A stretch of 64,000 bases of DNA from Mesorhizobium loti (GTDB lineage: Bacteria; Pseudomonadota; Alphaproteobacteria; Rhizobiales; Rhizobiaceae), in assembly GCA_014189435.1 (NCBI GenBank), contig CP050293.1, forward strand, positions 3,973,001 to 4,037,000, in the 5' to 3' direction. The number at the start of each line of letters is the position of its first letter. Position 1 is the stretch's first letter. Made by a program: the position numbers and the translations under genes. The notes under the pieces are model-generated. The model was not told the origin of the DNA. It was given only the letters and a program-made list of their open reading frames with translations, and made no database searches. Shown here in pieces: positions 1 to 64,000 of the stretch.

Positions 1-320
1 CCGCCGGCGCGCGCGAGGCGGGTTATGTCGTGCTGCGCCTGCCGCTGGAAGTCAGCCCGATCTTCAAGGACTGGCTGCTGCGTCATTATCCGGATCGCTA
101 CCGCCACGTGATGTCGCTGATCCGCTCGATGCGCGACGGCAAGGACTACGATTCGGAATGGGGCAAGCGCATGAAGGGCGCCGGCCCCTATGCCTGGCAG
201 ATCGGCCGGCGCTTCGAGATCACCGCCAAGCGGCTCGGCCTCAATGCCGAACGGCGCACGCTGCGGACCGACCAGTTCGTTGCCGCTGCCAAGGATCAAT
301 TGCAGCTGACGCTGCTTTGA
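1..320 (+). CDS. C-terminal end of a radical SAM protein (PA0069/SplB-like), cut by the window start
   Basis: The reading frame is open from base 3 and ends at a stop before base 321, so only about the last 105 residues are present. The text EVSPIFKDWL and the later PGRYRHVMSLI-like helix (here PDRYRHVMSLIRSMR) are typical of the C-terminal tail of PA0069-family radical SAM proteins, which resemble spore photoproduct lyase. The CxxxCxxC iron-sulfur motif that would prove this lies upstream, outside the window. The gene is followed by rnhB on the same strand about 150 bases later. The family call rests on recall of the tail sequence only. Confidence 0.7.
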   Translation, partial: AGAREAGYVVLRLPLEVSPIFKDWLLRHYPDRYRHVMSLIRSMRDGKDYDSEWGKRMKGAGPYAWQIGRRFEITAKRLGLNAERRTLRTDQFVAAAKDQLQLTLL

Positions 321-472
321 GAATGCAAATCACCGCGGCGGTTTGATCTGCCGCAGCACAAGAATTCCGTCCGGCCTGCCCCGGCCTGCAGACGGTGCCC
401 TCCCGGTCCGGCGCCCCACCCGACCCGGAGGGACTTGCGGAGAATCGGAGCCGATGCGAACCTCGCCGCAAC

Positions 473-1168
473 ATGGCTCGCGCGCGTTCCGATTCTCCGC
501 TTCTCTTTGAGATCATCGAGAAACCTGATTTCTCCTTCGAGACGAAGGCGATGGCGGACGGTTTGTGGCCAGTCGCCGGGATGGATGAGGCCGGCCGCGG
601 TCCCCTGGCCGGGCCGGTGGTCGCCGCGGCCGTGGTGCTCGATCCCGCCAACATTCCGGACGGGCTCGACGATTCCAAGCGGCTCAGCCATTTGCAGCGT
701 GAGGCGCTGTTCCTGCGCATCCTCGGCTCCGCGCAGGCGATTTCCATGGCCTCCATCAGTGCGGAGGGCATCGACGGCAGCAACATCCTCAAGGCCAGCC
801 TCGAGGCCATGCGCCGCGCGCTGGTCGGCCTGTCGGTTCAACCGAAGCTCGCTCTCGCCGACGGGCGCGACGTGCCGCCGGGCCTGCCCTGCGAAGGGCG
901 CGCGCTGATCAAGGGCGATCAGCGTTCGCAATCGATCGCCGCCGCCTCGATCGTCGCCAAGGTGATGCGTGACCGCATGATGTGCGGCTGCGGCAACCAT
1001 CACGACCGCTACGGCTTCGAAGTCCATATGGGCTACGCCACGGTCCGCCATCGCACGGCGATCGAGGCGCATGGCCCGGTCGCGCGGCTGCACCGTGTGT
1101 CATTCTCGCCGTTCAGATTGGGCGGCGCTGAGGTGGTTGAAGAAGAGAGTTTTGTCGGGTTGGATTGA
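473..1168 (+). CDS. rnhB: Ribonuclease HII
   Basis: Cleaves the RNA strand of RNA-DNA hybrids and starts removal of misincorporated ribonucleotides. The protein has 231 residues. The N-terminal catalytic block [14 protein letters not shown] gives the acidic pair D38 and E39. Further on are LALADG (third Asp), the [15 protein letters not shown] block (fourth Asp) and the HMGYAT segment usual for type 2 RNase H. I chose the ATG at 473 because a longer frame opening at 395 adds an unfamiliar Pro/Arg-rich leader. The roughly 35 residues before the first catalytic block are a little long for the family but usual in rhizobia. Confidence 0.95.
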
Positions 1169-1187
1169 GCGGGCGGCAGCGACAAGG

Positions 1188-1246
1188 CAATCTCCCCCTC
1201 GTGGGGGAGATGTCCGGCAGGACAGAGGGGGGGCGCTGTCCCGCCG
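1188..1246 (+). repeat. Palindromic intergenic repeat, copy A
   Basis: Contains the hairpin CTCCCCC-TCGT-GGGGGAG followed by ATGTCCGGCAGGACAGAGG. Three other copies occur in this window (1322-1370 inverted, 17039-17098 inverted, 17157-17206 direct). Dispersed copies next to unrelated genes indicate a Rhizobiales-type intergenic repeat. Here copy A points inward towards copy B. Confidence 0.85.
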
Positions 1247-1321
1247 GCCTCTCAATCGATTGCAATCACGCCCTTGGGCTTATCCGATAGATCGCAGGAC
1301 AACAAAGGTTAGCGTTCTTCA

Positions 1322-1370
1322 CGCCCCCCTCTGCCCTGCCGGGCATCTCCCCCACGAGGGGGGAGATTGG
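1322..1370 (-). repeat. Palindromic intergenic repeat, copy B
   Basis: Inverted relative to copy A about 80 bases away, with small changes (GCCCTGCCGGGCATCTCC instead of the GTCCTGCCGGACATCTCC form). The two copies could fold back on each other between rnhB and the end of the atp operon. Confidence 0.85.
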
Positions 1371-1387
1371 CAGCTTCAGCGCCCAAC

Positions 1388-1418
1388 AAAAAAGCCGCCA
1401 GGTTGCCCGGGCGGCTTT
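1388..1418 (-). terminator. Rho-independent terminator of the F0 ATP synthase operon
   Basis: Read on the minus strand, GCCGCC and GGCGGC arms enclose a loop of about ten bases and are followed by a run of six T. It lies about 20 bases past the stop of the last F0 gene, where an operon terminator is expected. Confidence 0.85.
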
Positions 1419-1440
1419 GATGCTTGGCTGGACGGACCGC

Positions 1441-1932
1441 CTAGTTCAGCTTCGACTTCACGTCGGCAAGCGAAGCCTTGAACAGATCGGCACCGGCCTT
1501 GGCGTCGATCTTGCCGGCGAGCAGCGTGCGTGCTGCCTCGACGGCGATATCGACGGCGCTGGCGCGGACTTCACTGATGGCGTCACGCTCGGCCTGTCCG
1601 ATCTTCTGCTCGGCAAGCGCGGTGCGCCGGACGACATAGTCCTCGGTCTTCTTGTGCGCTTCGGCGGCAAGCATGTCGGCTTCGCGCTTGGCGGCGGCGA
1701 CGATGTCGGCGGCCTCCTGCTCGGCTTCCTTGCGCTTGCGCTGGTACTGGCCGAGCAGCTGCTGGGCCTCCTCGCGCAGCCGGCGCGCTTCATCCAGCTC
1801 ATTGCTGATCCTGGCGGCGCGGGCGTCGAGCGCCTTGGCGATCATGCCAGGCACCTTGATGTAGACGGCAACGCCCAGGAAGATGATGAGGGCTATCGTG
1901 GCCCACAGCGTCGCGAGAGATGTGTAATCCAT
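1441..1932 (-). CDS. atpF: ATP synthase F0 subunit b
   Basis: Peripheral stalk subunit of the proton-translocating ATP synthase, linking membrane subunit a to F1. The 163-residue protein starts MDYTSLATLWATIAL with one N-terminal membrane helix (about residues 5-28). A long charged coiled-coil region rich in Ala, Glu, Lys and Arg follows, as expected for a stalk. A frame extending upstream to 2040 adds a basic, unfamiliar leader and overlaps the b' gene, so the ATG at 1932 is preferred. It is the last gene of the atpI-B-E-G-F order and is followed by a terminator. Confidence 0.95.
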   Translation of the reverse strand: MDYTSLATLWATIALIIFLGVAVYIKVPGMIAKALDARAARISNELDEARRLREEAQQLLGQYQRKRKEAEQEAADIVAAAKREADMLAAEAHKKTEDYVVRRTALAEQKIGQAERDAISEVRASAVDIAVEAARTLLAGKIDAKAGADLFKASLADVKSKLN

Positions 1933-1942
1933 GATGCGCTCC

Positions 1943-2542
1943 TCACCGGGCCACGGATTTGACCGCGGCCGCGATCTCGGCCTTGCTGGCCTTGCCGCCG
2001 ACCAGGGCCTCGACGATCGCCGAAGCGGTGTCCTCGGCAATGCTGCCGACTTCCTTCATGGCATTGGCCTTGATGGAAGAAATGCGGGCTTCGGCCTCGC
2101 CAAGCTTCGCGTCGAGCGCGGCCTCGACCTTCTTGCGTGCGGTCTCGGCCTCGGCCTTGGCCGCATCGTTGGCCTGCTGGCCGATCGCGTTGGCCTTGGT
2201 CTTGGCTTCCGCCAGTTCCTGCTCGTAGGCAGCAACGGCGGCGTCGGCCTCGCCCTTCAACTTGGCTGCCTGGTCGAGGTCCTGCGTGATGCGATCGTTG
2301 CGGACATCGATGATGCCGCCGACGCGCGGCATCACAACCCGCTTCAGGAAGAGGTAGAACAGCCCGAAGGTGATCGCCAGCCACAGAAGCTGCGACGGGA
2401 ACGTCGCCGGATCGAATGGCGGAAACGTGCCATGCGCTTCAGCAGGCACGCTGGTGCCGGAATGCGTGTCGCCTTCCGTTGCAGCGTGGCTGGTATCGGC
2501 TGATGGCGCGGACTCTTGCGCAAAGGCAGATGTCACGAACAT
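1943..2542 (-). CDS. atpG: ATP synthase F0 subunit b'
   Basis: Second, diverged stalk subunit of the kind found in alphaproteobacteria and cyanobacteria, which pairs with subunit b instead of a b homodimer. The protein has 199 residues. A polar, Ser/Thr/Glu-rich N terminus comes first, then one membrane helix at about 48-70 (LLWLAITFGLFYLFLKRVV), then a long Ala/Glu/Lys coiled coil. It lies 10 bases upstream of atpF and 63 bases downstream of atpE. The symbol atpG (also atpF2 or atpX) is used for b' in rhizobia and should not be confused with the F1 gamma subunit. Confidence 0.93.
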   Translation of the reverse strand: MFVTSAFAQESAPSADTSHAATEGDTHSGTSVPAEAHGTFPPFDPATFPSQLLWLAITFGLFYLFLKRVVMPRVGGIIDVRNDRITQDLDQAAKLKGEADAAVAAYEQELAEAKTKANAIGQQANDAAKAEAETARKKVEAALDAKLGEAEARISSIKANAMKEVGSIAEDTASAIVEALVGGKASKAEIAAAVKSVAR

Positions 2543-2605
2543 GGACTATCCCCGAAATTCAGGCCCGCCGCTTGCGCGGCCGGCCTGTCCAATCTTCCCG
2601 AGTGC

Positions 2606-2830
2606 TCAGCCGAACAGGGCCAGAAGCGCGATGAGAAGCGAGAAGATGCCCAGAGCTTCGGTCACGGCGAAGCCGAAGATCAGACGGCCGAACTGGCCAT
2701 CAGCAGCCGACGGGTTGCGCAGAGCGCCCGCCAGGTAGCTGCCGAAGATGTTGCCGAGGCCAATGCCTGCGCCACCCATGCCCAGGCAAGCGATGCCGGC
2801 GCCGATGTACTTTGCTGCTTCTGCGTCCAT
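2606..2830 (-). CDS. atpE: ATP synthase F0 subunit c
   Basis: Forms the proton-carrying rotor ring in the membrane. The protein has 74 residues with two hydrophobic helices joined by a polar loop (RNPSAADGQ). The first helix contains the Gly-rich stretch [14 protein letters not shown]. The second carries the proton-binding carboxylate in [10 protein letters not shown] (Glu). The start [12 protein letters not shown] is the usual alphaproteobacterial one, and an upstream in-frame ATG at 2872 would add 14 residues that are not typical. An AGGAG-type site precedes 2830. Confidence 0.96.
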
Positions 2831-2914
2831 TTGTTCAACTCCTTTGGATCTAAAATTCCGTTGCGATTCCATCCGGCGCCAATGTTGGAAAACTCTTGGG
2901 CCGGAAACTCTTGG

Positions 2915-3679
2915 TCAGTGCCCCGGATGCAGGGCGTCGTTGAGATACATGCAGGTCAACACGGCAAAGACGTAGGCCTGCAGGAAGGCGACCAGCAGTT
3001 CCAGTGCCGTCAGCGCCACCGCCATGGCCAGCGGCAGGATCGAGCCTGCGACGCCGACCGCGCCGAGCGCGCTCAGGCTGACGACGAACCCGGAAAACAC
3101 CTTCAGCGTGATATGGCCGGCGAGCATGTTGGCGAACAGACGAACCGAGAGGCTGACCGGGCGCGACACGAACGAGATCACCTCGATCAGCACCACCAGC
3201 GGCAGCAGGAAGACCGGCACGCCATGCGGTACGAACAGCTTCAGGAACCCAAAACCATGCTTCATGAAGCCGTAGATGACCACGGTTGCGATCACCAGCA
3301 CGGCAAGGCCGAAGGTGACGATGATGTGGCTGGTGACAGTGAAGAAATACGGGAACAGGCCGAGCAGGTTGGCGACCAGCACGAACATGAACAGCGAGAA
3401 CACAAGCGGGAAGAACTTCATGCCCTGCGTGCCGGCGGCGTCGCGCAACATGTTGCCGACGAATTCGTAGGCCATCTCGGAGACCGACTGAAGCCGGCCA
3501 GGAACCAGGCTGCGGCTCGAGGTCGTGAGAAACAGAAACGCCGCCGCAACGACCACGGTTGCGACCATGAACAGCGCCGAATTGGTGAAAGACAGATCGT
3601 AGCCGCCGATGTCGATCGGAATCAGCTTGTTGATATGGAACTGGTGGATCGGATCGACCTTGTCAGCTGCCACGTTCAA
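2915..3679 (-). CDS. atpB: ATP synthase F0 subunit a
   Basis: Membrane subunit that forms the proton half-channels next to the c ring. The protein has 254 residues with five to six hydrophobic segments. The conserved channel segment [14 protein letters not shown] carries the essential Arg, and the last helix region ends [17 protein letters not shown]. The N terminus [13 protein letters not shown] matches alphaproteobacterial AtpB proteins. It lies between atpI and atpE in the normal order. Confidence 0.96.
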
Positions 3680-3732
3680 ACCCCGTCAATGCCGCGTACG
3701 GCCTCGTTAGCATTACCGCACATCGTGCGCGG

Positions 3733-4140
3733 TCATTTCTTGTCGTCTTGGCCAGGACGCGATTTATCGCCCTGTCCGAATTCTGCCACAACGCCGGCGG
3801 AACGCATCACATTGAGCACTCCGGCGCCAAAACCAAGCAGCAGGAAAACGATCAAACCGAACGGCGATGTCCCCGCCATTCGGTCGATGATCCAGCCGAT
3901 GCCCGCGCCCACCACCACGCCAGCGATAAATTCGCTGGAGAGCTTGACCGCCTGGCCATAACCGGCCGCACTGCCCGCTTTCGCGTCGTCTTTCCCCTCG
4001 AGCCGGTCCGGCCGCCTTGTCGCGAGCGAAGCTTCAAGGTCACGCCGGCGGCGCTCAAGATCGTCGTCGCGGATGCCGGGTTCATGTTGCTTGCCGCGGC
4101 CGGTTTCTCCGGTTCCGTCTGGCCCATTCTTGTCGGCCAT
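3733..4140 (-). CDS. atpI: ATP synthase accessory protein AtpI
   Basis: Small membrane protein at the head of the F0 operon, thought to help assembly of the c ring or Mg2+ supply. The protein has 135 residues. A polar, charged N-terminal half contains a DDDLERRRRDLEASL stretch. Two hydrophobic helices follow (IAGVVVGAGIGWIIDRMAG and GLIVFLLLGFGAGVLNVMR). The position directly upstream of atpB supports the call. The operon promoter should lie in the roughly 250-base gap upstream (4141-4394), where I cannot pick clear -35 and -10 boxes. Confidence 0.88.
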   Translation of the reverse strand: MADKNGPDGTGETGRGKQHEPGIRDDDLERRRRDLEASLATRRPDRLEGKDDAKAGSAAGYGQAVKLSSEFIAGVVVGAGIGWIIDRMAGTSPFGLIVFLLLGFGAGVLNVMRSAGVVAEFGQGDKSRPGQDDKK

Positions 4141-4394
4141 CGCAACCCCCCTGCCCGGTCAGACCGTCACCGTCCGTCCGCTTCTAAAGTCGCCGGCAAC
4201 ATAGTTAGAGGGTTTGCGCCCGTCAAGCCACGGGCGGAAGTTCATTGCCATGTATTTTAGGCAACAAAATCAATAGATTAGAAAGGTGCGACATCGTGCC
4301 CGCCGCGATGGTGGGGATGCATGGCGCGAATCCCCCGGGCAATGGCTCTTCGATCGACCGCGCACCGCACCAAAGATCAGCGGCTGTTGCGCGC

Positions 4395-5576
4395 TCAGCT
4401 CCAGCCGCCGCCATAGGTCCGATAGAAGATATGCAGACCGATCTTGGTCATCTTCTGCATCGTGCGCGCCCAGACGGGATGGACATATTGGGCATAGTAA
4501 TGGGTCGATGATCCGACTTCCGGGATGAAGATCTTGCCGGCGGTGACGGCCATGGCGATATCCTGGGCGGTCTTGTAGGCGACAGGGCTATCGATGCGCT
4601 TCTTCCTGCCGTCGCAGGCGAAGGAGAACTGGCAACGGTTGAACCAGCTGTCGTTCTGGTAGACGACGCCGCAGATCGAATTCGGATAGGCCGGGTTGCG
4701 GACGCGATTGAGGATGACCTGGGCGACGGCGGCCTGGCCGCGCACGGATTCGCTCCTCGCCTCGAAATAGATGCCGTTGGCAAGGCATGCCTGCTCCTTC
4801 TTGGAGAAGACGCTCGCCGGCAGCGGGTTCTGGATCCACGAATGGTCGCCCTTGACCATCGGCGGAATGAAGCGGCCATCATTGGGCTGCTCGTCCTGAA
4901 GCAGGGCTTCGAAGGGCGATGCCTTGGCATAGTCGGGTTCGGACTGCGCATAGGCGGTCGCCAGCACATCCGGATGGTCATTGTTGACCAGCGAAGCGAG
5001 CATAGCCGGCACGCCGGGATCCGGCTTCTTGTCCTCGCGCGCATGGAATGCGGCAGCGATCTGGATTTCCTTGCCTTTGATCTGCGGCTTGGCAAAGGCC
5101 ATCTTCAGGCCGCTGTCCATGCTGGGCCGCAGCAAGGAGGAGGTGCGCTCGAAGATCGAGCCGGCATTGAAGTTCTTCGGCGGCGCCACCGGAGACATCT
5201 GGACGATGCGCCCCTTCTTCTCGGCGCGCACGACGCGATCCTCGTCGGGCGTGCCGCTGACCTTGCCGCCCTTGCCGCGAAAGGACACGCTGCCGACACC
5301 GGCCAGGTGGATACCCGATCCGGAGATGGAGCCGGTGATGTCGGAATCGACGAAAGGCATCTCGGCCGCATGGGTCGAGCCGGCGACGGATTTCTCGACA
5401 TAGGAATTCCAGCGGGTGTTCGCTTCGAGGCCGGAGACAAGGCTCGCCATGTCCTGGTAGGCGACGATGGTCGGAAAGCCGATCCAGATGCCGAGGCCGA
5501 TGATGAACGGGGGCAGAAAGCCACGTTTTCTCTCACCGGCGGCGGCAACCAGCCGCTTCAACACACGTCGATGCAC
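4395..5576 (-). CDS. Cell wall hydrolase, SleB family
   Basis: Probable peptidoglycan hydrolase (lytic amidase or transglycosylase) acting in the periplasm. The C-terminal 130 residues hold the SleB/Hydrolase_2 domain: ACLANGIYFEARSESVRGQAAVAQVILNR (given in part), then SICGVVYQN, CQFSFACDG and HYYAQYVHPVW, with the catalytic Glu in YFEARSE. One membrane helix near the N terminus (PPFIIGLGIWIGFPTIV) would anchor it. The middle 200 residues are low-complexity and poorly conserved. I chose a GTG start at 5576 because GGAGAGAG stands just upstream; an ATG at 5618 would add 14 residues. Confidence 0.87.
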   Translation of the reverse strand: MHRRVLKRLVAAAGERKRGFLPPFIIGLGIWIGFPTIVAYQDMASLVSGLEANTRWNSYVEKSVAGSTHAAEMPFVDSDITGSISGSGIHLAGVGSVSFRGKGGKVSGTPDEDRVVRAEKKGRIVQMSPVAPPKNFNAGSIFERTSSLLRPSMDSGLKMAFAKPQIKGKEIQIAAAFHAREDKKPDPGVPAMLASLVNNDHPDVLATAYAQSEPDYAKASPFEALLQDEQPNDGRFIPPMVKGDHSWIQNPLPASVFSKKEQACLANGIYFEARSESVRGQAAVAQVILNRVRNPAYPNSICGVVYQNDSWFNRCQFSFACDGRKKRIDSPVAYKTAQDIAMAVTAGKIFIPEVGSSTHYYAQYVHPVWARTMQKMTKIGLHIFYRTYGGGWS

Positions 5577-5718
5577 GGAACTCTCTCCAGGAACGCTACA
5601 GACCCCACTGGAGAGCAAAATGATGCATTAACCTTGATGGGACGTTAACGGGTTCGATCGGGTTGTCCCGATCGGCCCGACGTCGTGGTTCCGAAGTCGG
5701 GCGGTTTTGCGGCCGAAC

Positions 5719-7011
5719 TCAGGCCGGCCGCAGGAAGATCGGCCAGGCGATCAGGGGGCAGATGGCCGCAGCCAGCCAGACGCCGGACCATGACCAGAGG
5801 TGCAAGAGCCCCGGGATGGCGATCGGCACCAGGAAGAAGCCGACGAAAACGAAGCTGTTGGCAAGGCTGAGCGCGGTTCCGACATGGCCGGCGCCGGCAA
5901 GCGTGGCAAGCTCGGTATAGGCGACGCCGTGCCATGCGGAGACCGAGATGCCTGCAACGATCAGCACGACGGGAAGGACAGCCATCAGGAAGAGCTGTCC
6001 GCCTGGGATGGCGGGACCGGCCAGAACCAGCAACCAAAGCACCAAGAAGGCGAGCGCGCTGAGCGCACTGCACAAGCGAAGGAATTTGCGGCGGTTGCCG
6101 TGACGGTCGGTAAAGCGCCCGCTCCAGATGCGCATGACCATGGCGCCGATCTGCACGGCGGCGAGGCTCGCGCTGATCGCTGCCGTTCCCAGTCCGACAA
6201 AATCATGCAGGAACACGGAGGCGAAGGTGAGCACGGCGACTTGCGGAAAGCAGAGCAGGCCGATGGCGGTCGCGATACGCCAGACGTCGCGATTGCGCAG
6301 CGGCGCCGGTCCGGCCACAGTTGCCGCAGCAAGATGGCCCTCGCCCGCCGTCGGCGGCTCGTGCAGCCAGCGCCAGGCGAACAGGGCCGAGAGTGCGGAT
6401 GCACCCGCCAGAACCCCGAACACCGCGCCAAAGCCGAAAGCCAAGGCAAGCGCAGGCAGCACGAGCGCGCCAAGGCCGCCACCAAGCGGCACCGCCGTCT
6501 GCCTGATGCTCATGGCAAAGCCGCGCTCGTTTTCCCGGAACCAGCCCATGATGGCGCGGCCGCTCGAACCGTTGACGCTGCCGCCCAGCAGTCCGGTGAT
6601 GAGCAGGCTCGCGGAGAGCAGCGTGACGCCGGGAATAGCGGTCCTTGTCGGCACGACCAGCATCGCCATGACCAGGAGCCACGCAGCCGTCGCGCCGAGC
6701 CCGATCAAAAGCACGCGGCGATCGCCCCAGCGGTCGGTGAGCAGGCCCCAGGGCAGTTCGCTGAGCGCGACCCCCAGCCCGAGAAGGCCGAGTGCCAGGC
6801 CGAGTTCCGCATTGCCCAGATGATAGCCCTGGCGAAGCACGACCGCGGTTGCCGGTATGCCGGAGAAAGTGGCGGAGAAGCTGGCATTGGCGGCAACGCC
6901 GATGCCCAGGACCTTCCAGCGATGGCCGGGCTTGAATGCCCTCGCGGCGGAACCGGTATCTTCCGAGAGTTCCGGCAGCTGTCGGTCGGTGCAATCGGCG
7001 ATGGCGGACAT
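5719..7011 (-). CDS. MFS transporter
   Basis: Major facilitator superfamily permease in the inner membrane with 430 residues and about twelve hydrophobic segments. The loop 2-3 signature is readable as GLLTDRWGDRRVLL, and a second similar motif SGRFTDRHGNRRKF lies after the sixth or seventh helix, as expected for the two-fold repeat. The substrate is not evident. It diverges from a LysR gene starting 120 bases away with two repeated boxes between them, so it is probably the regulator's target. An AGGA stretch lies about 8 bases before the ATG. Confidence 0.88.
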   Translation of the reverse strand: MSAIADCTDRQLPELSEDTGSAARAFKPGHRWKVLGIGVAANASFSATFSGIPATAVVLRQGYHLGNAELGLALGLLGLGVALSELPWGLLTDRWGDRRVLLIGLGATAAWLLVMAMLVVPTRTAIPGVTLLSASLLITGLLGGSVNGSSGRAIMGWFRENERGFAMSIRQTAVPLGGGLGALVLPALALAFGFGAVFGVLAGASALSALFAWRWLHEPPTAGEGHLAAATVAGPAPLRNRDVWRIATAIGLLCFPQVAVLTFASVFLHDFVGLGTAAISASLAAVQIGAMVMRIWSGRFTDRHGNRRKFLRLCSALSALAFLVLWLLVLAGPAIPGGQLFLMAVLPVVLIVAGISVSAWHGVAYTELATLAGAGHVGTALSLANSFVFVGFFLVPIAIPGLLHLWSWSGVWLAAAICPLIAWPIFLRPA

Positions 7012-7077
7012 GATTTCATTCCTGTTTCTTGGCCGGCGGTCTGGCCTTGACGGTCTGTCTCTAGCGCCATAGTTTCA

Positions 7078-7123
7078 TCCTTAAAATCAGGAACTTTTGA
7101 ACTTACTATCCTGAAAAACAGGA
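7078..7123. promoter_or_regulatory. Tandem 15-bp LysR-type boxes in the divergent MFS/LysR promoter
   Basis: Two imperfect palindromes, TCCTTAAAATCAGGA (7078-7092) and TCCTGAAAAACAGGA (7109-7123), agree at 13 of 15 positions. They are spaced 31 bases apart, about three helix turns. Both have the TCCT-N7-AGGA form, which fits the T-N11-A pattern of LysR operators. The second ends 7 bases before the LysR ATG. The regulatory role is inference. Confidence 0.6.
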
Positions 7124-7130
7124 CTAACAT

Positions 7131-8048
7131 ATGCGACGCGTGACATTCGACCTCGACGTCCTGCGCAGTTTCGTCACCGGTATGGAGCTGGGCAGCTTTG
7201 CCAAGGCGGCTGACCGGCTTGGCCGATCGACGTCGGCGGTCAGTGCGCAATTGAAGAAACTGGAGGAACAGGCGGCGACGCCGATCTTCCGCAAGTCGGG
7301 ACGCGGCCTTGCTCTGACCGAAGCCGGCGAGACCATGCTCGGCTATGCGCGCCGGCTGATCGAGCTCAATGACGAAGCGGCATCCGCCATCCACGATGTC
7401 GAACTGGAGGGCTGGGTCAGGCTCGGCCTGCAGGAGGATTTCGGCGAGGCGGTGCTGCCTGACGTGCTCGGCCGCTTCGCCCGGGCGCACCCAAAGGTCA
7501 AGATCGAAGCCAGGATCGCGCGCAGCCACGACCTTGCCGAACGGATCATGTCAGGCAGTCTCGACATCGCGCTCGCCTGGCACAGCGGCGAGACGCTGCC
7601 CTACGGCGAGCATGTCGCCGATGTGCAGATGCGCTGGATCGGTCCGGCAAAACGCATCGAGACCAGCCTGCGCAACGGTGAGCCATTGCCGCTGGTGGCG
7701 CTCGAAGCGCCATGCCTTTTGCGCACGGTGGCGACCGAGACGCTCGACAGGGCGGGGCTGTCGTGGCGGATGGCCTTTTCAAGCCCGAGCCTTGGCGGCA
7801 TCTGGGCGGCGGTTGCGGCGGGGCTGGGGTTGACGATCCGCACCGACATCGGCCTGCCGGCCAGCGTCAGCGCGATGACGCCGGAAATCGCCGGATTGCC
7901 GGCGCTGCCCAAGATGTCGTTGTTCCTGCATCGCAAGGACGCAGAGGCCGAGCCGGTGGCGGCCCGCCTCGCCGACATATTGCTGGACGCCGCGCGGCAA
8001 GCATTGCCTGAAAATGCCCGGGCCAGCGACCTGCGCGCCGTGGCATGA
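7131..8048 (+). CDS. LysR-family transcriptional regulator
   Basis: The protein has 305 residues. The N-terminal winged helix-turn-helix is readable as LDVLRSFVTGMELGSFAKAADRLGRSTSAVSAQLKKLEEQ (given in part), followed by the linker helix and a two-lobe co-inducer domain. It probably controls the divergent MFS gene and itself through the two boxes in the shared promoter. The effector is not predictable. Confidence 0.9.
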   Translation: MRRVTFDLDVLRSFVTGMELGSFAKAADRLGRSTSAVSAQLKKLEEQAATPIFRKSGRGLALTEAGETMLGYARRLIELNDEAASAIHDVELEGWVRLGLQEDFGEAVLPDVLGRFARAHPKVKIEARIARSHDLAERIMSGSLDIALAWHSGETLPYGEHVADVQMRWIGPAKRIETSLRNGEPLPLVALEAPCLLRTVATETLDRAGLSWRMAFSSPSLGGIWAAVAAGLGLTIRTDIGLPASVSAMTPEIAGLPALPKMSLFLHRKDAEAEPVAARLADILLDAARQALPENARASDLRAVA

Positions 8049-8076
8049 TCATTGGGCGCCAAGGGGGCGCCGGCAA

Positions 8077-9510
8077 TCAGCTGCGTTTCTTGGACCTGCC
8101 GGCGAATGGATTGTCCGACGTGCGCAGCGCAATGCGGATCGGCACGCCGGGCATGTCGAAGGCTTCGCGCAGGCTGTTGGAGAGATAGCGGACATAGGAT
8201 TGCGGCATCGCATCGGGCCGCGAGCACTGGACAACGAAACCCGGTGGCCGGGTCTTGGCCTGGGTGACGTATTTGACCTTCAGCCGCCGCCCGGCCACGG
8301 CAGGCGGCGGGTGGTGCGCCAGGATGCCTTCCAGCCAGCGGTTGAGCTTGCCGGTCGAGACACGGCTGTTCCACACCTTGTGGGTCCTGATGACGGCATC
8401 CATCAGTTTGTCGAGGCCGCGCCCGGTCTCGCCGGAGACGGGTACCGCCTGGAGGCCCCGCGCCTGGGGCAGAAGCCGTTCCGTCTTCTCGCGCAATTCG
8501 GCCAGAAGCTCCTGGGGATGGTCGATCAAATCCCATTTGTTGAAGGCGATCACCGGCGCCCGGCCTTCCCTGATGATCAGGTCGGCGATCTGCAGATCCT
8601 GCTTCTCGAAGGGAATGGTGGCATCGAGGACGATGATGACGATCTCGGCGAAGCGGATGGCGCGCAGGCCGTCCTGCACCGACATCACTTCCAGCTTTTC
8701 ATGGATCCTGGCCTTGCGGCGCATGCCGGCCGTATCGAACAGTTTCAGGCGGCGGCCATGCCAATCCCAGTCGACCGAGATCGAATCACGGGTGATGCCG
8801 GCTTCCGGTCCGGTGAGCAGACGTTCTTCGCCGATCAGCGCGTTGATCAGCGTCGACTTGCCGGCATTGGGACGGCCGACGACAGCGATGCGCATCGGCT
8901 TGGTGTCGTCATAGCTGTGCTCGGCATCCGGATCGGCGATATCCTCGCCGATCAGAACCTCGCCGGCAGCGACGTCTTCGTCTTCGCCATCTTCTTCTTC
9001 GCCGAAAGCACGCGCTTCGCCGAGCGCGCCGATCACGGCGTCGCGCAGGTCGGGCATGCCCTGGCCATGTTCGGCCGAAACAGGGATCGGCTCGCCAAGG
9101 CCGAGTTCCCAGGCCTCCAGCATGCCGCCCTGGGCGCCCTTCGCCTCGGCCTTGTTGGCGACCAGCACGACCGGCTTGCCGGACTTGCGCACGATCTCGG
9201 CGAAGGTCCTGTCGTCAGGCAACAGGCCGGACTTGGCGTCGATGGTGAAGAAGATCAGGTCGGCCTCGCGGATGGCGATCTCGGTCTGCGCACGCATGCG
9301 GCCGGGCAAGGTCGAGGCGCCCGCGTCCTCGAAGCCGGCGGTGTCGATGACATCGAAATGCAGGTCGTAAAGCTTGGCGGCATGGACGCGACGGTCGCGG
9401 GTGACGCCCGGCGTGTCGTCGACAAGCGCCAACTTCCTTCCCACCAGCCGATTGAAAAGAGTCGATTTGCCGACGTTAGGTCTGCCGATGATGGCGACTT
9501 TGAAGGTCAC
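8077..9510 (-). CDS. der: GTPase Der (EngA)
   Basis: Essential GTPase for 50S ribosome assembly with two tandem G domains and a C-terminal KH-like domain. The protein has 477 residues. G domain 1 begins [18 protein letters not shown], with DTPG and NKAE motifs. G domain 2 has [20 protein letters not shown] and NKWD. The linker between them is acidic ([10 protein letters not shown]), as in rhizobial Der. The KH-like end runs to SKKRS. The GTG start overlaps the stop of the upstream TPR gene by four bases (GTGA), which suggests translational coupling. Confidence 0.97.
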
Positions 9511-10172
9511 GACGCACTGCCCGACCCGCGGATCAGCTCGGACATCAACGTTGCGCGCTCGCGGGTGTTGCGCGGGGCGCCGTCATCGGCGGCGATCTGG
9601 TCGAACAGCTTTAGCGCATCCTGGGTCTTGCCTTCCTTCCACGCGGAAAGGCCTAGTGCCTCGCGCGCCGTATGGCGCAGCGTGTTGGTGTCGGATGTGA
9701 GCGCTTCGACACGGCTGGAGACGTCGGCGAAGGAGCCATGGTCGACAAGCAGGAGCGCTGCCCGCAGCCGCGCCATGTCGCGAATGCCCTGGGGAATAGC
9801 CGTGTCGGCGGCGACTTCGTCGAAATCCTTGACGGCGGCGTCGATGTCGCCCTTGTTGGCCTTGACGGTCGCGCCGCGCATGCGGGCGAGCAGCGGATAG
9901 GCGCCGTAGCCATCCTTCTCCAACTGATCCAGTGCGGTCAGCGCTTCATCGTTCTTGCCGTCATTGGCCAGCTTCAGCGCCTGCGAGAACGCGTCGCCCG
10001 AGCGGTTGGCGCGCGTCTCGTCCCAATAGCGATAGCCGACGAAGGCGGCGGTGCCGAGCACCACGAGAATCGCAATGACAATCAAAGCGGGGCCAAAACG
10101 GTCCCAAAGCTTCTGCGCCTGTTCGCGACGCATCTCGTCGTTGACTTCACGGATAAAACTGTCGTCGGACAT
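9507..10172 (-). CDS. Membrane-anchored TPR protein (YfgM-like)
   Basis: The protein has 221 residues with a short cytoplasmic N terminus, one membrane helix at about residues 27-49 ([21 protein letters not shown]) and a periplasmic part with TPR-like helix pairs. YfgM homologues act as ancillary periplasmic chaperones near the Sec translocon. In many bacteria this gene precedes bamB and der. Here it overlaps der directly, and no bamB lies between them. Confidence 0.85.
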
Positions 10173-10270
10173 CTATCAAAACCATTCCTGCCCGGTCGGG
10201 CCTTTGTCAGCCCGCGTTTTAGCGAAATTTTGTCGGCATGGAAGGGGTTCAACCGGAAAATCGCCTATTC

Positions 10271-10298
10271 CCCGGGGCAAACGGATGTTTGCCCCGGG
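10271..10298. other. Strong intergenic stem-loop
   Basis: A perfect 12-bp stem (CCCGGGGCAAAC with GTTTGCCCCGGG) and a four-base loop lie between the divergent TPR and deacetylase genes. No T run follows on either strand, so it is not a classical terminator. Function unknown. Confidence 0.6.
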
Positions 10299-10386
10299 CA
10301 AGCAGCTGAAAAGGCCAATCGCACCCACGCCACATTTAGGCGATAGCCGGCTTGCAAACGTTCCCCGAGTAAAGATCAGATTGCCT

Positions 10387-11391
10387 ATGCCTCGTCCGTT
10401 CCGCGTTGTTGCGTTTTCGCTTGCCGCGCTCCACACCGGTGGGGCTTTGGCCGATCCGCCCGCGCCACCAGCGCCGGCAAAGCCGAAACAGGTCGTCATC
10501 ATCTCGTTCGACAGTGCCCGCGACATTTCGCAGTGGAAGCGCAGCCGGGCGCTGGCGCAGCGTACCGGCGCGCATTTTACCTATTTTCTCTCCTGCGTCT
10601 TCCTGCTGTCGCAGGAAACACGCAAGGAATACACCGCACCCGGCAAAAGCGCCGGCAAATCCAACATCGGCTTTGCCGCCTCGAAGCAGGAAGTCACCGA
10701 GCGGCTCGAGCAGATCGGCCTTGCCGCGCATGAAGGCCACGATATCGCCAGCCATGGCTGCGGCCATTTCGACGGCAAGGACTGGAGCAAGGCCGACTGG
10801 TTGAAAGAGTTCAGTTCGTTCGAGCACATTCTCGAGAACGCCTATGCGATCAACGGTATTGCGCCCGAACCTGAGGGCTGGCGCGATTTCGCGCGGCATG
10901 CAGTGGTCGGTTTCCGCGCGCCGTATCTGTCGACAGGCAAAGCGCTCTATGAGGCGCTGCCGGCGGCCGGCTATCAATTCGACGCGAGCGGCGTCTCACA
11001 GGGCCCTGCCCGACCGACGGCCAGCAACGGCATCATGCACTTTTCGCTGCCGCAGATTCCGGAAGGACCGAAGTCGCGGCCGGTGATCGCCATGGACTAC
11101 AATCTCTATGTCCGCCATTCCGGCGGTTTCGAGCGGCCGAGCAAGGCGGACGAGTTCGCCAACCGGACCTATGATGCCTTCCGCGCCGCCTTCGACAAGC
11201 AGTATGCCGGCAAGCGCATTCCGCTGGAGCTCGGCTTCCACTTCGCGCTGATGAATGACGGCGCCTACTGGAACGCGCTGGAGCGCTTTGCCGGCGACGT
11301 CTGCGTGAAGCAGAATGTCGAATGCATCAGTTTTCGCGACTATATATCGCGCCAGGATGCTGCCCAGAAGCAGGCTTCGGTCGGCGGCTGA
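10387..11391 (+). CDS. Polysaccharide deacetylase-like exported protein
   Basis: The protein has 334 residues with an N-terminal signal peptide (hydrophobic VVAFSLAALHTGG, cleavage probably after ALA-D). The NodB-type fold is suggested by VVIISFDSARD, the metal motif HGCGH in DIASHGCGHFDG, and the FRAPYLS segment matching the RxPY motif. In classical deacetylases the first motif is TFDDG; here the second Asp is Ser (FDS), so the metal site or reaction may differ. The ATG at 10387 is chosen because it opens directly on a signal peptide; a longer frame from 10051 overlaps the upstream gene. Confidence 0.8.
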   Translation: MPRPFRVVAFSLAALHTGGALADPPAPPAPAKPKQVVIISFDSARDISQWKRSRALAQRTGAHFTYFLSCVFLLSQETRKEYTAPGKSAGKSNIGFAASKQEVTERLEQIGLAAHEGHDIASHGCGHFDGKDWSKADWLKEFSSFEHILENAYAINGIAPEPEGWRDFARHAVVGFRAPYLSTGKALYEALPAAGYQFDASGVSQGPARPTASNGIMHFSLPQIPEGPKSRPVIAMDYNLYVRHSGGFERPSKADEFANRTYDAFRAAFDKQYAGKRIPLELGFHFALMNDGAYWNALERFAGDVCVKQNVECISFRDYISRQDAAQKQASVGG

Positions 11392-11424
11392 GCCGCCAAC
11401 CCGCTTCGATTTCCAACCACGGTT

Positions 11425-12684
11425 TTAGGCCGGGTCCTCGGCGCCCTGTCTTGCCAGATAGCGTTGATCGATAGCCGGCAGCGGCTCGCCTTGCAGTGTC
11501 GCCTCGAAAGCGCGCAGGCGTTTGTGGACCGATTGCAGTTCGACGATGGTCGACCAGGAGGTGAGCAGAAACTGCAGCGACCCCGTCACCTTGCCGAACG
11601 CGTTCGAAATCTGGTTCAGCGCGCCGAACGTTATCTTGTGCGCTACCAGTGAGGGCCCCAGGATCAGCAGCGAGAAAATGTTGTCAGCCTGCAGGTAGGT
11701 GTAACGGACGACGTTGAAATAGATGTAGTGGAAATAGAGCCTGAAATAATTGTGACGAACATTCTCGAACAGCTCGGCGGTGGTGGCTGGCTGGGCCCGG
11801 TCCGCGTGGTCCTCGCCGTAGACGAGTTCCTTGCGATAGGCGGCTTCGACACGCTGGTTGCGGAACTGCAGCCCTGGAAGTTTCAGGCCGGCAACCATGA
11901 CCGATATCGTTCCGAACAGACACCAGGCAAGGGCTGCGACCACCAATGGCTGCGGGATAGCGCCGATAATCGGCAACTCGGTGATATGGGCCTGCAACTG
12001 GATCATGACCGGCAGGAATGCGATCAAGGTCATGATCGACTGGACGAAGCTTGAGCCGAGATCTTCCATGATCTGCGAGAACCGCATCGTGTCTTCCTGG
12101 ATACGCTGCGAGGCACCCTCGATATGGCGTAGCCTGCCCCAGTTCTCGACGAAGTAGTTGTTCATCGCCGTGCGCCAGCGGAAGATCCAGTGGCTGACGA
12201 TGAAGGCATTGACCACCTGCACATTCATGCCAACCAGCGCGAGCCACGAAAAATCGGCCAATCCGATATAGAATTCGCCGTTGGTCGACTTTCCAGTCCC
12301 CGACATCAGTCCCTGCACATAGTCGAAGAAAGGCCCGTACCAGGCGTTGACGGCGACACTGACCTGCACATTGAAATAGATGAAGAACAGGATGACCGCG
12401 GTCATCAGGATCGACCAGCGCTGCCACGGATGCGGGGAATACCAGCTCCAGAATGCGTAGAAGACGAGCACGCAAAACGCGAAGTAGAGATAAAACCACA
12501 GAAACGGCGGCGATATGAGGATTGCGATGCCGATGATGGGCGGCGCGCCGGCGGCGGCGGGCGGCAGCCCGAAGACGGCTCCCAACTGCTCGCCTCCAAA
12601 GAACCAGAACAGGATTGCCGCAAGGCTCCAGACGGCTGCCGAAGAGAAAAAGAGCTTCGGCTGCGGGAAAAAGGATACGAACAC
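11425..12684 (-). CDS. BacA/SbmA-family peptide transporter
   Basis: Inner-membrane peptide uptake protein with 419 residues and seven to eight hydrophobic segments. Conserved family text includes FVENWGRLRHIEGASQRIQEDTMRF (given in part), then QNF-like helices and the C-terminal FGALNQISNAFGKVTGSLQFLL stretch. It lacks an ABC ATPase domain, so it is of the SbmA/BacA type and not BclA. In rhizobia BacA is needed for survival against nodule NCR peptides and for very-long-chain fatty acid modification of lipid A. Whether this copy is the symbiotic one cannot be told from sequence. Confidence 0.88.
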   Translation of the reverse strand: MFVSFFPQPKLFFSSAAVWSLAAILFWFFGGEQLGAVFGLPPAAAGAPPIIGIAILISPPFLWFYLYFAFCVLVFYAFWSWYSPHPWQRWSILMTAVILFFIYFNVQVSVAVNAWYGPFFDYVQGLMSGTGKSTNGEFYIGLADFSWLALVGMNVQVVNAFIVSHWIFRWRTAMNNYFVENWGRLRHIEGASQRIQEDTMRFSQIMEDLGSSFVQSIMTLIAFLPVMIQLQAHITELPIIGAIPQPLVVAALAWCLFGTISVMVAGLKLPGLQFRNQRVEAAYRKELVYGEDHADRAQPATTAELFENVRHNYFRLYFHYIYFNVVRYTYLQADNIFSLLILGPSLVAHKITFGALNQISNAFGKVTGSLQFLLTSWSTIVELQSVHKRLRAFEATLQGEPLPAIDQRYLARQGAEDPA

Positions 12685-12799
12685 TGTGGCGAATTCCTCG
12701 ATCTGGGCGCAAATCAGCTGACTATTGCGGGCATAAAGTCACACATTAGAGGGAAAGAAAATGCCCGTGCCTGATGCCTCGCATCGAGCAAGCCCATAA

Positions 12800-13960
12800 T
12801 CATGGCGATTTTGGCGCAGCCGACCACGTGATAGCGCCGGAGACGACGAGGACGCCGGCCGCAACAATCGAGGCGAGGAAGAAACCGCCGGACAGTTGCG
12901 CCAGAAACCCGGCGGCGACCGGACCGATGATCTGGCCAAGGCCGAACGCAGCCGTCATCAGGGCGAAGATCCGACGCGGCGCGCTTGGCGCCTGCTGCCT
13001 GGCGGCCTGCAGGCCAAAGGCGGTGATGGCAATGAAGGTGCCGCCGAGCAAAACACCGCCAAGCAGCGGCCCGGTGCGCCCGCCGATGGCAACGCTTGCG
13101 GTGACGCCGACAACTTCGATGAAGCATGCCAGCACATAGGCGGCATAGAGCCCGATCCGCGCGGCGATCTTCTGCCACAGCCAAATCGAGGGAAAGCCGG
13201 CAAGACCGGCGACCATCCACACCATCGCCTCGAAGACGCGGCTGCCGCCGCCTTGCCGGACGATGGCGACCAGGAATGTCGCCGTCACCACATAGCCAAA
13301 GCCGAACAGGCCATAGGCAATGATGACCTTGACCAACGACCGGTCCATCCGCAGTGCCGGCTCACGGGCGACTTCGCCATTGCTGAGCGGACCCTCGTCG
13401 ACCAACAACGCCACGAGCACGAAACCACAGGCCGAAATTGCCGCCGACCACAGCCAGCCCGCCGCCCAGCCTGCATGTTCGGTGACCAGCACCGCCATCA
13501 TCGCCGCGGACACCGCGATGCCGAGGCCAACGCCGCCGAAATGCCACGCCTGCAGGTCGCTGCGCCCGGCAGCGTTTATGTGGCTGAAAACGATGCTGGC
13601 CATGAACACCATGACGAAGGCGCTGGCCAGACCGGCCAGAAAGCGGATGACGAGAAAGGCGGCCATCGCATCGGTCAGCCCCATCAGCGCGGCAAGGACC
13701 GCACTGGCGCCAAGCCCCGCCAGCATCAGCAGGCGCTCGCGCCCATGCGCCCAGCCGCCGGCCGCGGCCAGCGCGCCGACGAGGTAGCCGAGATAGTTGG
13801 CCGACGCGATCCACCCGGCATCGGCCGGCGACAGATGCAATTCCTCCATCATGCCGGGCAGGATCGGCGTGTAGACGAAACGGCCGATGCCCATGGCAAC
13901 CGCCATGGCAATCATGCCGGCGAGAGCGAAACGCAGCGCTGTTGAGGCGACGGATGTCAT
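12800..13960 (-). CDS. YbfB/YjiJ-family MFS transporter
   Basis: Inner-membrane permease of about 386 residues with twelve hydrophobic segments. The text ALAGMIAMAVAMGIGRFVYTPILP near the N terminus is the signature of the YbfB/YjiJ group, whose substrates are unknown. The loop GGWAHGRERLL replaces the usual MFS loop motif. I place the start at MTSVAS (13960), since the frame open to 13996 adds a His-rich leader that is not typical. Confidence 0.85.
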   Translation of the reverse strand: MTSVASTALRFALAGMIAMAVAMGIGRFVYTPILPGMMEELHLSPADAGWIASANYLGYLVGALAAAGGWAHGRERLLMLAGLGASAVLAALMGLTDAMAAFLVIRFLAGLASAFVMVFMASIVFSHINAAGRSDLQAWHFGGVGLGIAVSAAMMAVLVTEHAGWAAGWLWSAAISACGFVLVALLVDEGPLSNGEVAREPALRMDRSLVKVIIAYGLFGFGYVVTATFLVAIVRQGGGSRVFEAMVWMVAGLAGFPSIWLWQKIAARIGLYAAYVLACFIEVVGVTASVAIGGRTGPLLGGVLLGGTFIAITAFGLQAARQQAPSAPRRIFALMTAAFGLGQIIGPVAAGFLAQLSGGFFLASIVAAGVLVVSGAITWSAAPKSP

Positions 13961-14077
13961 TGCAGTGCACAATAGGTGCGCGTGCCGGTGAAACAATCCG
14001 CCTTTGGTTGGGCCAGGGCCCTCGCGGGCGCCGTGATCGCCTGGACTTGTGCCTAAATCGGAAGGGGTGTCATCCGC

Positions 14078-14314
14078 TCAGCAGCGTCCGCCGAAACCGG
14101 CATGCAATGAAGCCGTCTCGTGCACGGTCCGCCGTGCCGTCAGCCTGAACGGCACGTCGCCAAGCTCGCGCTCCGACATGGTGTTCAGCACGGGATGCGA
14201 AAGCGGATCGGTCAGCCATCTCTGCGCCTCGCTCTCCCGGCGCGGTTCATATGGCGTGCTGGCGAAAAAGACCTTCAGCGACGACGACAAGATCCTCAGC
14301 ATTTCCGGCTCCAC
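14078..14314 (-). CDS. Small hypothetical protein
   Basis: Not firmly recognised. The 78 residues include a C-terminal half LNTMSERELGDVPFRL that resembles the L-x-x-L-S-D-x-E-L-x-D-I pattern of DUF1127 proteins, but the match is partial. It diverges from the LysR gene at 14400, with 85 bases between them. The residue mix looks protein-like and not random, yet a spurious frame in GC-rich DNA is possible. Confidence 0.4.
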   Translation of the reverse strand: MEPEMLRILSSSLKVFFASTPYEPRRESEAQRWLTDPLSHPVLNTMSERELGDVPFRLTARRTVHETASLHAGFGGRC

Positions 14315-14399
14315 AGGTCTCTGTCTCCCCTGATAAAGTCTGCCGTTTCGACCTCTCTTACAATTGAGATTTCAGCCGGATCGGTTTAGAAAAACTCAA

Positions 14400-15392
14400 A
14401 TGGCTATGCTCAACCGCGTCCATCTCAACGGCCTGCGCGCCGTCGAAACCGTTGCCCGCCTCGGATCGCTGGCGGCCGCCGCCGGTGAACTCAACGTTTC
14501 CGTCAGTGCCGTCAGCCAGCAGATCAGCCGCACCGAGAAGCAGCTTGGCCAGGCGCTGTTCGAACGAACGGCGAGCGGTCTGGTGTTGACCGAATTCGGC
14601 GCCATCTTCGCGACCCGCCTTGGTGCCGGATTTCGCGAGCTTGCCCATGCCGTGGCGCTGGCCGACGACGCGACGCAGTGCACATTGGTGGTTTCGGTGG
14701 CGCCGGCCTTTGCCTCGAAATGGCTTTTGCCGCGACTGTCGCGTCACTTCGCCCGGCATCCCAACGTGCTGCTGCGCATCGACGCGTCGGTGCGGCTGGC
14801 CAATCTCGATCATTCCGACATCGACATCGCCATCCGGCTCGGCGACGGCAAATGGCCGGGCGGACGGACGGAACTGCTTTTGGCGCAGGAAGTCTTCCCG
14901 GTCTGCGCGCCGGCGATCGCCCAAAAACTGAAGTCGATCGAGGATCTTGCCCAGACCTGCGCGATCACCGATGAGCGCGCGATGATCAACTGGGAAAGCT
15001 GGTTCGAGACGGCCGGCGTTCCCCCTGTCACCTTCCTGAAGGGCGCGCGTTTCACCGACCCGATGCTGTGCCTGGAATCGGCGATTGCCGGCCATGGCGT
15101 GATGCTGGGCTGGCAATTGCTGGCCGCCGATGCGCTGGCCGATGGGCGGCTGGTGGCGCCTTTCGGAATCCGCGCCCAGAGCGGACTCGGCTATTGGCTG
15201 GTGACCTCGTCCGCCAGGACCGAAAGCCGCAAGGTCCGGGATTTCAAGGCCTGGATCAAGGAAGAGATCGAGGCGACCATGGCGCAGTTCGGGTCCGCGA
15301 ATCCAGAACCCGCCGGCGCGATCGCGGTGGAAAGCACCGTGGCACCGGTCTATGTAGAGAAGGACATCAAACTACGACAGGCAGGATCATGA
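14400..15392 (+). CDS. LysR-family regulator (GcvA-like)
   Basis: The protein has about 330 residues. The N-terminal helix-turn-helix LNGLRAVETVARLGSLAAAAGELNVSVSAVSQQI (given in part) and the effector domain with SVAPAFASKWLLPRL are typical of the GcvA-like subgroup. Its last bases overlap the start of the M29 aminopeptidase gene (ATGA), so the two are probably co-translated. The C terminus carries about 30 extra residues of low conservation. The start is set at MAML (14400); MLNR at 14406 is equally possible. Confidence 0.88.
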   Translation: MAMLNRVHLNGLRAVETVARLGSLAAAAGELNVSVSAVSQQISRTEKQLGQALFERTASGLVLTEFGAIFATRLGAGFRELAHAVALADDATQCTLVVSVAPAFASKWLLPRLSRHFARHPNVLLRIDASVRLANLDHSDIDIAIRLGDGKWPGGRTELLLAQEVFPVCAPAIAQKLKSIEDLAQTCAITDERAMINWESWFETAGVPPVTFLKGARFTDPMLCLESAIAGHGVMLGWQLLAADALADGRLVAPFGIRAQSGLGYWLVTSSARTESRKVRDFKAWIKEEIEATMAQFGSANPEPAGAIAVESTVAPVYVEKDIKLRQAGS

Positions 15393-16645
15393 CCACACAT
15401 TCGCGCGGCGTTTCCGCATCGATCGACCCGGTGAAGCTCGACAGGCTGGCGGAAGTCGCCATCAAGGTCGGGCTGCAATTGCAGCCGGGACAGGATCTGG
15501 TGCTGACATCCTCCATCGCGGCATTGCCGCTGACCAGGCGGATCGTCGAGCATGCCTACAAGGCCGGCGCCGGCCTGGTGACGCCGATCTTCAACGACGA
15601 CGAGATGACGCTGGCGCGCTACCGCTTCGGCGCCGATGCCGGTTTCGACCACGCCGCCGGCTGGCTCTATGAGGGCATGGCGAAAGCCTTTTCCAACAAT
15701 GCGGCCAGGCTGGCCGTGCGCGGCGAGGATCCGTCGCTGCTCTCCGCACAGGATCCGGCGAAAGTGGCGCGCGCCAACAAGGCCAATTCGATGGCGTATC
15801 AGCCGGCGCTGGAAAAGATCACCGGCTTCGACATCAACTGGAACATCGTCGCCTATCCGGACCTCGCGTGGGCCAGGCAGGTTTTTCCGGGCGATGCTGA
15901 CGATGTCGCGGTGGTGAAACTCGCCGACGCCATCTTCGCCGCGTCGCGGGTCGATGTGGAGGATCCGATCGGCAACTGGAAGGCGCACAATGCAGCGCTG
16001 CGCAGCCGCACCGAATGGCTCAACGGCCATAATTTCCATGCGTTGCATTTCACCGGACCCGGCACCGACCTGACGGTTGGGCTGGCGGACGGCCATGAAT
16101 GGATGGGCGGCGCCTCGACCGCCAAGAACGGCATCACCTGCAATCCCAACATCCCGACCGAAGAGGTCTTCACCACGCCGCATGCAAGGCGGGTCGAGGG
16201 CCATGTCTCCTCGACCAAGCCGCTGTCCTACCAGGGCACGCTGATCGATGAGATCTCGGTTCGTTTCGAAGCGGGCAGGATTGTCGAGGCCAAGGCATCG
16301 AAGGGCGAGGACGTGCTGAAGAAAGTGCTCGACACCGATGAGGGCGCGCGCCGCCTCGGCGAGGTTGCGCTGGTGCCGCATTCCTCGCCGATCTCGGCCA
16401 GCGGGCTGTTGTTCTTCAACACGCTGTTCGACGAGAACGCCGCCTGCCACATCGCGCTCGGCCAGTGCTATTCGAAGTGCTTCGTCGACGGCGCCTCGCT
16501 CAGCCAGGACGAGATCGCGGCGCGCGGCGGCAACAAGAGCTTCATCCACATCGACTGGATGATCGGCTCCGACAAGATCGACATAGACGGCGTCCATAAG
16601 GATGGCCGAAAGGTGCCATTGATGCGCAAGGGCGAATGGGCCTGA
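15389..16645 (+). CDS. Aminopeptidase, M29 family
   Basis: Metal-dependent (usually Co2+ or Zn2+) cytosolic aminopeptidase with 418 residues, the usual M29 length. Readable family segments are FTGPGTDLTVGL, the NIPTEEVFTTPHARRVEGHV block with the metal-binding Glu and His, the LFFNTLFDENAACHIALG block (Glu, His), and SFIHIDWMIGSDKIDIDG (His, Asp). The start overlaps the upstream LysR stop by four bases. The C-terminal sequence is intact. Confidence 0.93.
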   Translation: MTTHSRGVSASIDPVKLDRLAEVAIKVGLQLQPGQDLVLTSSIAALPLTRRIVEHAYKAGAGLVTPIFNDDEMTLARYRFGADAGFDHAAGWLYEGMAKAFSNNAARLAVRGEDPSLLSAQDPAKVARANKANSMAYQPALEKITGFDINWNIVAYPDLAWARQVFPGDADDVAVVKLADAIFAASRVDVEDPIGNWKAHNAALRSRTEWLNGHNFHALHFTGPGTDLTVGLADGHEWMGGASTAKNGITCNPNIPTEEVFTTPHARRVEGHVSSTKPLSYQGTLIDEISVRFEAGRIVEAKASKGEDVLKKVLDTDEGARRLGEVALVPHSSPISASGLLFFNTLFDENAACHIALGQCYSKCFVDGASLSQDEIAARGGNKSFIHIDWMIGSDKIDIDGVHKDGRKVPLMRKGEWA

Positions 16646-16664
16646 GCCGCTTGCGGAGGGTCCG

Positions 16665-17018
16665 ATGACCTTCGACCTGGCGGTCAAGCGGATTTACGAG
16701 CCACCGGCACCCGATGACGGGCAGCGGGTTCTGGTCGACCGGATCTGGCCGCGCGGCATCAGCAAGCAGGACGCCGCGCTGGCGCTGTGGTTGAAGGACA
16801 TCGCGCCGAGCGACGATCTGCGCAAATGGTTCGGACATGAGCCGGCCCGCTGGGCGGAGTTTCAGAAGCGGTATCGTGCTGAGCTGGATGGAAATGAAGA
16901 GGCGGTGGGTGAATTGCGCGGCCTGCTCCGCCACGGCAAGGTGACGCTGCTCTATGGCGCGCATGATGAGGCGCATAACAACGCGGTGGCGCTGGCGGGG
17001 TATATGCGCGGGGGTTGA
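16665..17018 (+). CDS. DUF488-family protein (YeaO-like)
   Basis: The protein has 117 residues. The segments VLVDRIWPRGISKQ, WLKDIAPSDDLRKWFGHEPARW (given in part) and VTLLYGAHDEAHNNA are characteristic of YeaO-type DUF488 proteins. Their biochemical role is not established. It begins 20 bases after the M29 stop on the same strand, so it could be co-transcribed. Confidence 0.88.
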   Translation: MTFDLAVKRIYEPPAPDDGQRVLVDRIWPRGISKQDAALALWLKDIAPSDDLRKWFGHEPARWAEFQKRYRAELDGNEEAVGELRGLLRHGKVTLLYGAHDEAHNNAVALAGYMRGG

Positions 17019-17038
17019 GGCTGCTGGAATTTCTGATG

Positions 17039-17098
17039 CCGGCGGGACAGCGCCCCCCTCTGTCCTGCCGGACATCTCCCCCACGAGGGGGAGATTGG
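17039..17098 (-). repeat. Palindromic intergenic repeat, copy C
   Basis: Same element as copies A and B, in inverted orientation, running from the GGGACAGCGC side to the CTCCCCC hairpin. It starts just past the DUF488 stop. Confidence 0.85.
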
Positions 17099-17156
17099 AC
17101 GTCGCGGCGCTTTCGCCAATTTTCAACGATAAGAAGGGCGAAGGCGCTGAAGCCGC

Positions 17157-17206
17157 CAATCTCCCCCGTGTGGGGGAGATGTCCGGCAGGACAGAGGGGG
17201 GCGCCG
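17157..17206 (+). repeat. Palindromic intergenic repeat, copy D
   Basis: Direct copy facing away from copy C. The pair has the opposite polarity to the pair at 1.2-1.4 kb: there the hairpins face outward, here they face inward. Confidence 0.85.
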
Positions 17207-17233
17207 TAGAGCGCGGCGGGGCGAGCGTTGGCT

Positions 17234-17584
17234 CTACTTCACCACCGCCTGCGCATAAACATCCGGCTTGAATCCAACCAGAATCCGATCCCCCTGCTCC
17301 AGCACTGGCCGCTTGATCATGGTCGGCTTGGCCAGCATCAGCGCCTTGGCCTTCTTTTCGTCGAGGCCCTGCTTGTCCTTGTCCGCCAGTTCGCGGAACG
17401 TCGTGCTCGCCTTGTTGAGCAGCTTTTCCCAGCCGACCTTGCCCGCCCAGCCATCCAGCCGCCTAGCGTCCAGCCCCTCAGCCCTGAAATCGTGAAACCG
17501 GTAGGCAACGTCATGGCCCTCCAGCCAGACGCGCGCCTTCTTGACTGTGTCGCAGGTGGCGATGCCGTACATGGTGATCGTCAA
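17234..17584 (-). CDS. ArsC/Spx-family protein, copy 1
   Basis: Thioredoxin-fold protein of 116 residues from a TTG start, with GAGGAG 6 bases upstream; an ATG 12 bases later is the alternative. The N terminus MYGIATCDTVKKARVWLEG has a single Cys in the CxxxxK pattern of YffB/Spx-like ArsC family members, not the full arsenate reductase set. The C-terminal KPTMIKRPVLE is the family's Arg-containing motif. A second copy at 19552-19899 is almost identical, and the two flank an unrelated lower-GC gene. No arsenic genes are nearby, so arsenate reduction should not be assumed. Confidence 0.85.
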   Translation of the reverse strand: MTITMYGIATCDTVKKARVWLEGHDVAYRFHDFRAEGLDARRLDGWAGKVGWEKLLNKASTTFRELADKDKQGLDEKKAKALMLAKPTMIKRPVLEQGDRILVGFKPDVYAQAVVK

Positions 17585-17930
17585 AGGATGCTCCTCGATC
17601 GGGTGTTAAATTCACCGGCAACCGGTTGACCTAACAAGGTGACCGCCATGGCCCTGCAATCGAGGAACACGATTTGATCAGACCGCGCAGCCATGAACGA
17701 CAATGAATCCCAAGCTACCAAGCCGATCGGGTCGATCAATGGGCGGCATCTCGGCGCGCTGCGCATGCGACACGGCCAACGCCATCAGTGGCGCACCTGA
17801 TCCCATTTTGCGTCTGGATTGGCAAGATGCTAACGTGGAGGTGTCATCTCTGGCGGATGTATATGGGGGCCAAGTGGCCACCCTGTTCATCGTCAAATCT
17901 CGATACCGTTCCCATCTTCCAGGGTCTGCG
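17585..17930. other. Intergenic stretch before the membrane glycosyltransferase-like gene
   Basis: About 346 bases without a convincing gene. An open frame runs through it into the downstream gene from 17703, but its residues (Ser/Arg-rich, then CACDTANAISGAP) do not look like a signal or membrane start. I see no terminator, tRNA or repeat here. Confidence 0.4.
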
Positions 17931-19460
17931 ATGTTTGTTTTCGGCAGCGGAACAGCCATCATGCGTCGCCGTTGTCCAGAAAGCATCCTGGCAATTTTGC
18001 TGCTTGTCAGCTGGGCTCTCATGCTCAGAATGTCGCTTTCGCATGATGTAGTCTACCAGATGTGGGTCGCCCGACAGTTGATCGGCGGGACTAGACTCTA
18101 TGGCGAGATTGTCGAGCTGAATCCGCCGCTTTGGTTCTGGATGGCGGTTCCGATCGAGCGCATGGCTCAAATTCTAGGCGCGACCGCCGGCGCTGCGGTC
18201 GTGACGGCGGTCACAGCGTTCGCGGCGCTCGCCTTGGCGTCTCTTGCTGCCATCATATCTGATGACACAATAGGCCGAAGAATGGTCCTGTTAAGCGCGG
18301 CGGGTCTTTCGATGCTGCTCATCCCGCTGGCCGACTTCGGGCAACGCGAGCACCTGGCGCTCATTGGAGCATTGCCATATGCCTTCCTCATTGCGCGGCG
18401 CGCCGACGGCGCCGTCGTGTCTTTGAAGACAGCCGCGACTGCCGGTGCCCTCGCTGCAGCCGGCTTTGCTCTAAAGCACTATTTTGTCATGGTGCCGATC
18501 CTGCTGGAACTCTGGCTCATATTCCGGCTGCGGCGGACCTGGAGACCTTTCCGACCCGAAACGATGGTGTTGGGAGCCGCCGCCTCGGTCTATGCCATAG
18601 CGGTATTCGTCTTTGCGCAAGAATACCTCCGAACAATCGTGCCTATGCTTGCAGCAGCTTATGACGGCTACAACAGTTCACTTCAAACGCAACTGCTCAA
18701 CCCGCGCGTTCTTTTCTGGGGCCTCGCAGCGATCGTCATCGCTTGCCTCCGGAAGCGCGCGCCATCTGAATCGATTGCGGCGGGCGTGGCGGCCATTGGA
18801 TTTGCTCTAGCGTACTTCGCACAGCAGAAAGGATTTCGCTATCATACGGTGCCGGTAACCGGGCTGGCTTTCTTCGCGCTCTGCGCAATGTTGAACCTGC
18901 ACGAACGTACAGCCGGCGCGGCTATCCGACAAACCGCGATCATGGTCGTTGGATTAATACCAGTTCTCTTGGCCGCTCTTCTAGGCCCTTACAGAAATCC
19001 CAATGAAGAACCAGTCCTGGCATTACTCCACACGGTCCCGCCCGGATCTCCCGTGATCATGCTGACCGCGAATCCAAGCAACATCTGGCCCATGATCGAG
19101 AACCAAGGCCTCGTCTGGCCTTCGAGGCATTTCAGCTTCTGGATGACCATCGTGATGGCGAAGCAATTGAAAGCGGCCGGCCGGCTGACGCCTACGCTAG
19201 AGGTAATGGCGGAGAACGTTCGAACTCAAACGGCCGACGATCTTATATGCAATCCACCTGACATGATCCTAGTGGATGATCTGAGCAGGTCAAAAGCCGG
19301 GACTTTTGATCTCGTCGCTTTCTTCAGCGAGAATGAGGAGTTCCGTGCGATATTCTCACATTATGCTAAACGCGAATCGGCGATGAATTTTACTGCGTAC
19401 GCAAAACAGGGAAACTGGAGGCCTGAAAACAGACCGAGCATGTGCAGAAATGTATTCTAA
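17931..19460 (+). CDS. Polytopic membrane protein, GT-C glycosyltransferase-like
   Basis: The protein has about 509 residues and some ten hydrophobic segments, then a soluble tail of about 120 residues. The first loop, SHDVVYQMWVARQLIGGTRLY followed by ELNPPLWFWMAVP, matches the layout of GT-C enzymes: an acidic residue after helix 1, then an NPPL motif before helix 2. These use polyprenyl-phosphate sugars at the membrane. The exact family is not recognised. Codon use (ATA, TTA, AGA, CTA) and GC are unlike the neighbours, suggesting transfer. The start is uncertain: ATG 17931 or 17961, or an upstream one at 17703. Confidence 0.65.
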   Translation: MFVFGSGTAIMRRRCPESILAILLLVSWALMLRMSLSHDVVYQMWVARQLIGGTRLYGEIVELNPPLWFWMAVPIERMAQILGATAGAAVVTAVTAFAALALASLAAIISDDTIGRRMVLLSAAGLSMLLIPLADFGQREHLALIGALPYAFLIARRADGAVVSLKTAATAGALAAAGFALKHYFVMVPILLELWLIFRLRRTWRPFRPETMVLGAAASVYAIAVFVFAQEYLRTIVPMLAAAYDGYNSSLQTQLLNPRVLFWGLAAIVIACLRKRAPSESIAAGVAAIGFALAYFAQQKGFRYHTVPVTGLAFFALCAMLNLHERTAGAAIRQTAIMVVGLIPVLLAALLGPYRNPNEEPVLALLHTVPPGSPVIMLTANPSNIWPMIENQGLVWPSRHFSFWMTIVMAKQLKAAGRLTPTLEVMAENVRTQTADDLICNPPDMILVDDLSRSKAGTFDLVAFFSENEEFRAIFSHYAKRESAMNFTAYAKQGNWRPENRPSMCRNVF

Positions 19461-19551
19461 GTGTTTGACCTTGGCGAAATAATGGATCGTGGGAGCGCCA
19501 CCTCGATCAGGCGATCCTTCACACCCCCTCAGGCCTTTTGGTCTCGCTACG

Positions 19552-19899
19552 CTACTTCACCGCCTCCTCATAAACATCAGCCTTGAACCCCAACAGAATC
19601 CGGTCGCCGACCTCCAGCACCGGCCGCTTGATCATGGTCGGCTTGGCCAGCATCAGCGCCTTGGCCTTCTTTTCGTCGAGGCCCTGCTTGTCCTTGTCCG
19701 CCAGTTCGCGGAACGTCGTGCTCGCCTTGTTGAGCAGCTTTTCCCAGCCGACCTTGCCCGCCCAGCCATCCAGCCGCCTGGCGTCCAGGCCCTCAGCCCT
19801 GAAATCGTGAAACCTGTAGGCAACGTCATGGCCCTCCAGCCAGACGCGCGCCTTCCTGACTGTGTCGCAGGTGGTGATGCCGTACATGGTGATCGTCAA
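19552..19899 (-). CDS. ArsC/Spx-family protein, copy 2
   Basis: The protein has 115 residues from a TTG start matching copy 1. It differs from copy 1 only at a few positions (for example ITTCDTVRK for IATCDTVKK, and the C-terminal end LGFKADVYEEAVK). Nucleotide identity over the gene is very high, so the duplication is recent or the copies are kept alike by gene conversion. It sits about 90 bases beyond the membrane gene, on the opposite strand. Confidence 0.85.
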   Translation of the reverse strand: MTITMYGITTCDTVRKARVWLEGHDVAYRFHDFRAEGLDARRLDGWAGKVGWEKLLNKASTTFRELADKDKQGLDEKKAKALMLAKPTMIKRPVLEVGDRILLGFKADVYEEAVK

Positions 19900-20056
19900 A
19901 AGCGTGCTTCCCTTGGCTGACAAAGCCGAATCCGAACGACAGCCTAAAACCACCCTTCCCGCTTTGCCAGCACCGTGGCCCACGCCGGCGGATTTTTGCG
20001 CTTGCCAATACTAAGGATTTTTCCTAAGTAATGCAAAACTGGGAAAGGAAAGAGCC

Positions 20057-20629
20057 ATGGCCAGGATCGTTGTTTCGGAATTGATCTCAATCGATGGCGT
20101 GATGGAGGCGCCCGGCGGCGAACCGGGCTACCGGCACACCAACTGGGTCGGCAAGCGGCACGAAGCCGGACAAATCGAATACAAATTCCAGGAAGTGCTC
20201 GACCACGAGGCGCTGCTGATCGGCCGGGTTACCTATGAAAGCTTCGCTGGCGGCTGGCCGAGCTACAAGGGCGCGTTTGCGGACCGCATGAACAGCATGC
20301 CGAAATACGTGGTCTCCTCGACGCTCGACAAGCCGGCATGGAACAACACGACCGTGCTTCAGGGCGAGCCGATGGCCGCTATCCGCAAGCTCAAGCACGA
20401 GTTGAAAGGCGATATCGTCGTTGGCGGCAGCCGCATGCTGGTCAACGCACTCAAACGACACGATCTGGTCGACGAGTACCGGCTGATGGTGTTTCCCGTC
20501 ATCCTCGGCAGCGGTGCGCAGCTTTTCGACCGGACTGAGGACGCGACCGACCTCAAGCTCGTCGACACGCGCGCCTTCGACAATGGCGCCGTGGTGCTCA
20601 CCTATCATGTCGAGCGGGCACAGCCATGA
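20057..20629 (+). CDS. Dihydrofolate reductase-family protein (RibD C-terminal-like)
   Basis: The protein has 190 residues. The segments ELISIDGVMEAPGG, LLIGRVTYESFAGGWP, KYVVSSTLDKPAWNN and VVGGSRMLVNALKRHDLVDEY (given in part) are typical of the YyaP/YwjB-type DHFR-like fold, which binds NADPH. Substrates of this group are unknown. It heads a tight operon with an ArsR regulator and an SRPBCC protein, the genes overlapping by ATGA. A GGAAAGGAAAG site precedes the ATG. Confidence 0.9.
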   Translation: MARIVVSELISIDGVMEAPGGEPGYRHTNWVGKRHEAGQIEYKFQEVLDHEALLIGRVTYESFAGGWPSYKGAFADRMNSMPKYVVSSTLDKPAWNNTTVLQGEPMAAIRKLKHELKGDIVVGGSRMLVNALKRHDLVDEYRLMVFPVILGSGAQLFDRTEDATDLKLVDTRAFDNGAVVLTYHVERAQP

Positions 20630-20982
20630 CCAGCTTGCAGCCTGCAACGCCGACACTTCCGCCAATCGACGGCATCTTTCGCGCGCTTGCCGACCCTACG
20701 CGACGCCGCGTTGTCGAACGATTGAACCGCAGCCCCGCTTCGGTCAGCGAACTCGCAGAACCTTTCGAGATGGCGCTGCCGTCCTTCATCGAGCATCTCA
20801 AGGTGCTTGAGGTGTGCGGGCTGGTGCGCTCGCAAAAGACCGGCCGGGTCAGGACCTATCAACTGGCGCCCGAGCCGCTGAAACTCGCCGAAAACTGGCT
20901 CGCCGAACAGCGCACGCTGTGGGAGCGCCGCCTCGACCAGTTCGACGCCTATGTGATGACCCTCAAGGAGCAGGAAAAATGA
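20626..20982 (+). CDS. ArsR-family winged-helix regulator
   Basis: The protein has 118 residues. It begins with the block [21 protein letters not shown], typical of the ArsR subgroup that is paired with SRPBCC/AHSA1 proteins and lacks metal-binding Cys pairs. The recognition helix lies in [22 protein letters not shown] (given in part). The start overlaps the previous stop and its stop overlaps the next start, each by ATGA. Confidence 0.92.
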
Positions 20983-21458
20983 GCTATCCCCTCAAGCCGG
21001 ATCCCAGACTGGACCTTGTGCTGGAGCGCGTCATTGATGCGCCGCGCGAATTGCTGTGGCGCGCCTGGACGACACCGGAGCATGTCAAGCAGTGGTTCAC
21101 GCCGAAGCCGTGGATGATCACCGACTGCGAGATCGACCTCAGGCCGGGTGGATTGTTCCGCACACGCATGCAGTCGCCAGACGGCAAGGAAGTCAACGAC
21201 CGCCATTGCTGCTATCTCGAAATCGTGCCTAACGAGCGGCTGGTGTGGACGGATGCGCTGCTGCCGGGCTACCGGCCGTCAGGCGAGCCTTTCATCACCG
21301 CGGTCATTTCCCTCCAGCCGGATGGCCGGGGCACGCGCTACACCGCCACCGCCATCCATCGCGACGAGGCGACCCGCAACAATCACGAAGAGATGGGTTT
21401 CTTCGACGGTTGGGGCACGGTGGCCGATCAGCTTGCGCAGTATGTGAAGACGATCTGA
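20979..21458 (+). CDS. SRPBCC/AHSA1-family protein
   Basis: The protein has 159 residues with the START-like fold that binds hydrophobic ligands. The segments [23 protein letters not shown] (given in part) and the C-terminal [19 protein letters not shown] are diagnostic. It is the third gene of the DHFR-like/ArsR/SRPBCC operon, and a strong hairpin follows the stop. Confidence 0.92.
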
Positions 21459-21466
21459 TCTTCTCA

Positions 21467-21499
21467 CATGGCGGCCAGGACGTTGTCCTGACCGCCATG
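21467..21499 (+). terminator. Stem-loop terminator after the SRPBCC gene
   Basis: CATGGCGG and CCGCCATG arms, extended inward by CAGGAC and GTCCTG, form a strong stem 9 bases after the stop. The run of T after it is weak (CTTGTTCTC), so termination efficiency is uncertain. Confidence 0.6.
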
Positions 21500-21559
21500 C
21501 TTGTTCTCAACCCGGCAGCGAAGAGAGCAGGCTCCAGGAAGCCGGTGGCATTCCCGGCC

Positions 21560-21913
21560 CTAGTAGTAGAAGCGCTCTTCGGCGATCTTGCCGTCCTTGA
21601 CCGTGTAGAGGGCAACTTCATCCATGGTGACACGCTCGCCGGTGGCCTTAGGCGTTATGTCGAACTTGAAGCGCACCGCGAACTGGTCGCCGTTGACATA
21701 GGGGCCCTCGACCGAGCCGCCATGCACTTCGTTGTTCTCCTGCCACCACTGGCCCTTCTGCCTGAGAGCCTCCTTGCCACGGGCGATGGCCATCGGCCCC
21801 TCCATGGCTTCGAGGCTGACGATATCATCGGCATTGTATTTCTCGGCAGCACCGACATGATCGCCCTGCTGGAGCAGTTCGGTGAAATCCTTGGCAATTT
21901 CCGCGATGGTCAT
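21560..21913 (-). CDS. SnoaL-like (NTF2-fold) protein
   Basis: The protein has 117 residues. The layout FTELLQQGDHVGAAEKYNADDIVSLEA, then GKEALRQKGQWW, then DEVALYTVKDGKIAEERFYY (each given in part) matches the SnoaL-like polyketide cyclase or limonene-epoxide hydrolase fold. No catalytic function can be assigned. It stands alone, convergent with the SRPBCC operon. Confidence 0.88.
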   Translation of the reverse strand: MTIAEIAKDFTELLQQGDHVGAAEKYNADDIVSLEAMEGPMAIARGKEALRQKGQWWQENNEVHGGSVEGPYVNGDQFAVRFKFDITPKATGERVTMDEVALYTVKDGKIAEERFYY

Positions 21914-22060
21914 TTGTGTTCCTCCTGTTCAGACGCATTGCAAATAGGGAACCGCTTGCTGGCCTGCCATCGTCAATCCGCGCCGAAGCTGACAAGCCGT
22001 GTCAGGATGATGGATATCGCGCGGAACATGTGACGACGACGTGACGGAGCGATCGGCGCG

Positions 22061-22671
22061 TCACATCGCGCTCAGCGGCCAACATTCCGGGAAAACGTAC
22101 TTCTTCAGTCCGCGCAAGCTGTGCACAAGAGCGAACTCCCGTGCAACAAAGCTGATTGGATCGATAGGCTGTTGCGGGATAAGTTTCTGGTCATAGGCAA
22201 GCGTCAAATGTGGGACGAATCCGTCTGACGCTTTGAGACCTTCGCGCAACATTTCAGCGCCAAGCCTCCTGCTCAATTCACAAACCTGTCCGTCGTCGGC
22301 GAGAAGCACGAACGGATGCTTGGCGGGCTACCCCTTGTCGCCGGGCGGCCGGGAAAGCTCCTGAAATGACGAAAGGTGACCTCGAACTCAGGCATAGCGA
22401 TGCGCCGCCCCGATCGGGCGGCTGCAAAGACGGTTTTCGTTCGCAACCTCTTGTAATCACCGACGTGCTGCAGGCTAACATGAAACCGATGGTACAGCAG
22501 ACGGGAGCCGGTTATCCCGCATTGGCTGCATAACCCGTTTTGACAATCGGCAAACCGAGAATAGTCCTTCGGCTGCAAGAACAAGCCGTAGAATACGCGA
22601 TCCGGCCGTTTGGGCCGCCATGGCGGCTCTGGAATTCCGAAATCGAATTCGCCTTGCAGATACATACGCAT
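22061..22671 (-). pseudogene. 2'-5' RNA ligase family gene, frameshifted
   Basis: Two frames together make a LigT-like 2H phosphoesterase. The upstream frame (22273-22671) has RPDRVFYGLFLQP and the first HxS/T motif, HVSLQHVGDY. The downstream frame (22061-22309) has VLLADDGQ and the second motif, HLTLAY, in VPHLTLAYD. The frames switch near 22325-22350, around the expected F-P-G-R-P segment, where the second frame also meets a TAG. The two halves of the active site are therefore separated. A base-calling error or a real mutation could explain it. Everything else looks full length. Confidence 0.75.
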
Positions 22672-22843
22672 ACGCCCGACAAGGAACGCTCCCGTTTTGG
22701 TCTACAACTAGAACAAAACAGGAACATTCGTTTGAGTCAAGCGTATATTGACCCGAAGTCTACGCCCCATAATCGATGATGCCCTTTGACCCAAGGAAAT
22801 CGTGGATCGCCCAATCGGCTCCGGTTCTTAAATATCGGTGGGA

Positions 22844-23929
22844 CTAGCTTGGCAGGATGGGGCAATTGGCGCCACGGCGCAGGCGGATATGCGCCACGTC
22901 GCCGGCGCTGAATTGAAAACCCTCGGCCTGGCGCGGCGCGTCGATGACGACAGGTGCGCCCTCCCCGAGTTCGGCATGCAGGCGCAGCGTGCGTCCGTGA
23001 AAGACGACGCTGTTGACGCGCGCCGGTGCGGTGCCGGGCGCGGCCACGGTCATCGCCAGCAAATCCTCCGGGCGCACGCCAATGGTCCGCACCTCGCCTT
23101 GCCCGGGTGACTGGCCGGTTTCAGAAATGGCCTCCAGCGGCAGGGTGCCGGCGGTGAAACGCAAGCGATCGCCATCGCGGCCAATAAACCGCGATTGCAG
23201 GAGATTCATGGTGCCGATGAAGCTCGCCACAAACTTCGTGGCGGGCCGGTCGTAAAGGGTGGCCGGCGGCGCGATCTGCTCGACGCGGCCCTTGTTCATG
23301 ACGACGATGCGGTCGGAGATCGACAAGGCTTCGGTCTGGTCGTGGGTGACCATGACGAAGGTGGTGCCGAGCCGCGACTGCAGCCGCTTCAGTTCGACCT
23401 GCATCTGCTCGCGCAGATGCGCGTCGAGCGCCGACAGCGGCTCGTCGAGCAGCAGCACGCGCGGCTCGCAGACGATGGCGCGCGCCAGTGCGACGCGCTG
23501 GCGCTGGCCGCCAGACAGTTCCGAGACGCGGGCGCCGAGCTTGTCGGCGAGACCGACCATGTCGAGGGCGTCGCCGGTGCGCTTTGCCTGCTCGGCTCCA
23601 GACAGTTTGCGCAGGGACAGGCCGAAGCCGACATTTTCCGCGACATTCATGTGCGGAAACAGCGCGTAGTCCTGGAATACGGTGTTGACCGGCCGGTCGA
23701 ACGGCCGAAGGGCCGTGATATCGCGGCCGTCGAGCAACACCTTGCCACTCGACGGGCTTTCGAAGCCGGCGATGACGCGCAGGCTGGTGGTCTTGCCGCA
23801 GCCGGACGGCCCGAGCAGCGTGATGAATTCACCGCTGATAATGTCGAGGTCGACGGCGTCGAGCCCAACGATGCCGCCGGGAAAAATCTTTGAGACCGCC
23901 TGCAGCCGCACAAGGGAATCAAGCGCCAT
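22844..23929 (-). CDS. Polyamine-type ABC transporter ATP-binding protein
   Basis: The protein has about 361 residues of the PotA/CUT1-like type. It shows Walker A GPSGCGKTTS, Q-loop FQDYALFPHM, signature LSGGQRQRVALARA and Walker B VLLLDEPLSALD, followed by a C-terminal TOBE regulatory domain with GVRPEDLL. I take MALDSLVRL (23929) as the start; it overlaps the stop of the XRE gene by 11 bases. It is the last gene of a leftward operon with two permeases and a binding protein. Confidence 0.92.
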   Translation of the reverse strand: MALDSLVRLQAVSKIFPGGIVGLDAVDLDIISGEFITLLGPSGCGKTTSLRVIAGFESPSSGKVLLDGRDITALRPFDRPVNTVFQDYALFPHMNVAENVGFGLSLRKLSGAEQAKRTGDALDMVGLADKLGARVSELSGGQRQRVALARAIVCEPRVLLLDEPLSALDAHLREQMQVELKRLQSRLGTTFVMVTHDQTEALSISDRIVVMNKGRVEQIAPPATLYDRPATKFVASFIGTMNLLQSRFIGRDGDRLRFTAGTLPLEAISETGQSPGQGEVRTIGVRPEDLLAMTVAAPGTAPARVNSVVFHGRTLRLHAELGEGAPVVIDAPRQAEGFQFSAGDVAHIRLRRGANCPILPS

Positions 23930-24527
23930 CGCGAACCTCGGACGGCTTCGTGGTATTGACCCAGAGGATCTGGCAGCGCTCGGCGCCCGGATTGCGGAAG
24001 GCATGCAAAAGCGTGCTCTTGAACGCAAAACTGTCGCCGGCCTTCAGCACGTACTTTGTCGAATCCACCACCAGTTCGACCTCGCCGGCCAGCACGAAGC
24101 CGAATTCATGGCCGGCATGCGCATAGGCCTCGGCCGTGCCGCCGCGGGCTTCCACCGTCACCAGCATGCCGGTCAGCGTCGCGCCGGGCGGCGACAGCAG
24201 CGCCTTTGCAATGCCTTCCGATTTCACCGGGATTTGCCGCCGCTTGTCGGCACGCACGCAATAGAGATCGTTGACGGCATCGTTGCCGTCGGCGATCAGC
24301 GCCGACGGTTCGATGTCGAGGGCAGCCGCGAGCGGCCAGATCACCTTGACGCGCAGAGAAGACATGCCGCGCTCGATCTGGCTCAATGCACCGATCGACA
24401 CGCCGGCCTTTGCCGCAAGATCGGCCAGCGACAGGTTGCGCTCCAGCCGTAGCGCCCGCACGCGCCGGCCGACCCGCACATCGGCATCGTCCTTCGGCTT
24501 CTCGGTTGCCTCGTTAAGCATGTCCAT
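23919..24527 (-). CDS. XRE-family regulator with cupin sensor domain
   Basis: The protein has about 202 residues. The N-terminal HTH is LSLADLAAKAGVSIGALSQIERG (given in part). The C-terminal cupin_2 barrel has HAGHEFGFVLAGEVEL and LKAGDSFAFKSTLLHAFRN. This architecture is that of PuuR-type regulators of putrescine use, which fits its place between the transporter genes. It probably binds the shared TGAAA sites upstream of the operon and of the oxidase gene. The start at 24527 avoids a leader encoded by the adjacent repeat element. Confidence 0.9.
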   Translation of the reverse strand: MDMLNEATEKPKDDADVRVGRRVRALRLERNLSLADLAAKAGVSIGALSQIERGMSSLRVKVIWPLAAALDIEPSALIADGNDAVNDLYCVRADKRRQIPVKSEGIAKALLSPPGATLTGMLVTVEARGGTAEAYAHAGHEFGFVLAGEVELVVDSTKYVLKAGDSFAFKSTLLHAFRNPGAERCQILWVNTTKPSEVRDGA

Positions 24528-24550
24528 GCATGGGTCCTCGTTTGCTTTTC

Positions 24551-24785
24551 CCTTCTCCCCTTGTGGGGTGAGAAGCGGTTTGCGCAGCGAACGAAAAGCC
24601 AATTGCTTGGCTTTTCGAACTTCGAACGCCCTGAGCCTGCGAAGGGCCGAGCGTGGTTAGTCGATCCACCCTGCAGGGTCCCCGCTGCTTCGCAGCGTCC
24701 CAGCGTTCGCCGGCCTTTCATCGTGCCACTGGCACGATGAATTCCGCTTACGCGAACCGGCTGCTCACCCCACAAGGGGAGAAGG
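24551..24785. repeat. MITE-like repeat element with 22-bp inverted ends
   Basis: The ends CCTTCTCCCCTTGTGGGGTGAG (24551-24572) and its exact complement (24764-24785) enclose about 190 bases with no gene. The interior holds small hairpins, such as AAAAGCCAA with TTGGCTTTT at about 24595-24616 and the TCGTGCCACTGGCACGA palindrome near 24721. It sits inside the polyamine operon, between the binding-protein gene and the XRE gene. No target-site duplication is obvious. Confidence 0.7.
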
Positions 24786-24796
24786 AAGAACCAGCG

Positions 24797-25891
24797 TCAG
24801 CCGCCCGCCTTGACCTTTTCGAACATCTTGGCGAGGTCGTCATTCTGTTTCATCGGTCCGGTGAAGATGGTGGTCTTCAGCATCACTTCCGGGTCGGACG
24901 GCAGCTGCAATTTCTCCAGCTCCTCCTTTGGCACGGTGGCAAAGGCGGAACTCAGCGAGCTGCCATAGCCATAGGCCTCGATCAGGTATTTGCCGGAGTC
25001 GGCGTCCAGCCGGCTGTTGATGAAGTCATAGGCGAGATCGACATTCTTGGCGTCCTTGAGCATGACGAAGCCGCAGGCCCAGGTCAGCATGCCTTCCTTC
25101 GGTTTCATGAACTCGACCGGCACGCCCTGCTTCTTGAGCGAGGTGGCCGACGCGTTCCAGGTCATGGCGGCGACCAGTTGGCCGCTGGCCAGCGCCTGTT
25201 CGACGGAGGTCATGTCGGTGGTGTAGTTGGAGAGCAACGGGCGCTGCTCGCGCAGCTTCTCGGCCACCTTGTCCATCTCGGCAGGCGTCATGTCGAACGG
25301 ATTGACGCCGGCCAGAAGTGCGGCAACGATCGGCGTGTCATGCACGGCGTCGATGGTTGCCATGCGGCCGGCATACTGCTTGTCCCACAAAAGGTTCCAA
25401 CTCGCCTCCGGGTTCTTCACCAGATCGGTGCGGTAGAGGATCGAGGTGTTGCCCCAGTCCCACGGCACCATCCAGACCTTGCCGTCGCCGGCCTGCAGGT
25501 CGGGCAGGTTCTTGAACACCGGGAAGATCGAATCCCAGTTCTTGATGCGCTTGGTGTCGATCGGCTGCAGCAGGCCTTCCTTGTTCCAGCGCGCCACCTT
25601 GTCATAGCAGGGATGCGCAATGTCGGGGCGGAAGCCGGCCTTGACCTTGGTGAAGGCGTCGTCGTCGTCACCGAAGATCGAGGCCTCGACGCCATCGGGG
25701 TGGGCGGCGAGGAAGCTCTTGTTGAAGTCGGGCAGTTCATAGCCCGACCAGGTGAAATATTGCAGCTTGTCGCCGGCGAAAGCGACGGTCGACGACAGCG
25801 CCAAGGCCAGGGCGGCCAGGCCGGCCCGGACCGTCTTTCCGGATATCAGGTGGCCAGATTTCAGGTCGCCAGATTTCAGGTCGAATGCCAT
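24797..25891 (-). CDS. Polyamine-type ABC transporter substrate-binding protein
   Basis: Periplasmic receptor of 364 residues, PotD/PotF-like (SBP_bac_8). The signal peptide core is AGLAALALALSSTVAFA, with cleavage likely before GDKLQYFTWSGY, the usual start of this group. The stretch VWMVPWDWGNTSILYR is typical. The N terminus carries an in-frame duplication (DLKSGDLKSG) from a 15-base tandem repeat at 25853-25882. The start overlaps the preceding permease gene by 16 bases. Confidence 0.92.
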   Translation of the reverse strand: MAFDLKSGDLKSGHLISGKTVRAGLAALALALSSTVAFAGDKLQYFTWSGYELPDFNKSFLAAHPDGVEASIFGDDDDAFTKVKAGFRPDIAHPCYDKVARWNKEGLLQPIDTKRIKNWDSIFPVFKNLPDLQAGDGKVWMVPWDWGNTSILYRTDLVKNPEASWNLLWDKQYAGRMATIDAVHDTPIVAALLAGVNPFDMTPAEMDKVAEKLREQRPLLSNYTTDMTSVEQALASGQLVAAMTWNASATSLKKQGVPVEFMKPKEGMLTWACGFVMLKDAKNVDLAYDFINSRLDADSGKYLIEAYGYGSSLSSAFATVPKEELEKLQLPSDPEVMLKTTIFTGPMKQNDDLAKMFEKVKAGG

Positions 25892-26742
25892 TGCAGTTCT
25901 CCTCTCTTGGTTTGTTTTGGTTGTGATGGATCGGCGGGCGCCGGCGCGGACAGGCCGCGATGGCGCAGGATTTCGGCTGCTGCCGCGATGACGAAGGACA
26001 CAGCCAGGATCGTCGTGCCCAGCGCCATGACCGTCGGCAGTGATCTGGGGAACCTGAGCTGGCTCCAGATGTAGAGCGGCAGTGTCGGCTCGGTGCCGGC
26101 GAGGAAGAAGACGACGATGAATTCGTCGAAGGAGATCAGGAAGGCCAGCATGAAGGCCGAGACGATGGCCGGCAGGCTGAGCGGCAGCATGACCCGCCGG
26201 AACGTCGTCCAGTCGGAAGCACCGAGATCGAGAGCCGCCTCGCGAATGGTCTTCGGGATGGCGGCGAAGCGGCTGCGCATGATCACCACGGTCGTCGGCA
26301 GCGCCACCAATATGTGGCCGAGAACGATGGCGATACGCGATGGACCGAGACCGATGAGGTTGATGAGGATCAGCAGCGATATGCCGACGATGACGCCCGG
26401 GATCAGGATCGGCAGCCGCGCGATGGCGCTGATGGTGGCGGCCAGCGGCGAGCGGCCATAGAGGTCCATGTAGGACACGGTGATGCCGCAGAGCGTTGCG
26501 CCAGTGGCGGCAATGACACCGATGACGAGGCTGTTCAAGAGCGCACCGGTCAGCGCCGAATTGCCGAACAAAGTCGCGTACCATTGCAAGGTAAAGCCTT
26601 GCAGCGGAAACGCTGCCTGGATCGAGTTGTTGAAGGAAAACAGCGGGATCAGCAGGACTGGCAGATAGAGAAAGACCAGATAGGCAATGACGTAGACGCC
26701 AAGCCAGCCGCCGCCTCGCTGTGTGTGCCGCCCCTCGCTCAT
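25876..26742 (-). CDS. Polyamine-type ABC transporter permease, PotC-like
   Basis: The protein has 288 residues with six membrane helices. The EAA loop reads EAALDLGASDWTTFRRVMLPLS, which contacts the ATPase. An N-terminal helix YVIAYLVFLYLPVLLIPLF and the LQWYATLFGN segment are typical of PotC. It overlaps the upstream permease gene by ATGA and the downstream binding-protein gene by 16 bases. Confidence 0.92.
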   Translation of the reverse strand: MSEGRHTQRGGGWLGVYVIAYLVFLYLPVLLIPLFSFNNSIQAAFPLQGFTLQWYATLFGNSALTGALLNSLVIGVIAATGATLCGITVSYMDLYGRSPLAATISAIARLPILIPGVIVGISLLILINLIGLGPSRIAIVLGHILVALPTTVVIMRSRFAAIPKTIREAALDLGASDWTTFRRVMLPLSLPAIVSAFMLAFLISFDEFIVVFFLAGTEPTLPLYIWSQLRFPRSLPTVMALGTTILAVSFVIAAAAEILRHRGLSAPAPADPSQPKQTKRGELQWHST

Positions 26743-27635
26743 GTGCGGCTGCCAAATCTGCGGTCGGCGAAGCGCGCGACCAGCACCACACAGAGGATGA
26801 CCAGCATGACGGCGACGGAGAGTGCTGCGCCAAACGGCCAGTCATTGGCCTTGCCGAATTGCGCCTGGATCAGTGTACCGATCATGGTGCTGGCCGGACC
26901 GCCGACGAGAGCCGGCGTGACATAGTCGCCGACCGTCGGCACGAAGACGACGAGCGCGGCCGCCAGCACGCCCGGCATCGAATTGGGCAGCACGACACGG
27001 CGGAAAGAGGTGAATGGCCGCGCGCCGAGATCGGAAGCGGCCTCGATCAGCGATTTCGGGATCGTGTCCAGCGCCACATAGATCGGCAGGATGGCGAACG
27101 GCGCATAGGCGTGCGCGAGCGTGACGACGACGGCGGCCGGCGTGTTGAGAAAGGCCAATGTCGGCTCGGACCAGATGCCGCTTTCGATCAGCGCCGAGTT
27201 CAGCACGCCATTATAGGCGAGCACGATCTTCCAGGCGAAGACGCGCAAGAGATAGCTGGTCCAGAACGGCAGCGTCACCAGGAACAGCAGCAGGCCGCGC
27301 CGCCGGCCGGCGTGGAAGGCAAGGTAGTAGGCGACGGGATAGGCAGTGACGACCGTGGCCAGCGTGACCAGGGCGGCAATGATCAGCGAGCGCAGCGTCA
27401 CCGTCCAGTACAGCGGATCGGACACCACAGTGACAAAATTCGCCACGGTGAAACCAGCGCCGAGCAGCGAACCGTCATTGGTGCGGAAGGCTAGGAAAAA
27501 CACGAGGCCGAGGGCAAACAGGATCAGCAGCAAGGTGACCAGCGCGCCCGGCAACAGCATGGCCACGCGGAAGCCCGATGAAGACCGGGCTTCCGGGGCT
27601 GATGTTGCAACTATGGCCGACATCGACCTGTCCAT
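26739..27635 (-). CDS. Polyamine-type ABC transporter permease, PotB-like
   Basis: The protein has 298 residues, or 294 if it starts at the second Met (27623). It has six helices, with the EAA loop EAASDLGARPFTSFRRVVLP followed by the PGVLAAALVVFVPTVGDYVTP helix typical of PotB. It is the first gene of the leftward transporter operon; a three-part TGAAA/TTTCA/TGAAA site ends 9 bases before it. Confidence 0.92.
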   Translation of the reverse strand: MDRSMSAIVATSAPEARSSSGFRVAMLLPGALVTLLLILFALGLVFFLAFRTNDGSLLGAGFTVANFVTVVSDPLYWTVTLRSLIIAALVTLATVVTAYPVAYYLAFHAGRRRGLLLFLVTLPFWTSYLLRVFAWKIVLAYNGVLNSALIESGIWSEPTLAFLNTPAAVVVTLAHAYAPFAILPIYVALDTIPKSLIEAASDLGARPFTSFRRVVLPNSMPGVLAAALVVFVPTVGDYVTPALVGGPASTMIGTLIQAQFGKANDWPFGAALSVAVMLVILCVVLVARFADRRFGSRT

Positions 27636-27643
27636 CGAAATTT

Positions 27644-27677
27644 TGAAATTGGCCTAGAATTTTTCATATTCATGAAA
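27644..27677. promoter_or_regulatory. Three-part TGAAA operator-like site before the polyamine transporter operon
   Basis: TGAAA, 13 bases, TTTCA, 6 bases, TGAAA. The same three words with the same spacings occur at 29039-29072 before the FAD oxidase gene. The last two words with the spacer form a perfect TTTCAT/ATGAAA dyad. Binding by the XRE-cupin regulator is inference. Confidence 0.65.
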
Positions 27678-27727
27678 CTGTCAAGCAGAATCCCCAAACG
27701 GAATCCCATTGACAGGAAGCGCCCTGG

Positions 27728-29011
27728 TCAGCGCTCCAGCGCATCGAGCAGGCGATACCAGGCGATGGTCGCGGCGACGCCGACCTGGCGGAAGGCGTGA
27801 AACGGGACCGGCCGGATTGGCGAGACCGGGAAAGGCAATTGCCTGGCGTCGCCACTTTGGAGGTAGCCGGCGATGCGCTCGCCAAGCGCGGTCATCAGGC
27901 CGACACCGCGACCCTGGCAACCGACCACGGCCAGCAGGCCCTGCTCCGGCTCGTGGACGTGCGGCAGGTGGTCCGGTGTCATCGCCACCCGGCCGAACCA
28001 GCGCTTCTCGATGGCGACACCGGACAGCGAGGGATAGAGCCGTACCAGAGCACGCTCGAGATGCGCCCAGTCGCCAGCGCTCGTCGGCAACGCCATGCGG
28101 CCCCGTCCGCCGAGCACCAGCCGGCCGTCGGCGCTCTTGCGGTAGTAGACGAGGATGCGCCTGGAGTCCGACACCGCCTGCCCTTCCGGCAGGATCGTTG
28201 CGGCCAGGTTGGGCGACAGCGGCGCTGTGGCGATCTGAAAGGAATGCAGCGGCACGATCGTCTGGGCGAGACCAGGGATCAGGCCATCCGTATAGGCGTT
28301 GGTCGCTAGTACGACCGCCTTTGCCTGCAATTCAGTACCGTTTTCAGCCGAAATATGCCAAACGCCGGCGGTATTGGTGAGCCGCACGACCTTTTGGCGC
28401 TCGGCTATCCTCACTCCCGCCGCGGCCGCGACACGGGCGAGTTCCGACGTATAGGCAAGCGGATCGATGACACCGGCGCGGCGGTCGAGCCAGCCGCCGA
28501 GATAGCCCTGCGCACCGGTCCTGGCTGCAATCTCCGTCGCGCTCAGCAGTTGGACATCGGCGCCCCGCGCCCGCCATTGCCGGTCACGGGTCGCCGCCGC
28601 CTTCAGCGCGACCTCCGTGTGCGCCGCCTGGATCCAGCCATTGCGAACGAACGGCACCGCCAGCCTCTCGTCGCGGATCAGTTCGAACACCGCATCGGCG
28701 GTCGAGGCGGCAAAATTGACGAGCGCCTCGCCGCGCTCCGGGCCAAAATGCTCCAGCAGCCATTCCGGATCATATTTCAGGCCGGGAATGACCTGGCCGC
28801 CATTGAGGCCTGATGCACCCTGGCCGATTTCGCCAGCCTCCAGCACCTGCACGGACATGCCAAGCCGGGCAGCATGCAATGCAGTCGACAGGCCCATGAT
28901 GCCGCCGCCGACAATGACGACATCGGCCTTTTCGCCACTGGGGAAAAGCGATTGAAACCTGGAAGCCGCCTGCGGCTTGTGCCAGATCGGATCGGAGAAT
29001 GGTGCGGGCAA
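27728..29011 (-). CDS. FAD-dependent amine oxidase, gamma-glutamylputrescine oxidase-like
   Basis: DAO-family flavoenzyme of 427 residues. The FAD-binding motif is ADVVIVGGGIMGLSTALHAARLG (given in part) at about residues 29-51. The GASGLNGGQVIPGL segment and the C-terminal GCQGRGVGLMTALGERIAGY fit the PuuB/OrdL group that oxidises gamma-glutamylputrescine or related amines. It lies 92 bases upstream of the polyamine-type ABC operon on the same strand and shares its operator-like site. No gamma-glutamylputrescine synthetase is present in the window. Confidence 0.88.
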   Translation of the reverse strand: MPAPFSDPIWHKPQAASRFQSLFPSGEKADVVIVGGGIMGLSTALHAARLGMSVQVLEAGEIGQGASGLNGGQVIPGLKYDPEWLLEHFGPERGEALVNFAASTADAVFELIRDERLAVPFVRNGWIQAAHTEVALKAAATRDRQWRARGADVQLLSATEIAARTGAQGYLGGWLDRRAGVIDPLAYTSELARVAAAAGVRIAERQKVVRLTNTAGVWHISAENGTELQAKAVVLATNAYTDGLIPGLAQTIVPLHSFQIATAPLSPNLAATILPEGQAVSDSRRILVYYRKSADGRLVLGGRGRMALPTSAGDWAHLERALVRLYPSLSGVAIEKRWFGRVAMTPDHLPHVHEPEQGLLAVVGCQGRGVGLMTALGERIAGYLQSGDARQLPFPVSPIRPVPFHAFRQVGVAATIAWYRLLDALER

Positions 29012-29038
29012 GGGGTCACCTGGGATTCATTGGCAAAA

Positions 29039-29072
29039 TGAAAATCCTAGATGTGATTTCACCATTTTGAAA
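29039..29072. promoter_or_regulatory. Three-part TGAAA operator-like site before the FAD oxidase gene
   Basis: TGAAA, 13 bases containing CCTAGA, TTTCA, 6 bases, TGAAA. Spacing is identical to the site at 27644-27677, and both have CCTAGA or CTAGA in the 13-base spacer. It lies 28 bases before the oxidase start. Confidence 0.65.
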
Positions 29073-29122
29073 GCGGGTTTTGATCCGGCGGCTCACAGAT
29101 CGAGCCGAGGGTAAAAGCTATC

Positions 29123-30028
29123 TCATCCGAACCGGTTGGTCGGCGTGCCTCGAACGCCTGTCCGCACCGCAAACAATCCGCCCTCTTGCGGATTTGCCTG
29201 CAAGTGTCCCCTGCTCATGGTAAATCGCGCCGACGTGACGAAGAGAGTGTCGAAATTCTCGCCACCAAAAGCGCAACTCGTAGGCCAGCTGCAGGGCAGG
29301 TCCACGACCTTGTCGAGAACTCCATCGGGAGAAATGCGGACGAGGCAGCCGCCGCCCGCAACGCGGCAATTCCAGACATAGCCCTCCGCATCCATGCACG
29401 ACCCATCCGGCAGACCGCGCGGAAAGCCCGAGAAGAAAGGACGCCTGTCGGTTATTCGCGATAGCGCCCTGTCCCAGCGATAGCGGAACATCTGGTTCTT
29501 CATCGTGTCCGCCGTGACGAAGGCATCATCCGCCGTCCAGATCATGGTGTTGGTGATGCCGAAACGATCGGCGCTGAGCGCCTCCACAATGCCGGTCGTG
29601 TCGACGCGATAGATCCGCCCCGCATCTCGCGAAATCTCGCGCGGAAGATCGTCCCGGCCGATATTGTTTTCCATGGTTCCGACCCACAATGAGCCGTCTG
29701 GGGCGACCACGCCCTCATTCAACCGTGTGTCCGGGCTATCCGGCTCGATCGTCGCGATCGTGCTGAAGGTTTCCCCGAAATCCCACAGCGCCACATCCTT
29801 TCGCAGCCCAACGATGGCGCCACCGTTCCTGCACAGGCCGATCGAGGTTGCGAGGTCCGGTGCTTGCCAGCTCTGGTGATCGAGGGTGTCCGGATCGAGC
29901 TGATGGATACGCCGCCCGATAATATCCACCCAGATCAGTGTTTTCCTGTTTTCGTCCCAGATCAGGCTCTCCCCGACGACATCCCAGGCATCGAACACGA
30001 GAACCGCCCGCATCTCTCCGCTATCCAT
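29123..30028 (-). CDS. SMP-30/gluconolactonase-family lactonase
   Basis: Six-bladed propeller hydrolase of 301 residues that opens sugar 1,5- or 1,4-lactones to aldonic acids. Typical segments are LGESLIWDE-like VGESLIWDENRKTLIWVDI (metal Glu), LNEGVVAPDGSLWVGTM (Asn and Asp region), FGITNTMIWTADD and LPDGSCMDAEGYVWNCRVAGG (given in part, metal Asp). It diverges from the GntR-led sugar operon and supplies its lactonase step. Confidence 0.9.
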   Translation of the reverse strand: MDSGEMRAVLVFDAWDVVGESLIWDENRKTLIWVDIIGRRIHQLDPDTLDHQSWQAPDLATSIGLCRNGGAIVGLRKDVALWDFGETFSTIATIEPDSPDTRLNEGVVAPDGSLWVGTMENNIGRDDLPREISRDAGRIYRVDTTGIVEALSADRFGITNTMIWTADDAFVTADTMKNQMFRYRWDRALSRITDRRPFFSGFPRGLPDGSCMDAEGYVWNCRVAGGGCLVRISPDGVLDKVVDLPCSWPTSCAFGGENFDTLFVTSARFTMSRGHLQANPQEGGLFAVRTGVRGTPTNRFG

Positions 30029-30062
30029 GCATTGCCTCGTTTGTCGCGCTTGTTGACGTCAC

Positions 30063-30117
30063 TTGACAGACAGCATTTCACAAAGATATAGGCATTTCAA
30101 GAAAACTTGTCATACAG
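30063..30117. promoter_or_regulatory. Repeated motifs in the lactonase/GntR divergent promoter
   Basis: TTGACAGACAG (30063-30073) and TTGTCATACAG (30107-30117) agree at 9 of 11 positions, and between them GCATTTCA occurs twice (30073-30080, 30092-30099). They could be sites for the adjacent GntR protein. No -35/-10 pair is assigned. Confidence 0.35.
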
Positions 30118-30128
30118 GTTGAGGGCAA

Positions 30129-30851
30129 ATGGTGGCCAATCGTAGCATGATGCCGGAGGAGACCAATCCTGGGTTGGTCAGCGCCGCTATTCAGGCGATC
30201 ACCCAATACATCCGTGTCGAGGGACTCGGCCCTGGCGACCTCTTGCCCAGCGAAGCCGATATGACCCGCAGGCTCAGCGTCTCGCGGACAGTGGTGCGGG
30301 AGGCGTTTCGATCGCTGTCGGCGATGCGCCTGATCGATATGAGCGCCGGTCGGCGCGCCAGCGTCGCCAAGCTCGACATCGGTGCCATGTCGATGGTGAT
30401 CGAGCACGGCGTCACCACCGAACAGATCAGCGTCCACCAGGTTTATGATGTTCGCCGCACCATCGAAATGCGCACGGTGGCGCTCGCCGCACTCCGGCGA
30501 AGCGATGCCGAGGCGGCAGAAATCCAAGAATACGCGCGACTGATGCGCGAGAACTATCATGCGCCCGAGATCGTCATGGAGCACGACATCTCATTCCATG
30601 AGGCGATCGCGCGGGCCTCCCACAACCCGGTGTTCTCGTTGATCATCACCGCCTTCAGCGGGGTCACGCGACGCACTTGGGTGATCGGCTGGCGTACACG
30701 CGCTTCCGTGGAAGATCAGATCAAGATGATCGAGGGTCACGCAGATATTGCCCGGGCGATCATGGCGGGGAATCCGCAACTTGCCGCCGAACACATGGCC
30801 GCGCATTTCGACAAAAGCGTCAAGGCGCTGACCGACGCGGGGATCGCATGA
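30129..30851 (+). CDS. GntR-family regulator, FadR (FCD) subfamily
   Basis: The protein has 240 residues. The winged-helix part includes GDLLPSEADMTRRLSVSRTVVREAFRSLSAM (given in part). The C-terminal FCD domain carries metal-site residues in EHDISFHEAIARASHN. It leads the sugar operon; its stop overlaps the dehydratase start by ATGA. Autoregulation together with the divergent lactonase gene is likely. Confidence 0.92.
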   Translation: MVANRSMMPEETNPGLVSAAIQAITQYIRVEGLGPGDLLPSEADMTRRLSVSRTVVREAFRSLSAMRLIDMSAGRRASVAKLDIGAMSMVIEHGVTTEQISVHQVYDVRRTIEMRTVALAALRRSDAEAAEIQEYARLMRENYHAPEIVMEHDISFHEAIARASHNPVFSLIITAFSGVTRRTWVIGWRTRASVEDQIKMIEGHADIARAIMAGNPQLAAEHMAAHFDKSVKALTDAGIA

Positions 30852-32050
30852 AAATCCGCGCGATCGAGACCATTCGCATCGAAGAGCGGCCCAATCTGCT
30901 CTGGGTCGAGGTGCATACCGACGAAGGCATCACCGGCCTTGGCGAAACATTCTTCATGGCGCGCACGGTCGCGGAATACCTGCACGAATATGTTGCGCCA
31001 CGCGTCATCGGCCGCGATCCCCTGCAGATCGATCTGCTTTCCGCGGATCTGGTTGGCTATCTCGGTTTCCGCTCGAGCGGCGCCGAGGTTCGCGGCAATT
31101 CCGCCTTCGACATCGCGCTCTGGGACATTTTCGGCAAGGCGACAAACCAGCCAATAGCGCAGCTTCTTGGAGGCTTTTCACGGCAGTCCATCCGCACCTA
31201 CAACACCTGCGCCGGCACCGAATACATCAAGGACGGCAAGGGACAGACCACCGTAAATTATGGTCTCGGCACGAAGCAGGGCTACGACGATCTGAACGGG
31301 TTTCTCCACCGCGCCGACGAGTTGGCGGCGGAGCTCCTTGAAGACGGCATCACGGCCATGAAGATCTGGCCCTTCGACCATGCCGCCGAGAAAAGCAGGG
31401 GGCAGGATATCAGCGCCGCCGACCTCAAAGCCGCATTACAGCCTTTCGAGAAGATCCGCAAAGCTGTCGGCGACAAGATAGACATCATGGTCGAGTTCCA
31501 TTCGATGTGGCAGCTCCTGCCCGCGATCAAGATCGCCAAAGCGCTCGGACCTTACGGCACATACTGGCACGAGGATCCGATCCGCATGGACAGCCTCGGC
31601 GATCTCAAGCGCTATGAGGCCGCGAGTCCGGCGCCGATCTCGGCGTCAGAAACCTTGGGCAGTCGCTGGGCATTCCGGGATCTGCTGGAGACCGGCGCCG
31701 CAGGCATCGTGATGCTGGACATTTCCTGGTGCGGTGGACTTTCGGAAGCACGCAAGATCGCCGCGATGGCGGAGGCCTGGCACCTCCCGGTCGCCCCGCA
31801 CGACTGCACCGGGCCCGTGGTTCTGGCGGCGTCCACACATTTGTCCCTCAACGCGCCCAACGCACTCGTACAGGAGAGTGTGAGGGCATTCTACCGGACC
31901 TGGTATCGCGACCTCGTGACCGCGCTGCCGGAAGTCAAGGACGGCATGATCACCGTGCCGCCCGGCCCGGGCCTCGGGCTGGAACTCAATCCCGACCTCG
32001 GTCGGGCCTACACCGTCCATCGCCGCGTCTCCGACAAGGCGGACATCTGA
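30848..32050 (+). CDS. Enolase-superfamily sugar acid dehydratase (mandelate racemase group)
   Basis: The protein has 400 residues. The N-terminal capping domain has GITGLGETFFMARTVAEY. The barrel domain has ITAMKIWPFD with the Lys region, IDIMVEFHSMW, YWHEDPIR and PISASETLGSR for the metal carboxylates, VMLDISWCGG, and the catalytic His in PVAPHDCTGPV. These match sugar acid dehydratases that make 2-keto-3-deoxy sugar acids. The exact substrate is not set by sequence. The start overlaps the GntR stop. Confidence 0.9.
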   Translation: MKIRAIETIRIEERPNLLWVEVHTDEGITGLGETFFMARTVAEYLHEYVAPRVIGRDPLQIDLLSADLVGYLGFRSSGAEVRGNSAFDIALWDIFGKATNQPIAQLLGGFSRQSIRTYNTCAGTEYIKDGKGQTTVNYGLGTKQGYDDLNGFLHRADELAAELLEDGITAMKIWPFDHAAEKSRGQDISAADLKAALQPFEKIRKAVGDKIDIMVEFHSMWQLLPAIKIAKALGPYGTYWHEDPIRMDSLGDLKRYEAASPAPISASETLGSRWAFRDLLETGAAGIVMLDISWCGGLSEARKIAAMAEAWHLPVAPHDCTGPVVLAASTHLSLNAPNALVQESVRAFYRTWYRDLVTALPEVKDGMITVPPGPGLGLELNPDLGRAYTVHRRVSDKADI

Positions 32051-32075
32051 AGTACACTCAACGGGAGGAATAGTA

Positions 32076-33053
32076 ATGAAACGACTGACTGCAACGCTTT
32101 TGCTGGCCACGACGCTGTTCGCCGGGCCTTCCATCGCCAGCGCCGACGGGCTCAACATCGTCTTTACGCACCATTCGTCGGCCTCAAACACCTTCTGGCA
32201 GGCGGTGAAGAAGGGCTATGACGATGCCTGCGCCAAGGTCGAAGCCAAGTGCAACATGATCTTCACCCAGACCGAGGGTTCGGTCGAGCAGCAACTCGCC
32301 AACATGCGCGCGGCACTTGCCGCCAAGCCGGATGCGCTGCTGACCTCGATCGTCGACAACAAGGCGTTCGACGACGTCATCAAGGAAGCGCGGGACGCCG
32401 GTGTGTTGGTGATTGCCGTCAATGTCGATGACACCGAGGGCGCCAAGGGCAATGCCCGGCAGGCCTTCATAGGGCAAGGTTTCAAGCCGGCGGGCTATTC
32501 GCTCGGCAAGGCGATTTCCGAGAGCTTCCCGAAAGAAGGGCCAATCAAGGTTCTGGTCGGCATTTCCGCACCAGGCCAGAACTGGTCGGAAAGTCGCGGC
32601 GCAGGTGTGATGCAGTTCCTGGAAGAGTACAAGGCGGCCCATCCCGAGCGACAGGTCTCATGGGAGCGGATCGACAGCGGAACGGACCTTGCGATCACGT
32701 CCGATCGTGTCGGCGCCTATCTCAACGCGCATCCCGACACCACCGCCTATTTCGACACCGGCTTCTGGTGCGCGGGCGTTGCGCGGTCCTTGCAGGATCG
32801 CGGTGTCGAGCCCGGCAAGGTCCTGCTTGGCGGCTTCGATCTGGTGCCGGAAGTTCTGCAGCAGATGCAGAAGGGTTATGTGCAGGCCCTGGTGGACCAG
32901 CAGCCCTACATGCAAGGCTTCATGCCGGTGATGGAAGCCTACCTGAACAAGAAGGTGGGTCTGGCGCCCTCCGACATCGATACGGGCCAGGGCATCGTAC
33001 GCCCGGACCAGGCCGACGCGATCATGGCGCTTTCCGCGCAAGGTCTGCGCTAG
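32076..33053 (+). CDS. Sugar ABC transporter substrate-binding protein (Frc/Rbs type)
   Basis: Periplasmic binding protein of 325 residues in the PBP type 1 (RbsB-like, Peripla_BP_4) group. The signal peptide is MKRLTATLLLATTLFAGPSIASA. The mature part starts DGLNIVFTHHSSASNTFWQAVKKGYDDAC (given in part), then QQLANMRAALAAKPDALLTSIVDNKAF. A clear GGGAGG site precedes the ATG. An intercistronic hairpin follows the stop, as often seen after highly expressed binding-protein genes. Confidence 0.93.
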   Translation: MKRLTATLLLATTLFAGPSIASADGLNIVFTHHSSASNTFWQAVKKGYDDACAKVEAKCNMIFTQTEGSVEQQLANMRAALAAKPDALLTSIVDNKAFDDVIKEARDAGVLVIAVNVDDTEGAKGNARQAFIGQGFKPAGYSLGKAISESFPKEGPIKVLVGISAPGQNWSESRGAGVMQFLEEYKAAHPERQVSWERIDSGTDLAITSDRVGAYLNAHPDTTAYFDTGFWCAGVARSLQDRGVEPGKVLLGGFDLVPEVLQQMQKGYVQALVDQQPYMQGFMPVMEAYLNKKVGLAPSDIDTGQGIVRPDQADAIMALSAQGLR

Positions 33054-33073
33054 GCCTACACGCGCCATGTGTT

Positions 33074-33101
33074 CACCCGGCGGTGCCCGCGCCGCCGGGT
33101 G
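33074..33101 (+). other. Intercistronic hairpin after the binding-protein gene
   Basis: A perfect 10-bp stem (CACCCGGCGG with CCGCCGGGTG) and an eight-base loop lie 20 bases after the stop. No T run follows. Such hairpins usually protect the upstream mRNA and lower expression of the downstream permease. Confidence 0.65.
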
Positions 33102-33130
33102 GTCCCTCGCCTCAATTCCTGGAGCCTGCC

Positions 33131-34109
33131 TTGAAACGCCTCTTCAAGACCTATCTGGAAAAGCCTGAACTGGCTGGACTGATCCTGCTGGTGCTTCTGG
33201 TGGTGATTTTCGAGATCCGCTCGGACGGCGTGTTCCTCAACCAGGACAACCTTCGTGGCATACTCGGCATTCTGCCGGAGACGGGCCTCGTCGCCATCGG
33301 CGTCACGATCCTGATGATCAGCGGGGGAGTTCGACCTGTCGGTTGGATCGGTGTTTGCGCTGATGCCGATGTCCATGGCCGTCCTCATGGTCGAGGGTGT
33401 GCCTTTCCCGCTCGCTTTGCTGGCCGGCCTTGGCGTTTGCGCGGTCATCGGCTTCATCAACGGCTATGTGACGATCCGGTTCGAGATCCCGAGCTTCATC
33501 ACCACGCTCGGCATGCTGTTCATCGCCCGTTCGCTGACGATCGTCGTCTCGGGCGGGTTTCCACCCCTGCTTCCCGCTGATCTGCCGAACTGGCTGTTCA
33601 CCTCGTTTGTCGGTCCCGGCCACATGTTCCGCATGTCGTTCCTGTGGTTTGCCGGAATTGCCGTGCTGACGTCGCTGATGCTTTCCCGGACCAATTTCGG
33701 CAATTGGATAAAGGCCACCGGCGGCTTCCATCCCGCTGCCGCCTCGATGGGCATTCCGACCGCGAGAGTGAAACTCGCATGCTTCATGCTTTGCTCGATG
33801 CTGTCCGGTTTCGCCGGCATGTTGCAGGTGCTGAGACTGGGGTCTCCGCTGCCTTCCATCGGCGAGGGCCTGGAACTCCAGGCAGTCGCCTCAGCGGTCA
33901 TCGGCGGCGCTTCGCTGGCAGGCGGCATCGGTACGGTCGCAGGCGGTATCATCGGCACGATCCTGATCCGCATTATCGACAATGGGCTTGTGCTCTCGCA
34001 AGTCGATGCGAACTGGTTCAAATTCGCGATCGGCTTCCTGACCATCTTCGCCGTCGTCGCCAATGCCTGGATGCGCAAGCGCGCCAAGGCGATCAAGATG
34101 GAGAATTGA
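33131..34109 (+). pseudogene. Sugar ABC transporter permease (RbsC-like), frameshifted
   Basis: BPD_transp_2 permease of about 325 residues if joined. The first frame, from a TTG at 33131 with TGGAG upstream, reads LKRLFKTYLEKPELAGLILL to GVTILMISGG. The second frame continues with FDLSVGS text and FALMPMSMAVL to the end at 34109. The family motif EFDLS is restored if one G is removed from the run of five at 33323-33327. As written, the first frame leaves the family after about 67 residues. Sequencing error and real loss are both possible; neighbours on both sides are intact. Confidence 0.85.
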
Positions 34110-34112
34110 GAT

Positions 34113-34844
34113 ATGGACGACGCGATCATCTCCGTCCGCAATCTTCACAAATGGTACTCGGGCGTGCATGCGCTGAAGGGCGTGAGCCTCGACTTCAAGC
34201 GGGGCGAGGCGCTCGGGCTGATTGGCGACAATGGCGCCGGCAAGTCGACGCTCATCAACATTCTATCCGGCGTCCAAACAGCCGATGAGGGTGAAATCCT
34301 GGTCGACGGCAAGCCGGTGCGGATCACCAGGCCGCGCGATGCGATGAACCTCGGTATCGAGACCATCTACCAATACAATTCCATGGTTCCCACCATGTCG
34401 ATTGCCAGGAACCTGTTTATCGGGCGGGAACCGACGCGGTTTTCCGTGTTCGGCGTGGGCATCCTCGACCAGAAGAAGATGGGCAGCGAAAGCATCAAGG
34501 CGATCGCCAATGTCGATCTGCATCTGCGCTCGCCAGATGCACTGGTCGGCGAACTGTCAGGGGGCCAGCGGCAGGGCGTCGCCATCGCGCGCGCCATGCA
34601 CTTCAAGTCGAAGGTGATGATTCTCGACGAGCCGACCAACCATCTGTCGGTCAAGGAAACGCACAAGGTGATCGGCTTTGTCCGGGGCTTGAAAGAGCAG
34701 GGTGTCACCGGCGTCTTCATCAGCCACAACATGCATCACGTCTTTGACTGCTGTGATCGTGTGGTCGCGATGGCGCGCGGCGAGGTCGTGCTCGATAAGC
34801 GCATCGAGGAAACCTCCATCGACGAAGTCCACAACGTACTCTGA
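34113..34844 (+). CDS. Sugar ABC transporter ATP-binding protein, single domain (FrcA-like)
   Basis: The protein has 243 residues with one nucleotide-binding domain, unlike the two-domain RbsA type. It has Walker [17 protein letters not shown], signature LSGGQRQGVAIARAM, Walker B VMILDEPTNHLSV and H-loop VFISHNMHHV. The DEPTNHLS variant is shared with the ATPase at 42719 (DEPTNNLG). It starts 3 bases after the permease stop. Confidence 0.93.
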   Translation: MDDAIISVRNLHKWYSGVHALKGVSLDFKRGEALGLIGDNGAGKSTLINILSGVQTADEGEILVDGKPVRITRPRDAMNLGIETIYQYNSMVPTMSIARNLFIGREPTRFSVFGVGILDQKKMGSESIKAIANVDLHLRSPDALVGELSGGQRQGVAIARAMHFKSKVMILDEPTNHLSVKETHKVIGFVRGLKEQGVTGVFISHNMHHVFDCCDRVVAMARGEVVLDKRIEETSIDEVHNVL

Positions 34845-34854
34845 GAAGCGGGGA

Positions 34855-35617
34855 ATGGTGATGACGGACCTTTCCGGCAAAGTTGCGCTGCTGACGGGCG
34901 GTCTTGGTTCGCTCGGCCGTGCCCAGGCTGCCGCACTTGCGCGCGCCGGCGCACGCGTGCTTTTGCTTGACCGTCCTGAGACTGTCGAAGGACCTCGGAT
35001 CGCAGCTGAATTGGCGTCGGCAAACAAGGGTGCGATCGTCTATATCGGCTGCGACCTGAACCAGTTGGCCGAAGCCGAAGCGGCGGTCAGGGCGCTCGCC
35101 GACGGAGAAGGCGCGATCGACATTTTGATCAACAACGCGGCGCTTATCATCAACCGTCCGTTCGAGGAGTTTTCACTCACCGAATATGAGGACCAGATTC
35201 TGCGTGAATTCCTCGGCTGCCTTCGCGCTGGCGCGCGCCTGCGCTCCTGGCATGAAGAAGAAGGGCCAGGGGAGGATCGTCAATTTCTGTTCGGTGACAC
35301 TGAACGGCCGCTGGGAGGGTTACGTGCCTTATGTAGCCTCGAAGGGCGCCATGCTGGGTCTCACGAAGTCGCTGGCGCGGGAATTGGGACCGCACGGCAT
35401 TACCGTAAACGCAGTATCGCCGGGCGCTGTCGTTTCCGAGGCGGAGGAGCGCGTTTTCGGGGAACGGCTCCAGGAATACAACGACTGGATTCTGACCAAC
35501 CAGAGCTTGAAGCGTCGCATCGAGCCGCAGCATGTCGCCGATCTCGTGCTGTTCCTTGTCTCCCCAGCCGCGGACATGATCAGCGGCCAGAACATCAGCG
35601 TCGATGGTGGCTGGTAG
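34855..35617 (+). pseudogene. Short-chain dehydrogenase/reductase, frameshifted
   Basis: The first frame has the NAD(P)-binding motif LTGGLGSLGRAQAAALARAG and INNAAL. The second frame has the C-terminal half with the catalytic Ser region VNFCSVTLNG, the YVPYVASKGAMLG motif (Tyr and Lys) and the end SGQNISVDGGW. The frames switch at about 35197-35207; dropping one base near 35201 gives the expected DQIRVNSSAAF join. Joined length is about 250 residues, normal for SDRs. In the pathway it would oxidise the sugar to a lactone. Confidence 0.82.
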
Positions 35618-35632
35618 AGTGGCTTTCCGTCG

Positions 35633-36501
35633 ATGACAAACAGTGACGCGGTCCAGCTTGCCGACGGGCGCGCAAGCCTGGTGGTGAGCCCTCGCCTGGG
35701 CGCCGCCATCCTGCGCTATGACGCGCTGCGCCCCGGCCGGATGCCCACGCCTGTTATCAAACCATCGACGGGTCTGATGAAGTTCGGGTCCCAATTGTTG
35801 ATTCCATGGTCGAACCGTATTTCCGGCGGGGGTTCGAATTCGAAGGGCGCTACCATGCGATCGAACCCAATGTCGAAGGCGAGCCGTTCCCGATCCACGG
35901 CGACGGTTTTCAACGACCGTGGCGGCTGACACGACGAACCGGCACTGAAATGGAGCTGGTTCTGGAAAACGGGGCCATCGGGCCCTATCGCTACCACGCA
36001 AGTGTCCGCTACGCGCTGGAGGATGGCGCGCTGGCCGCGGCTCTGACCGTCGAGAACCGCGCCGCCACGCGCCTGCCCTACGGGCTCGGCTTCCATCCCT
36101 GGTTTCCGCGCAGCCCGCACACCTCGCTCCAGGCATCGGCGACAAGGGTCTGGCTGGAGGACGAACGCCACCTGCCGACGGCGGTTGTGCCGCTTGCCTC
36201 CCGCCCGGACTGGGATTTCTCGCAAGCTGCGCCCCTTCCCGACACCTGGGTCAACAACGCGTTCGAAGGCTGGGACGGCCGTGCCTCGATCGCCCAGCCG
36301 GATGACGCTATCCATGTCACGGTCGAGGCATCGTCGACGCTGAACGTCTTCGTTCTCTATTCGCCGGCACGAGATGCCGATTTCTTCTGTTTCGAACCGG
36401 TTTCACATGTCGTGGACGCCCATCACGGCAGCGGACTGAGCGCGCTGGAACAGGGCAGATCGACAAGCGCGCATTTGCGTCTACGCTGGGATGGACTGTA
36501 G
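35633..36501 (+). pseudogene. Aldose 1-epimerase, frameshifted
   Basis: The first frame (from 35633) reads to FGSQLLIPWSNRISGGG. The second frame resumes at GFEFEGRYHAIEPN and includes FPIHGDGFQRPW (catalytic His), YGLGFHPWFPR (second His) and the final Glu region near FCFEPVSHVVDA. One G added to the run of five at 35828-35832 restores a single frame of about 290 residues. It would interconvert sugar anomers before oxidation. It starts 15 bases after the SDR stop. Confidence 0.82.
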
Positions 36502-36620
36502 CGCCGAATCGAGAGTTGCGAAGCGGCGTTCGTCGGCGCAGGGACATGGCCTGTCCGACTTGAAGAAGAGACCATGGCACTCCACAATGTTGAAACATCC
36601 TGCCCTGTGACGAGAGAGTA

Positions 36621-37781
36621 GTGACGAACATGATCTTTCTGCCTGACGACGATGGTGTCTTTCTCGGCCGCGCCCGATCATCGGCCGCGCCCCATCCCCT
36701 GGTGGTCACGGTCCGCGACGGCACGGTTTTCGACATCACGTCGCGTGCGGCACCGACTGTGCGTGACATCTGCGAGATGCGGGATCCTGTTGGCCATGTG
36801 GTATCGGCCAAGGGCAGAGCGATCGGACCGCTCGATGACATCGCCGCCAACAGTTTTGAGACCAGGCGCGATCCGGCAAAACCGTATTTGCTCTCCCCAG
36901 TCGACCTGCAGGCGGTCAAGGCCTCGGGCGTCACCTTCGTCGTCAGCCTGCTGGAACGGGTGATCGAGGAACAGGCGCGCGGTTCGGCTGAAAAAGCCGA
37001 CGCCATCCGCGCCGACATTGCCGGACTGATCGGCCACGATCTGTCGAAGCTGAAGCCCGGTTCGCCCGAAGCGATGGAGATCAAGGCCAAGCTCATCGCG
37101 CGCGGCGCCTGGTCGCAATATCTGGAAGTCGGCATCGGCCCCGATGCAGAGATCTTCACCAAGTGCCAGCCGATGGCCTCGGTCGGCTTCGGCGCCGATG
37201 TCGGCCTGCACCCGGTGTCGACCTGGAACAATCCGGAGCCCGAGATCGCCATGATCGCCGCCTCAAGCGGCAGGATCGTCGGTGCTACAATCGGCAACGA
37301 CGTCAATCTGCGCGATGTCGAAGGGCGTTCGGCGCTGCTGCTCGGCAAGGCCAAGGACAACAATGCCTCGGCCGCCCTCGGTCCCTTCATCCGCCTGTTC
37401 GACGACAAATTCTCGATCGATGACGTCAAGCGGGCCGTCGTGCACCTGAAGGTCGAGGGCGAGGACGGGTTCTCGCTGGAGGGCGCAAGCTCGATGGCCG
37501 AGATCAGCCGCTCGCCGGAAGAACTGGTTGCCGCCGCCATGGGACCGCACCACCAGTATCCGGACGGACTGGCGCTCTATCTCGGCACCATGTTCGTGCC
37601 GTCCAAGGATCGCGGCGAAAAGGGCAAGGGTTTTACGCACAAGGTCGGCGACATCGTCACCATCTCGTCGGAAAAATTCGGTGCGCTGGTCAACCGGGTG
37701 CGGCTGTCGCCCGACTGCCCGCACTGGACCTACGGCGCCAGCCATCTGATGCGGGAGTTGGCGAAGGCCGACCTTATCTAA
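36621..37781 (+). CDS. Fumarylacetoacetate hydrolase-family protein, XylX-like
   Basis: The protein has 386 residues with a GTG start after GAGAGAG. Typical segments are GVTFVVSLLERVIEEQ, GIGPDAEIFTKCQPM (metal Asp/Glu region), WNNPEPEIAMIA, GATIGNDVNLRDVEGRSALL and LYLGTMFVPSKDRG. Length and layout resemble XylX-type 2-keto-3-deoxypentonate dehydratases of the Weimberg pathway, which make alpha-ketoglutarate semialdehyde. The semialdehyde dehydrogenase is not in the window. It lies 119 bases after the epimerase gene and may have its own promoter. Confidence 0.82.
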   Translation: MTNMIFLPDDDGVFLGRARSSAAPHPLVVTVRDGTVFDITSRAAPTVRDICEMRDPVGHVVSAKGRAIGPLDDIAANSFETRRDPAKPYLLSPVDLQAVKASGVTFVVSLLERVIEEQARGSAEKADAIRADIAGLIGHDLSKLKPGSPEAMEIKAKLIARGAWSQYLEVGIGPDAEIFTKCQPMASVGFGADVGLHPVSTWNNPEPEIAMIAASSGRIVGATIGNDVNLRDVEGRSALLLGKAKDNNASAALGPFIRLFDDKFSIDDVKRAVVHLKVEGEDGFSLEGASSMAEISRSPEELVAAAMGPHHQYPDGLALYLGTMFVPSKDRGEKGKGFTHKVGDIVTISSEKFGALVNRVRLSPDCPHWTYGASHLMRELAKADLI

Positions 37782-37886
37782 GCCGGCTTTCGCCCCGGAT
37801 CGCCATCAACACAATTTTATGCGGAATCCGGGTGACTGCGGACGCAATCCGCTCCAAGATCGTGGTGCGGTCGGGGGGCCGTCCGT

Positions 37887-39425
37887 ATGTCCGATTCGCC
37901 GATATTGTTCTTGCGCAATGTTGCCAGACGCTTTGGCGGCACGGTCGTGCTCGAAGACATGAACCTTGTGATCGAGCGCGGCTCGATCCACGCTGTGGTT
38001 GGCGAAAGCGGCGCCGGCAAATCGACGCTGATAAAGGTGCTGGCAGGCATCGTCCGGCCAGACAGCGGCACCATCGAGTTTGACGGCAAGAAGGCGACGA
38101 TCAGCAGCCCCAATGCGGCGCGAAAGCTCGGCATCGGCGTCGTCCTGCAGCAGGCGGGGCTGTTTCCGGAGCGCCCGGTGCTGGCCAATCTGTTCGTCAA
38201 CCGCGAACCGCTGCACAACGGGCTGATCTCGCGGCGCGAAATGGAGGCGCGCAGCCGTGACCTGCTGCGCCAGCTTGGTCTCGCCGTCAATGTCCACGCC
38301 CCGCTCGGCGAGTTCGGGCCGGGTGAGCGGCAACTCATCGCGATTGCCCGCGCGCTGCTGGAAAACCCGAGACTGCTCATCCTTGACGATCCTCATTCGG
38401 CGCTCGACCGGCGTCAGACCGAGCGGCTGTTCGCGGTGCTGCGGGGGCTGAAAGCCAAGGGCATGAGCATGCTCTACGCCTCGAACCGGCTGGAGGATGC
38501 GCTGGCCATTGCCGACCAGCTGACGGTCATCCGCAACGGCCGCGACGTGCTGTCAAAGGCGCGACAGGAGCTGACGACATCGGAGGAAGCGATGATCGGC
38601 CAGTTGCGCCAGTCGCTGTTTCCGCTGCCGCTCAGGGCCATGCCGACGCTTGCGGGCACGCTGCGGCCGCAGCTCGCGGTTTCTGGGCTCGGCGGCGGCA
38701 GGTTGTCGGATGTCAGCTTCACGGCGCGCGCGGGCGAGATCGTCGGCCTTGCCGGGCTTGCCGGCTCCGGCGTGTCGGACCTGCTTGCCCTGTTGTTCGG
38801 ACAGCACAAGGCGCGCGCGGGCAGAGTGCGCTTCCCGGACGGGGACGGGTTGCCGAAGACCCGCACGGAAGCGGCGCGGCGCGGCATCTGCATGATTTCA
38901 GGCGAGCGCGGCAACGGGCTGATGCAAGACAAGTCCATCGCTTTCAACCTGGCGAACGTCATCGTCGGTGCACGCGACTGGGGGTCGCTCTGGTATTCAC
39001 CAGTGATGGCGCTCGGCCGCGCCGCGCGGCAGATCGAGGCGCTGCGCATCAGGACCGCTCCGGAGACGGCGGCGGGCTCGCTGTCGGCCGGCGGCCAGCA
39101 GAAGGTGATCATCGCCAAATGGCTGGAAATCGGCCCGCAAGTGGTGCTGCTCGATGAGCCGGCGCGCGGCATCGATATCGGCAGCAAGCAGGAAATCTAC
39201 GCCTTGATCCGGCAGATGGCGGCCAGCGGCTGCATCGTGCTGCTGCATTCGAGAGAGTTGTCCGAGCTGACCGGGTTGAGCGATCGCATCCTTGCCTTCC
39301 ACCAGGGCCGACTCGCCGGCGAGATCGCCGGCGCCGACATGGATGGCGGGAGGCTGCTGCAGCTGATCGCGGCGGGCGAGGCAGAGGGCGAAGGCCGCCA
39401 GATCAAGCCGGAGAGCGTTGCATGA
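37887..39425 (+). CDS. Sugar ABC transporter ATP-binding protein, two domains (RbsA-like)
   Basis: The protein has 512 residues with two fused nucleotide-binding domains. Domain 1 has Walker A GESGAGKSTLIKVLAG, but a degenerate signature (FGPGERQLIAIARAL) and DDPHSALD, where the catalytic Glu is Asp. Domain 2 has the usual Lys-less P-loop (GLAGSGVSDLL), an intact signature LSAGGQQKVIIAKWL and VVLLDEPARGIDIG. The stop overlaps the permease start by ATGA. No binding protein precedes the pair. Confidence 0.92.
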   Translation: MSDSPILFLRNVARRFGGTVVLEDMNLVIERGSIHAVVGESGAGKSTLIKVLAGIVRPDSGTIEFDGKKATISSPNAARKLGIGVVLQQAGLFPERPVLANLFVNREPLHNGLISRREMEARSRDLLRQLGLAVNVHAPLGEFGPGERQLIAIARALLENPRLLILDDPHSALDRRQTERLFAVLRGLKAKGMSMLYASNRLEDALAIADQLTVIRNGRDVLSKARQELTTSEEAMIGQLRQSLFPLPLRAMPTLAGTLRPQLAVSGLGGGRLSDVSFTARAGEIVGLAGLAGSGVSDLLALLFGQHKARAGRVRFPDGDGLPKTRTEAARRGICMISGERGNGLMQDKSIAFNLANVIVGARDWGSLWYSPVMALGRAARQIEALRIRTAPETAAGSLSAGGQQKVIIAKWLEIGPQVVLLDEPARGIDIGSKQEIYALIRQMAASGCIVLLHSRELSELTGLSDRILAFHQGRLAGEIAGADMDGGRLLQLIAAGEAEGEGRQIKPESVA

Positions 39426-40456
39426 CCAGAACCGATACCGCACCGCCTTTGGCCGGATCGGCGAACCGTAAGCCGAGGCGCCGCATTCGGCTGCCGGCCG
39501 AGACCGGTGCCGTTGTCGGGCTCGCCGCCATGCTTGGGCTGCTCGGCTGGCTCCAGCCCTCCTTCGTCGATGCGGCCAATCTGTCGTCACTGCTGGGGCA
39601 AGCCGCCCTGCCCGGCCTGTTGGCGATCGGCATGGTGTTCGTGCTCACCATGCGCGAGATCGACCTCTCGGCCGCTGCGGTGTTCCATCTCGCGGCAACC
39701 TTCACGGCCCTGCTCGTGGTTGCCGGAATGAACCCCTGGCTTGCCGCCCTGGCGGGTGTCGCGGCCGGCGCCGGGCTCGGGCTGATCAACGGCCTTCTGG
39801 TGATCGCGCTGCGCCTGCCGGCTCTGCTGGTGACGCTCGGCACATGGTGGATGATCCAGGGCCTGTCGCTGGTCGTCGGCAAGGGAGAGACAATCGCGCC
39901 GCCGGGCGCGGATGGGAATGTCTTGGCCACGCTGTCGGGCAAGGCGTTTGTCATTGTGCCGGTGACAGGCATCGTCTTTGTCGTGCTGGCGGTGGCGATG
40001 CATGTCGTGCTTCACCGCACCCGCTTCGGCTACCGGGTCCAGGCCGTGGGCAGCAATCCGCGGGCTGCCGCCTATGCCGGCATTCCAACAGACAAGGTCA
40101 GGGTGCTGACGCTGGTGCTGATGGGTGCGATGGCCGGGCTTGCCGGCGTGGTCCATGTCGGCGCCCAGGGCGCCATCGCCCCCGGTGACGGCGGCACTTT
40201 CGGGCTGCTGGCGATCGCGGCGGCCATTATTGGCGGCACATCACTTTCGGGTGGCAACGGCAGCGTCATCGGTGCCGCGATCGGCATGCTGGTTCTGCAG
40301 ACAATACTGAGCGCCATGACCTTGCTTGGCGTGGACGCCATCTGGGCCGCCTTCACCACCGGTGCTCTGGTCGTGCTTGCCCTCGCGGTCGACCGGCTGT
40401 TCAGGCTGTGGCGCAACCGGCGCGCCGGACACGGTGAAGACAATCCGCTCGGCTGA
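39422..40456 (+). CDS. Sugar ABC transporter permease (RbsC-like)
   Basis: The protein has 344 residues with eight to ten helices and a 30-residue cytoplasmic N terminus rich in Arg and Lys. The family motif reads MREIDLSAAAVFHLA in place of EFDLSVG. The C-terminal part has GAIAPGDGGTFGLLAIAAAIIGGTSLSGG (given in part), typical of BPD_transp_2. It overlaps the RbsA-like gene. A 219-base gap with a small palindrome separates it from the next binding-protein gene. Confidence 0.92.
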   Translation: MTRTDTAPPLAGSANRKPRRRIRLPAETGAVVGLAAMLGLLGWLQPSFVDAANLSSLLGQAALPGLLAIGMVFVLTMREIDLSAAAVFHLAATFTALLVVAGMNPWLAALAGVAAGAGLGLINGLLVIALRLPALLVTLGTWWMIQGLSLVVGKGETIAPPGADGNVLATLSGKAFVIVPVTGIVFVVLAVAMHVVLHRTRFGYRVQAVGSNPRAAAYAGIPTDKVRVLTLVLMGAMAGLAGVVHVGAQGAIAPGDGGTFGLLAIAAAIIGGTSLSGGNGSVIGAAIGMLVLQTILSAMTLLGVDAIWAAFTTGALVVLALAVDRLFRLWRNRRAGHGEDNPLG

Positions 40457-40472
40457 GCCTCGACAACAATTA

Positions 40473-40485
40473 TCCGACAGTCGGA
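40473..40485. promoter_or_regulatory. Palindrome upstream of the second binding-protein gene
   Basis: TCCGAC-A-GTCGGA, a perfect 13-base dyad in an AT-rich stretch, lies about 190 bases before the next start. It could be an operator, for example of the LacI regulator at the end of the cluster. No second copy was found in the window. Confidence 0.3.
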
Positions 40486-40675
40486 AAATCAACTGAACTG
40501 ATGCGATCTGATGGGAGCGCTGATGGCGCCTCGTCAGACGACAACTACATCTGCAGATAGGAGGCTTGCCATCCGTCGGAAAAGGGAATGCTCTGACGCA
40601 TCCAACCGGCGCTGGCAAAAGACGCAGAACAAGGGACGGATTCAGAACTGACCATCTAAAAAGGGAGGAAATCAA

Positions 40676-41611
40676 ATGCTGACACGGCTAAGACTCGTTC
40701 TATATGGCCTGTTGGTGGCGCTGACGATTGTTCCGGCAGCGGCACAGGCCAAGACGTTCTACTGGATTTCGCATGGCGGTCCGGCCGATCCGGTCTGGAC
40801 CTACTTCCTGGCCGGCGCCAAGCAATGGGCCAAGGACACCGGCAACACCGTCAACACCTCGTTCCACAATGGCGATGTGGCCTCGCAGCAGGAAGCGGTT
40901 CGCGCCGCCCTCTCCGCCAAAGCCGATGGCATCGTCACCACGAGCCCCGATCCGGGCAGCTTGATCGAGATCGTCAAGGAAGCGCGGGCGGCGAAAGTGC
41001 CGATCATCAATTTCAACACGCCCGATCCGAAAGCCGACTTCAACGCCTATGTCGGCGGCGACAATGTCACCTTCGGCAAGCACTGGGCACAGTATCTGGT
41101 CGACAAGGGCCTGGTGAAGAAGGGCGACTTCGTCTGGATGCCGGTCGAGATTCCCGGCGCCACCTATGGCGTGCAGGAAGAAGAAGGCATCAAGAGCGTC
41201 TTCGAACCGCTCGGCATCACCTATGAAATCACCGAAGCGACGCTCGACCAGGCCGAAGCCATCAACCGCATGGTCGACTACCTCACTGCCAACAAGGCCA
41301 AGGTCAAGGCGATCATCGGTCTCGGCGATCTCGTCACCGGCTCGATCAAGCGGGTGTTCGACCAGGCCGGCATCAAGGCGGGCGAAATCCCGGTCGTCGG
41401 CTGGGGTAATTCGCTCGACACCACCCAGGAAGTGCTGACCGGCTACGTCAATGCCGGCCAGTGGCAGGATCCGCAGGCGACCAGCTATGTCGCGCTTTCG
41501 CTGGCCAACATGGCCGCCAGCGGCATTCCTCCGGGCTTCAACGTCATCACCGGCGCGCTCTACGAAAAGGACACCGCGCAGGTCTACGACGACATCCTGT
41601 CCGGCAAGTAA
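40676..41611 (+). CDS. Sugar ABC transporter substrate-binding protein (RbsB-like)
   Basis: The protein has 311 residues. The signal peptide is MLTRLRLVLYGLLVALTIVPAAAQA. The mature part begins KTFYWISHGGPADPVWTYFLAGAKQWA (given in part), and the ligand-site text AYVGGDNVTFGKHWAQYL is PBP type 1. A GGGAGG site lies 7 bases before the ATG. It is the only binding protein between two permease/ATPase sets, and a perfect hairpin follows the stop. Confidence 0.93.
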   Translation: MLTRLRLVLYGLLVALTIVPAAAQAKTFYWISHGGPADPVWTYFLAGAKQWAKDTGNTVNTSFHNGDVASQQEAVRAALSAKADGIVTTSPDPGSLIEIVKEARAAKVPIINFNTPDPKADFNAYVGGDNVTFGKHWAQYLVDKGLVKKGDFVWMPVEIPGATYGVQEEEGIKSVFEPLGITYEITEATLDQAEAINRMVDYLTANKAKVKAIIGLGDLVTGSIKRVFDQAGIKAGEIPVVGWGNSLDTTQEVLTGYVNAGQWQDPQATSYVALSLANMAASGIPPGFNVITGALYEKDTAQVYDDILSGK

Positions 41612-41626
41612 CATCCCAATCTCAAC

Positions 41627-41654
41627 AGTCGCGACCGCCCTGGCGGTCGCGACT
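41627..41654 (+). other. Intercistronic hairpin after the second binding-protein gene
   Basis: Perfect inverted repeat with arms AGTCGCGACCGCC and GGCGGTCGCGACT, 15 bases after the stop, with no T run. Same position and likely role as the hairpin at 33074-33101, but unrelated in sequence. Confidence 0.7.
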
Positions 41655-41728
41655 ACATCTCCATTTCGCCGAGCCCTTCGCACGCGAATGTGCAAGGCTC
41701 AGCCTTCCACTCATGTCGCGGATTGCCT

Positions 41729-42715
41729 GTGGAAAATCGTTCGCTCATCCAACGCCTGATCGCGCGGCCCGAGTTCGGCCCCTTCGTGCTGCTCGTGGTC
41801 GAGATCGCCGTTTTCTGGGGTTTCAATCACGACTTCCTGTCGCCGCAGAACATCTCCAACACGCTGGCCTTCACCGTCGAGCTCGGCCTGATCGCGCTGG
41901 CGATGACGCTGTTGATGACGTCGGGCGAATTCGACCTGTCCGTCGGTTCGCTGTTCGGTTTCTCGCCGGTGCTGATGTGGACGCTGTTCAACAGCGGCCT
42001 CACTTCGCTGGAGGTCGGCTTTGTCGCCGCGCTGCTGGTCGCCGCCTGCATCGGGCTGGTCAATGGCTGGTTCGTCACGCAGCTCAAGATCCCGTCCTTC
42101 CTGGTGACGCTCGGCATGTTGTTGGTGGTGCGCGGCACCGCGCTTTTCGTCACCGACGGTTTTCCGCAGCGCACCTGGAGCGCCGAAGGCAGCTGGCTGG
42201 CGGAGGCGCTGGTCGGCGACTTCTTCATCGGGCCATTCCGCATCTACATGTCGCTGTTCTGGTTTATCGCCGCGGCGATCGCGCTCGGCTACGTGCTGAC
42301 GCAGAGCCGCACCGGCAACTGGATCCAGGCGGCCGGCGGCAACCCCAGTGCGGCACGCGCCCGCGGCGTCAATGTCAGCGGCGTCAAGATAGGCCTGTTC
42401 GTGCTGTCGTCGGTCATGGCCTCGCTTGCCGGCGTCATCAGTTCCTTGCGCACGTCCGCCGCCAACCCCAACAGCGGCACGGGCTATGAACTCGAAGTCA
42501 TCGCCATGGTGGTGATCGGCGGCACCGCACTGACCGGCGGGCGCGGCACGATCATCGGCACCGTGCTCGGCATCCTGATCCTGCGCGTCATGCGCAACGG
42601 CATCGTGCTGATCGGCGTGCCCGGCCTTGCCTACAACATCTTCATCGGCGCGATCATCCTTGGCATGATGGCGCTGCATTCATGGCTTGAACGCCGGCAT
42701 CAGGCGGGGACTTGA
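41729..42715 (+). CDS. Sugar ABC transporter permease (RbsC/FrcC-like)
   Basis: The protein has about 328 residues from a GTG start (VENRSLIQRLIARPEFG). It shows the intact family motif TSGEFDLSVGSLFG and the C-terminal IAMVVIGGTALTGGRGTIIGT. It is the closest relative in the window of the frameshifted permease at 33131 and shows what that gene should look like. An ATG-type start at 41690 would add 13 untypical residues. Confidence 0.92.
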   Translation: MENRSLIQRLIARPEFGPFVLLVVEIAVFWGFNHDFLSPQNISNTLAFTVELGLIALAMTLLMTSGEFDLSVGSLFGFSPVLMWTLFNSGLTSLEVGFVAALLVAACIGLVNGWFVTQLKIPSFLVTLGMLLVVRGTALFVTDGFPQRTWSAEGSWLAEALVGDFFIGPFRIYMSLFWFIAAAIALGYVLTQSRTGNWIQAAGGNPSAARARGVNVSGVKIGLFVLSSVMASLAGVISSLRTSAANPNSGTGYELEVIAMVVIGGTALTGGRGTIIGTVLGILILRVMRNGIVLIGVPGLAYNIFIGAIILGMMALHSWLERRHQAGT

Positions 42716-42718
42716 ACC

Positions 42719-43510
42719 ATGGCCGAGCCGCTGATCCGCATGCAGAACATCCGCAAGTCCTATGGCCGCGTGCAGGCGCTGGAGGATGCCAATTTCCACG
42801 TCAATGAAAGGGAGATCGTCGGCCTGCTCGGCGACAATGGCGCCGGCAAGTCGACGCTGATCAAGGTGCTTTCGGGGGCTGTTCCGCTGACCAGCGGCGA
42901 CATCTTCATCCGCGGCAAGAAGGTGAGCCTGCGCAGCACCAGCGACGCCATCGCCCACGGCATCGAGACGATCTACCAGGACTCTGCCCTGGTCACGCAA
43001 CTGTCGATCGCCCGCAATCTGTTCCTCGGGCGCGAGCCGATCAAGCCGCCGCGCTTCCTCAACCGGATGGACCAGGATGCCATGAACACGGTCGCTCGCG
43101 ACCTGCTCAAGCAGGTCGGCATCTCGAAGAACATCCCGCCGACGACGCCGATCGGCTCGCTGTCGGGCGGCGAGCGCCAGGCGGTGGCGATCGCGCGCGC
43201 CATGCATTTCGACAGCGACCTGATCATCCTGGACGAGCCGACCAACAATCTCGGCGTCGCCGAGACACAGGGCGTGCTGAGCTTCGTGCGCAACGCCCGC
43301 GATTCCGGCCATTCCTGCATTTTCATCGCCCACAACATCCACCATGTCTTCCAGGTGGTCGACCGCATCGTCGTCATGCGCCGAGGCAAGGTGGTCGCCG
43401 ACGACATCGACCCGAAGAAAACCAGCGTGGCGGAGGTCGAACGGATCATCACCGGCATGTCGGACAAGGAAATCCGCGATGCCATCGCCGATGGCAAGCC
43501 ATCGCACTGA
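42719..43510 (+). CDS. Sugar ABC transporter ATP-binding protein, single domain (FrcA-like)
   Basis: The protein has 263 residues. It has Walker A GDNGAGKSTLIKVLSG, signature LSGGERQAVAIARAM, Walker B LIILDEPTNNLGV and H-loop FIAHNIHHV. It pairs with the permease three bases upstream. It is paralogous to the ATPase at 34113, so clusters 32.1-34.8 kb and 40.7-43.5 kb are two Frc-type importers (binding protein, permease, single ATPase). Confidence 0.93.
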   Translation: MAEPLIRMQNIRKSYGRVQALEDANFHVNEREIVGLLGDNGAGKSTLIKVLSGAVPLTSGDIFIRGKKVSLRSTSDAIAHGIETIYQDSALVTQLSIARNLFLGREPIKPPRFLNRMDQDAMNTVARDLLKQVGISKNIPPTTPIGSLSGGERQAVAIARAMHFDSDLIILDEPTNNLGVAETQGVLSFVRNARDSGHSCIFIAHNIHHVFQVVDRIVVMRRGKVVADDIDPKKTSVAEVERIITGMSDKEIRDAIADGKPSH

Positions 43511-43597
43511 CTGTCGGGTGATGGGCGGCAATCATCCGTCACCTCAAATCGCATCGCTCGTCTGGCGCGGCATTGCATCGGCGCATAGGGTTGCGGC

Positions 43598-43756
43598 ATG
43601 AAAGCCACCGTCTCGGATATCGCCCGCAATCGCGGGCCGTGGGTTGCGCCATGAAAGCCACTGTCTCCGATATCGCCCGCAATCGCGGGCCGTGGGTTGC
43701 GCCATGAAAGCCACTGTCTCCGATATCGCCCGCAATCGCGGGCCGTGGGTTGCGCC
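43598..43756 (+). repeat. Three tandem 53-bp copies of the LacI gene start
   Basis: Copies begin at ATG 43598, 43651 and 43704, and the true gene starts at 43757. Each copy carries ATGAAAGCCAC, the words TATCGCCCGC, a GCCCGC-AATC-GCGGGC hairpin and TTGCGCC. Because 53 is not a multiple of three, each copy is an 18-codon ORF (MKATVSDIARNRGPWVAP) whose TGA overlaps the next ATG (ATGA). Copy 1 differs from copies 2 and 3 at three bases. Confidence 0.92.
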
Positions 43757-44779
43757 ATGAAAGCCACTGTCTCCGATATCGCCCGCAGTTGCGGGCTGTC
43801 GACCGCAACGGTCGACAGGGTGCTCAACAACCGCGCGGGTGCGAGCGCGGCCAACCGGCAGCGTGTCATGGAGGCGGCCAAGCAGCTCGGCTACCTGCCG
43901 GTCGCCGATCAGGTGACGCTGCCGTCGCGGCCCGCCCATCTCGAATTCCTGCTGCCGATCGGCAGCAACGCCTTCATGCGCGATCTCGCCGGGTATATCG
44001 AGGACTACGCCGCGCGCCTGCCGCTCGTCGCCTCGTGCCGGATCCACAACCTTGCCGGAATCTCGCCGAGCGCGCTGCAGAGCGCGGTCGAAAACCTGTC
44101 GCTCAGGGCCAATGGTGTCGGTGTCATCGCCGTCGATCATCCGCGCACACGCAACATCCTGCGCGATATCGTCGACGCCGGCATGCGCCTGGTGACGCTG
44201 GTGTCCGACGTTCCGGCGGCACCGCGCTCGGCCTATGTCGGCATCGACAACCGGGTGGCGGGACGAACGGCGGCGCTGCTGATGGGACGCTTCCTTGGCG
44301 GCCGAACTGGTCATCTGGCGATGGTCGTCGGCTCGCGCTCTTATCGCGGCCACGAGGAACGCGAAATGGGTTTCCGCTCGGTGCTCAACGAGGAGTTCCC
44401 CAATTTGACGATCAGCAGCGCCGTCGAGATCAACGACGAGCCCGATGTCAGCTATGCCGAGACCATGAAGACGCTGCACAACGAGCCGGAGCTGCTCGGC
44501 ATCTATTGCGTCGGAGCCGGACACTCGGGCGTTGCAAGGGCGATCCGGGAAGCCAGGCCGAACCGCAAGCCGGTGTTCATCTGCCACGACTTGACCAAGG
44601 ACACGCGGGGCCACCTCGTCGACGACCTGCTGGATGTCGTGATCGACCAGAATGCCCGGCTGATCGCGGAACAGTCGGTCATTCGCCTGCTCGGCTCGAT
44701 TGCCTCCTCGGCGCCCTATCTGACGCGAAAGTTCATCGAGCCGCGCTTGATCTTCAGGGAAAACGTCCCAGTGCAGTAA
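43757..44779 (+). CDS. LacI-family transcriptional regulator
   Basis: The protein has 340 residues. The DNA-binding headpiece reads MKATVSDIARSCGLSTATVDRVLNNRAG (given in part), followed by a PBP-like effector domain with VGIDNRVAGRTAALLMGRFLGG (given in part). It lies 246 bases after the importer operon on the same strand and probably responds to that sugar. Its start is preceded by three out-of-frame copies of its own first codons, so translation may depend on coupling through them. I see no independent Shine-Dalgarno site just before 43757. Confidence 0.9.
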   Translation: MKATVSDIARSCGLSTATVDRVLNNRAGASAANRQRVMEAAKQLGYLPVADQVTLPSRPAHLEFLLPIGSNAFMRDLAGYIEDYAARLPLVASCRIHNLAGISPSALQSAVENLSLRANGVGVIAVDHPRTRNILRDIVDAGMRLVTLVSDVPAAPRSAYVGIDNRVAGRTAALLMGRFLGGRTGHLAMVVGSRSYRGHEEREMGFRSVLNEEFPNLTISSAVEINDEPDVSYAETMKTLHNEPELLGIYCVGAGHSGVARAIREARPNRKPVFICHDLTKDTRGHLVDDLLDVVIDQNARLIAEQSVIRLLGSIASSAPYLTRKFIEPRLIFRENVPVQ

Positions 44780-44898
44780 GGCGGGGTGGCCTGGCAAAGC
44801 CTGTTTCCGGATTTGTAGGATAATTGATACGGCAAATCTGCACAGCAGCTATGCACAATTCATTGTTGCCGAATCATTGGGCAATTCGTAGTTTCTGG

Positions 44899-45014
44899 TT
44901 GTCGGCCATCTACTCCTCCCAGATGCGATGCCGACGCTGAATGGGGTGCACCTCCTCCCGCGCCACATTCGAAATCGAGCCCGCTGCCACCTCCTCCCGG
45001 CAGCGGGCTTTTTT
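44899..45014 (+). ncRNA. sRNA with three anti-Shine-Dalgarno hairpins (alpha-r14/NfeR1 or 'cuckoo' type)
   Basis: Three consecutive hairpins each expose CTCCTCCC in the loop. Hairpin 1 spans 44901-44935 (outer arms GTCGGC and GCCGAC, inner CATCT and AGATG). Hairpin 2 spans 44939-44970 (GAATGGGGTGC with GCGCCACATTC). Hairpin 3 is the terminator at 44979-45014. This layout matches the alpha-r14 family, to which Sinorhizobium NfeR1 belongs, and the related cuckoo RNAs. These base-pair with Shine-Dalgarno regions of many mRNAs. The 5' end is approximate. It stands alone between LacI and TetR. Confidence 0.85.
44979..45014 (+). terminator. Rho-independent terminator of the sRNA
   Basis: Perfect 10-bp stem (GCCCGCTGCC with GGCAGCGGGC), loop ACCTCCTCCC, then six T. 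It doubles as the third anti-Shine-Dalgarno hairpin. Confidence 0.93.
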
Positions 45015-45113
45015 CGTTCAGCCATCGGAAATTCCAGTGCCGCCTGCGCGCGGGCGAGCGCTAGGCATCACCTCGGTCACAGATCGGTAAGCCGCCAACA
45101 GTCGTGGCGGATT

Positions 45114-45705
45114 TCAACCGGCAGCGGTGCCCCGGAAGGAAACGATCAGCCCTTCGGCCATGCGCACGAACTGCGTGCTCGGACCTTCGGCACCCACGGT
45201 CTGCACACTGACACGCGCGCCCTCGAACAACAGCGACAGCGTATCGGCGAGCAGCTCGGCCTGACCAATGCCGGCATCTCGACATAGCGTCACAAGGCGC
45301 TGGCGCTGGACTTCCTTGAGCTCCTTGATCACCAGCCTGGCCGGATGGTCGGGCTCGGTCAGCTCAGCGGCGGCATTGGCCATGTCACAGCCACGGCCGT
45401 CAGCATTGAGCATGGCAGCCGCCTTGCGAACCCAGGCGTGCAGCTGTGCAAGCTTGTCACCAGGAAATTCGGCCTCGAATGCATCCCACATGGCGCCGGC
45501 CTTGGCCGCATTGGCGCGCAGGCATTCGATGATCAGCTCGTCCTTGGATCTCGAAGTGACGATACAGCGTCATCTTGTTCGTGCCGGCAGCTTCGGTGAT
45601 AGCGTCGACGCCGACGCCCTTGATGCCATGCTTGTGGAACATGTCACGCGCCGTCTCCAGGATTCGATCCCGGGGACGTGAGCGCTCCACGACGCCGTCT
45701 GTCAT
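45114..45705 (-). pseudogene. TetR-family regulator, frameshifted
   Basis: The first frame, from ATG 45705 with AAGGAG upstream, has the TetR DNA-binding domain (ILETARDMFHKHGIKGVGVD, then AAGTNKMTLYRHFE). The second frame, ending at 45114, gives the ligand domain (MWDAFEAEFPGDKLAQLHAWV and onward). Removing one base at about 45549 restores the expected TLYRHFESKDELIIECL. Joined length is about 196 residues. It diverges from the RND pump operon and probably represses it through the tandem GTTAC-N6-GTAAC sites. Error or mutation cannot be told apart. Confidence 0.85.
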
Positions 45706-45744
45706 CATGATCTCCTTTCGTTTCCTAAAAACCACGGCCACCTC

Positions 45745-45799
45745 TTGACTAGGGTGTTACCGGTCTGTAACTATGCAAATGTTACTTACTGGTAACACC
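45745..45799 (+). promoter_or_regulatory. Tandem TetR operator and likely promoter of the efflux operon
   Basis: Two dyads, GTTAC-N6-GTAAC, lie at 45756-45771 and 45781-45796, centred 25 bases apart. They sit within a larger inverted repeat with 19-base arms starting GGTGTTACC (16 of 19 matched). A TTGACT at 45745-45750 could be the -35 box of a rightward promoter, which site 1 would then block. The -10 box is not clear. Confidence 0.7.
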
Positions 45800-45949
45800 T
45801 ATGTCGCCTTCCGTCAATAACAAGGCCGTGAACTGGTCCTGCCAGATCGGAATGAGCGAAAAACTGCAATTCATGCGGCTCCGGCCGGTGAAGAGATGAA
45901 AAACGGTTCGCGAGCATGGGCTGCGAATCGACAGACAAGGAGCCGGCCA

Positions 45950-46201
45950 ATGCCACAGCGCCGCGATCTTACCATAGATGAGGCCGTCCGGGATCCGATG
46001 ATCCGGCTGGTCATGAAAGCAGATGGGGTCGACCCCCGCGCTTTCGAGAAGATGCTTCGCTCGCTTGCCGATGAGCAGCGTGGCGAGGTGCCGTTGCTGC
46101 GGTCACGGGAAGCCTCCCGTGACGGGCACGGCCAGTTGTCCAGGGTTGCCAGCGCCTTCGGGCGGGCAAGAGCAGCCGGGGAGGCTTGCGTCTCGTGGTA
46201 A
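45950..46201 (+). CDS. Small hypothetical protein coupled to the RND pump gene
   Basis: The protein has 83 residues from ATG 45950, with AAGGAG 8 bases upstream. The first half (DLTIDEAVRDPMIRLVMKAD, then DPRAFEKMLRSLADEQ) looks like a compact helical, conserved soluble protein. The second half is Arg/Ala-rich and less convincing. No family is recognised. Its stop overlaps the probable GTG start of the pump gene by 7 bases, so translation is likely coupled. It carries no signal or membrane segment. Confidence 0.6.
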   Translation: MPQRRDLTIDEAVRDPMIRLVMKADGVDPRAFEKMLRSLADEQRGEVPLLRSREASRDGHGQLSRVASAFGRARAAGEACVSW

Positions 46202-49200
46202 ACTTCTTCATCCACCGTCCGATCTTCGCCTCGGCGATCGCCATCATCATGGTGCTCGCCGGGACGATTTGTTATTTCCTGCTTCCCGTCTCGCAGTTTC
46301 CCGATATCACACCGCCGCAGGTCGTGGTCAGCGCCCATTATCCGGGCGCCAGCGCGCAAGTGGTGGCCGACACGGTGACGACACCGCTGGAGCAGCAGAT
46401 CAACGGCGTGCAGGGCATGACCTACATGTCGTCGACGAGCTCCAATGACGGCTCCTCGACCATCACCATCACCTTCGATGTCGGTTATTCGCTGAGCACC
46501 GCTGCCGTCGACGTCCAGAACCGCGTCTCGCAGGCGGCCTCGTCGCTGCCGGCGATCGTCAACCAGGGCGGCGTGACGATCAAGAAGCAGAACCCGAATT
46601 TCGTCCTCATCGTCAACCTGACCTCACCCGACAGTTCGGTCGATCCGGTGGCGCTGAGCAACCTTGCCTATCTGCAGGTGGTCGATCCGCTGAAGCGCCT
46701 GCCCGGCGTCGGCGACGTGCAGATCTTCGGCGAGCGGCGCTATTCGATGCGCGTCTGGCTCGATCCCGACAAGCTCGCCAATCTCGGCATCACCGCGGTC
46801 GACGTGCAAAACGCCATCGCCGAGCAGAACGTCCAGGTGGCGGCCGGCAAGATCGGCCAATCGCCGGCACCGGCCGGCACCGCCTTCGAGATGCAGGTCA
46901 ACGCCGTCGGCCGGTTAAGCGACCCGAAGGAATTCGGCGATATCGTCGTGCGCGCCAACACGGACACCGGCTCGCTGGTCAGGCTGCGCGACGTCGCCCG
47001 CATCGAGCTCGGCGCGCTGCAATATTCATCGTCGGCCTTCTTCGGCAAAGACCCGACCGTGGTGCTTGCCGTCTACCAGATGCCCGGCTCCAACGCGCTC
47101 GATCTTCAGCAGCGCGTCAAGGACAAGATGCAGGAGCTTTCGGGCCGTTTCCCGAAGGGCGTCGCCTATGCGATGCACTACGACACCACCCGCTTCGTCT
47201 CGGCGTCGATGCATGACGTGCTGATCACACTCGGCGAAGCGCTGGTGCTGGTCGTCGCCGTGGTGTTCATCTTCCTGCAGAGCTGGCGCACCACGATCAT
47301 CCCGACCATTGCCATTCCAGTGTCGCTGGTGGCGACACTGGTGGTCATGGAGATGCTCGGCTTCTCGCTCAACATGCTCTCCCTGCTCGGCATGGTGCTG
47401 GCCATCGGCCTCGTCGTCGACGACGCCATCGTCGTGGTCGAGAATGTCGAACGACAGCTAGAGGCCGGACTCAAGCCGCTTGCGGCGACCAAGGCCGCGA
47501 TGGGCGAGGTCACCGGTCCGATCATCGCCACCACCGCCGTGCTGATGGCGGTGTTCGTGCCGGTCGCTTTCATTCCCGGCGTCTCCGGCAAGCTCTACAA
47601 TCAGTTCGCGCTGACGGTGGCGATTTCCGTCGGCATCTCCGCCTTCAACTCATTGACGCTGAGTCCCGCGCTCAGCGCCGCCTTCCTGCGGCATCGCGGA
47701 GAGACGCAGTTCGCCCCGTTCCGCTGGTTCAACACCGGCTTCGACAAGCTGTCACACGCCTATGCCAATGGCGTGCGCATCCTCATCCGCTTGCGCTGGA
47801 TCATGCTCGGGCTGTTCGCGGCCGGACTGGTCGCCACCTACTTCGTCTGGCAGCGCCTGCCTTCGACCTTCCTTCCGGTCGAGGACCAGGGCTATTTCTT
47901 CGTTGTCATCCAGTTGCCCGACGGCGCGTCGCTGGAACGCACCGACGCGGTGGCGCAGAAGGCGCGCGACATCCTTCAGGCAACGCCCGGCGTCGACATT
48001 GTCGGCTCGATCAGCGGCTTGAACTTCCTGACCAGTGCCGCGCAATCGAATTCGGCGGTCGAATTCGCCATCCTGAAGCCATGGGAGGAACGCGGCCCCG
48101 ACCAGAGTGCCTCGAAGCTCGTCTCCGACGTGCGCGGCAAGCTGATGCAGATTCCGGAAGCCTTTGCGCTGAGCTTCGATCCGCCGTCGATCCCTGGCAT
48201 CGGCACCACGGGCGGCTTCGAATTCGTCGTCGAGGATCTCACCGGTCGCGGCAGTTCAGCCCTCAACGATGCGACGCAAGCCGTGATCGCCGAGGCGCGC
48301 AAGCAGCCGGAGATCAATCCGCAGCAGCTGTTCTCGCCATTCTCGACCTCGACGCCGCAGTTCAACTACGACCTCGACCGCAGCAAGGCAAAACTGCTTG
48401 GCCTCAACCTGCCTGACGTCTTCAGCACGCTGCAGATCTATCTCGGCTCGCTCTACGTCAACGACTTCAACCTGTTTGGCCGCACCTTCCGGGTGACCAT
48501 CCAGGCCGACAAGGATGCACGTGCGGGTGCCGCCGACATTTCGCGGCTCTATGTGCGCAATGCCTCCGGCGGCATGGTGCCGCTCTCGACGCTGGGCAAG
48601 CTCGTGCCCTTCGTCGGGCCGGAGACAGTGCCGCACTACAACAACAACGCCTCGGCCTCGATCAATGGCGGCGCCGCACCCGGCTTCTCCTCGGGCCAGG
48701 CGGTTGCCGCGATGGAACGAGCCGCTGCCACGGCGCTACCCAGGGATTTCGGTTTCGAATGGACCGGCATCACCTTCCAGGAGCTCAAGGCAGGATCGAT
48801 CGCGTCCGTCGTCTTCGGCCTCGCCATCGTCTTCGTCTTCCTGATCCTGGCGATGCAGTATGAGAGCTGGGCGATGCCGTTCATGGTGCTGCTGGCGGTG
48901 CCACTGGCCTTGTTCGGCGCCTTCGCGGCTTTGTTGCTGCGCGGCATGCAGATCGACGTCTACTCGCAGATCGGCTTCGTCATGCTGATCGGCCTGGCGG
49001 CGAAGAACGCGATCCTGATCGTCGAGTTCGCCCGGCGACGGCGCGAAGAAGGCCTCAGTATCGTCGACGCGGCGATGGAAGCGGCACGGCTCAGGCTGCG
49101 GCCGATCCTGATGACGGCCTTCGCCTTCATCCTCGGCGTGCTGCCGCTGATGTTTGCAACCGGCGCCGGTGCGGCGAGCCGTCAGTCGATCGGCACCACC

Positions 49201-49371
49201 GTGTTCGGCGGCATGGTCGCGGCGACCATCCTGTCGCTGGTGTTCGTGCCGGTCTTCTACGCGGTCATCGAACAGCTGCGCGAACGGCGCGGCCATGACG
49301 AGCCGGCCTCTCAAGACAATGAACCAACGACTAAGCCCGCCTTCCCGCCTCTGGCGGAAGCGGCTGAATAG
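46195..49371 (+). CDS. RND efflux pump inner-membrane transporter (HAE1/AcrB type)
   Basis: Proton-driven multidrug exporter of 1058 residues with twelve helices and two large periplasmic loops. The N terminus VNFFIHRPIFASAIAIIMVL, the region-D text MVLAIGLVVDDAIVVVENVER with the proton-relay Asp pair, and QIGFVMLIGLAAKNAILIVEF are diagnostic. I prefer the GTG at 46195 (GGGGAGG about 10 bases upstream) over a TTG at 46186. The pump gene precedes its membrane-fusion gene, the reverse of acrAB. No TolC-like outer-membrane gene is nearby. Confidence 0.95.
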   Translation: MVNFFIHRPIFASAIAIIMVLAGTICYFLLPVSQFPDITPPQVVVSAHYPGASAQVVADTVTTPLEQQINGVQGMTYMSSTSSNDGSSTITITFDVGYSLSTAAVDVQNRVSQAASSLPAIVNQGGVTIKKQNPNFVLIVNLTSPDSSVDPVALSNLAYLQVVDPLKRLPGVGDVQIFGERRYSMRVWLDPDKLANLGITAVDVQNAIAEQNVQVAAGKIGQSPAPAGTAFEMQVNAVGRLSDPKEFGDIVVRANTDTGSLVRLRDVARIELGALQYSSSAFFGKDPTVVLAVYQMPGSNALDLQQRVKDKMQELSGRFPKGVAYAMHYDTTRFVSASMHDVLITLGEALVLVVAVVFIFLQSWRTTIIPTIAIPVSLVATLVVMEMLGFSLNMLSLLGMVLAIGLVVDDAIVVVENVERQLEAGLKPLAATKAAMGEVTGPIIATTAVLMAVFVPVAFIPGVSGKLYNQFALTVAISVGISAFNSLTLSPALSAAFLRHRGETQFAPFRWFNTGFDKLSHAYANGVRILIRLRWIMLGLFAAGLVATYFVWQRLPSTFLPVEDQGYFFVVIQLPDGASLERTDAVAQKARDILQATPGVDIVGSISGLNFLTSAAQSNSAVEFAILKPWEERGPDQSASKLVSDVRGKLMQIPEAFALSFDPPSIPGIGTTGGFEFVVEDLTGRGSSALNDATQAVIAEARKQPEINPQQLFSPFSTSTPQFNYDLDRSKAKLLGLNLPDVFSTLQIYLGSLYVNDFNLFGRTFRVTIQADKDARAGAADISRLYVRNASGGMVPLSTLGKLVPFVGPETVPHYNNNASASINGGAAPGFSSGQAVAAMERAAATALPRDFGFEWTGITFQELKAGSIASVVFGLAIVFVFLILAMQYESWAMPFMVLLAVPLALFGAFAALLLRGMQIDVYSQIGFVMLIGLAAKNAILIVEFARRRREEGLSIVDAAMEAARLRLRPILMTAFAFILGVLPLMFATGAGAASRQSIGTTVFGGMVAATILSLVFVPVFYAVIEQLRERRGHDEPASQDNEPTTKPAFPPLAEAAE

Positions 49372-49386
49372 GATTGGAGACTGATC

Positions 49387-50538
49387 ATGCGTAAATGGAA
49401 AATCGCGTTGGGAACGGCTGTCGCGCTGGGTGCGATCTCGGTGGCCAGCGTCCACCTGCTCGACATGGGCAATCTCAGCCTCAATGCCGGCACGGCCGCG
49501 GCGACGCCTGCCCCGGCGGCGTTCGTCATGCCGGTGCCGGTGGTCAGCGTCGTCAGGAAGACGATCCCGATCTACCTCGACTACGCTGCGCGGACAGAGC
49601 CTATCCGCAACATCACCTTGCAGGCCAGGATTCCCGGCTATCTGCAGGAGCAGACCGCTGCTGACGGTGTCGATGTCAGGCAGGGCGACCTCCTCTACAA
49701 GATCTCACCTGACGACTTCCAGGCGGCTCTTGACCAGGCGAAAGCCCAGGTGCAGCGCGACACGGCGACGCTCGACTATGCCCGCTCCAATCTTGGCCGC
49801 GGTACCGAGCTTGCCAAGAGCGGCTACCTCGCCAAGGACGGCTTCGACCAGCGCACCAGCACCTTGCGCGAAGCGCAGGCGTCGCTTGCGGTCAACCAGG
49901 CGGCGGTCCGCACGGCGGAGCTCAATCTGAGCTATGCCGAAATCCGGGCGCCGTTTGGCGGGCGCCTCGGTCGCAACCAGGCCTCGGTCGGAACGCTGGT
50001 CAGCGTCGCCGGTACGGTGCTCAACACGCTGGTGCAGCTCGATCCGATCTATGTCACCTTCAATCCGAGCGAGACGGATCTGGCCGAGATCGAGCAGGCC
50101 CGTGCGAACGGCCCGATCGAGGTCGAAGTTCTGCTTCCTGGCCAGACCGAGGCCAGCCAGAAGGGCGAACTCACCTTCATCGACAATTCGGTCGACCGCT
50201 CGACCGGCACGATCACGGCGCGCGCCACGATCGGCAACGGCAAGTTCACGCTGCTGCCCGGCCAATATGTTCGTGTCCGGCTGCATGTAAGGCAGCAGGC
50301 CGATGCGCTGATGGTGCCGCAGACGGCGCTGGGCTCGAGCCAGCTCGGCAAATATCTCTACGTCGTCGGCAAGGGCAACACGGTCGACCAGCGGCTGGTT
50401 TCGCTCGGACCGACGAGCGGCGATCAGGTGGCCATCCTGAGCGGCGTTGCCGAAGGCGACCAGGTGATTACAGGCAATCTGCAGAAGATCGGACCTGGAA
50501 TGCCGATCTCGCCACTGCCTCCGAAGCCGGCCACCTGA
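49387..50538 (+). CDS. RND efflux periplasmic adaptor (membrane fusion protein)
   Basis: The protein has 383 residues. After an N-terminal membrane or signal helix it has the barrel-sandwich lipoyl halves (QARIPGYLQEQTAADGVDVRQGDLLYKISPDDFQAAL and IRAPFGGRLGRNQASVGTLV, each given in part) around an alpha-helical hairpin. Beta-barrel and membrane-proximal domains follow. It bridges the RND pump to an outer-membrane channel. It starts 15 bases after the pump stop and is followed by a strong terminator. Confidence 0.94.
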   Translation: MRKWKIALGTAVALGAISVASVHLLDMGNLSLNAGTAAATPAPAAFVMPVPVVSVVRKTIPIYLDYAARTEPIRNITLQARIPGYLQEQTAADGVDVRQGDLLYKISPDDFQAALDQAKAQVQRDTATLDYARSNLGRGTELAKSGYLAKDGFDQRTSTLREAQASLAVNQAAVRTAELNLSYAEIRAPFGGRLGRNQASVGTLVSVAGTVLNTLVQLDPIYVTFNPSETDLAEIEQARANGPIEVEVLLPGQTEASQKGELTFIDNSVDRSTGTITARATIGNGKFTLLPGQYVRVRLHVRQQADALMVPQTALGSSQLGKYLYVVGKGNTVDQRLVSLGPTSGDQVAILSGVAEGDQVITGNLQKIGPGMPISPLPPKPAT

Positions 50539-50563
50539 CTCCCCCCGCAGGCCCGGTTTCGGC

Positions 50564-50602
50564 GCGGCGTCCTGACCTGCCCACAGGTCAGGGCGCCGCT
50601 TT
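50564..50602. terminator. Bidirectional stem-loop between the adaptor and LysR genes
   Basis: Arms GCGGCGTCCTGACCTG and CAGGTCAGGGCGCCGC form a long stem with a four-base loop, followed by TTT on the plus strand. It lies between convergent genes, and the LysR stop codon is inside the stem. Confidence 0.75.
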
Positions 50603-51501
50603 CGTTAGTAGCTCCACCAGACCGGCGACATCGGCGCGGTCGGCCTTGGCCGGCGGCATGAACGCGCAATAGGGGTGCCCGAGGCGGACCGAGACGGAGG
50701 AGAGCGCGATCAAGCGGCCCGCCTCCAGATCGGCGCGCGCCATGACCCGCTGGCCAAGAGCGATGCCCAGACCCAGCCTCGCCGAGGCGATCGCAAGGCT
50801 GGACAGGCCGACACGCCGCCCGTGCGACGGGTCGGGCGAGCGACTGCCGCCGGAGGCCGCGAACCAGTCCGCCCAGGTCGGGTGCGAGGCATAGTTCGGA
50901 CCCCAATTGGTATGGATAAACTGGCTCTCATGCAGATCGGCCAGACCGGGATCGCCATTGCCGTGCCGGTGCCAGAATTCCGGCGCGCAGACCGGCAGCA
51001 CGTCGTCATGGACGAGACGAACGAGTTTCAATCCGGGATAGTGATAGTCGCCATAGCTGATGCGCAGGTCGATGTTCTGGCGCATCAGATCGACCGGATC
51101 GTCCTCGACGCGGACGTCGATCGCCATCTGCGGAAAGGCATCGAGAAGTGCGGCCAGCCTCGGCGCCAGCCACAGTTCGGCCAGCGAGAATGGCACGCTG
51201 ACGACCAGACGCGTCCGCACTCCCCCTCCAGCATGCGCTGGCCTATGGCGGCGATGTCGCCCAAAGCCTTCGCGGTCTGCGGATAGATGGCGTGGCCGGC
51301 GTCGGTGAGCGCGATGCGGTTGCCGCTGCGCACGAACAATTGCTTGCCAAACCAGGTTTCGAGATTGCGTATCTGCTGACTGACAGCCGCCGACGAGACG
51401 CCAAGCTCTGAGGCGGCCAAAGTAAAGCTGCCGGCACGGGCGGCGACTTCAAAAGCCTTGATCGCATTCAGCGGTGGCAACCGTTCCACACCAGGCTCCA
51501 T
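50588..51501 (-). pseudogene. LysR-family regulator, frameshifted
   Basis: The first frame (start 51501) gives the HTH region LNAIKAFEVAARAGSFTLAASELGVSSAAVSQQI (given in part) to IGQRMLEG. The second frame gives the effector domain from RTRLVVSVPFSLAELWLAPRL to the end at 50588. One extra C in the run of five at 51222-51226 restores LEGGVRTRLVVSV. Joined length is about 304 residues, normal for LysR. It diverges from the 2OG oxygenase gene, with 86 AT-rich bases between them. Confidence 0.87.
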
Positions 51502-51587
51502 AAGTTTTTCTTGCTCAATCCTAATTATTTTCCGCGTTGAGAGAAAGATTTTTTTGCCGTCTTCTGCGGGTCGGAACCTCGGAGCCC

Positions 51588-52382
51588 ATGACGATGAAAG
51601 ACATCCTCGATCTCGACCGCTATCCGCTCGACCGCGAAGGCAGCGCCGAATGGCAGCGCCTTGTCGAACACTCCATCGCCGCGCTCGAAGCCGACGGCAT
51701 GTTCAATCTGGAAGGGTTTTTGCGTCCCGGCGTGGCCGAAAAGGCCGTGCGCGAAATCCAGCCGGTGATGGCCGCGCGATCGCATGTGCACAAGCGCATG
51801 CACAACATCTACTTCAAGCCGGACATTCCCGAGCTAGGGCCTGACCATCCGGCGCTGCGCAAGGTCGAGACCATAAGCCACACCGTCTGTGCCGACCAGA
51901 TTCCGGGCAGCGTCGTGCTCGCCATCTACGAATATGAGCCGCTGCTGCGCTTCCTGGCCGCAACGATGGGCAAGACCAGGCTGCATGTCATGCAGGATCC
52001 CCTGGCCCGAACCAACGTCATGGCCTATCGCGCCGGCGAGGCGCTGAACTGGCATTTCGACCGTTCGGAATTCACGACGACGCTGTTGCTGCAGGCAGCG
52101 GAGCGTGGCGGCGACCTCGAATATCGCACCGATCTGCGATCCGACGACAATCCGAACTATGACGGCGTCGCCAGATTGCTTGAAGGGCGCGACCCCGATG
52201 CAAAAATCCTGCGCATGAAGCCCGGTACGCTGAATGTCTTCCGCGGCAAGAACACCGCGCATCGCGTCACCACCGTCGAAGGCGAGCGCGAGCGCATGAT
52301 CGCGGTGTTTTCCTACTATGAGAAGCCCGGCGTGATGTTCAGCGCCGAGGAGCGCGTCGGCTTCTACGGCCGCGCGGCCTGA
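51588..52382 (+). CDS. 2OG-Fe(II) oxygenase-like protein, HalD/BesD-related
   Basis: The protein has 264 residues. The iron-binding triad is readable as HFD in EALNWHFDRSEFTTTLLLQ and a distal His in KNTAHRVTTVEGERERMI, with the 2OG-binding Arg in that same block. The overall layout resembles the small HalD/BesD group of amino-acid halogenases. Radical halogenases replace the Asp of HxD by Gly or Ala; the Asp is present here, so hydroxylation is more likely. The substrate may be a free amino acid. Start ATG 51588 has GGAG upstream; 51594 is an alternative. Confidence 0.7.
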   Translation: MTMKDILDLDRYPLDREGSAEWQRLVEHSIAALEADGMFNLEGFLRPGVAEKAVREIQPVMAARSHVHKRMHNIYFKPDIPELGPDHPALRKVETISHTVCADQIPGSVVLAIYEYEPLLRFLAATMGKTRLHVMQDPLARTNVMAYRAGEALNWHFDRSEFTTTLLLQAAERGGDLEYRTDLRSDDNPNYDGVARLLEGRDPDAKILRMKPGTLNVFRGKNTAHRVTTVEGERERMIAVFSYYEKPGVMFSAEERVGFYGRAA

Positions 52383-52449
52383 GGCTGAAGAGACAGCCAT
52401 GCCAGCGGTCCCCGACCGGCCCCTAAGAATCCGAAATTGACCTCTTGTT

Positions 52450-52465
52450 AGATTGTCGACAATCT
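52450..52465. promoter_or_regulatory. 16-bp palindromic operator before the GntR gene
   Basis: AGATTGTC-GACAATCT is a perfect palindrome 36 bases before the GntR start. The core TTGTCGACAA fits the TNGTNNNACNA pattern of FadR/VanR-type sites. TTGACC at 52437-52442 could be the -35 box. Autoregulation is inference. Confidence 0.65.
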
Positions 52466-52501
52466 GCTTGTCTTACTTTCGGTTTCCTTGGGAGTGGCCG
52501 A

Positions 52502-53194
52502 ATGGGGAATGCGGATTTCAGCCCGATCGCGGACACGACGCGCCGCGCCGAAATCGTGGCGCTGCTGCGACGCGCGATCCTGACCGGCCAACTGCAACCA
52601 GGACAGAAGCTCAACGAACTGCGGATTTCCGAACAGATGCGGGTCAGCCGCGCGCCTCTGCGCGAGGCGATGCGCGAGTTGGTCCAGGAAGGCATCCTGA
52701 CCAGCATTCCCTATGCCGGCACCTTCGTCATCGATGTCGCCGCCAAGGACATCGACGATGCCTATTCGCTCAACCAGGTGCTGGACGAGTTCGCCATCGA
52801 ACGGACATGGCCACAGCGCGACCAGCGTTTCTTCGATGAACTTGACCGGCGCCACGAAGCGGTGAAGCAGGCGACCCGCAACCTCGACACCACCCGCCAG
52901 ATCGAAACCGCGCTGCAACTGCATGGCCTGATCTACGAATGGGCCGACAATTCGGTGCTTCTGGAGACCTGGCAGCGGTTGACCAGCCGATTGCAGATGT
53001 ATTTCGCGCTGCACCAGCATGCGCGCAACGAGCCGGTGCCGGCCGAAGACGTGCACGAGACCTATGTGCGGCTGCTGAAGGGCAAGGACATGCGCGCCGC
53101 CCAACGCCATGCCCGAGAGCATATCCACCTCGACTTCGAACAGCTGCTTTCTTACGCGCGCGGCCTCGAACAGCGCCCGTCGAAAGGCGTCTGA
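52502..53194 (+). CDS. GntR-family regulator, FCD subfamily
   Basis: The protein has 230 residues. The winged helix contains LQPGQKLNELRISEQMRVSRAPLREAMRELVQEG (given in part) and the FCD domain ends HAREHIHLDFEQLL. GGGAGTGG precedes the ATG. It leads a rightward set with two enolase-superfamily enzymes and a Dpp-type transporter, which it probably controls through the palindrome upstream. Confidence 0.92.
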   Translation: MGNADFSPIADTTRRAEIVALLRRAILTGQLQPGQKLNELRISEQMRVSRAPLREAMRELVQEGILTSIPYAGTFVIDVAAKDIDDAYSLNQVLDEFAIERTWPQRDQRFFDELDRRHEAVKQATRNLDTTRQIETALQLHGLIYEWADNSVLLETWQRLTSRLQMYFALHQHARNEPVPAEDVHETYVRLLKGKDMRAAQRHAREHIHLDFEQLLSYARGLEQRPSKGV

Positions 53195-53220
53195 CCCGTT
53201 CCTCACCACCGCAGACAATG

Positions 53221-54336
53221 GACAGACACGTGCAGATCGAGACCATCAAAGCCTACCATGTCGTGCAGCCCTTCGTGGACGGGCCCTATCGCATGTCGAA
53301 GGGGCGCGAGGCCGAAGCCTTCGACGCCGTCATCGTGTCGATCACCTCCGACAGCGGCCTCACCGGCTGGGGCGAAATGGCGCCGCTCGGCAACTTTTAC
53401 TCCGCCGCCTTCCCGTCCGGCACCCGCGCCGGCGTACCGGAAATCGCACCGCACCTCATCGGCCACGATCCGCGCGGGCTGGCCAGCATCGGCCGGCTGA
53501 TGGACACGGTGTTCAAGGGCCATCCCTACATCAAGTCGGCGCTCGACATGGCCTGCTGGGATCTCGCGGCACGAGCCGCCGACGTGCCGCTGGTCACGCT
53601 GCTGGGCGGCAAGGAAAGCGACACCGCCGAACTCTACAAGGTCGTCACCCATGGCAGCGTCGACGCCATGGCCGCGCTGGCCAAGCGCATCGTCAAGGAC
53701 GGCTTTCACCGGCTGCAGGTCAAGGTCGGCGGCAATGTCCATGACGACATCGAACGCGTCACCGCGGTCGCCGCCTCGGTGCCGAAAGGCACTGTCATCT
53801 TCTGTGACGCCAATGCCGGCTGGACACCCTACCAGGCGCGCCAGTTCGCCGACGCCACACGCGCCATCGACTACACGTTCGAGCAGCCCTGCACGACGAT
53901 CGACGAGAACATGTCGGTGCGCCGCATGCTCGACAAGCCGATGGTGCTCGACGAATCCGTCACCTCGCTCGAGGAAATGCTGGAAATCCATCGCCGGGGC
54001 GCGGCCGACGGGCTGACGCTGAAGATTTCGCGGCTGGGCGGCGTGACCAAGACCCGGCAGATCCGCGATGTTGCCGTCGATTTGGGCTTCATGATCACGG
54101 TCGAGGACACCGGCGGCGCCGAGATCGACACGGCGGCGATGGCGCATCTGTCACTGTCGACACCGGAAGAGCGCCGGCTGCACGCCATCGCCTTCCATGA
54201 ATGGGTGACGGTGCGCACGGCATCGAACATGCCGCCGGTCACCGGCAGCCGCATGGGCATTCCAGATGGCCCCGGCCTTGGCATCGATGTCGTTCCTGAC
54301 CTGCTGGGCAAGCCTTTCTTCGAGATCGGCCGCTGA
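53221..54336 (+). CDS. Enolase-superfamily enzyme (cis-3-hydroxyproline dehydratase-like)
   Basis: The protein has 371 residues. The KxK motif lies in RLQVKVGG, metal ligands in IFCDANAGW, TFEQP and VLDESVTS, and the second-side catalytic Lys in LTLKISRLGG. Lys on both sides of the barrel is the pattern of the muconate lactonizing/epimerase branch. The overall text resembles cis-3-hydroxy-L-proline dehydratases. The substrate is not settled. The start is weak (no clear Shine-Dalgarno); GTG 53232 is an alternative. Confidence 0.82.
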   Translation, partial: DRHVQIETIKAYHVVQPFVDGPYRMSKGREAEAFDAVIVSITSDSGLTGWGEMAPLGNFYSAAFPSGTRAGVPEIAPHLIGHDPRGLASIGRLMDTVFKGHPYIKSALDMACWDLAARAADVPLVTLLGGKESDTAELYKVVTHGSVDAMAALAKRIVKDGFHRLQVKVGGNVHDDIERVTAVAASVPKGTVIFCDANAGWTPYQARQFADATRAIDYTFEQPCTTIDENMSVRRMLDKPMVLDESVTSLEEMLEIHRRGAADGLTLKISRLGGVTKTRQIRDVAVDLGFMITVEDTGGAEIDTAAMAHLSLSTPEERRLHAIAFHEWVTVRTASNMPPVTGSRMGIPDGPGLGIDVVPDLLGKPFFEIGR

Positions 54337-54337
54337 G

Positions 54338-55522
54338 ATGAAAATCCGCAGCATCAAAGCCACGCCGATCAACCTGCGCCTCGAAGCGCCCTACGCCTGG
54401 GTGTTCGGCGAGCTCGACGGGTTTTCGCCGACCATCGTCGAGGTCGAGACCGAGGACGGCTTGATCGGCCTTGGCGAGGCGCCGACCCCGGCGGCGGCCA
54501 CGATCATCAATGATGTCCTGGCGCCACGGCTGGTCGGCCGGGATGCCTTCGACATCGCCGGCGCCGAGAACGTCTGCCTGCCCTATTGGACCGGCGTGCA
54601 GTCGATCAACGACCGCACCCGCATCATGGCTTTCGGCGCAATCGAGATGGCGTTGTGGGATCTGCGCGGCAAGGCGTGGAACCAGCCGCTCTACCAGTTG
54701 CTGGGCGGCGCCGTGCGCAAGGACATCCCGTTCACCGACTATTTTTCGTTGCGCGGCGATGGGCCAAAGGTGAAGGGCGAGACGACGCCGGAAGAGGTCG
54801 CCGATTATTGCGTCGAATTGCATGAGACCTATGGAACGACCTTCTTCGAAGGCAAGTTCTCGACCGAGGACCCGAAAGTCTCGCTCAGGATGGTCGAGCT
54901 GATCCGCCGCAAACTTGGCGACGATGCGATGATCCGCATCGATTCCAACCAGGCCTATTCACTCAGCACCGCGCGGCGGCTGGCGCGGCCGCTGGAGGAT
55001 CTCGGTGTGCGCAACTGGGAGGATCCGGTGGCGACCATCGAGGAGATGCGCGAATTGCGGCGCCATTGCTCGATCCCATTCTCGACCCACAACATCGACA
55101 TTGCGCGCGCCATGGAAACCAAGGTGCCGGACGCTTTCGTCGGCAACCCGACGACGCATGGCGGCATCGGCCGGCTGCTGCGTTTCGTCGGCGCCTGCGA
55201 GCACGCCGGCATCGATTTCTGGTGCTACAGCGGCGACAGCGGCATCGGCAGTGCTGCCTATCTGCATCTGTGCGCGGCACTCGGCTGGATCAGGGAGCCG
55301 AACCAGTCGCTGTTTCGTATGCTGCCGATGGATGTCACCGAGGAAGGACCATTTTCGCCGAAGAACAATTTCGTGCGGGTGCCGGAAGGTCCCGGCCTTG
55401 GCGTCACCTTGTCGCGCGAAAACCTCGCCGCCTGTCACAGAGACTTTACCGAGAAAGGACCGTGCAACAAGTATCATGACCCGGCAAAGCCCGGAACCTA
55501 TCGCCGTTTGCCGCTGAACTAG
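54338..55522 (+). CDS. Enolase-superfamily enzyme (glucarate dehydratase-like)
   Basis: The protein has 394 residues. The capping domain has GLIGLGEAPTPAAATIINDVL. The barrel has TTFFEGKFSTEDP (Lys), MIRIDSNQAYS, NWEDPVAT, and the Asn-containing FSTHNID block seen in glucarate dehydratases. Later text FWCYSGDSGIG replaces the usual HSN/HD motif region. It begins one base after the previous gene's stop (TGAGATG). The acid substrate is unknown. Confidence 0.85.
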   Translation: MKIRSIKATPINLRLEAPYAWVFGELDGFSPTIVEVETEDGLIGLGEAPTPAAATIINDVLAPRLVGRDAFDIAGAENVCLPYWTGVQSINDRTRIMAFGAIEMALWDLRGKAWNQPLYQLLGGAVRKDIPFTDYFSLRGDGPKVKGETTPEEVADYCVELHETYGTTFFEGKFSTEDPKVSLRMVELIRRKLGDDAMIRIDSNQAYSLSTARRLARPLEDLGVRNWEDPVATIEEMRELRRHCSIPFSTHNIDIARAMETKVPDAFVGNPTTHGGIGRLLRFVGACEHAGIDFWCYSGDSGIGSAAYLHLCAALGWIREPNQSLFRMLPMDVTEEGPFSPKNNFVRVPEGPGLGVTLSRENLAACHRDFTEKGPCNKYHDPAKPGTYRRLPLN

Positions 55523-55770
55523 AGGACGGCAAGCGGCCAAGACAAGTGGCCAAGAAACGAGAAGCCAGCCGCCGCGACTTCGGTCGGGAAGGTCGGACAG
55601 GACGAAGGAGCAGTGCAGCCAACGATCCGGCGCGTCCACGCCACGATTGGATGGACCGGACAAAACCGCATGCTAAAGTTCCGGTCGACAGAACCTCTCT
55701 GGCGGCCGGAAAATGGAGCAATCCACGAAATTTCGTCAACCATAAGAAATAGGGGAAAGGGTAAAAACCC

Positions 55771-57435
55771 ATGAGCAAGAACTACAGCATTCTCGACCTG
55801 ATCCGGCGCAATCGTTCGCCGCTTGAAAATCACCTGATTGACGGCCTTGTCGACGGCAGGGTCAGCCGCCGCGACTTTGTCCGCCACGGCAGCCTGCTCG
55901 GCCTGTCGCTGCCGCTGCTCGGCCGTATCGGCATGGCGGCCGGCCTCGGCGGCATGCCATCGCTGGCGCGCGCCCAGGGCGCACCCGGCGCCACCATCCG
56001 CGTCGCCAGCAGCGTGCCGGCGGCGACGATCGACCCGGTCACCATCGCTGACGCCGGCGGCCTGCTGGTGATGCAGCAGGTTGCCGAGTTCCTCTGCGTC
56101 GACGGCCCCGACCTCGTGCTGCAACCGGCATTGGCCGAAAGCTGGAAGCCGAACGACACCGGCACGGTGTGGACCTTCAAGCTGCGCAAGGGCGTAAAAT
56201 TCCACAGCGGCGGCGAGATGAAGGCCGACGACGTCGTGGCCAGCATCGACCGCCTTGCCGATCCGGCAAACTCGTCCAACGCGCTGTCGGTGTTCACCGG
56301 CATCCTGCAGAAGGGCGCTTCAAAGAAAGTCGACGACTACACGGTAGAATTCCACCTCGACGCGCCGAACGGCAACTTCCCCTACATGCTGTCGTCCGAC
56401 AATTACAATGCCGTCATCATCCCGGCGAGCTACAAGGGTGACTACGAGAAAAGCTTCGACGGCACCGGACCGTTCAAAATCGAGAAATACACGGCAAAGG
56501 TCGGTGCATCCTTCGTCCGCAATGAGGACTATTGGGGGCCGAAGGCATTGCCCGAGCGCACCGAGTTCACCTTCTTCACCGACACGCAGCCGCAGATCCT
56601 GGCGCTGCAGGGCGGACAGGTCGACATCATCAACCAGCTGCCGGTGCTGGCCGGCGTCGCACTGCTCAACGATCCGAACATCGACATCATCAGCCTGAAG
56701 TCGTCGGCCCATCAGCAGTTGCACATGCGCTGCGACGAAGGCCCGTTGAAGGATGCGCGCGTGCGTCGGGCCATTGCGCTCTGCCTCGATCGCGACAAGC
56801 TGGCCGCCGGCCTGATGAAGGGACGCTCCGCACTGGGCAATGACAGCCCGTTCGCCGCTGTCTACCCTTCGACCGATACGAGCGTGCCGCAACGCAAGCA
56901 GGACATCGCCCAGGCCAAGCAGCTCATGGAAGCGGCCGGCCTTGGCCAGGGCTTCAAGATAACGCTGACCACCGAACGCTATCTGGAAATCCCCGAATAC
57001 GCCCAGCTCATCCAGAACTGGGTCAAGGAGATCGGCGTCGAGCTCGACCTCAACATCCTCGACCAGGGCGGCTATTACGGCGATGCGGTGTTCGGCAAAT
57101 CGAACTGGCTGGATTCGGTGATGGGCATCACCGACTACGGCCACCGCGGCGTGCCGAACGTCTATCTCGCGGCACCGCTGAAGAGCGAAGGCACCTGGAA
57201 CGCGGCACACTTCAAGAACAAGGACTATGACGCGCTGGCGACCAGCTACATCGCCGCGCTCGACCTCGAGGCGCAGAAGGCCGACGCCGGCAAGATCCAG
57301 AAGCTGCTGCTCGAGGAAACGCCGGTCATCTTCGGCTATTTCTACGACTATCTGACGGCGACGGCGAAGGGCGTGGCCGGCGTGCAGCCGACCGCGATGT
57401 CGCAGTTGTTCCTCGACAAGGCATCGAAGGCCTGA
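55771..57435 (+). CDS. Dpp/Opp-type ABC transporter substrate-binding protein, Tat-exported
   Basis: SBP_bac_5 protein of 554 residues. The N terminus has a long leader with SRRDFVRHGSLLGLSLPLLG, a twin-arginine motif followed by a hydrophobic stretch, so it is probably exported folded by Tat. Family text includes LAESWKPNDTGTVWTFKLRKGVKFHSG (given in part) and the central binding region. It is paralogous to the partial gene at 62491. Its ligand may be a peptide-like or opine-like compound handled by the adjacent enolase-superfamily enzymes. Confidence 0.92.
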   Translation: MSKNYSILDLIRRNRSPLENHLIDGLVDGRVSRRDFVRHGSLLGLSLPLLGRIGMAAGLGGMPSLARAQGAPGATIRVASSVPAATIDPVTIADAGGLLVMQQVAEFLCVDGPDLVLQPALAESWKPNDTGTVWTFKLRKGVKFHSGGEMKADDVVASIDRLADPANSSNALSVFTGILQKGASKKVDDYTVEFHLDAPNGNFPYMLSSDNYNAVIIPASYKGDYEKSFDGTGPFKIEKYTAKVGASFVRNEDYWGPKALPERTEFTFFTDTQPQILALQGGQVDIINQLPVLAGVALLNDPNIDIISLKSSAHQQLHMRCDEGPLKDARVRRAIALCLDRDKLAAGLMKGRSALGNDSPFAAVYPSTDTSVPQRKQDIAQAKQLMEAAGLGQGFKITLTTERYLEIPEYAQLIQNWVKEIGVELDLNILDQGGYYGDAVFGKSNWLDSVMGITDYGHRGVPNVYLAAPLKSEGTWNAAHFKNKDYDALATSYIAALDLEAQKADAGKIQKLLLEETPVIFGYFYDYLTATAKGVAGVQPTAMSQLFLDKASKA

Positions 57436-57450
57436 ACAAACTCGTTGTTG

Positions 57451-57522
57451 GAGCATGATCTCCGGACAAAACGGTTCCCGTTTGTCCGAGAAAACCGGTA
57501 CCCACTTTTCGGGATCATGCTC
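57451..57522. repeat. Rhizobial palindromic repeat (RIME-like)
   Basis: Inverted ends GAGCATGATC and GATCATGCTC enclose the inner pair CGGACAAAACGG/CCGTTTGTCCG and the CCGGTACCCACTTTTCGGG text. This kind of element is scattered in Rhizobiales genomes. Here it lies between the binding-protein gene and the first permease gene. Confidence 0.8.
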
Positions 57523-57546
57523 AGAAGGGAAAGCCAATCCTCTAAC

Positions 57547-57572
57547 AGCCAGCTCCCGCATGGGGGCTGGCT
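57547..57572 (+). other. Intercistronic hairpin before the permease gene
   Basis: Arms AGCCAGCTCCC and GGGGGCTGGCT with a four-base loop (one G-T pair). No T run follows. It is the third hairpin in this window to follow an ABC binding-protein gene. Confidence 0.65.
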
Positions 57573-57590
57573 CCACAAGGAGTCCTAGCC

Positions 57591-58544
57591 ATCTTCTCCT
57601 TTCTTGTGCGGCGCCTCTCGCTGTCGGTAGTGACGCTGTTCCTGCTGAGCATCATGGTGTTCCTGGGCGGCCAGGTGCTGCCCGGCAATGTCGGACGCGC
57701 CATATTGGGTCCGTTCGCCGACCAGCGCGCGGTCGATGCGCTCAATCACACGCTCGGCGTCGATCGCCCACTGCTGACCCAGTACTGGGGCTGGATATCC
57801 AACTTCGTCCAGGGCGACATGGGCACGTCCTACATCTTCCGCTCGCCGGTCGCGCCCTTCGTCATCGATGCGCTCGGCAATTCGATGAAGCTGGCGACGG
57901 TCGCCTTCGTGCTGGTGGTGCCGATCGGCATTCTGGGCGGGGTCGTCGCGGCACTCAATCTCAACCGCCCGCTCGATCGCATCATCAGCCTCGGCGGCCT
58001 GTCGGTGACGGTGCTGCCGGAGTTCGTCACCGGGATCATCCTGATCCTGATCTTTGGTGTCTGGCTGCGCTGGCTGCCGATCTCGGCGGCATGGCCGCGC
58101 GACGCCGGTTTCTTCACCCAGCTCTATTACCTGATCCTGCCCTCGCTGCCGTTGTTCCTGGTGCTGTTCGGCTACATCGCCCGCATGGCACGCTCCGGCA
58201 TGATCGAAGCGCTCGATTCCGATTACACGCGAACGGCCGTGCTGAAGGGCCTGCCCTGGCGCACGGTGATCTGGCGGCATGTGCTGCGCAACGCGCTGTT
58301 GCCGACCATCACCGTTATCGCCACGCAGACCGGCTATCTCATCGGCGGCCTCGTGGTGATCGAAACACTGTTTCGCTACCAGGGCATCGGCTCGCTGATC
58401 TTCACCGCCGCGCGCGGCAAGGATTTCCCGATGCTGGAATCCGGCATTCTCACCATCGGCATCGTCTATGCCGTGGCGACACTGATCGCCGACTTCCTCT
58501 ATTCCATGCTCAATCCGCGCATCCGGCTGGGGTCAGATCAATGA
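57591..58544 (+). CDS. Dpp/Opp-type ABC permease 1 (DppB-like)
   Basis: The protein has about 312-317 residues and six helices, with the DppB text FVRRLSLSVVTLFLLSI-like start, GVDRPLLTQYWGWISNFVQGDMGTSY (given in part) and the EAA-type loop RTAVLKGLPWRTVIWRHVLRNALLP. The normal frame start is GTG 57606, but no Shine-Dalgarno is near it. AAGGAG at 57577-57582 is placed for an ATC codon at 57591, which would give the usual FSFLVRRL beginning. Start is therefore uncertain: AUC initiation or a one-base error. Confidence 0.85.
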   Translation: MFSFLVRRLSLSVVTLFLLSIMVFLGGQVLPGNVGRAILGPFADQRAVDALNHTLGVDRPLLTQYWGWISNFVQGDMGTSYIFRSPVAPFVIDALGNSMKLATVAFVLVVPIGILGGVVAALNLNRPLDRIISLGGLSVTVLPEFVTGIILILIFGVWLRWLPISAAWPRDAGFFTQLYYLILPSLPLFLVLFGYIARMARSGMIEALDSDYTRTAVLKGLPWRTVIWRHVLRNALLPTITVIATQTGYLIGGLVVIETLFRYQGIGSLIFTAARGKDFPMLESGILTIGIVYAVATLIADFLYSMLNPRIRLGSDQ

Positions 58545-59419
58545 GCGCCGTCCAAAGCACTTCCCCCGTTCCCGACGACACGCGCCGGCGCGGCCCGCTG
58601 GCCGAGGTCTTTTACTCCCTGCTGCGCTCGCGAACATTCCTTGTTGGTTTCGCCATCGTGCTGTTTTGGGTTGCCTGCGCGCTGTTCGGCGAGCATTTCG
58701 CGCCCTACGACCCGCTCGCCGACGACATCATCAATGCGCTGGCGCCGCCTTCTTCCGAACACTGGTTCGGTACCGACCAGATCGGCCGCGACGTCTTCTC
58801 GCGGGTCATCGTCGGTTCGCGCGACATCCTCACCGTCGCACCGTTGGCAACCTTGCTGGCGACGGTGGCTGGCACTGCGCTTGGCCTCATCACCGGCTAT
58901 TTTCGCGGCCTCGTCGACGATGTCGTCAGCCGTATCCTCGAAGCCTTCATGGCGATCCCAGTGGTCATTGTCGCGTTGCTGGCAATCGTTGCGCTCGGCA
59001 CCTCGAAGACGACGGTCATCGTCGTCATTGGCCTCAGCTTCGCACCGATCATCGCGCGCACCGTGCGCTCCGCGGTGCTTGCCGAGCGTGAACTCGACTA
59101 TGTCGCCGCCGCACAGCTCAGGCATGAAAGTGCGCTGCATACGATGTTCGTCGAGATCCTGCCCAACGTCATCCCGCCGATCCTGGTCGAAACCACGGTG
59201 CGGCTCGGCTATGCCATTTTCGCCGTCGCCACGCTCTCCTTCATGGGCTTCGGCATCCAGCCGCCCTCGCCTGACTGGGGGCTCTCGATCTCCAACAATT
59301 ACGGCATGATCGGCGGCGGCTTCTGGTGGACGGTGCTGTTCGATGCGCTGGCCATCGCCTCGCTGGTGATCGGCGTCAACCTGGCCGCCGACGGCGTTCA
59401 CGGAGCGCTCAATGACTAA
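58541..59419 (+). CDS. Dpp/Opp-type ABC permease 2 (DppC-like)
   Basis: The protein has 292 residues. It has the DppC N-terminal helix followed by FAPYDPLADDIINALAPPSSEHWFGTDQIGRDVFSRVI (given in part), the standard OppC-N to permease transition. The loop DYVAAAQLRHESALHTMFVEILPNV contacts the ATPase. Start overlaps the previous stop (ATGA), and its stop overlaps the ATPase start by 8 bases. Confidence 0.94.
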   Translation: MSAVQSTSPVPDDTRRRGPLAEVFYSLLRSRTFLVGFAIVLFWVACALFGEHFAPYDPLADDIINALAPPSSEHWFGTDQIGRDVFSRVIVGSRDILTVAPLATLLATVAGTALGLITGYFRGLVDDVVSRILEAFMAIPVVIVALLAIVALGTSKTTVIVVIGLSFAPIIARTVRSAVLAERELDYVAAAQLRHESALHTMFVEILPNVIPPILVETTVRLGYAIFAVATLSFMGFGIQPPSPDWGLSISNNYGMIGGGFWWTVLFDALAIASLVIGVNLAADGVHGALND

Positions 59420-61442
59420 GCCCGCCAAGGCCAAAAACGCACTCGAACTCACCGATCTGTCGGTTGCCTACCGCGTCGCCGGCCGCAACCGCGCAGTGCT
59501 GCGCAACCTCAGCCTCACCATCGGCCAGGGCGAAGCCTATGGGCTGGTCGGCGAATCCGGCTGCGGCAAATCCACCGTGGCGCTCACCGTCGTGCGCTAT
59601 TTGCCGAGAAACGGCTCGATCACCGGCGGCGCGATCTCGCTCGACGGCCAGGATGTGATGAAGCTCGATGCTGAGGCGCTCAGGCGCGCCCGCGCCGAAA
59701 GCGTCTCGATGGTCTATCAGGACCCAGGCAAGGCGTTGAACCCGTCGATCCGCATCGGCCGGCAGTTGACCGAGATTTTCGAGCTTGGCGGTATCTCCGG
59801 ACAAGCGGCCACCGACCGCGCCATCGCCATGCTGAACCGCGTGCGCATTTCCGACCCGACAAGCGTCATGCAGCGCTATCCGCACCAGCTGTCGGGCGGC
59901 ATGCAGCAGCGCGTGGCGATCGCCATGGCGCTGGCCAACGATCCCTCGACGCTGATCCTCGACGAGCCGACCACCGGCCTCGATGCGACGGTGGAAGCCG
60001 AAGTGCTCGACCTGATCGCGCAGCTCAGGCAGGAACTGTCGGCCTCGATCCTGTTCATCAGCCACAACCTCGCCGTCGTTTCCAACATGTGCGACCGGGT
60101 CGGCGTGCTCTATGCCGGCATGCTGGTCGAGGAAGGGCCGACGGAGGTCGTGTTCAACGACCCGCGTCATCCCTACACCGTGGCGCTGCTGCGCTGCCTG
60201 CCGCGCGGCGGCCAGCGCAAGGATCAGGGTCGCCTCGACACCATTCCTGGCTTTCTGCCCGGCATTGGAGCCGATATCAAAGGCTGCGCCTTCGCCGACC
60301 GCTGCGCGCTCGCCGACGACCGCTGCCGCAGCGAATTGCCGCCGCTCTATGATCTGGGCGGCCGGCTGTCGCGCTGCTTCCATCACGACAAGGCGCAGGC
60401 GCTGCCGCGCGCGACACCGAGCGATGTGGCGCCCGCACCAAAGGTGGCGGCAGCACCGGTGCTGCGCGTCGCGGGGCTCAACAAGACCTATGCCAGCCAC
60501 GGCCATGCGCTGCGCGCCGTCAAGGACGTGTCGCTCGACCTGCGGCCCGGCGAGACACTCGGTCTGGTCGGCGAATCCGGCAGCGGCAAGACGACCTTCG
60601 CCAGGCTGCTGCTCGGCCTGGTGCCGCCTGACGCGGGCGGCACCATCGAGCTCGAGGGCAAGGCCCTGGCGCCCAGGCTGGAGAACCGCAGCGACGACCA
60701 GATCAAGGCGATGCAGATCGTCTTCCAGAACCCGGACTCCGCACTCAACCGCTCGCATTCGATCCGCCATCTGATCGGCCGCGCGCTGAAGCGGCTGGCG
60801 GGCCTCTCCGGCAAGGCGCTGGAGGCGCGTCTCAACGACCTCGTCCGCTCGGTGCGGCTTACCGACCGGCATCTGGCCGTCAAGCCACGCCAGCTGTCCG
60901 GCGGCCTGAAGCAACGCGTCGCCATCGCGCGTGCCTTCGCCGGCGACCCGCGCATCGTCGTGTGCGACGAGCCGACCTCGGCGCTCGACGTCTCGGTGCA
61001 GGCGGCCATCCTCAACCTGCTCGCCGACCTGCAATCGAAGGAAGATGTCAGCTACATCTTCATCTCGCATGATCTTGCCGTGGTGCGTTACCTCTCCGAC
61101 AAGATCGCCGTGCTTTATCTCGGCCGCATCATGGAGCTCGGCCCCTCGGAAGACGTCTTTTCCGGACCGCATCATCCCTACACCGAAGCGCTGCTGTCGG
61201 CGGTGCCCAAACTCGACCAGACCGAGACGGCGCGCATTCGCCTCGACGGCGAAATCCCTAGCGCCACCAATCCGCCGTCGGGCTGCGTCTTCCACACGCG
61301 CTGCCCGCGCAAGATCGGCCCGATCTGCGAAGAGCAGGAGCCGCCGCTGAGCGAAGCCCAGCCCGGCCATTCGATCCGCTGCCATATTCCCTACGCCGAA
61401 TTGGCCAGGTTGCAGAGGGCGGTCGTAACCGAGCCGGCATAG
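59412..61442 (+). CDS. Dpp/Opp-type ABC ATP-binding protein, DppD-DppF fusion
   Basis: The protein has 676 residues with two ATPase domains in one chain. Domain 1 has GESGCGKSTVALTV, LSGGMQQRVAIAMAL and LILDEPTTGLD, then an oligopeptide C-terminal region with Cys residues (CAFADRCALADDRC). Domain 2 has GESGSGKTTFARLL, LSGGLKQRVAIARAF and VVCDEPTSALD, and a second Cys-rich tail (CVFHTRCPRKIGPIC). The fusion is common in rhizobia. It is the last gene of the transporter operon. Confidence 0.95.
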   Translation: MTKPAKAKNALELTDLSVAYRVAGRNRAVLRNLSLTIGQGEAYGLVGESGCGKSTVALTVVRYLPRNGSITGGAISLDGQDVMKLDAEALRRARAESVSMVYQDPGKALNPSIRIGRQLTEIFELGGISGQAATDRAIAMLNRVRISDPTSVMQRYPHQLSGGMQQRVAIAMALANDPSTLILDEPTTGLDATVEAEVLDLIAQLRQELSASILFISHNLAVVSNMCDRVGVLYAGMLVEEGPTEVVFNDPRHPYTVALLRCLPRGGQRKDQGRLDTIPGFLPGIGADIKGCAFADRCALADDRCRSELPPLYDLGGRLSRCFHHDKAQALPRATPSDVAPAPKVAAAPVLRVAGLNKTYASHGHALRAVKDVSLDLRPGETLGLVGESGSGKTTFARLLLGLVPPDAGGTIELEGKALAPRLENRSDDQIKAMQIVFQNPDSALNRSHSIRHLIGRALKRLAGLSGKALEARLNDLVRSVRLTDRHLAVKPRQLSGGLKQRVAIARAFAGDPRIVVCDEPTSALDVSVQAAILNLLADLQSKEDVSYIFISHDLAVVRYLSDKIAVLYLGRIMELGPSEDVFSGPHHPYTEALLSAVPKLDQTETARIRLDGEIPSATNPPSGCVFHTRCPRKIGPICEEQEPPLSEAQPGHSIRCHIPYAELARLQRAVVTEPA

Positions 61443-61474
61443 CGGGCGTTACCGTCGCTCGTGTGGCTTGGCAG

Positions 61475-62377
61475 TCAGATCTGGCCTGCCATGCTCAGGG
61501 AACGGTCGCCTTCCGAAAAGCCCTGCCCCTCCGCCCAGTCCCTGGCCAGCGTGCGCAGGCCTGTGAGCGCGACATCCAGAACATCCGACGAGACGGGGTT
61601 CGAGGGATAGGCGAGGTAGATCGGTCGCTGGAACACCGGCGCGTTGTCGATGCGCCGCATCTCGCCGCGCTCGATGTGGCCGCTGACGGCGCTGAGCGGC
61701 AGATAGGCGGCGGCCTGCTGCGACAGCACATGCTGCAGCCCGATGAAGACCAGTCCCGCCGATATGGCCGGCTTGACCATGCCGGCAAAGGCGCGGTCGT
61801 GCTCGATGCGGAACTCCAGCCCCCAGTCCATCAGGATGTAGTTTTCGGTCCATGGCTTGGTCTGCGCGGCATGCTGGACAAGCACGACCTGATCGACGGC
61901 CAGCGTTTCGTAGACGATGCCGGGATGCGGCCGTGGCAGATAGAGGATGCAGATGTCGAGCAGGCCTTCCGCCAGCTGGTCGATCGCCGAATCCGGAAAG
62001 CTGCCCTCCAGCCGCAGCGCCACGTTCGGTCGTCTGGCGCGCATCCACTCGACCCATGGCGAGGTGATGCGGTCCCACAGATAGGCAGGCGCGGTCAGCC
62101 GCAGCAAGGTCTCGTAACCATCGGGAACGGCGATGTCCTGCCGCGATTGCTCCCATGTACGGGTGATCGACGAGGCATGCGGCAGGAACTGCCGGCCGGC
62201 CGGCGTCAGCGTGACCCCATCGCGGTCGCGGACGAAAAGCCGGCGTCCCAACTGCTCCTCGAGCCCCCTGATCCGCGCGCTGACGGTGGACTGGGCGAGG
62301 TTGAGCCGGCTGGCCGCGACAGTGAAGCTGCCATGGGTGGCGACTTCGAGAAAGCTGCGCAGATTTTCAGTGTCCAT
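61475..62377 (-). CDS. LysR-family transcriptional regulator
   Basis: The protein has 300 residues. The HTH reads LRSFLEVATHGSFTVAASRLNLAQSTVSARIRGLEEQLG (given in part), with a LysR substrate domain behind it. The ATG at 62377 has AGAGGTG upstream and is preferred over 62392. It separates the Dpp-type operon from a second Dpp-type binding-protein gene that diverges from it. A perfect palindrome lies 12 bases before its start. Confidence 0.92.
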   Translation of the reverse strand: MDTENLRSFLEVATHGSFTVAASRLNLAQSTVSARIRGLEEQLGRRLFVRDRDGVTLTPAGRQFLPHASSITRTWEQSRQDIAVPDGYETLLRLTAPAYLWDRITSPWVEWMRARRPNVALRLEGSFPDSAIDQLAEGLLDICILYLPRPHPGIVYETLAVDQVVLVQHAAQTKPWTENYILMDWGLEFRIEHDRAFAGMVKPAISAGLVFIGLQHVLSQQAAAYLPLSAVSGHIERGEMRRIDNAPVFQRPIYLAYPSNPVSSDVLDVALTGLRTLARDWAEGQGFSEGDRSLSMAGQI

Positions 62378-62389
62378 GCCCACCTCTTG

Positions 62390-62406
62390 CATCGAAAATT
62401 TCGATG
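62390..62406. promoter_or_regulatory. 17-bp palindrome in the LysR/SBP divergent promoter
   Basis: CATCGAAA-A-TTTCGATG is a perfect dyad between the divergent genes, close to the LysR start. It contains a T-N11-A match and is a good candidate LysR autoregulatory site. Binding is not shown. Confidence 0.6.
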
Positions 62407-62490
62407 ACCCCTATCAAAAAATATCGCTTTCCGGCGGCAGTCAACAATGAACTAGATGGCCGAGCCCCAAGATAAGCGAGGAATCCAGCC

Positions 62491-64000
62491 ATGCCCAAGC
62501 ATTTCAGGATGATCGACAACGCTCGCAGAATGCTCACCGCAATCGAAAATTCCGCTGTCGACGAATTGCTGGCCGGCAGGTTGGGCCGCCGCGACTTCCT
62601 GCGCCATGGCAGCGTGCTTGGTCTTTCCTTGCCCTTTCTGGGCAGCCTTGTCGCGGCCGCCGGCCTCGGCACGCAGCAGGCTCGTGCCGAGGGCAAGCCG
62701 GGCGGCACGGTGCGCGCCGGCGTGGCGACGCCGGGCGGCGCCATCGATCCCGTCACCTACTATGACAGCGGCAGCTACCAGCTGGTTTTCCAGACCGCCG
62801 AATTTCTCTGCATCACGCAGCCGGACCTCACCTTGAAGCCGGTGCTGGCGGAGAGCTGGGCGCCGAACGAGGACGGCAGCGTGTGGACCTTCAAGCTGCG
62901 CAAGGGCGTGAAATTCCACAATGGCGAGGACTTCAAGGCGGACGACGTCGTCGCGACGTTCGACCGGCTGGCCGACCCCAACGGTGCTTCCAATGCACTT
63001 TCCGTGTTCAAGGGGCTGCTGTCGAAGGGTGGCACCCAGAAGGTCGACGACCACACCGTCGCCTTCCACCTCGATGCGCCGAATGGCAGCTTTCCCTATT
63101 CGGTGTCGATCGACAATTACAACGCCGTCATCCTGCCGGCGAGCTACAAGGGCGACTACGAAAAGACGTTCGAAGGCACCGGGCCGTTCCGGCTGGAGAC
63201 CTACACGCCAAAGGTCGGCGCGACCTTCATCCGCAACCCCGACTATTGGGGTGAGAAGGCGCTGCCCGACCGGCTCGAGTTCAAGTTCTACGGCGACGTG
63301 CAGCCGCGCATCCTGGCGCTGCAGGCCGGCGAGGTCGACATTCTCGACGCGGTTCCGCTCGATGTCAGCCAGGTGGTGCTGAACAGCCCCGACATCACCG
63401 TGTTGCGTGTCGCCTCGACCGCGCACCGCCAGCTTCACATGCGCTGCGACACCGGCCCCTTCACCGACAAGCGCGTGCGCCAGGCGCTGGCGCTGTGCAT
63501 CGACCGTTCGAAGCTGGTCGACGGCCTGTGCCGTGGCATGGCGGCGACCGGCAATGACAGCCCGTTCGCGCCGGCCTTCCCCGCGACCGACAAGACGGTG
63601 CCGCAACGCGTCCAGGATATCGCCAAGGCAAAGCAATTGCTGGAGGCGGCGGGCCTCGCCGGCGGCTTCGACATCACGCTGACGACGCTGCGCTATTCCG
63701 ACATTCCCGGCTACGCGCAATTGTTCCAGAATTTCGCCAAGGAGATTGGCGCCCGCATTTCGCTCAACATCGAGGACCAGGACAAATATTACGGCAAGGC
63801 AGTGTTCGGCCAATCGGACTGGCTGGACAGCCCGCTCGGCATCACCGACTACGCGCATCGCAGCGTGCCCAACGTCTTCCTCAAGAGCCCGCTGGTCAGC
63901 GACGGCCCGTGGAACGCGGCGCATTTCAAGAGCCCGGCCTATGACGGCATGGTCACCAGCTATTTGAAGGCGCTCGATGTCGGCGCGCAGCGCGCTGCCG
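62491..64000 (+). CDS. Dpp/Opp-type ABC transporter substrate-binding protein, partial (runs off the window)
   Basis: The frame is open from ATG 62491 (GAGGAA 8 bases upstream) to the window end, about 503 residues. The N terminus has the twin-arginine stretch GRRDFLRHGSVLGLSLPFLG. The body is closely paralogous to the protein at 55771: LAESWAPNEDGSVWTFKLRKG, APNGSFPYSVSIDNYNAVILPASYKGDYEK (given in part) and RQLHMRCDTGPF. Roughly 50 residues are missing at the C terminus. A second transporter operon probably continues beyond the window. Confidence 0.93.
   Translation, partial: MPKHFRMIDNARRMLTAIENSAVDELLAGRLGRRDFLRHGSVLGLSLPFLGSLVAAAGLGTQQARAEGKPGGTVRAGVATPGGAIDPVTYYDSGSYQLVFQTAEFLCITQPDLTLKPVLAESWAPNEDGSVWTFKLRKGVKFHNGEDFKADDVVATFDRLADPNGASNALSVFKGLLSKGGTQKVDDHTVAFHLDAPNGSFPYSVSIDNYNAVILPASYKGDYEKTFEGTGPFRLETYTPKVGATFIRNPDYWGEKALPDRLEFKFYGDVQPRILALQAGEVDILDAVPLDVSQVVLNSPDITVLRVASTAHRQLHMRCDTGPFTDKRVRQALALCIDRSKLVDGLCRGMAATGNDSPFAPAFPATDKTVPQRVQDIAKAKQLLEAAGLAGGFDITLTTLRYSDIPGYAQLFQNFAKEIGARISLNIEDQDKYYGKAVFGQSDWLDSPLGITDYAHRSVPNVFLKSPLVSDGPWNAAHFKSPAYDGMVTSYLKALDVGAQRAA

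Follow-up and report, generated by a model that had tools for sequence, protein, structure and literature searches.

Bacterial minisatellites (VNTRs) and contingency loci are built of tandem units that differ in number between relatives. The array described here, which lies directly before a gene of the LacI family in a 64,000-nucleotide stretch of Mesorhizobium loti DNA (the window, meaning the whole stretch that was analyzed), has this property in common with them. It differs from the usual VNTR or contingency locus in that its unit spans the start codon out of frame, every copy having its own start and stop, and from contingency loci in that its variation is known between species, with one genome per species.

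With respect to translation, the closest described arrangement is termination-reinitiation coupling (PMC6728339, PMC12548453), in which a stop codon overlaps the following start codon as ATGA on the same strand, as happens in the array. In one of these reports, 13 of 14 tests of ATGA or TGATG pairs gave strict coupling (PMC6728339). By comparison with the couplings described there, the upstream ORFs of the array are not genes in themselves but repeat the beginning of the downstream gene, and species differ in how many they have. A second relative is the class of E. coli mRNAs with 5'-terminal upstream AUGs, which are translatable and can alter downstream expression (PMC4965119). If our reading of the lacI promoter holds, the array transcripts would present the same order, namely an AUG at the 5' end, a short ORF and then the gene; in contrast to what is described for E. 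coli, they would contain the start of the gene itself in a chain of one to three copies, the number varying, and their Shine-Dalgarno (SD)-like sites are weak in most copies. Finally, 171 leaderless mRNAs, all starting with AUG, are listed for Sinorhizobium meliloti (PMC3616915). Like these alphaproteobacterial transcripts, lacI has an AUG start, no SD sequence and a promoter-like block adjoining the ATG; unlike them, the later starts of the array would not be leaderless, and a leaderless lacI mRNA is a prediction from the sequence.

In the titles and abstract openings of the open-licence papers searched, we found no description of such a start-spanning array. We liken it to coupled upstream ORFs placed on a VNTR, and the comparisons below make a tolerated minisatellite with a mild tuning effect the most likely reading, a true length-dependent attenuator being possible.

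The 53-bp array and its surroundings

An earlier note on this DNA had described the start of lacI as preceded by three out-of-frame 53-bp copies of itself, and both direct reading of the sequence and Tandem Repeats Finder bear this out (Table 1). The unit consists of the 10 bases 5' of the gene and its first 43 bases, and extra starts at 43598, 43651 and 43704 precede the true LacI ATG (43757). With its head-to-tail units of high identity (96% matches), the array has the form of a minisatellite, and it scores highest of the six Tandem Repeats Finder rows in the window (383, the runner-up having 70). The length of the unit (53 bp, 2 mod 3) and the ATGA with which the gene begins make each copy an ORF of 18 codons closing on the next ATG. 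Every extra ORF reads MKATVSDIARNRGPWVAP, its first ten residues being the same as those of LacI; the 18-residue ORFs with a TGA overlapping the next ATG are thus as the note had stated.

Table 1. Positions of the lacI locus features within the window
Feature	Position	Strand	Remarks
ABC permease (PF02653)	39422..40456	+	
ABC substrate-binding protein (PF13407)	40676..41611	+	
ABC permease (PF02653)	41690..42715	+	
Sugar-type ABC transporter ATPase	42719..43510	+	upstream of lacI
Putative -35-like element, CTGGC	43562..43566	+	without match in the stricter consensus scan
Putative -10-like element, CATAGG	43584..43589	+	8 nt before the first ATG
53-bp tandem array including the lacI start	43588..43796	+	Tandem Repeats Finder: period 53, 3.9 copies, 96% matches, score 383
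Micro-ORF 1	43598..43654	+	18 codons; TGA overlaps next ATG as ATGA
GCCCGC-N4-GCGGGC inverted repeat, copy 1	43622..43637	.	again at 43675-43690, 43728-43743, 43781-43796
Micro-ORF 2	43651..43707	+	18 codons; TGA overlaps next ATG as ATGA
Micro-ORF 3	43704..43760	+	18 codons; TGA overlaps LacI ATG as ATGA
LacI-family regulator, 340 aa	43757..44779	+	PF00356 E 1.4e-12; PF13407 E 1.5e-35
Palindrome CTGTCGACC...GGTCGACAG in lacI	43796..43818	.	end of the 53-bp unit falls within the first arm

Short-read assemblies can get tandem repeats wrong, and an array produced by assembly was considered. Nine further Mesorhizobium genomes have arrays of the same unit, each with sequence differences of its own, and one of these arrays is on a record titled 'complete sequence' (NC_014923.1). 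This makes an assembly error very unlikely; in view of ten genomes with differing copy numbers and copy-specific substitutions, we rule out an artefact, whose probability appears negligible. The source assembly comprises 8.33 Mb in three contigs, the window being on contig C1, and the array is found at a single locus of this genome, the sole other match (53 bases, 83% identity) lying inside a paralogous lacI gene.

Each unit of the window carries one perfect inverted repeat, GCCCGC-N4-GCGGGC. This palindrome could be imagined as an operator, in which case the array would add binding sites, perhaps for LacI itself. It is made of codons, however, and only six of the 10 array genomes and four of the 100 single-copy genomes have it in their gene copy; it is therefore not a required part, and we rejected the operator, which we hold to be very improbable, for want of conservation. 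The earlier proposal of one such hairpin per copy is right for the units of the window and fails as a conserved part of the array.

Pfam recognizes in LacI both the LacI helix-turn-helix and a periplasmic-binding-type domain, which places it in the LacI family. Genes for a sugar-type ABC importer (39422-43510) precede lacI on the same strand. At its cut-offs, NCBIfam gave no name to any of the five proteins (the four importer proteins and LacI); the best NCBIfam match of the substrate-binding protein, to a rhizopine binding protein, falls well short of the cut-off (61 versus 420 bits). Elsewhere in the window (45114-45741, minus strand, and 46186-49371, plus strand), an ORF with a TetR-type N-terminal domain (PF00440) is found near an AcrB-family (PF00873) transporter gene, and it is overlapped in another frame by an ORF that has no Pfam match. 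The TetR-type regulator beside the AcrB-family gene may be frameshifted.

Copy number and history in Mesorhizobium

Orthologous starts were pooled from protein searches (61 genomes and 27 further entries), a scan of named species genomes of which the best 80 loci were kept, fetched regions, and a pattern search covering 146 Mesorhizobium genomes. The counts of this last search rest on the matches listed, only some of its genomes were fetched, and it can overlook decayed copies, G030 being a case in point. Altogether 178 loci were collected: 172 had a usable start, four had no match, and two (L106 and L178) were left out because the gene was cut by a contig end or its start was missing. They gave 116 distinct starts, of which the 110 with at least 80% protein identity constitute the orthologue set.

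An array is present in 10 of these 110 starts. Six have two copies (L004, L041, L005, L043, L006 and L044), three have three copies (L143, L040 and L045), and only the window has four. Complete copies are spaced by 53 bases in 14 of 15 cases and by 51 in one (L143); for the extra copy of L004, the position of -52 given by the script was set by hand to -53, where its ATG lies. In the 548,091 bases of the best 80 loci, the only tandem arrays with a period of at least 20 and a score of at least 90 are eight, all at the lacI start.

All ten arrays fall within one clade of 12 in a 42-row tree built without the repeat (support 96/79), and a single old duplication followed by later gains and losses therefore fits their distribution best. 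Since two single-copy members, L033 and L042, sit inside the clade, so that the array is kept in 10 of the 12, the simplest history would comprise one duplication, two reversions to a single copy and several expansions. The copy-number change foreseen in the earlier note is thus found between species, with one, two, three and four copies in the clade, as in a VNTR. Inheritance of the array through a species split is indicated by a variant, GGCTATTGCC, which is common to the upstream copies of L045 and L004 and absent from their gene copies, which read GGATATCGCC. A junction edge of the CTGT|GGG type is also common to the arrays.

Copies within an array do not evolve in complete isolation: four changes found in an extra copy recur in the gene copy of the same array, which suggests sequence exchange within arrays. 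In the window, copies 2 and 3 are identical and both carry two changes also found in the gene copy, which argues for recent exchange. Other arrays are irregular, one extra copy having lost its ATG (L045) and another containing two indels (L004). In L044, a 14-base remnant with ATG at its beginning and, still, ATGA at its end stands 5' of the full extra copy, whose sequence is almost that of the gene copy (1/43 differences).

How could the unit have been duplicated? The palindrome at its 3' edge is a plausible cause of slippage: the corresponding stretch of lacI folds at -9 kcal/mol or below in 100 of the 110 orthologues, and a polymerase that paused there and slipped back would leave a 53-bp duplication. 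The duplication of the gene start would most likely have happened once, in the ancestor of the 12-species clade, slippage at the foot of the palindrome being probable. The locus would then have behaved as a minisatellite; the distribution of one to four copies is observed, while slippage and the single origin are inferred. As for RNA folding, the four-copy leader has a z of -1.78, and the last unit with the lacI start, downstream palindrome included, a z of -3.72.

Slippage might also be frequent enough to vary copy number within populations, thereby setting the level of LacI and creating heritable diversity in sugar uptake. Such a contingency switch would account for the one to four copies among close relatives, including two genomes titled M. 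ciceri that have one (L042) and two copies (L043), and for the recent exchange in the window. However, the copies of several arrays have diverged enough to slow slippage, and the codon positions and drift simulation presented below give no sign of selection on the chain; we consider a switch of this kind improbable.

Constraint on LacI and on the micro-ORFs

The LacI frame is open in 10 of 10 array genomes, and its dN/dS (0.063 in array genomes versus 0.046 and 0.055 in the single-copy groups) indicates that LacI is under purifying selection. Over the first 51 codons, the ratio is 0.062 in array genomes versus 0.011 and 0.031 in the single-copy groups, a hint, with few changes behind the figures, of slightly weaker constraint on the lacI start in array strains.

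The micro-ORFs present a different picture. Private coding changes in the extra copies (n = 27, excluding arrays L004 and L044 and changes in common with the gene copy) are spread 8:9:10 over the three codon positions, and 18 of the 27 are nonsynonymous. Given this even spread, selection on the micro-ORF peptide is not supported. Pairwise distances of the 5'-most copy are 0.051, 0.068 and 0.205 at positions 1 to 3 (nine arrays, L004 left out), but L044, in which extra copy and gene copy are almost the same (1/43 differences), is among the arrays behind this third-position excess.

The chain of ATGA overlaps leading into the true start, also part of the earlier description, is correct in its anatomy. 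Followed from the first ATG, it is intact in nine of ten arrays, and in all ten when restarts within 12 bases, and with them the stop of L045 at -7..-5 relative to the LacI ATG, are allowed. A drift simulation treating the copies as independent gave P 0.015 for intact chains. When the window's three copies were counted as one diverged unit, the probability that all ten are intact was 0.036, 0.035 and 0.068 at tolerances of 1, 6 and 12 nt, under a restart rule framed with the arrays already in view. Only nine of ten chains are intact at 1 and 6 nt, so that 0.036 and 0.035 overstate the case for selection; the drift probability of nine or more intact chains at 1 nt, worked out from the simulation figures, is about 0.2. 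Among the ten arrays, start, stop and peptide therefore lack the conservation beyond drift of a selected regulatory upstream ORF (8:9:10, P 0.068). The intact chains are compatible with drift, and selection on the coupled ORFs is without support in these comparisons.

These results raise the question of whether the array has any effect. It could be a neutral minisatellite, with LacI initiated directly at its own ATG, aided by a weak junction site of the GTGGG type, and with micro-ORFs that arise incidentally because a gene starting with ATGA was duplicated over a length of 2 mod 3. The even codon positions and frequent nonsynonymous changes agree with this, as do the irregular arrays (the lost ATG of L045, the indels of L004, the 51-base spacing of L143, the 14-nt remnant of L044), the chance of an intact chain by drift, which is not small, and SD-like energies of about -4.5 at the junctions of several copies. 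On the other hand, perfect direct repeats are expected to disappear by slippage, and yet the array is kept in 10 of the 12 clade members; moreover, even the irregular arrays end at or near the LacI ATG. We regard neutrality as a credible alternative, somewhat short of an even chance. If it is correct, a tandem repeat over a start codon can persist through several species splits and leave the gene undamaged.

Promoter-like block and proposed translation through the copies

Conservation 5' of the first ATG is limited to about the last 40 bases. This block fits a -35-like [CT]TG[AG]C motif and a -10-like element ending approximately 8 bases 5' of the ATG, a pattern in place at 65 of the 110 starts; 200 shuffles, which ignore relatedness, gave 0.2 on average and 2 at most. 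The other 45 orthologues fail even this looser pattern; the -35 is lost in array strain L005, the -10 of L018 is too near the ATG, and the starts of L010 and L155 directly follow an upstream stop codon. A stricter sigma-70 consensus scan found no promoter upstream of lacI, and a consensus scan for a better promoter inside the array was likewise negative; the -10 region of sigma-70 promoters in S. meliloti is described as poorly conserved. An SD-like site of -4.4 kcal/mol or below precedes the first ATG in nine of 110 orthologues; among ORFs of the window, with the first ATG of each long ORF simply taken as its start, the figure is 21 of 38. The promoter-like block near the ATG, together with the weak SD-like pairing, suggests that the lacI mRNA is leaderless.

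Transcription of the single-copy gene would then proceed from a promoter ending about 8 nt 5' of the ATG and yield a leaderless mRNA. Array strains would have an mRNA whose 5' end is the ATG of copy 1; ribosomes would start there and reach LacI mainly by termination-reinitiation over one to three ATGA steps, each copy lowering LacI output by one step. The anatomy agrees with coupling, in that the upstream stop overlaps the downstream start or adjoins it (TAG at -7..-5 in L045). Re-initiation without an SD sequence is possible but inefficient in E. coli reporters (PMC2268962), and LacI output should therefore drop with each copy. SD-like sites at the later starts are somewhat better (-3.1 to -9.3 kcal/mol among the seven of ten arrays listed), so that re-initiation, or direct initiation at LacI, is possible.

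The joint explanation that suits these data best, and to which we lend about even credence, combines a slippage minisatellite of single origin, a leaderless mRNA and reinitiation at ATGA, in an array that would be tolerated and mildly tuning rather than an evolved switch. A bolder version, in which the chain of gene-start copies would attenuate a leaderless regulator gene step by step, slippage setting the LacI level, and hence sugar uptake, in discrete steps, seems to us rather unlikely. If the chain does work as proposed, it would represent a very simple route to a tunable gene, which need only begin with ATGA and have its own start duplicated over a length of 2 mod 3. It would also offer a natural series of one, two, three and four copies for gauging how much protein is left after each reinitiation without a strong ribosome-binding site.

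Several orthologues show further peculiarities around the start. Six (L015, L017, L053, L055, L070 and L117) have in common a stretch like CCACTTTTCGGGATCATG directly 5' of the -10-like block, which gives the impression that the promoter's upstream half was replaced by a dispersed repeat. Four single-copy genomes outside the clade (L021, L067, L069 and L009) have an unrelated upstream ATG in the last 15 bases before lacI, which is out of frame and reads into the ATGA that opens lacI; if the promoter is placed correctly, this ATG would be left out of the transcript. Finally, a T to G change in the last extra copy of L040 creates a GGGGG junction directly before the LacI ATG, the strongest SD-like site among the starts listed (-9.3 kcal/mol).
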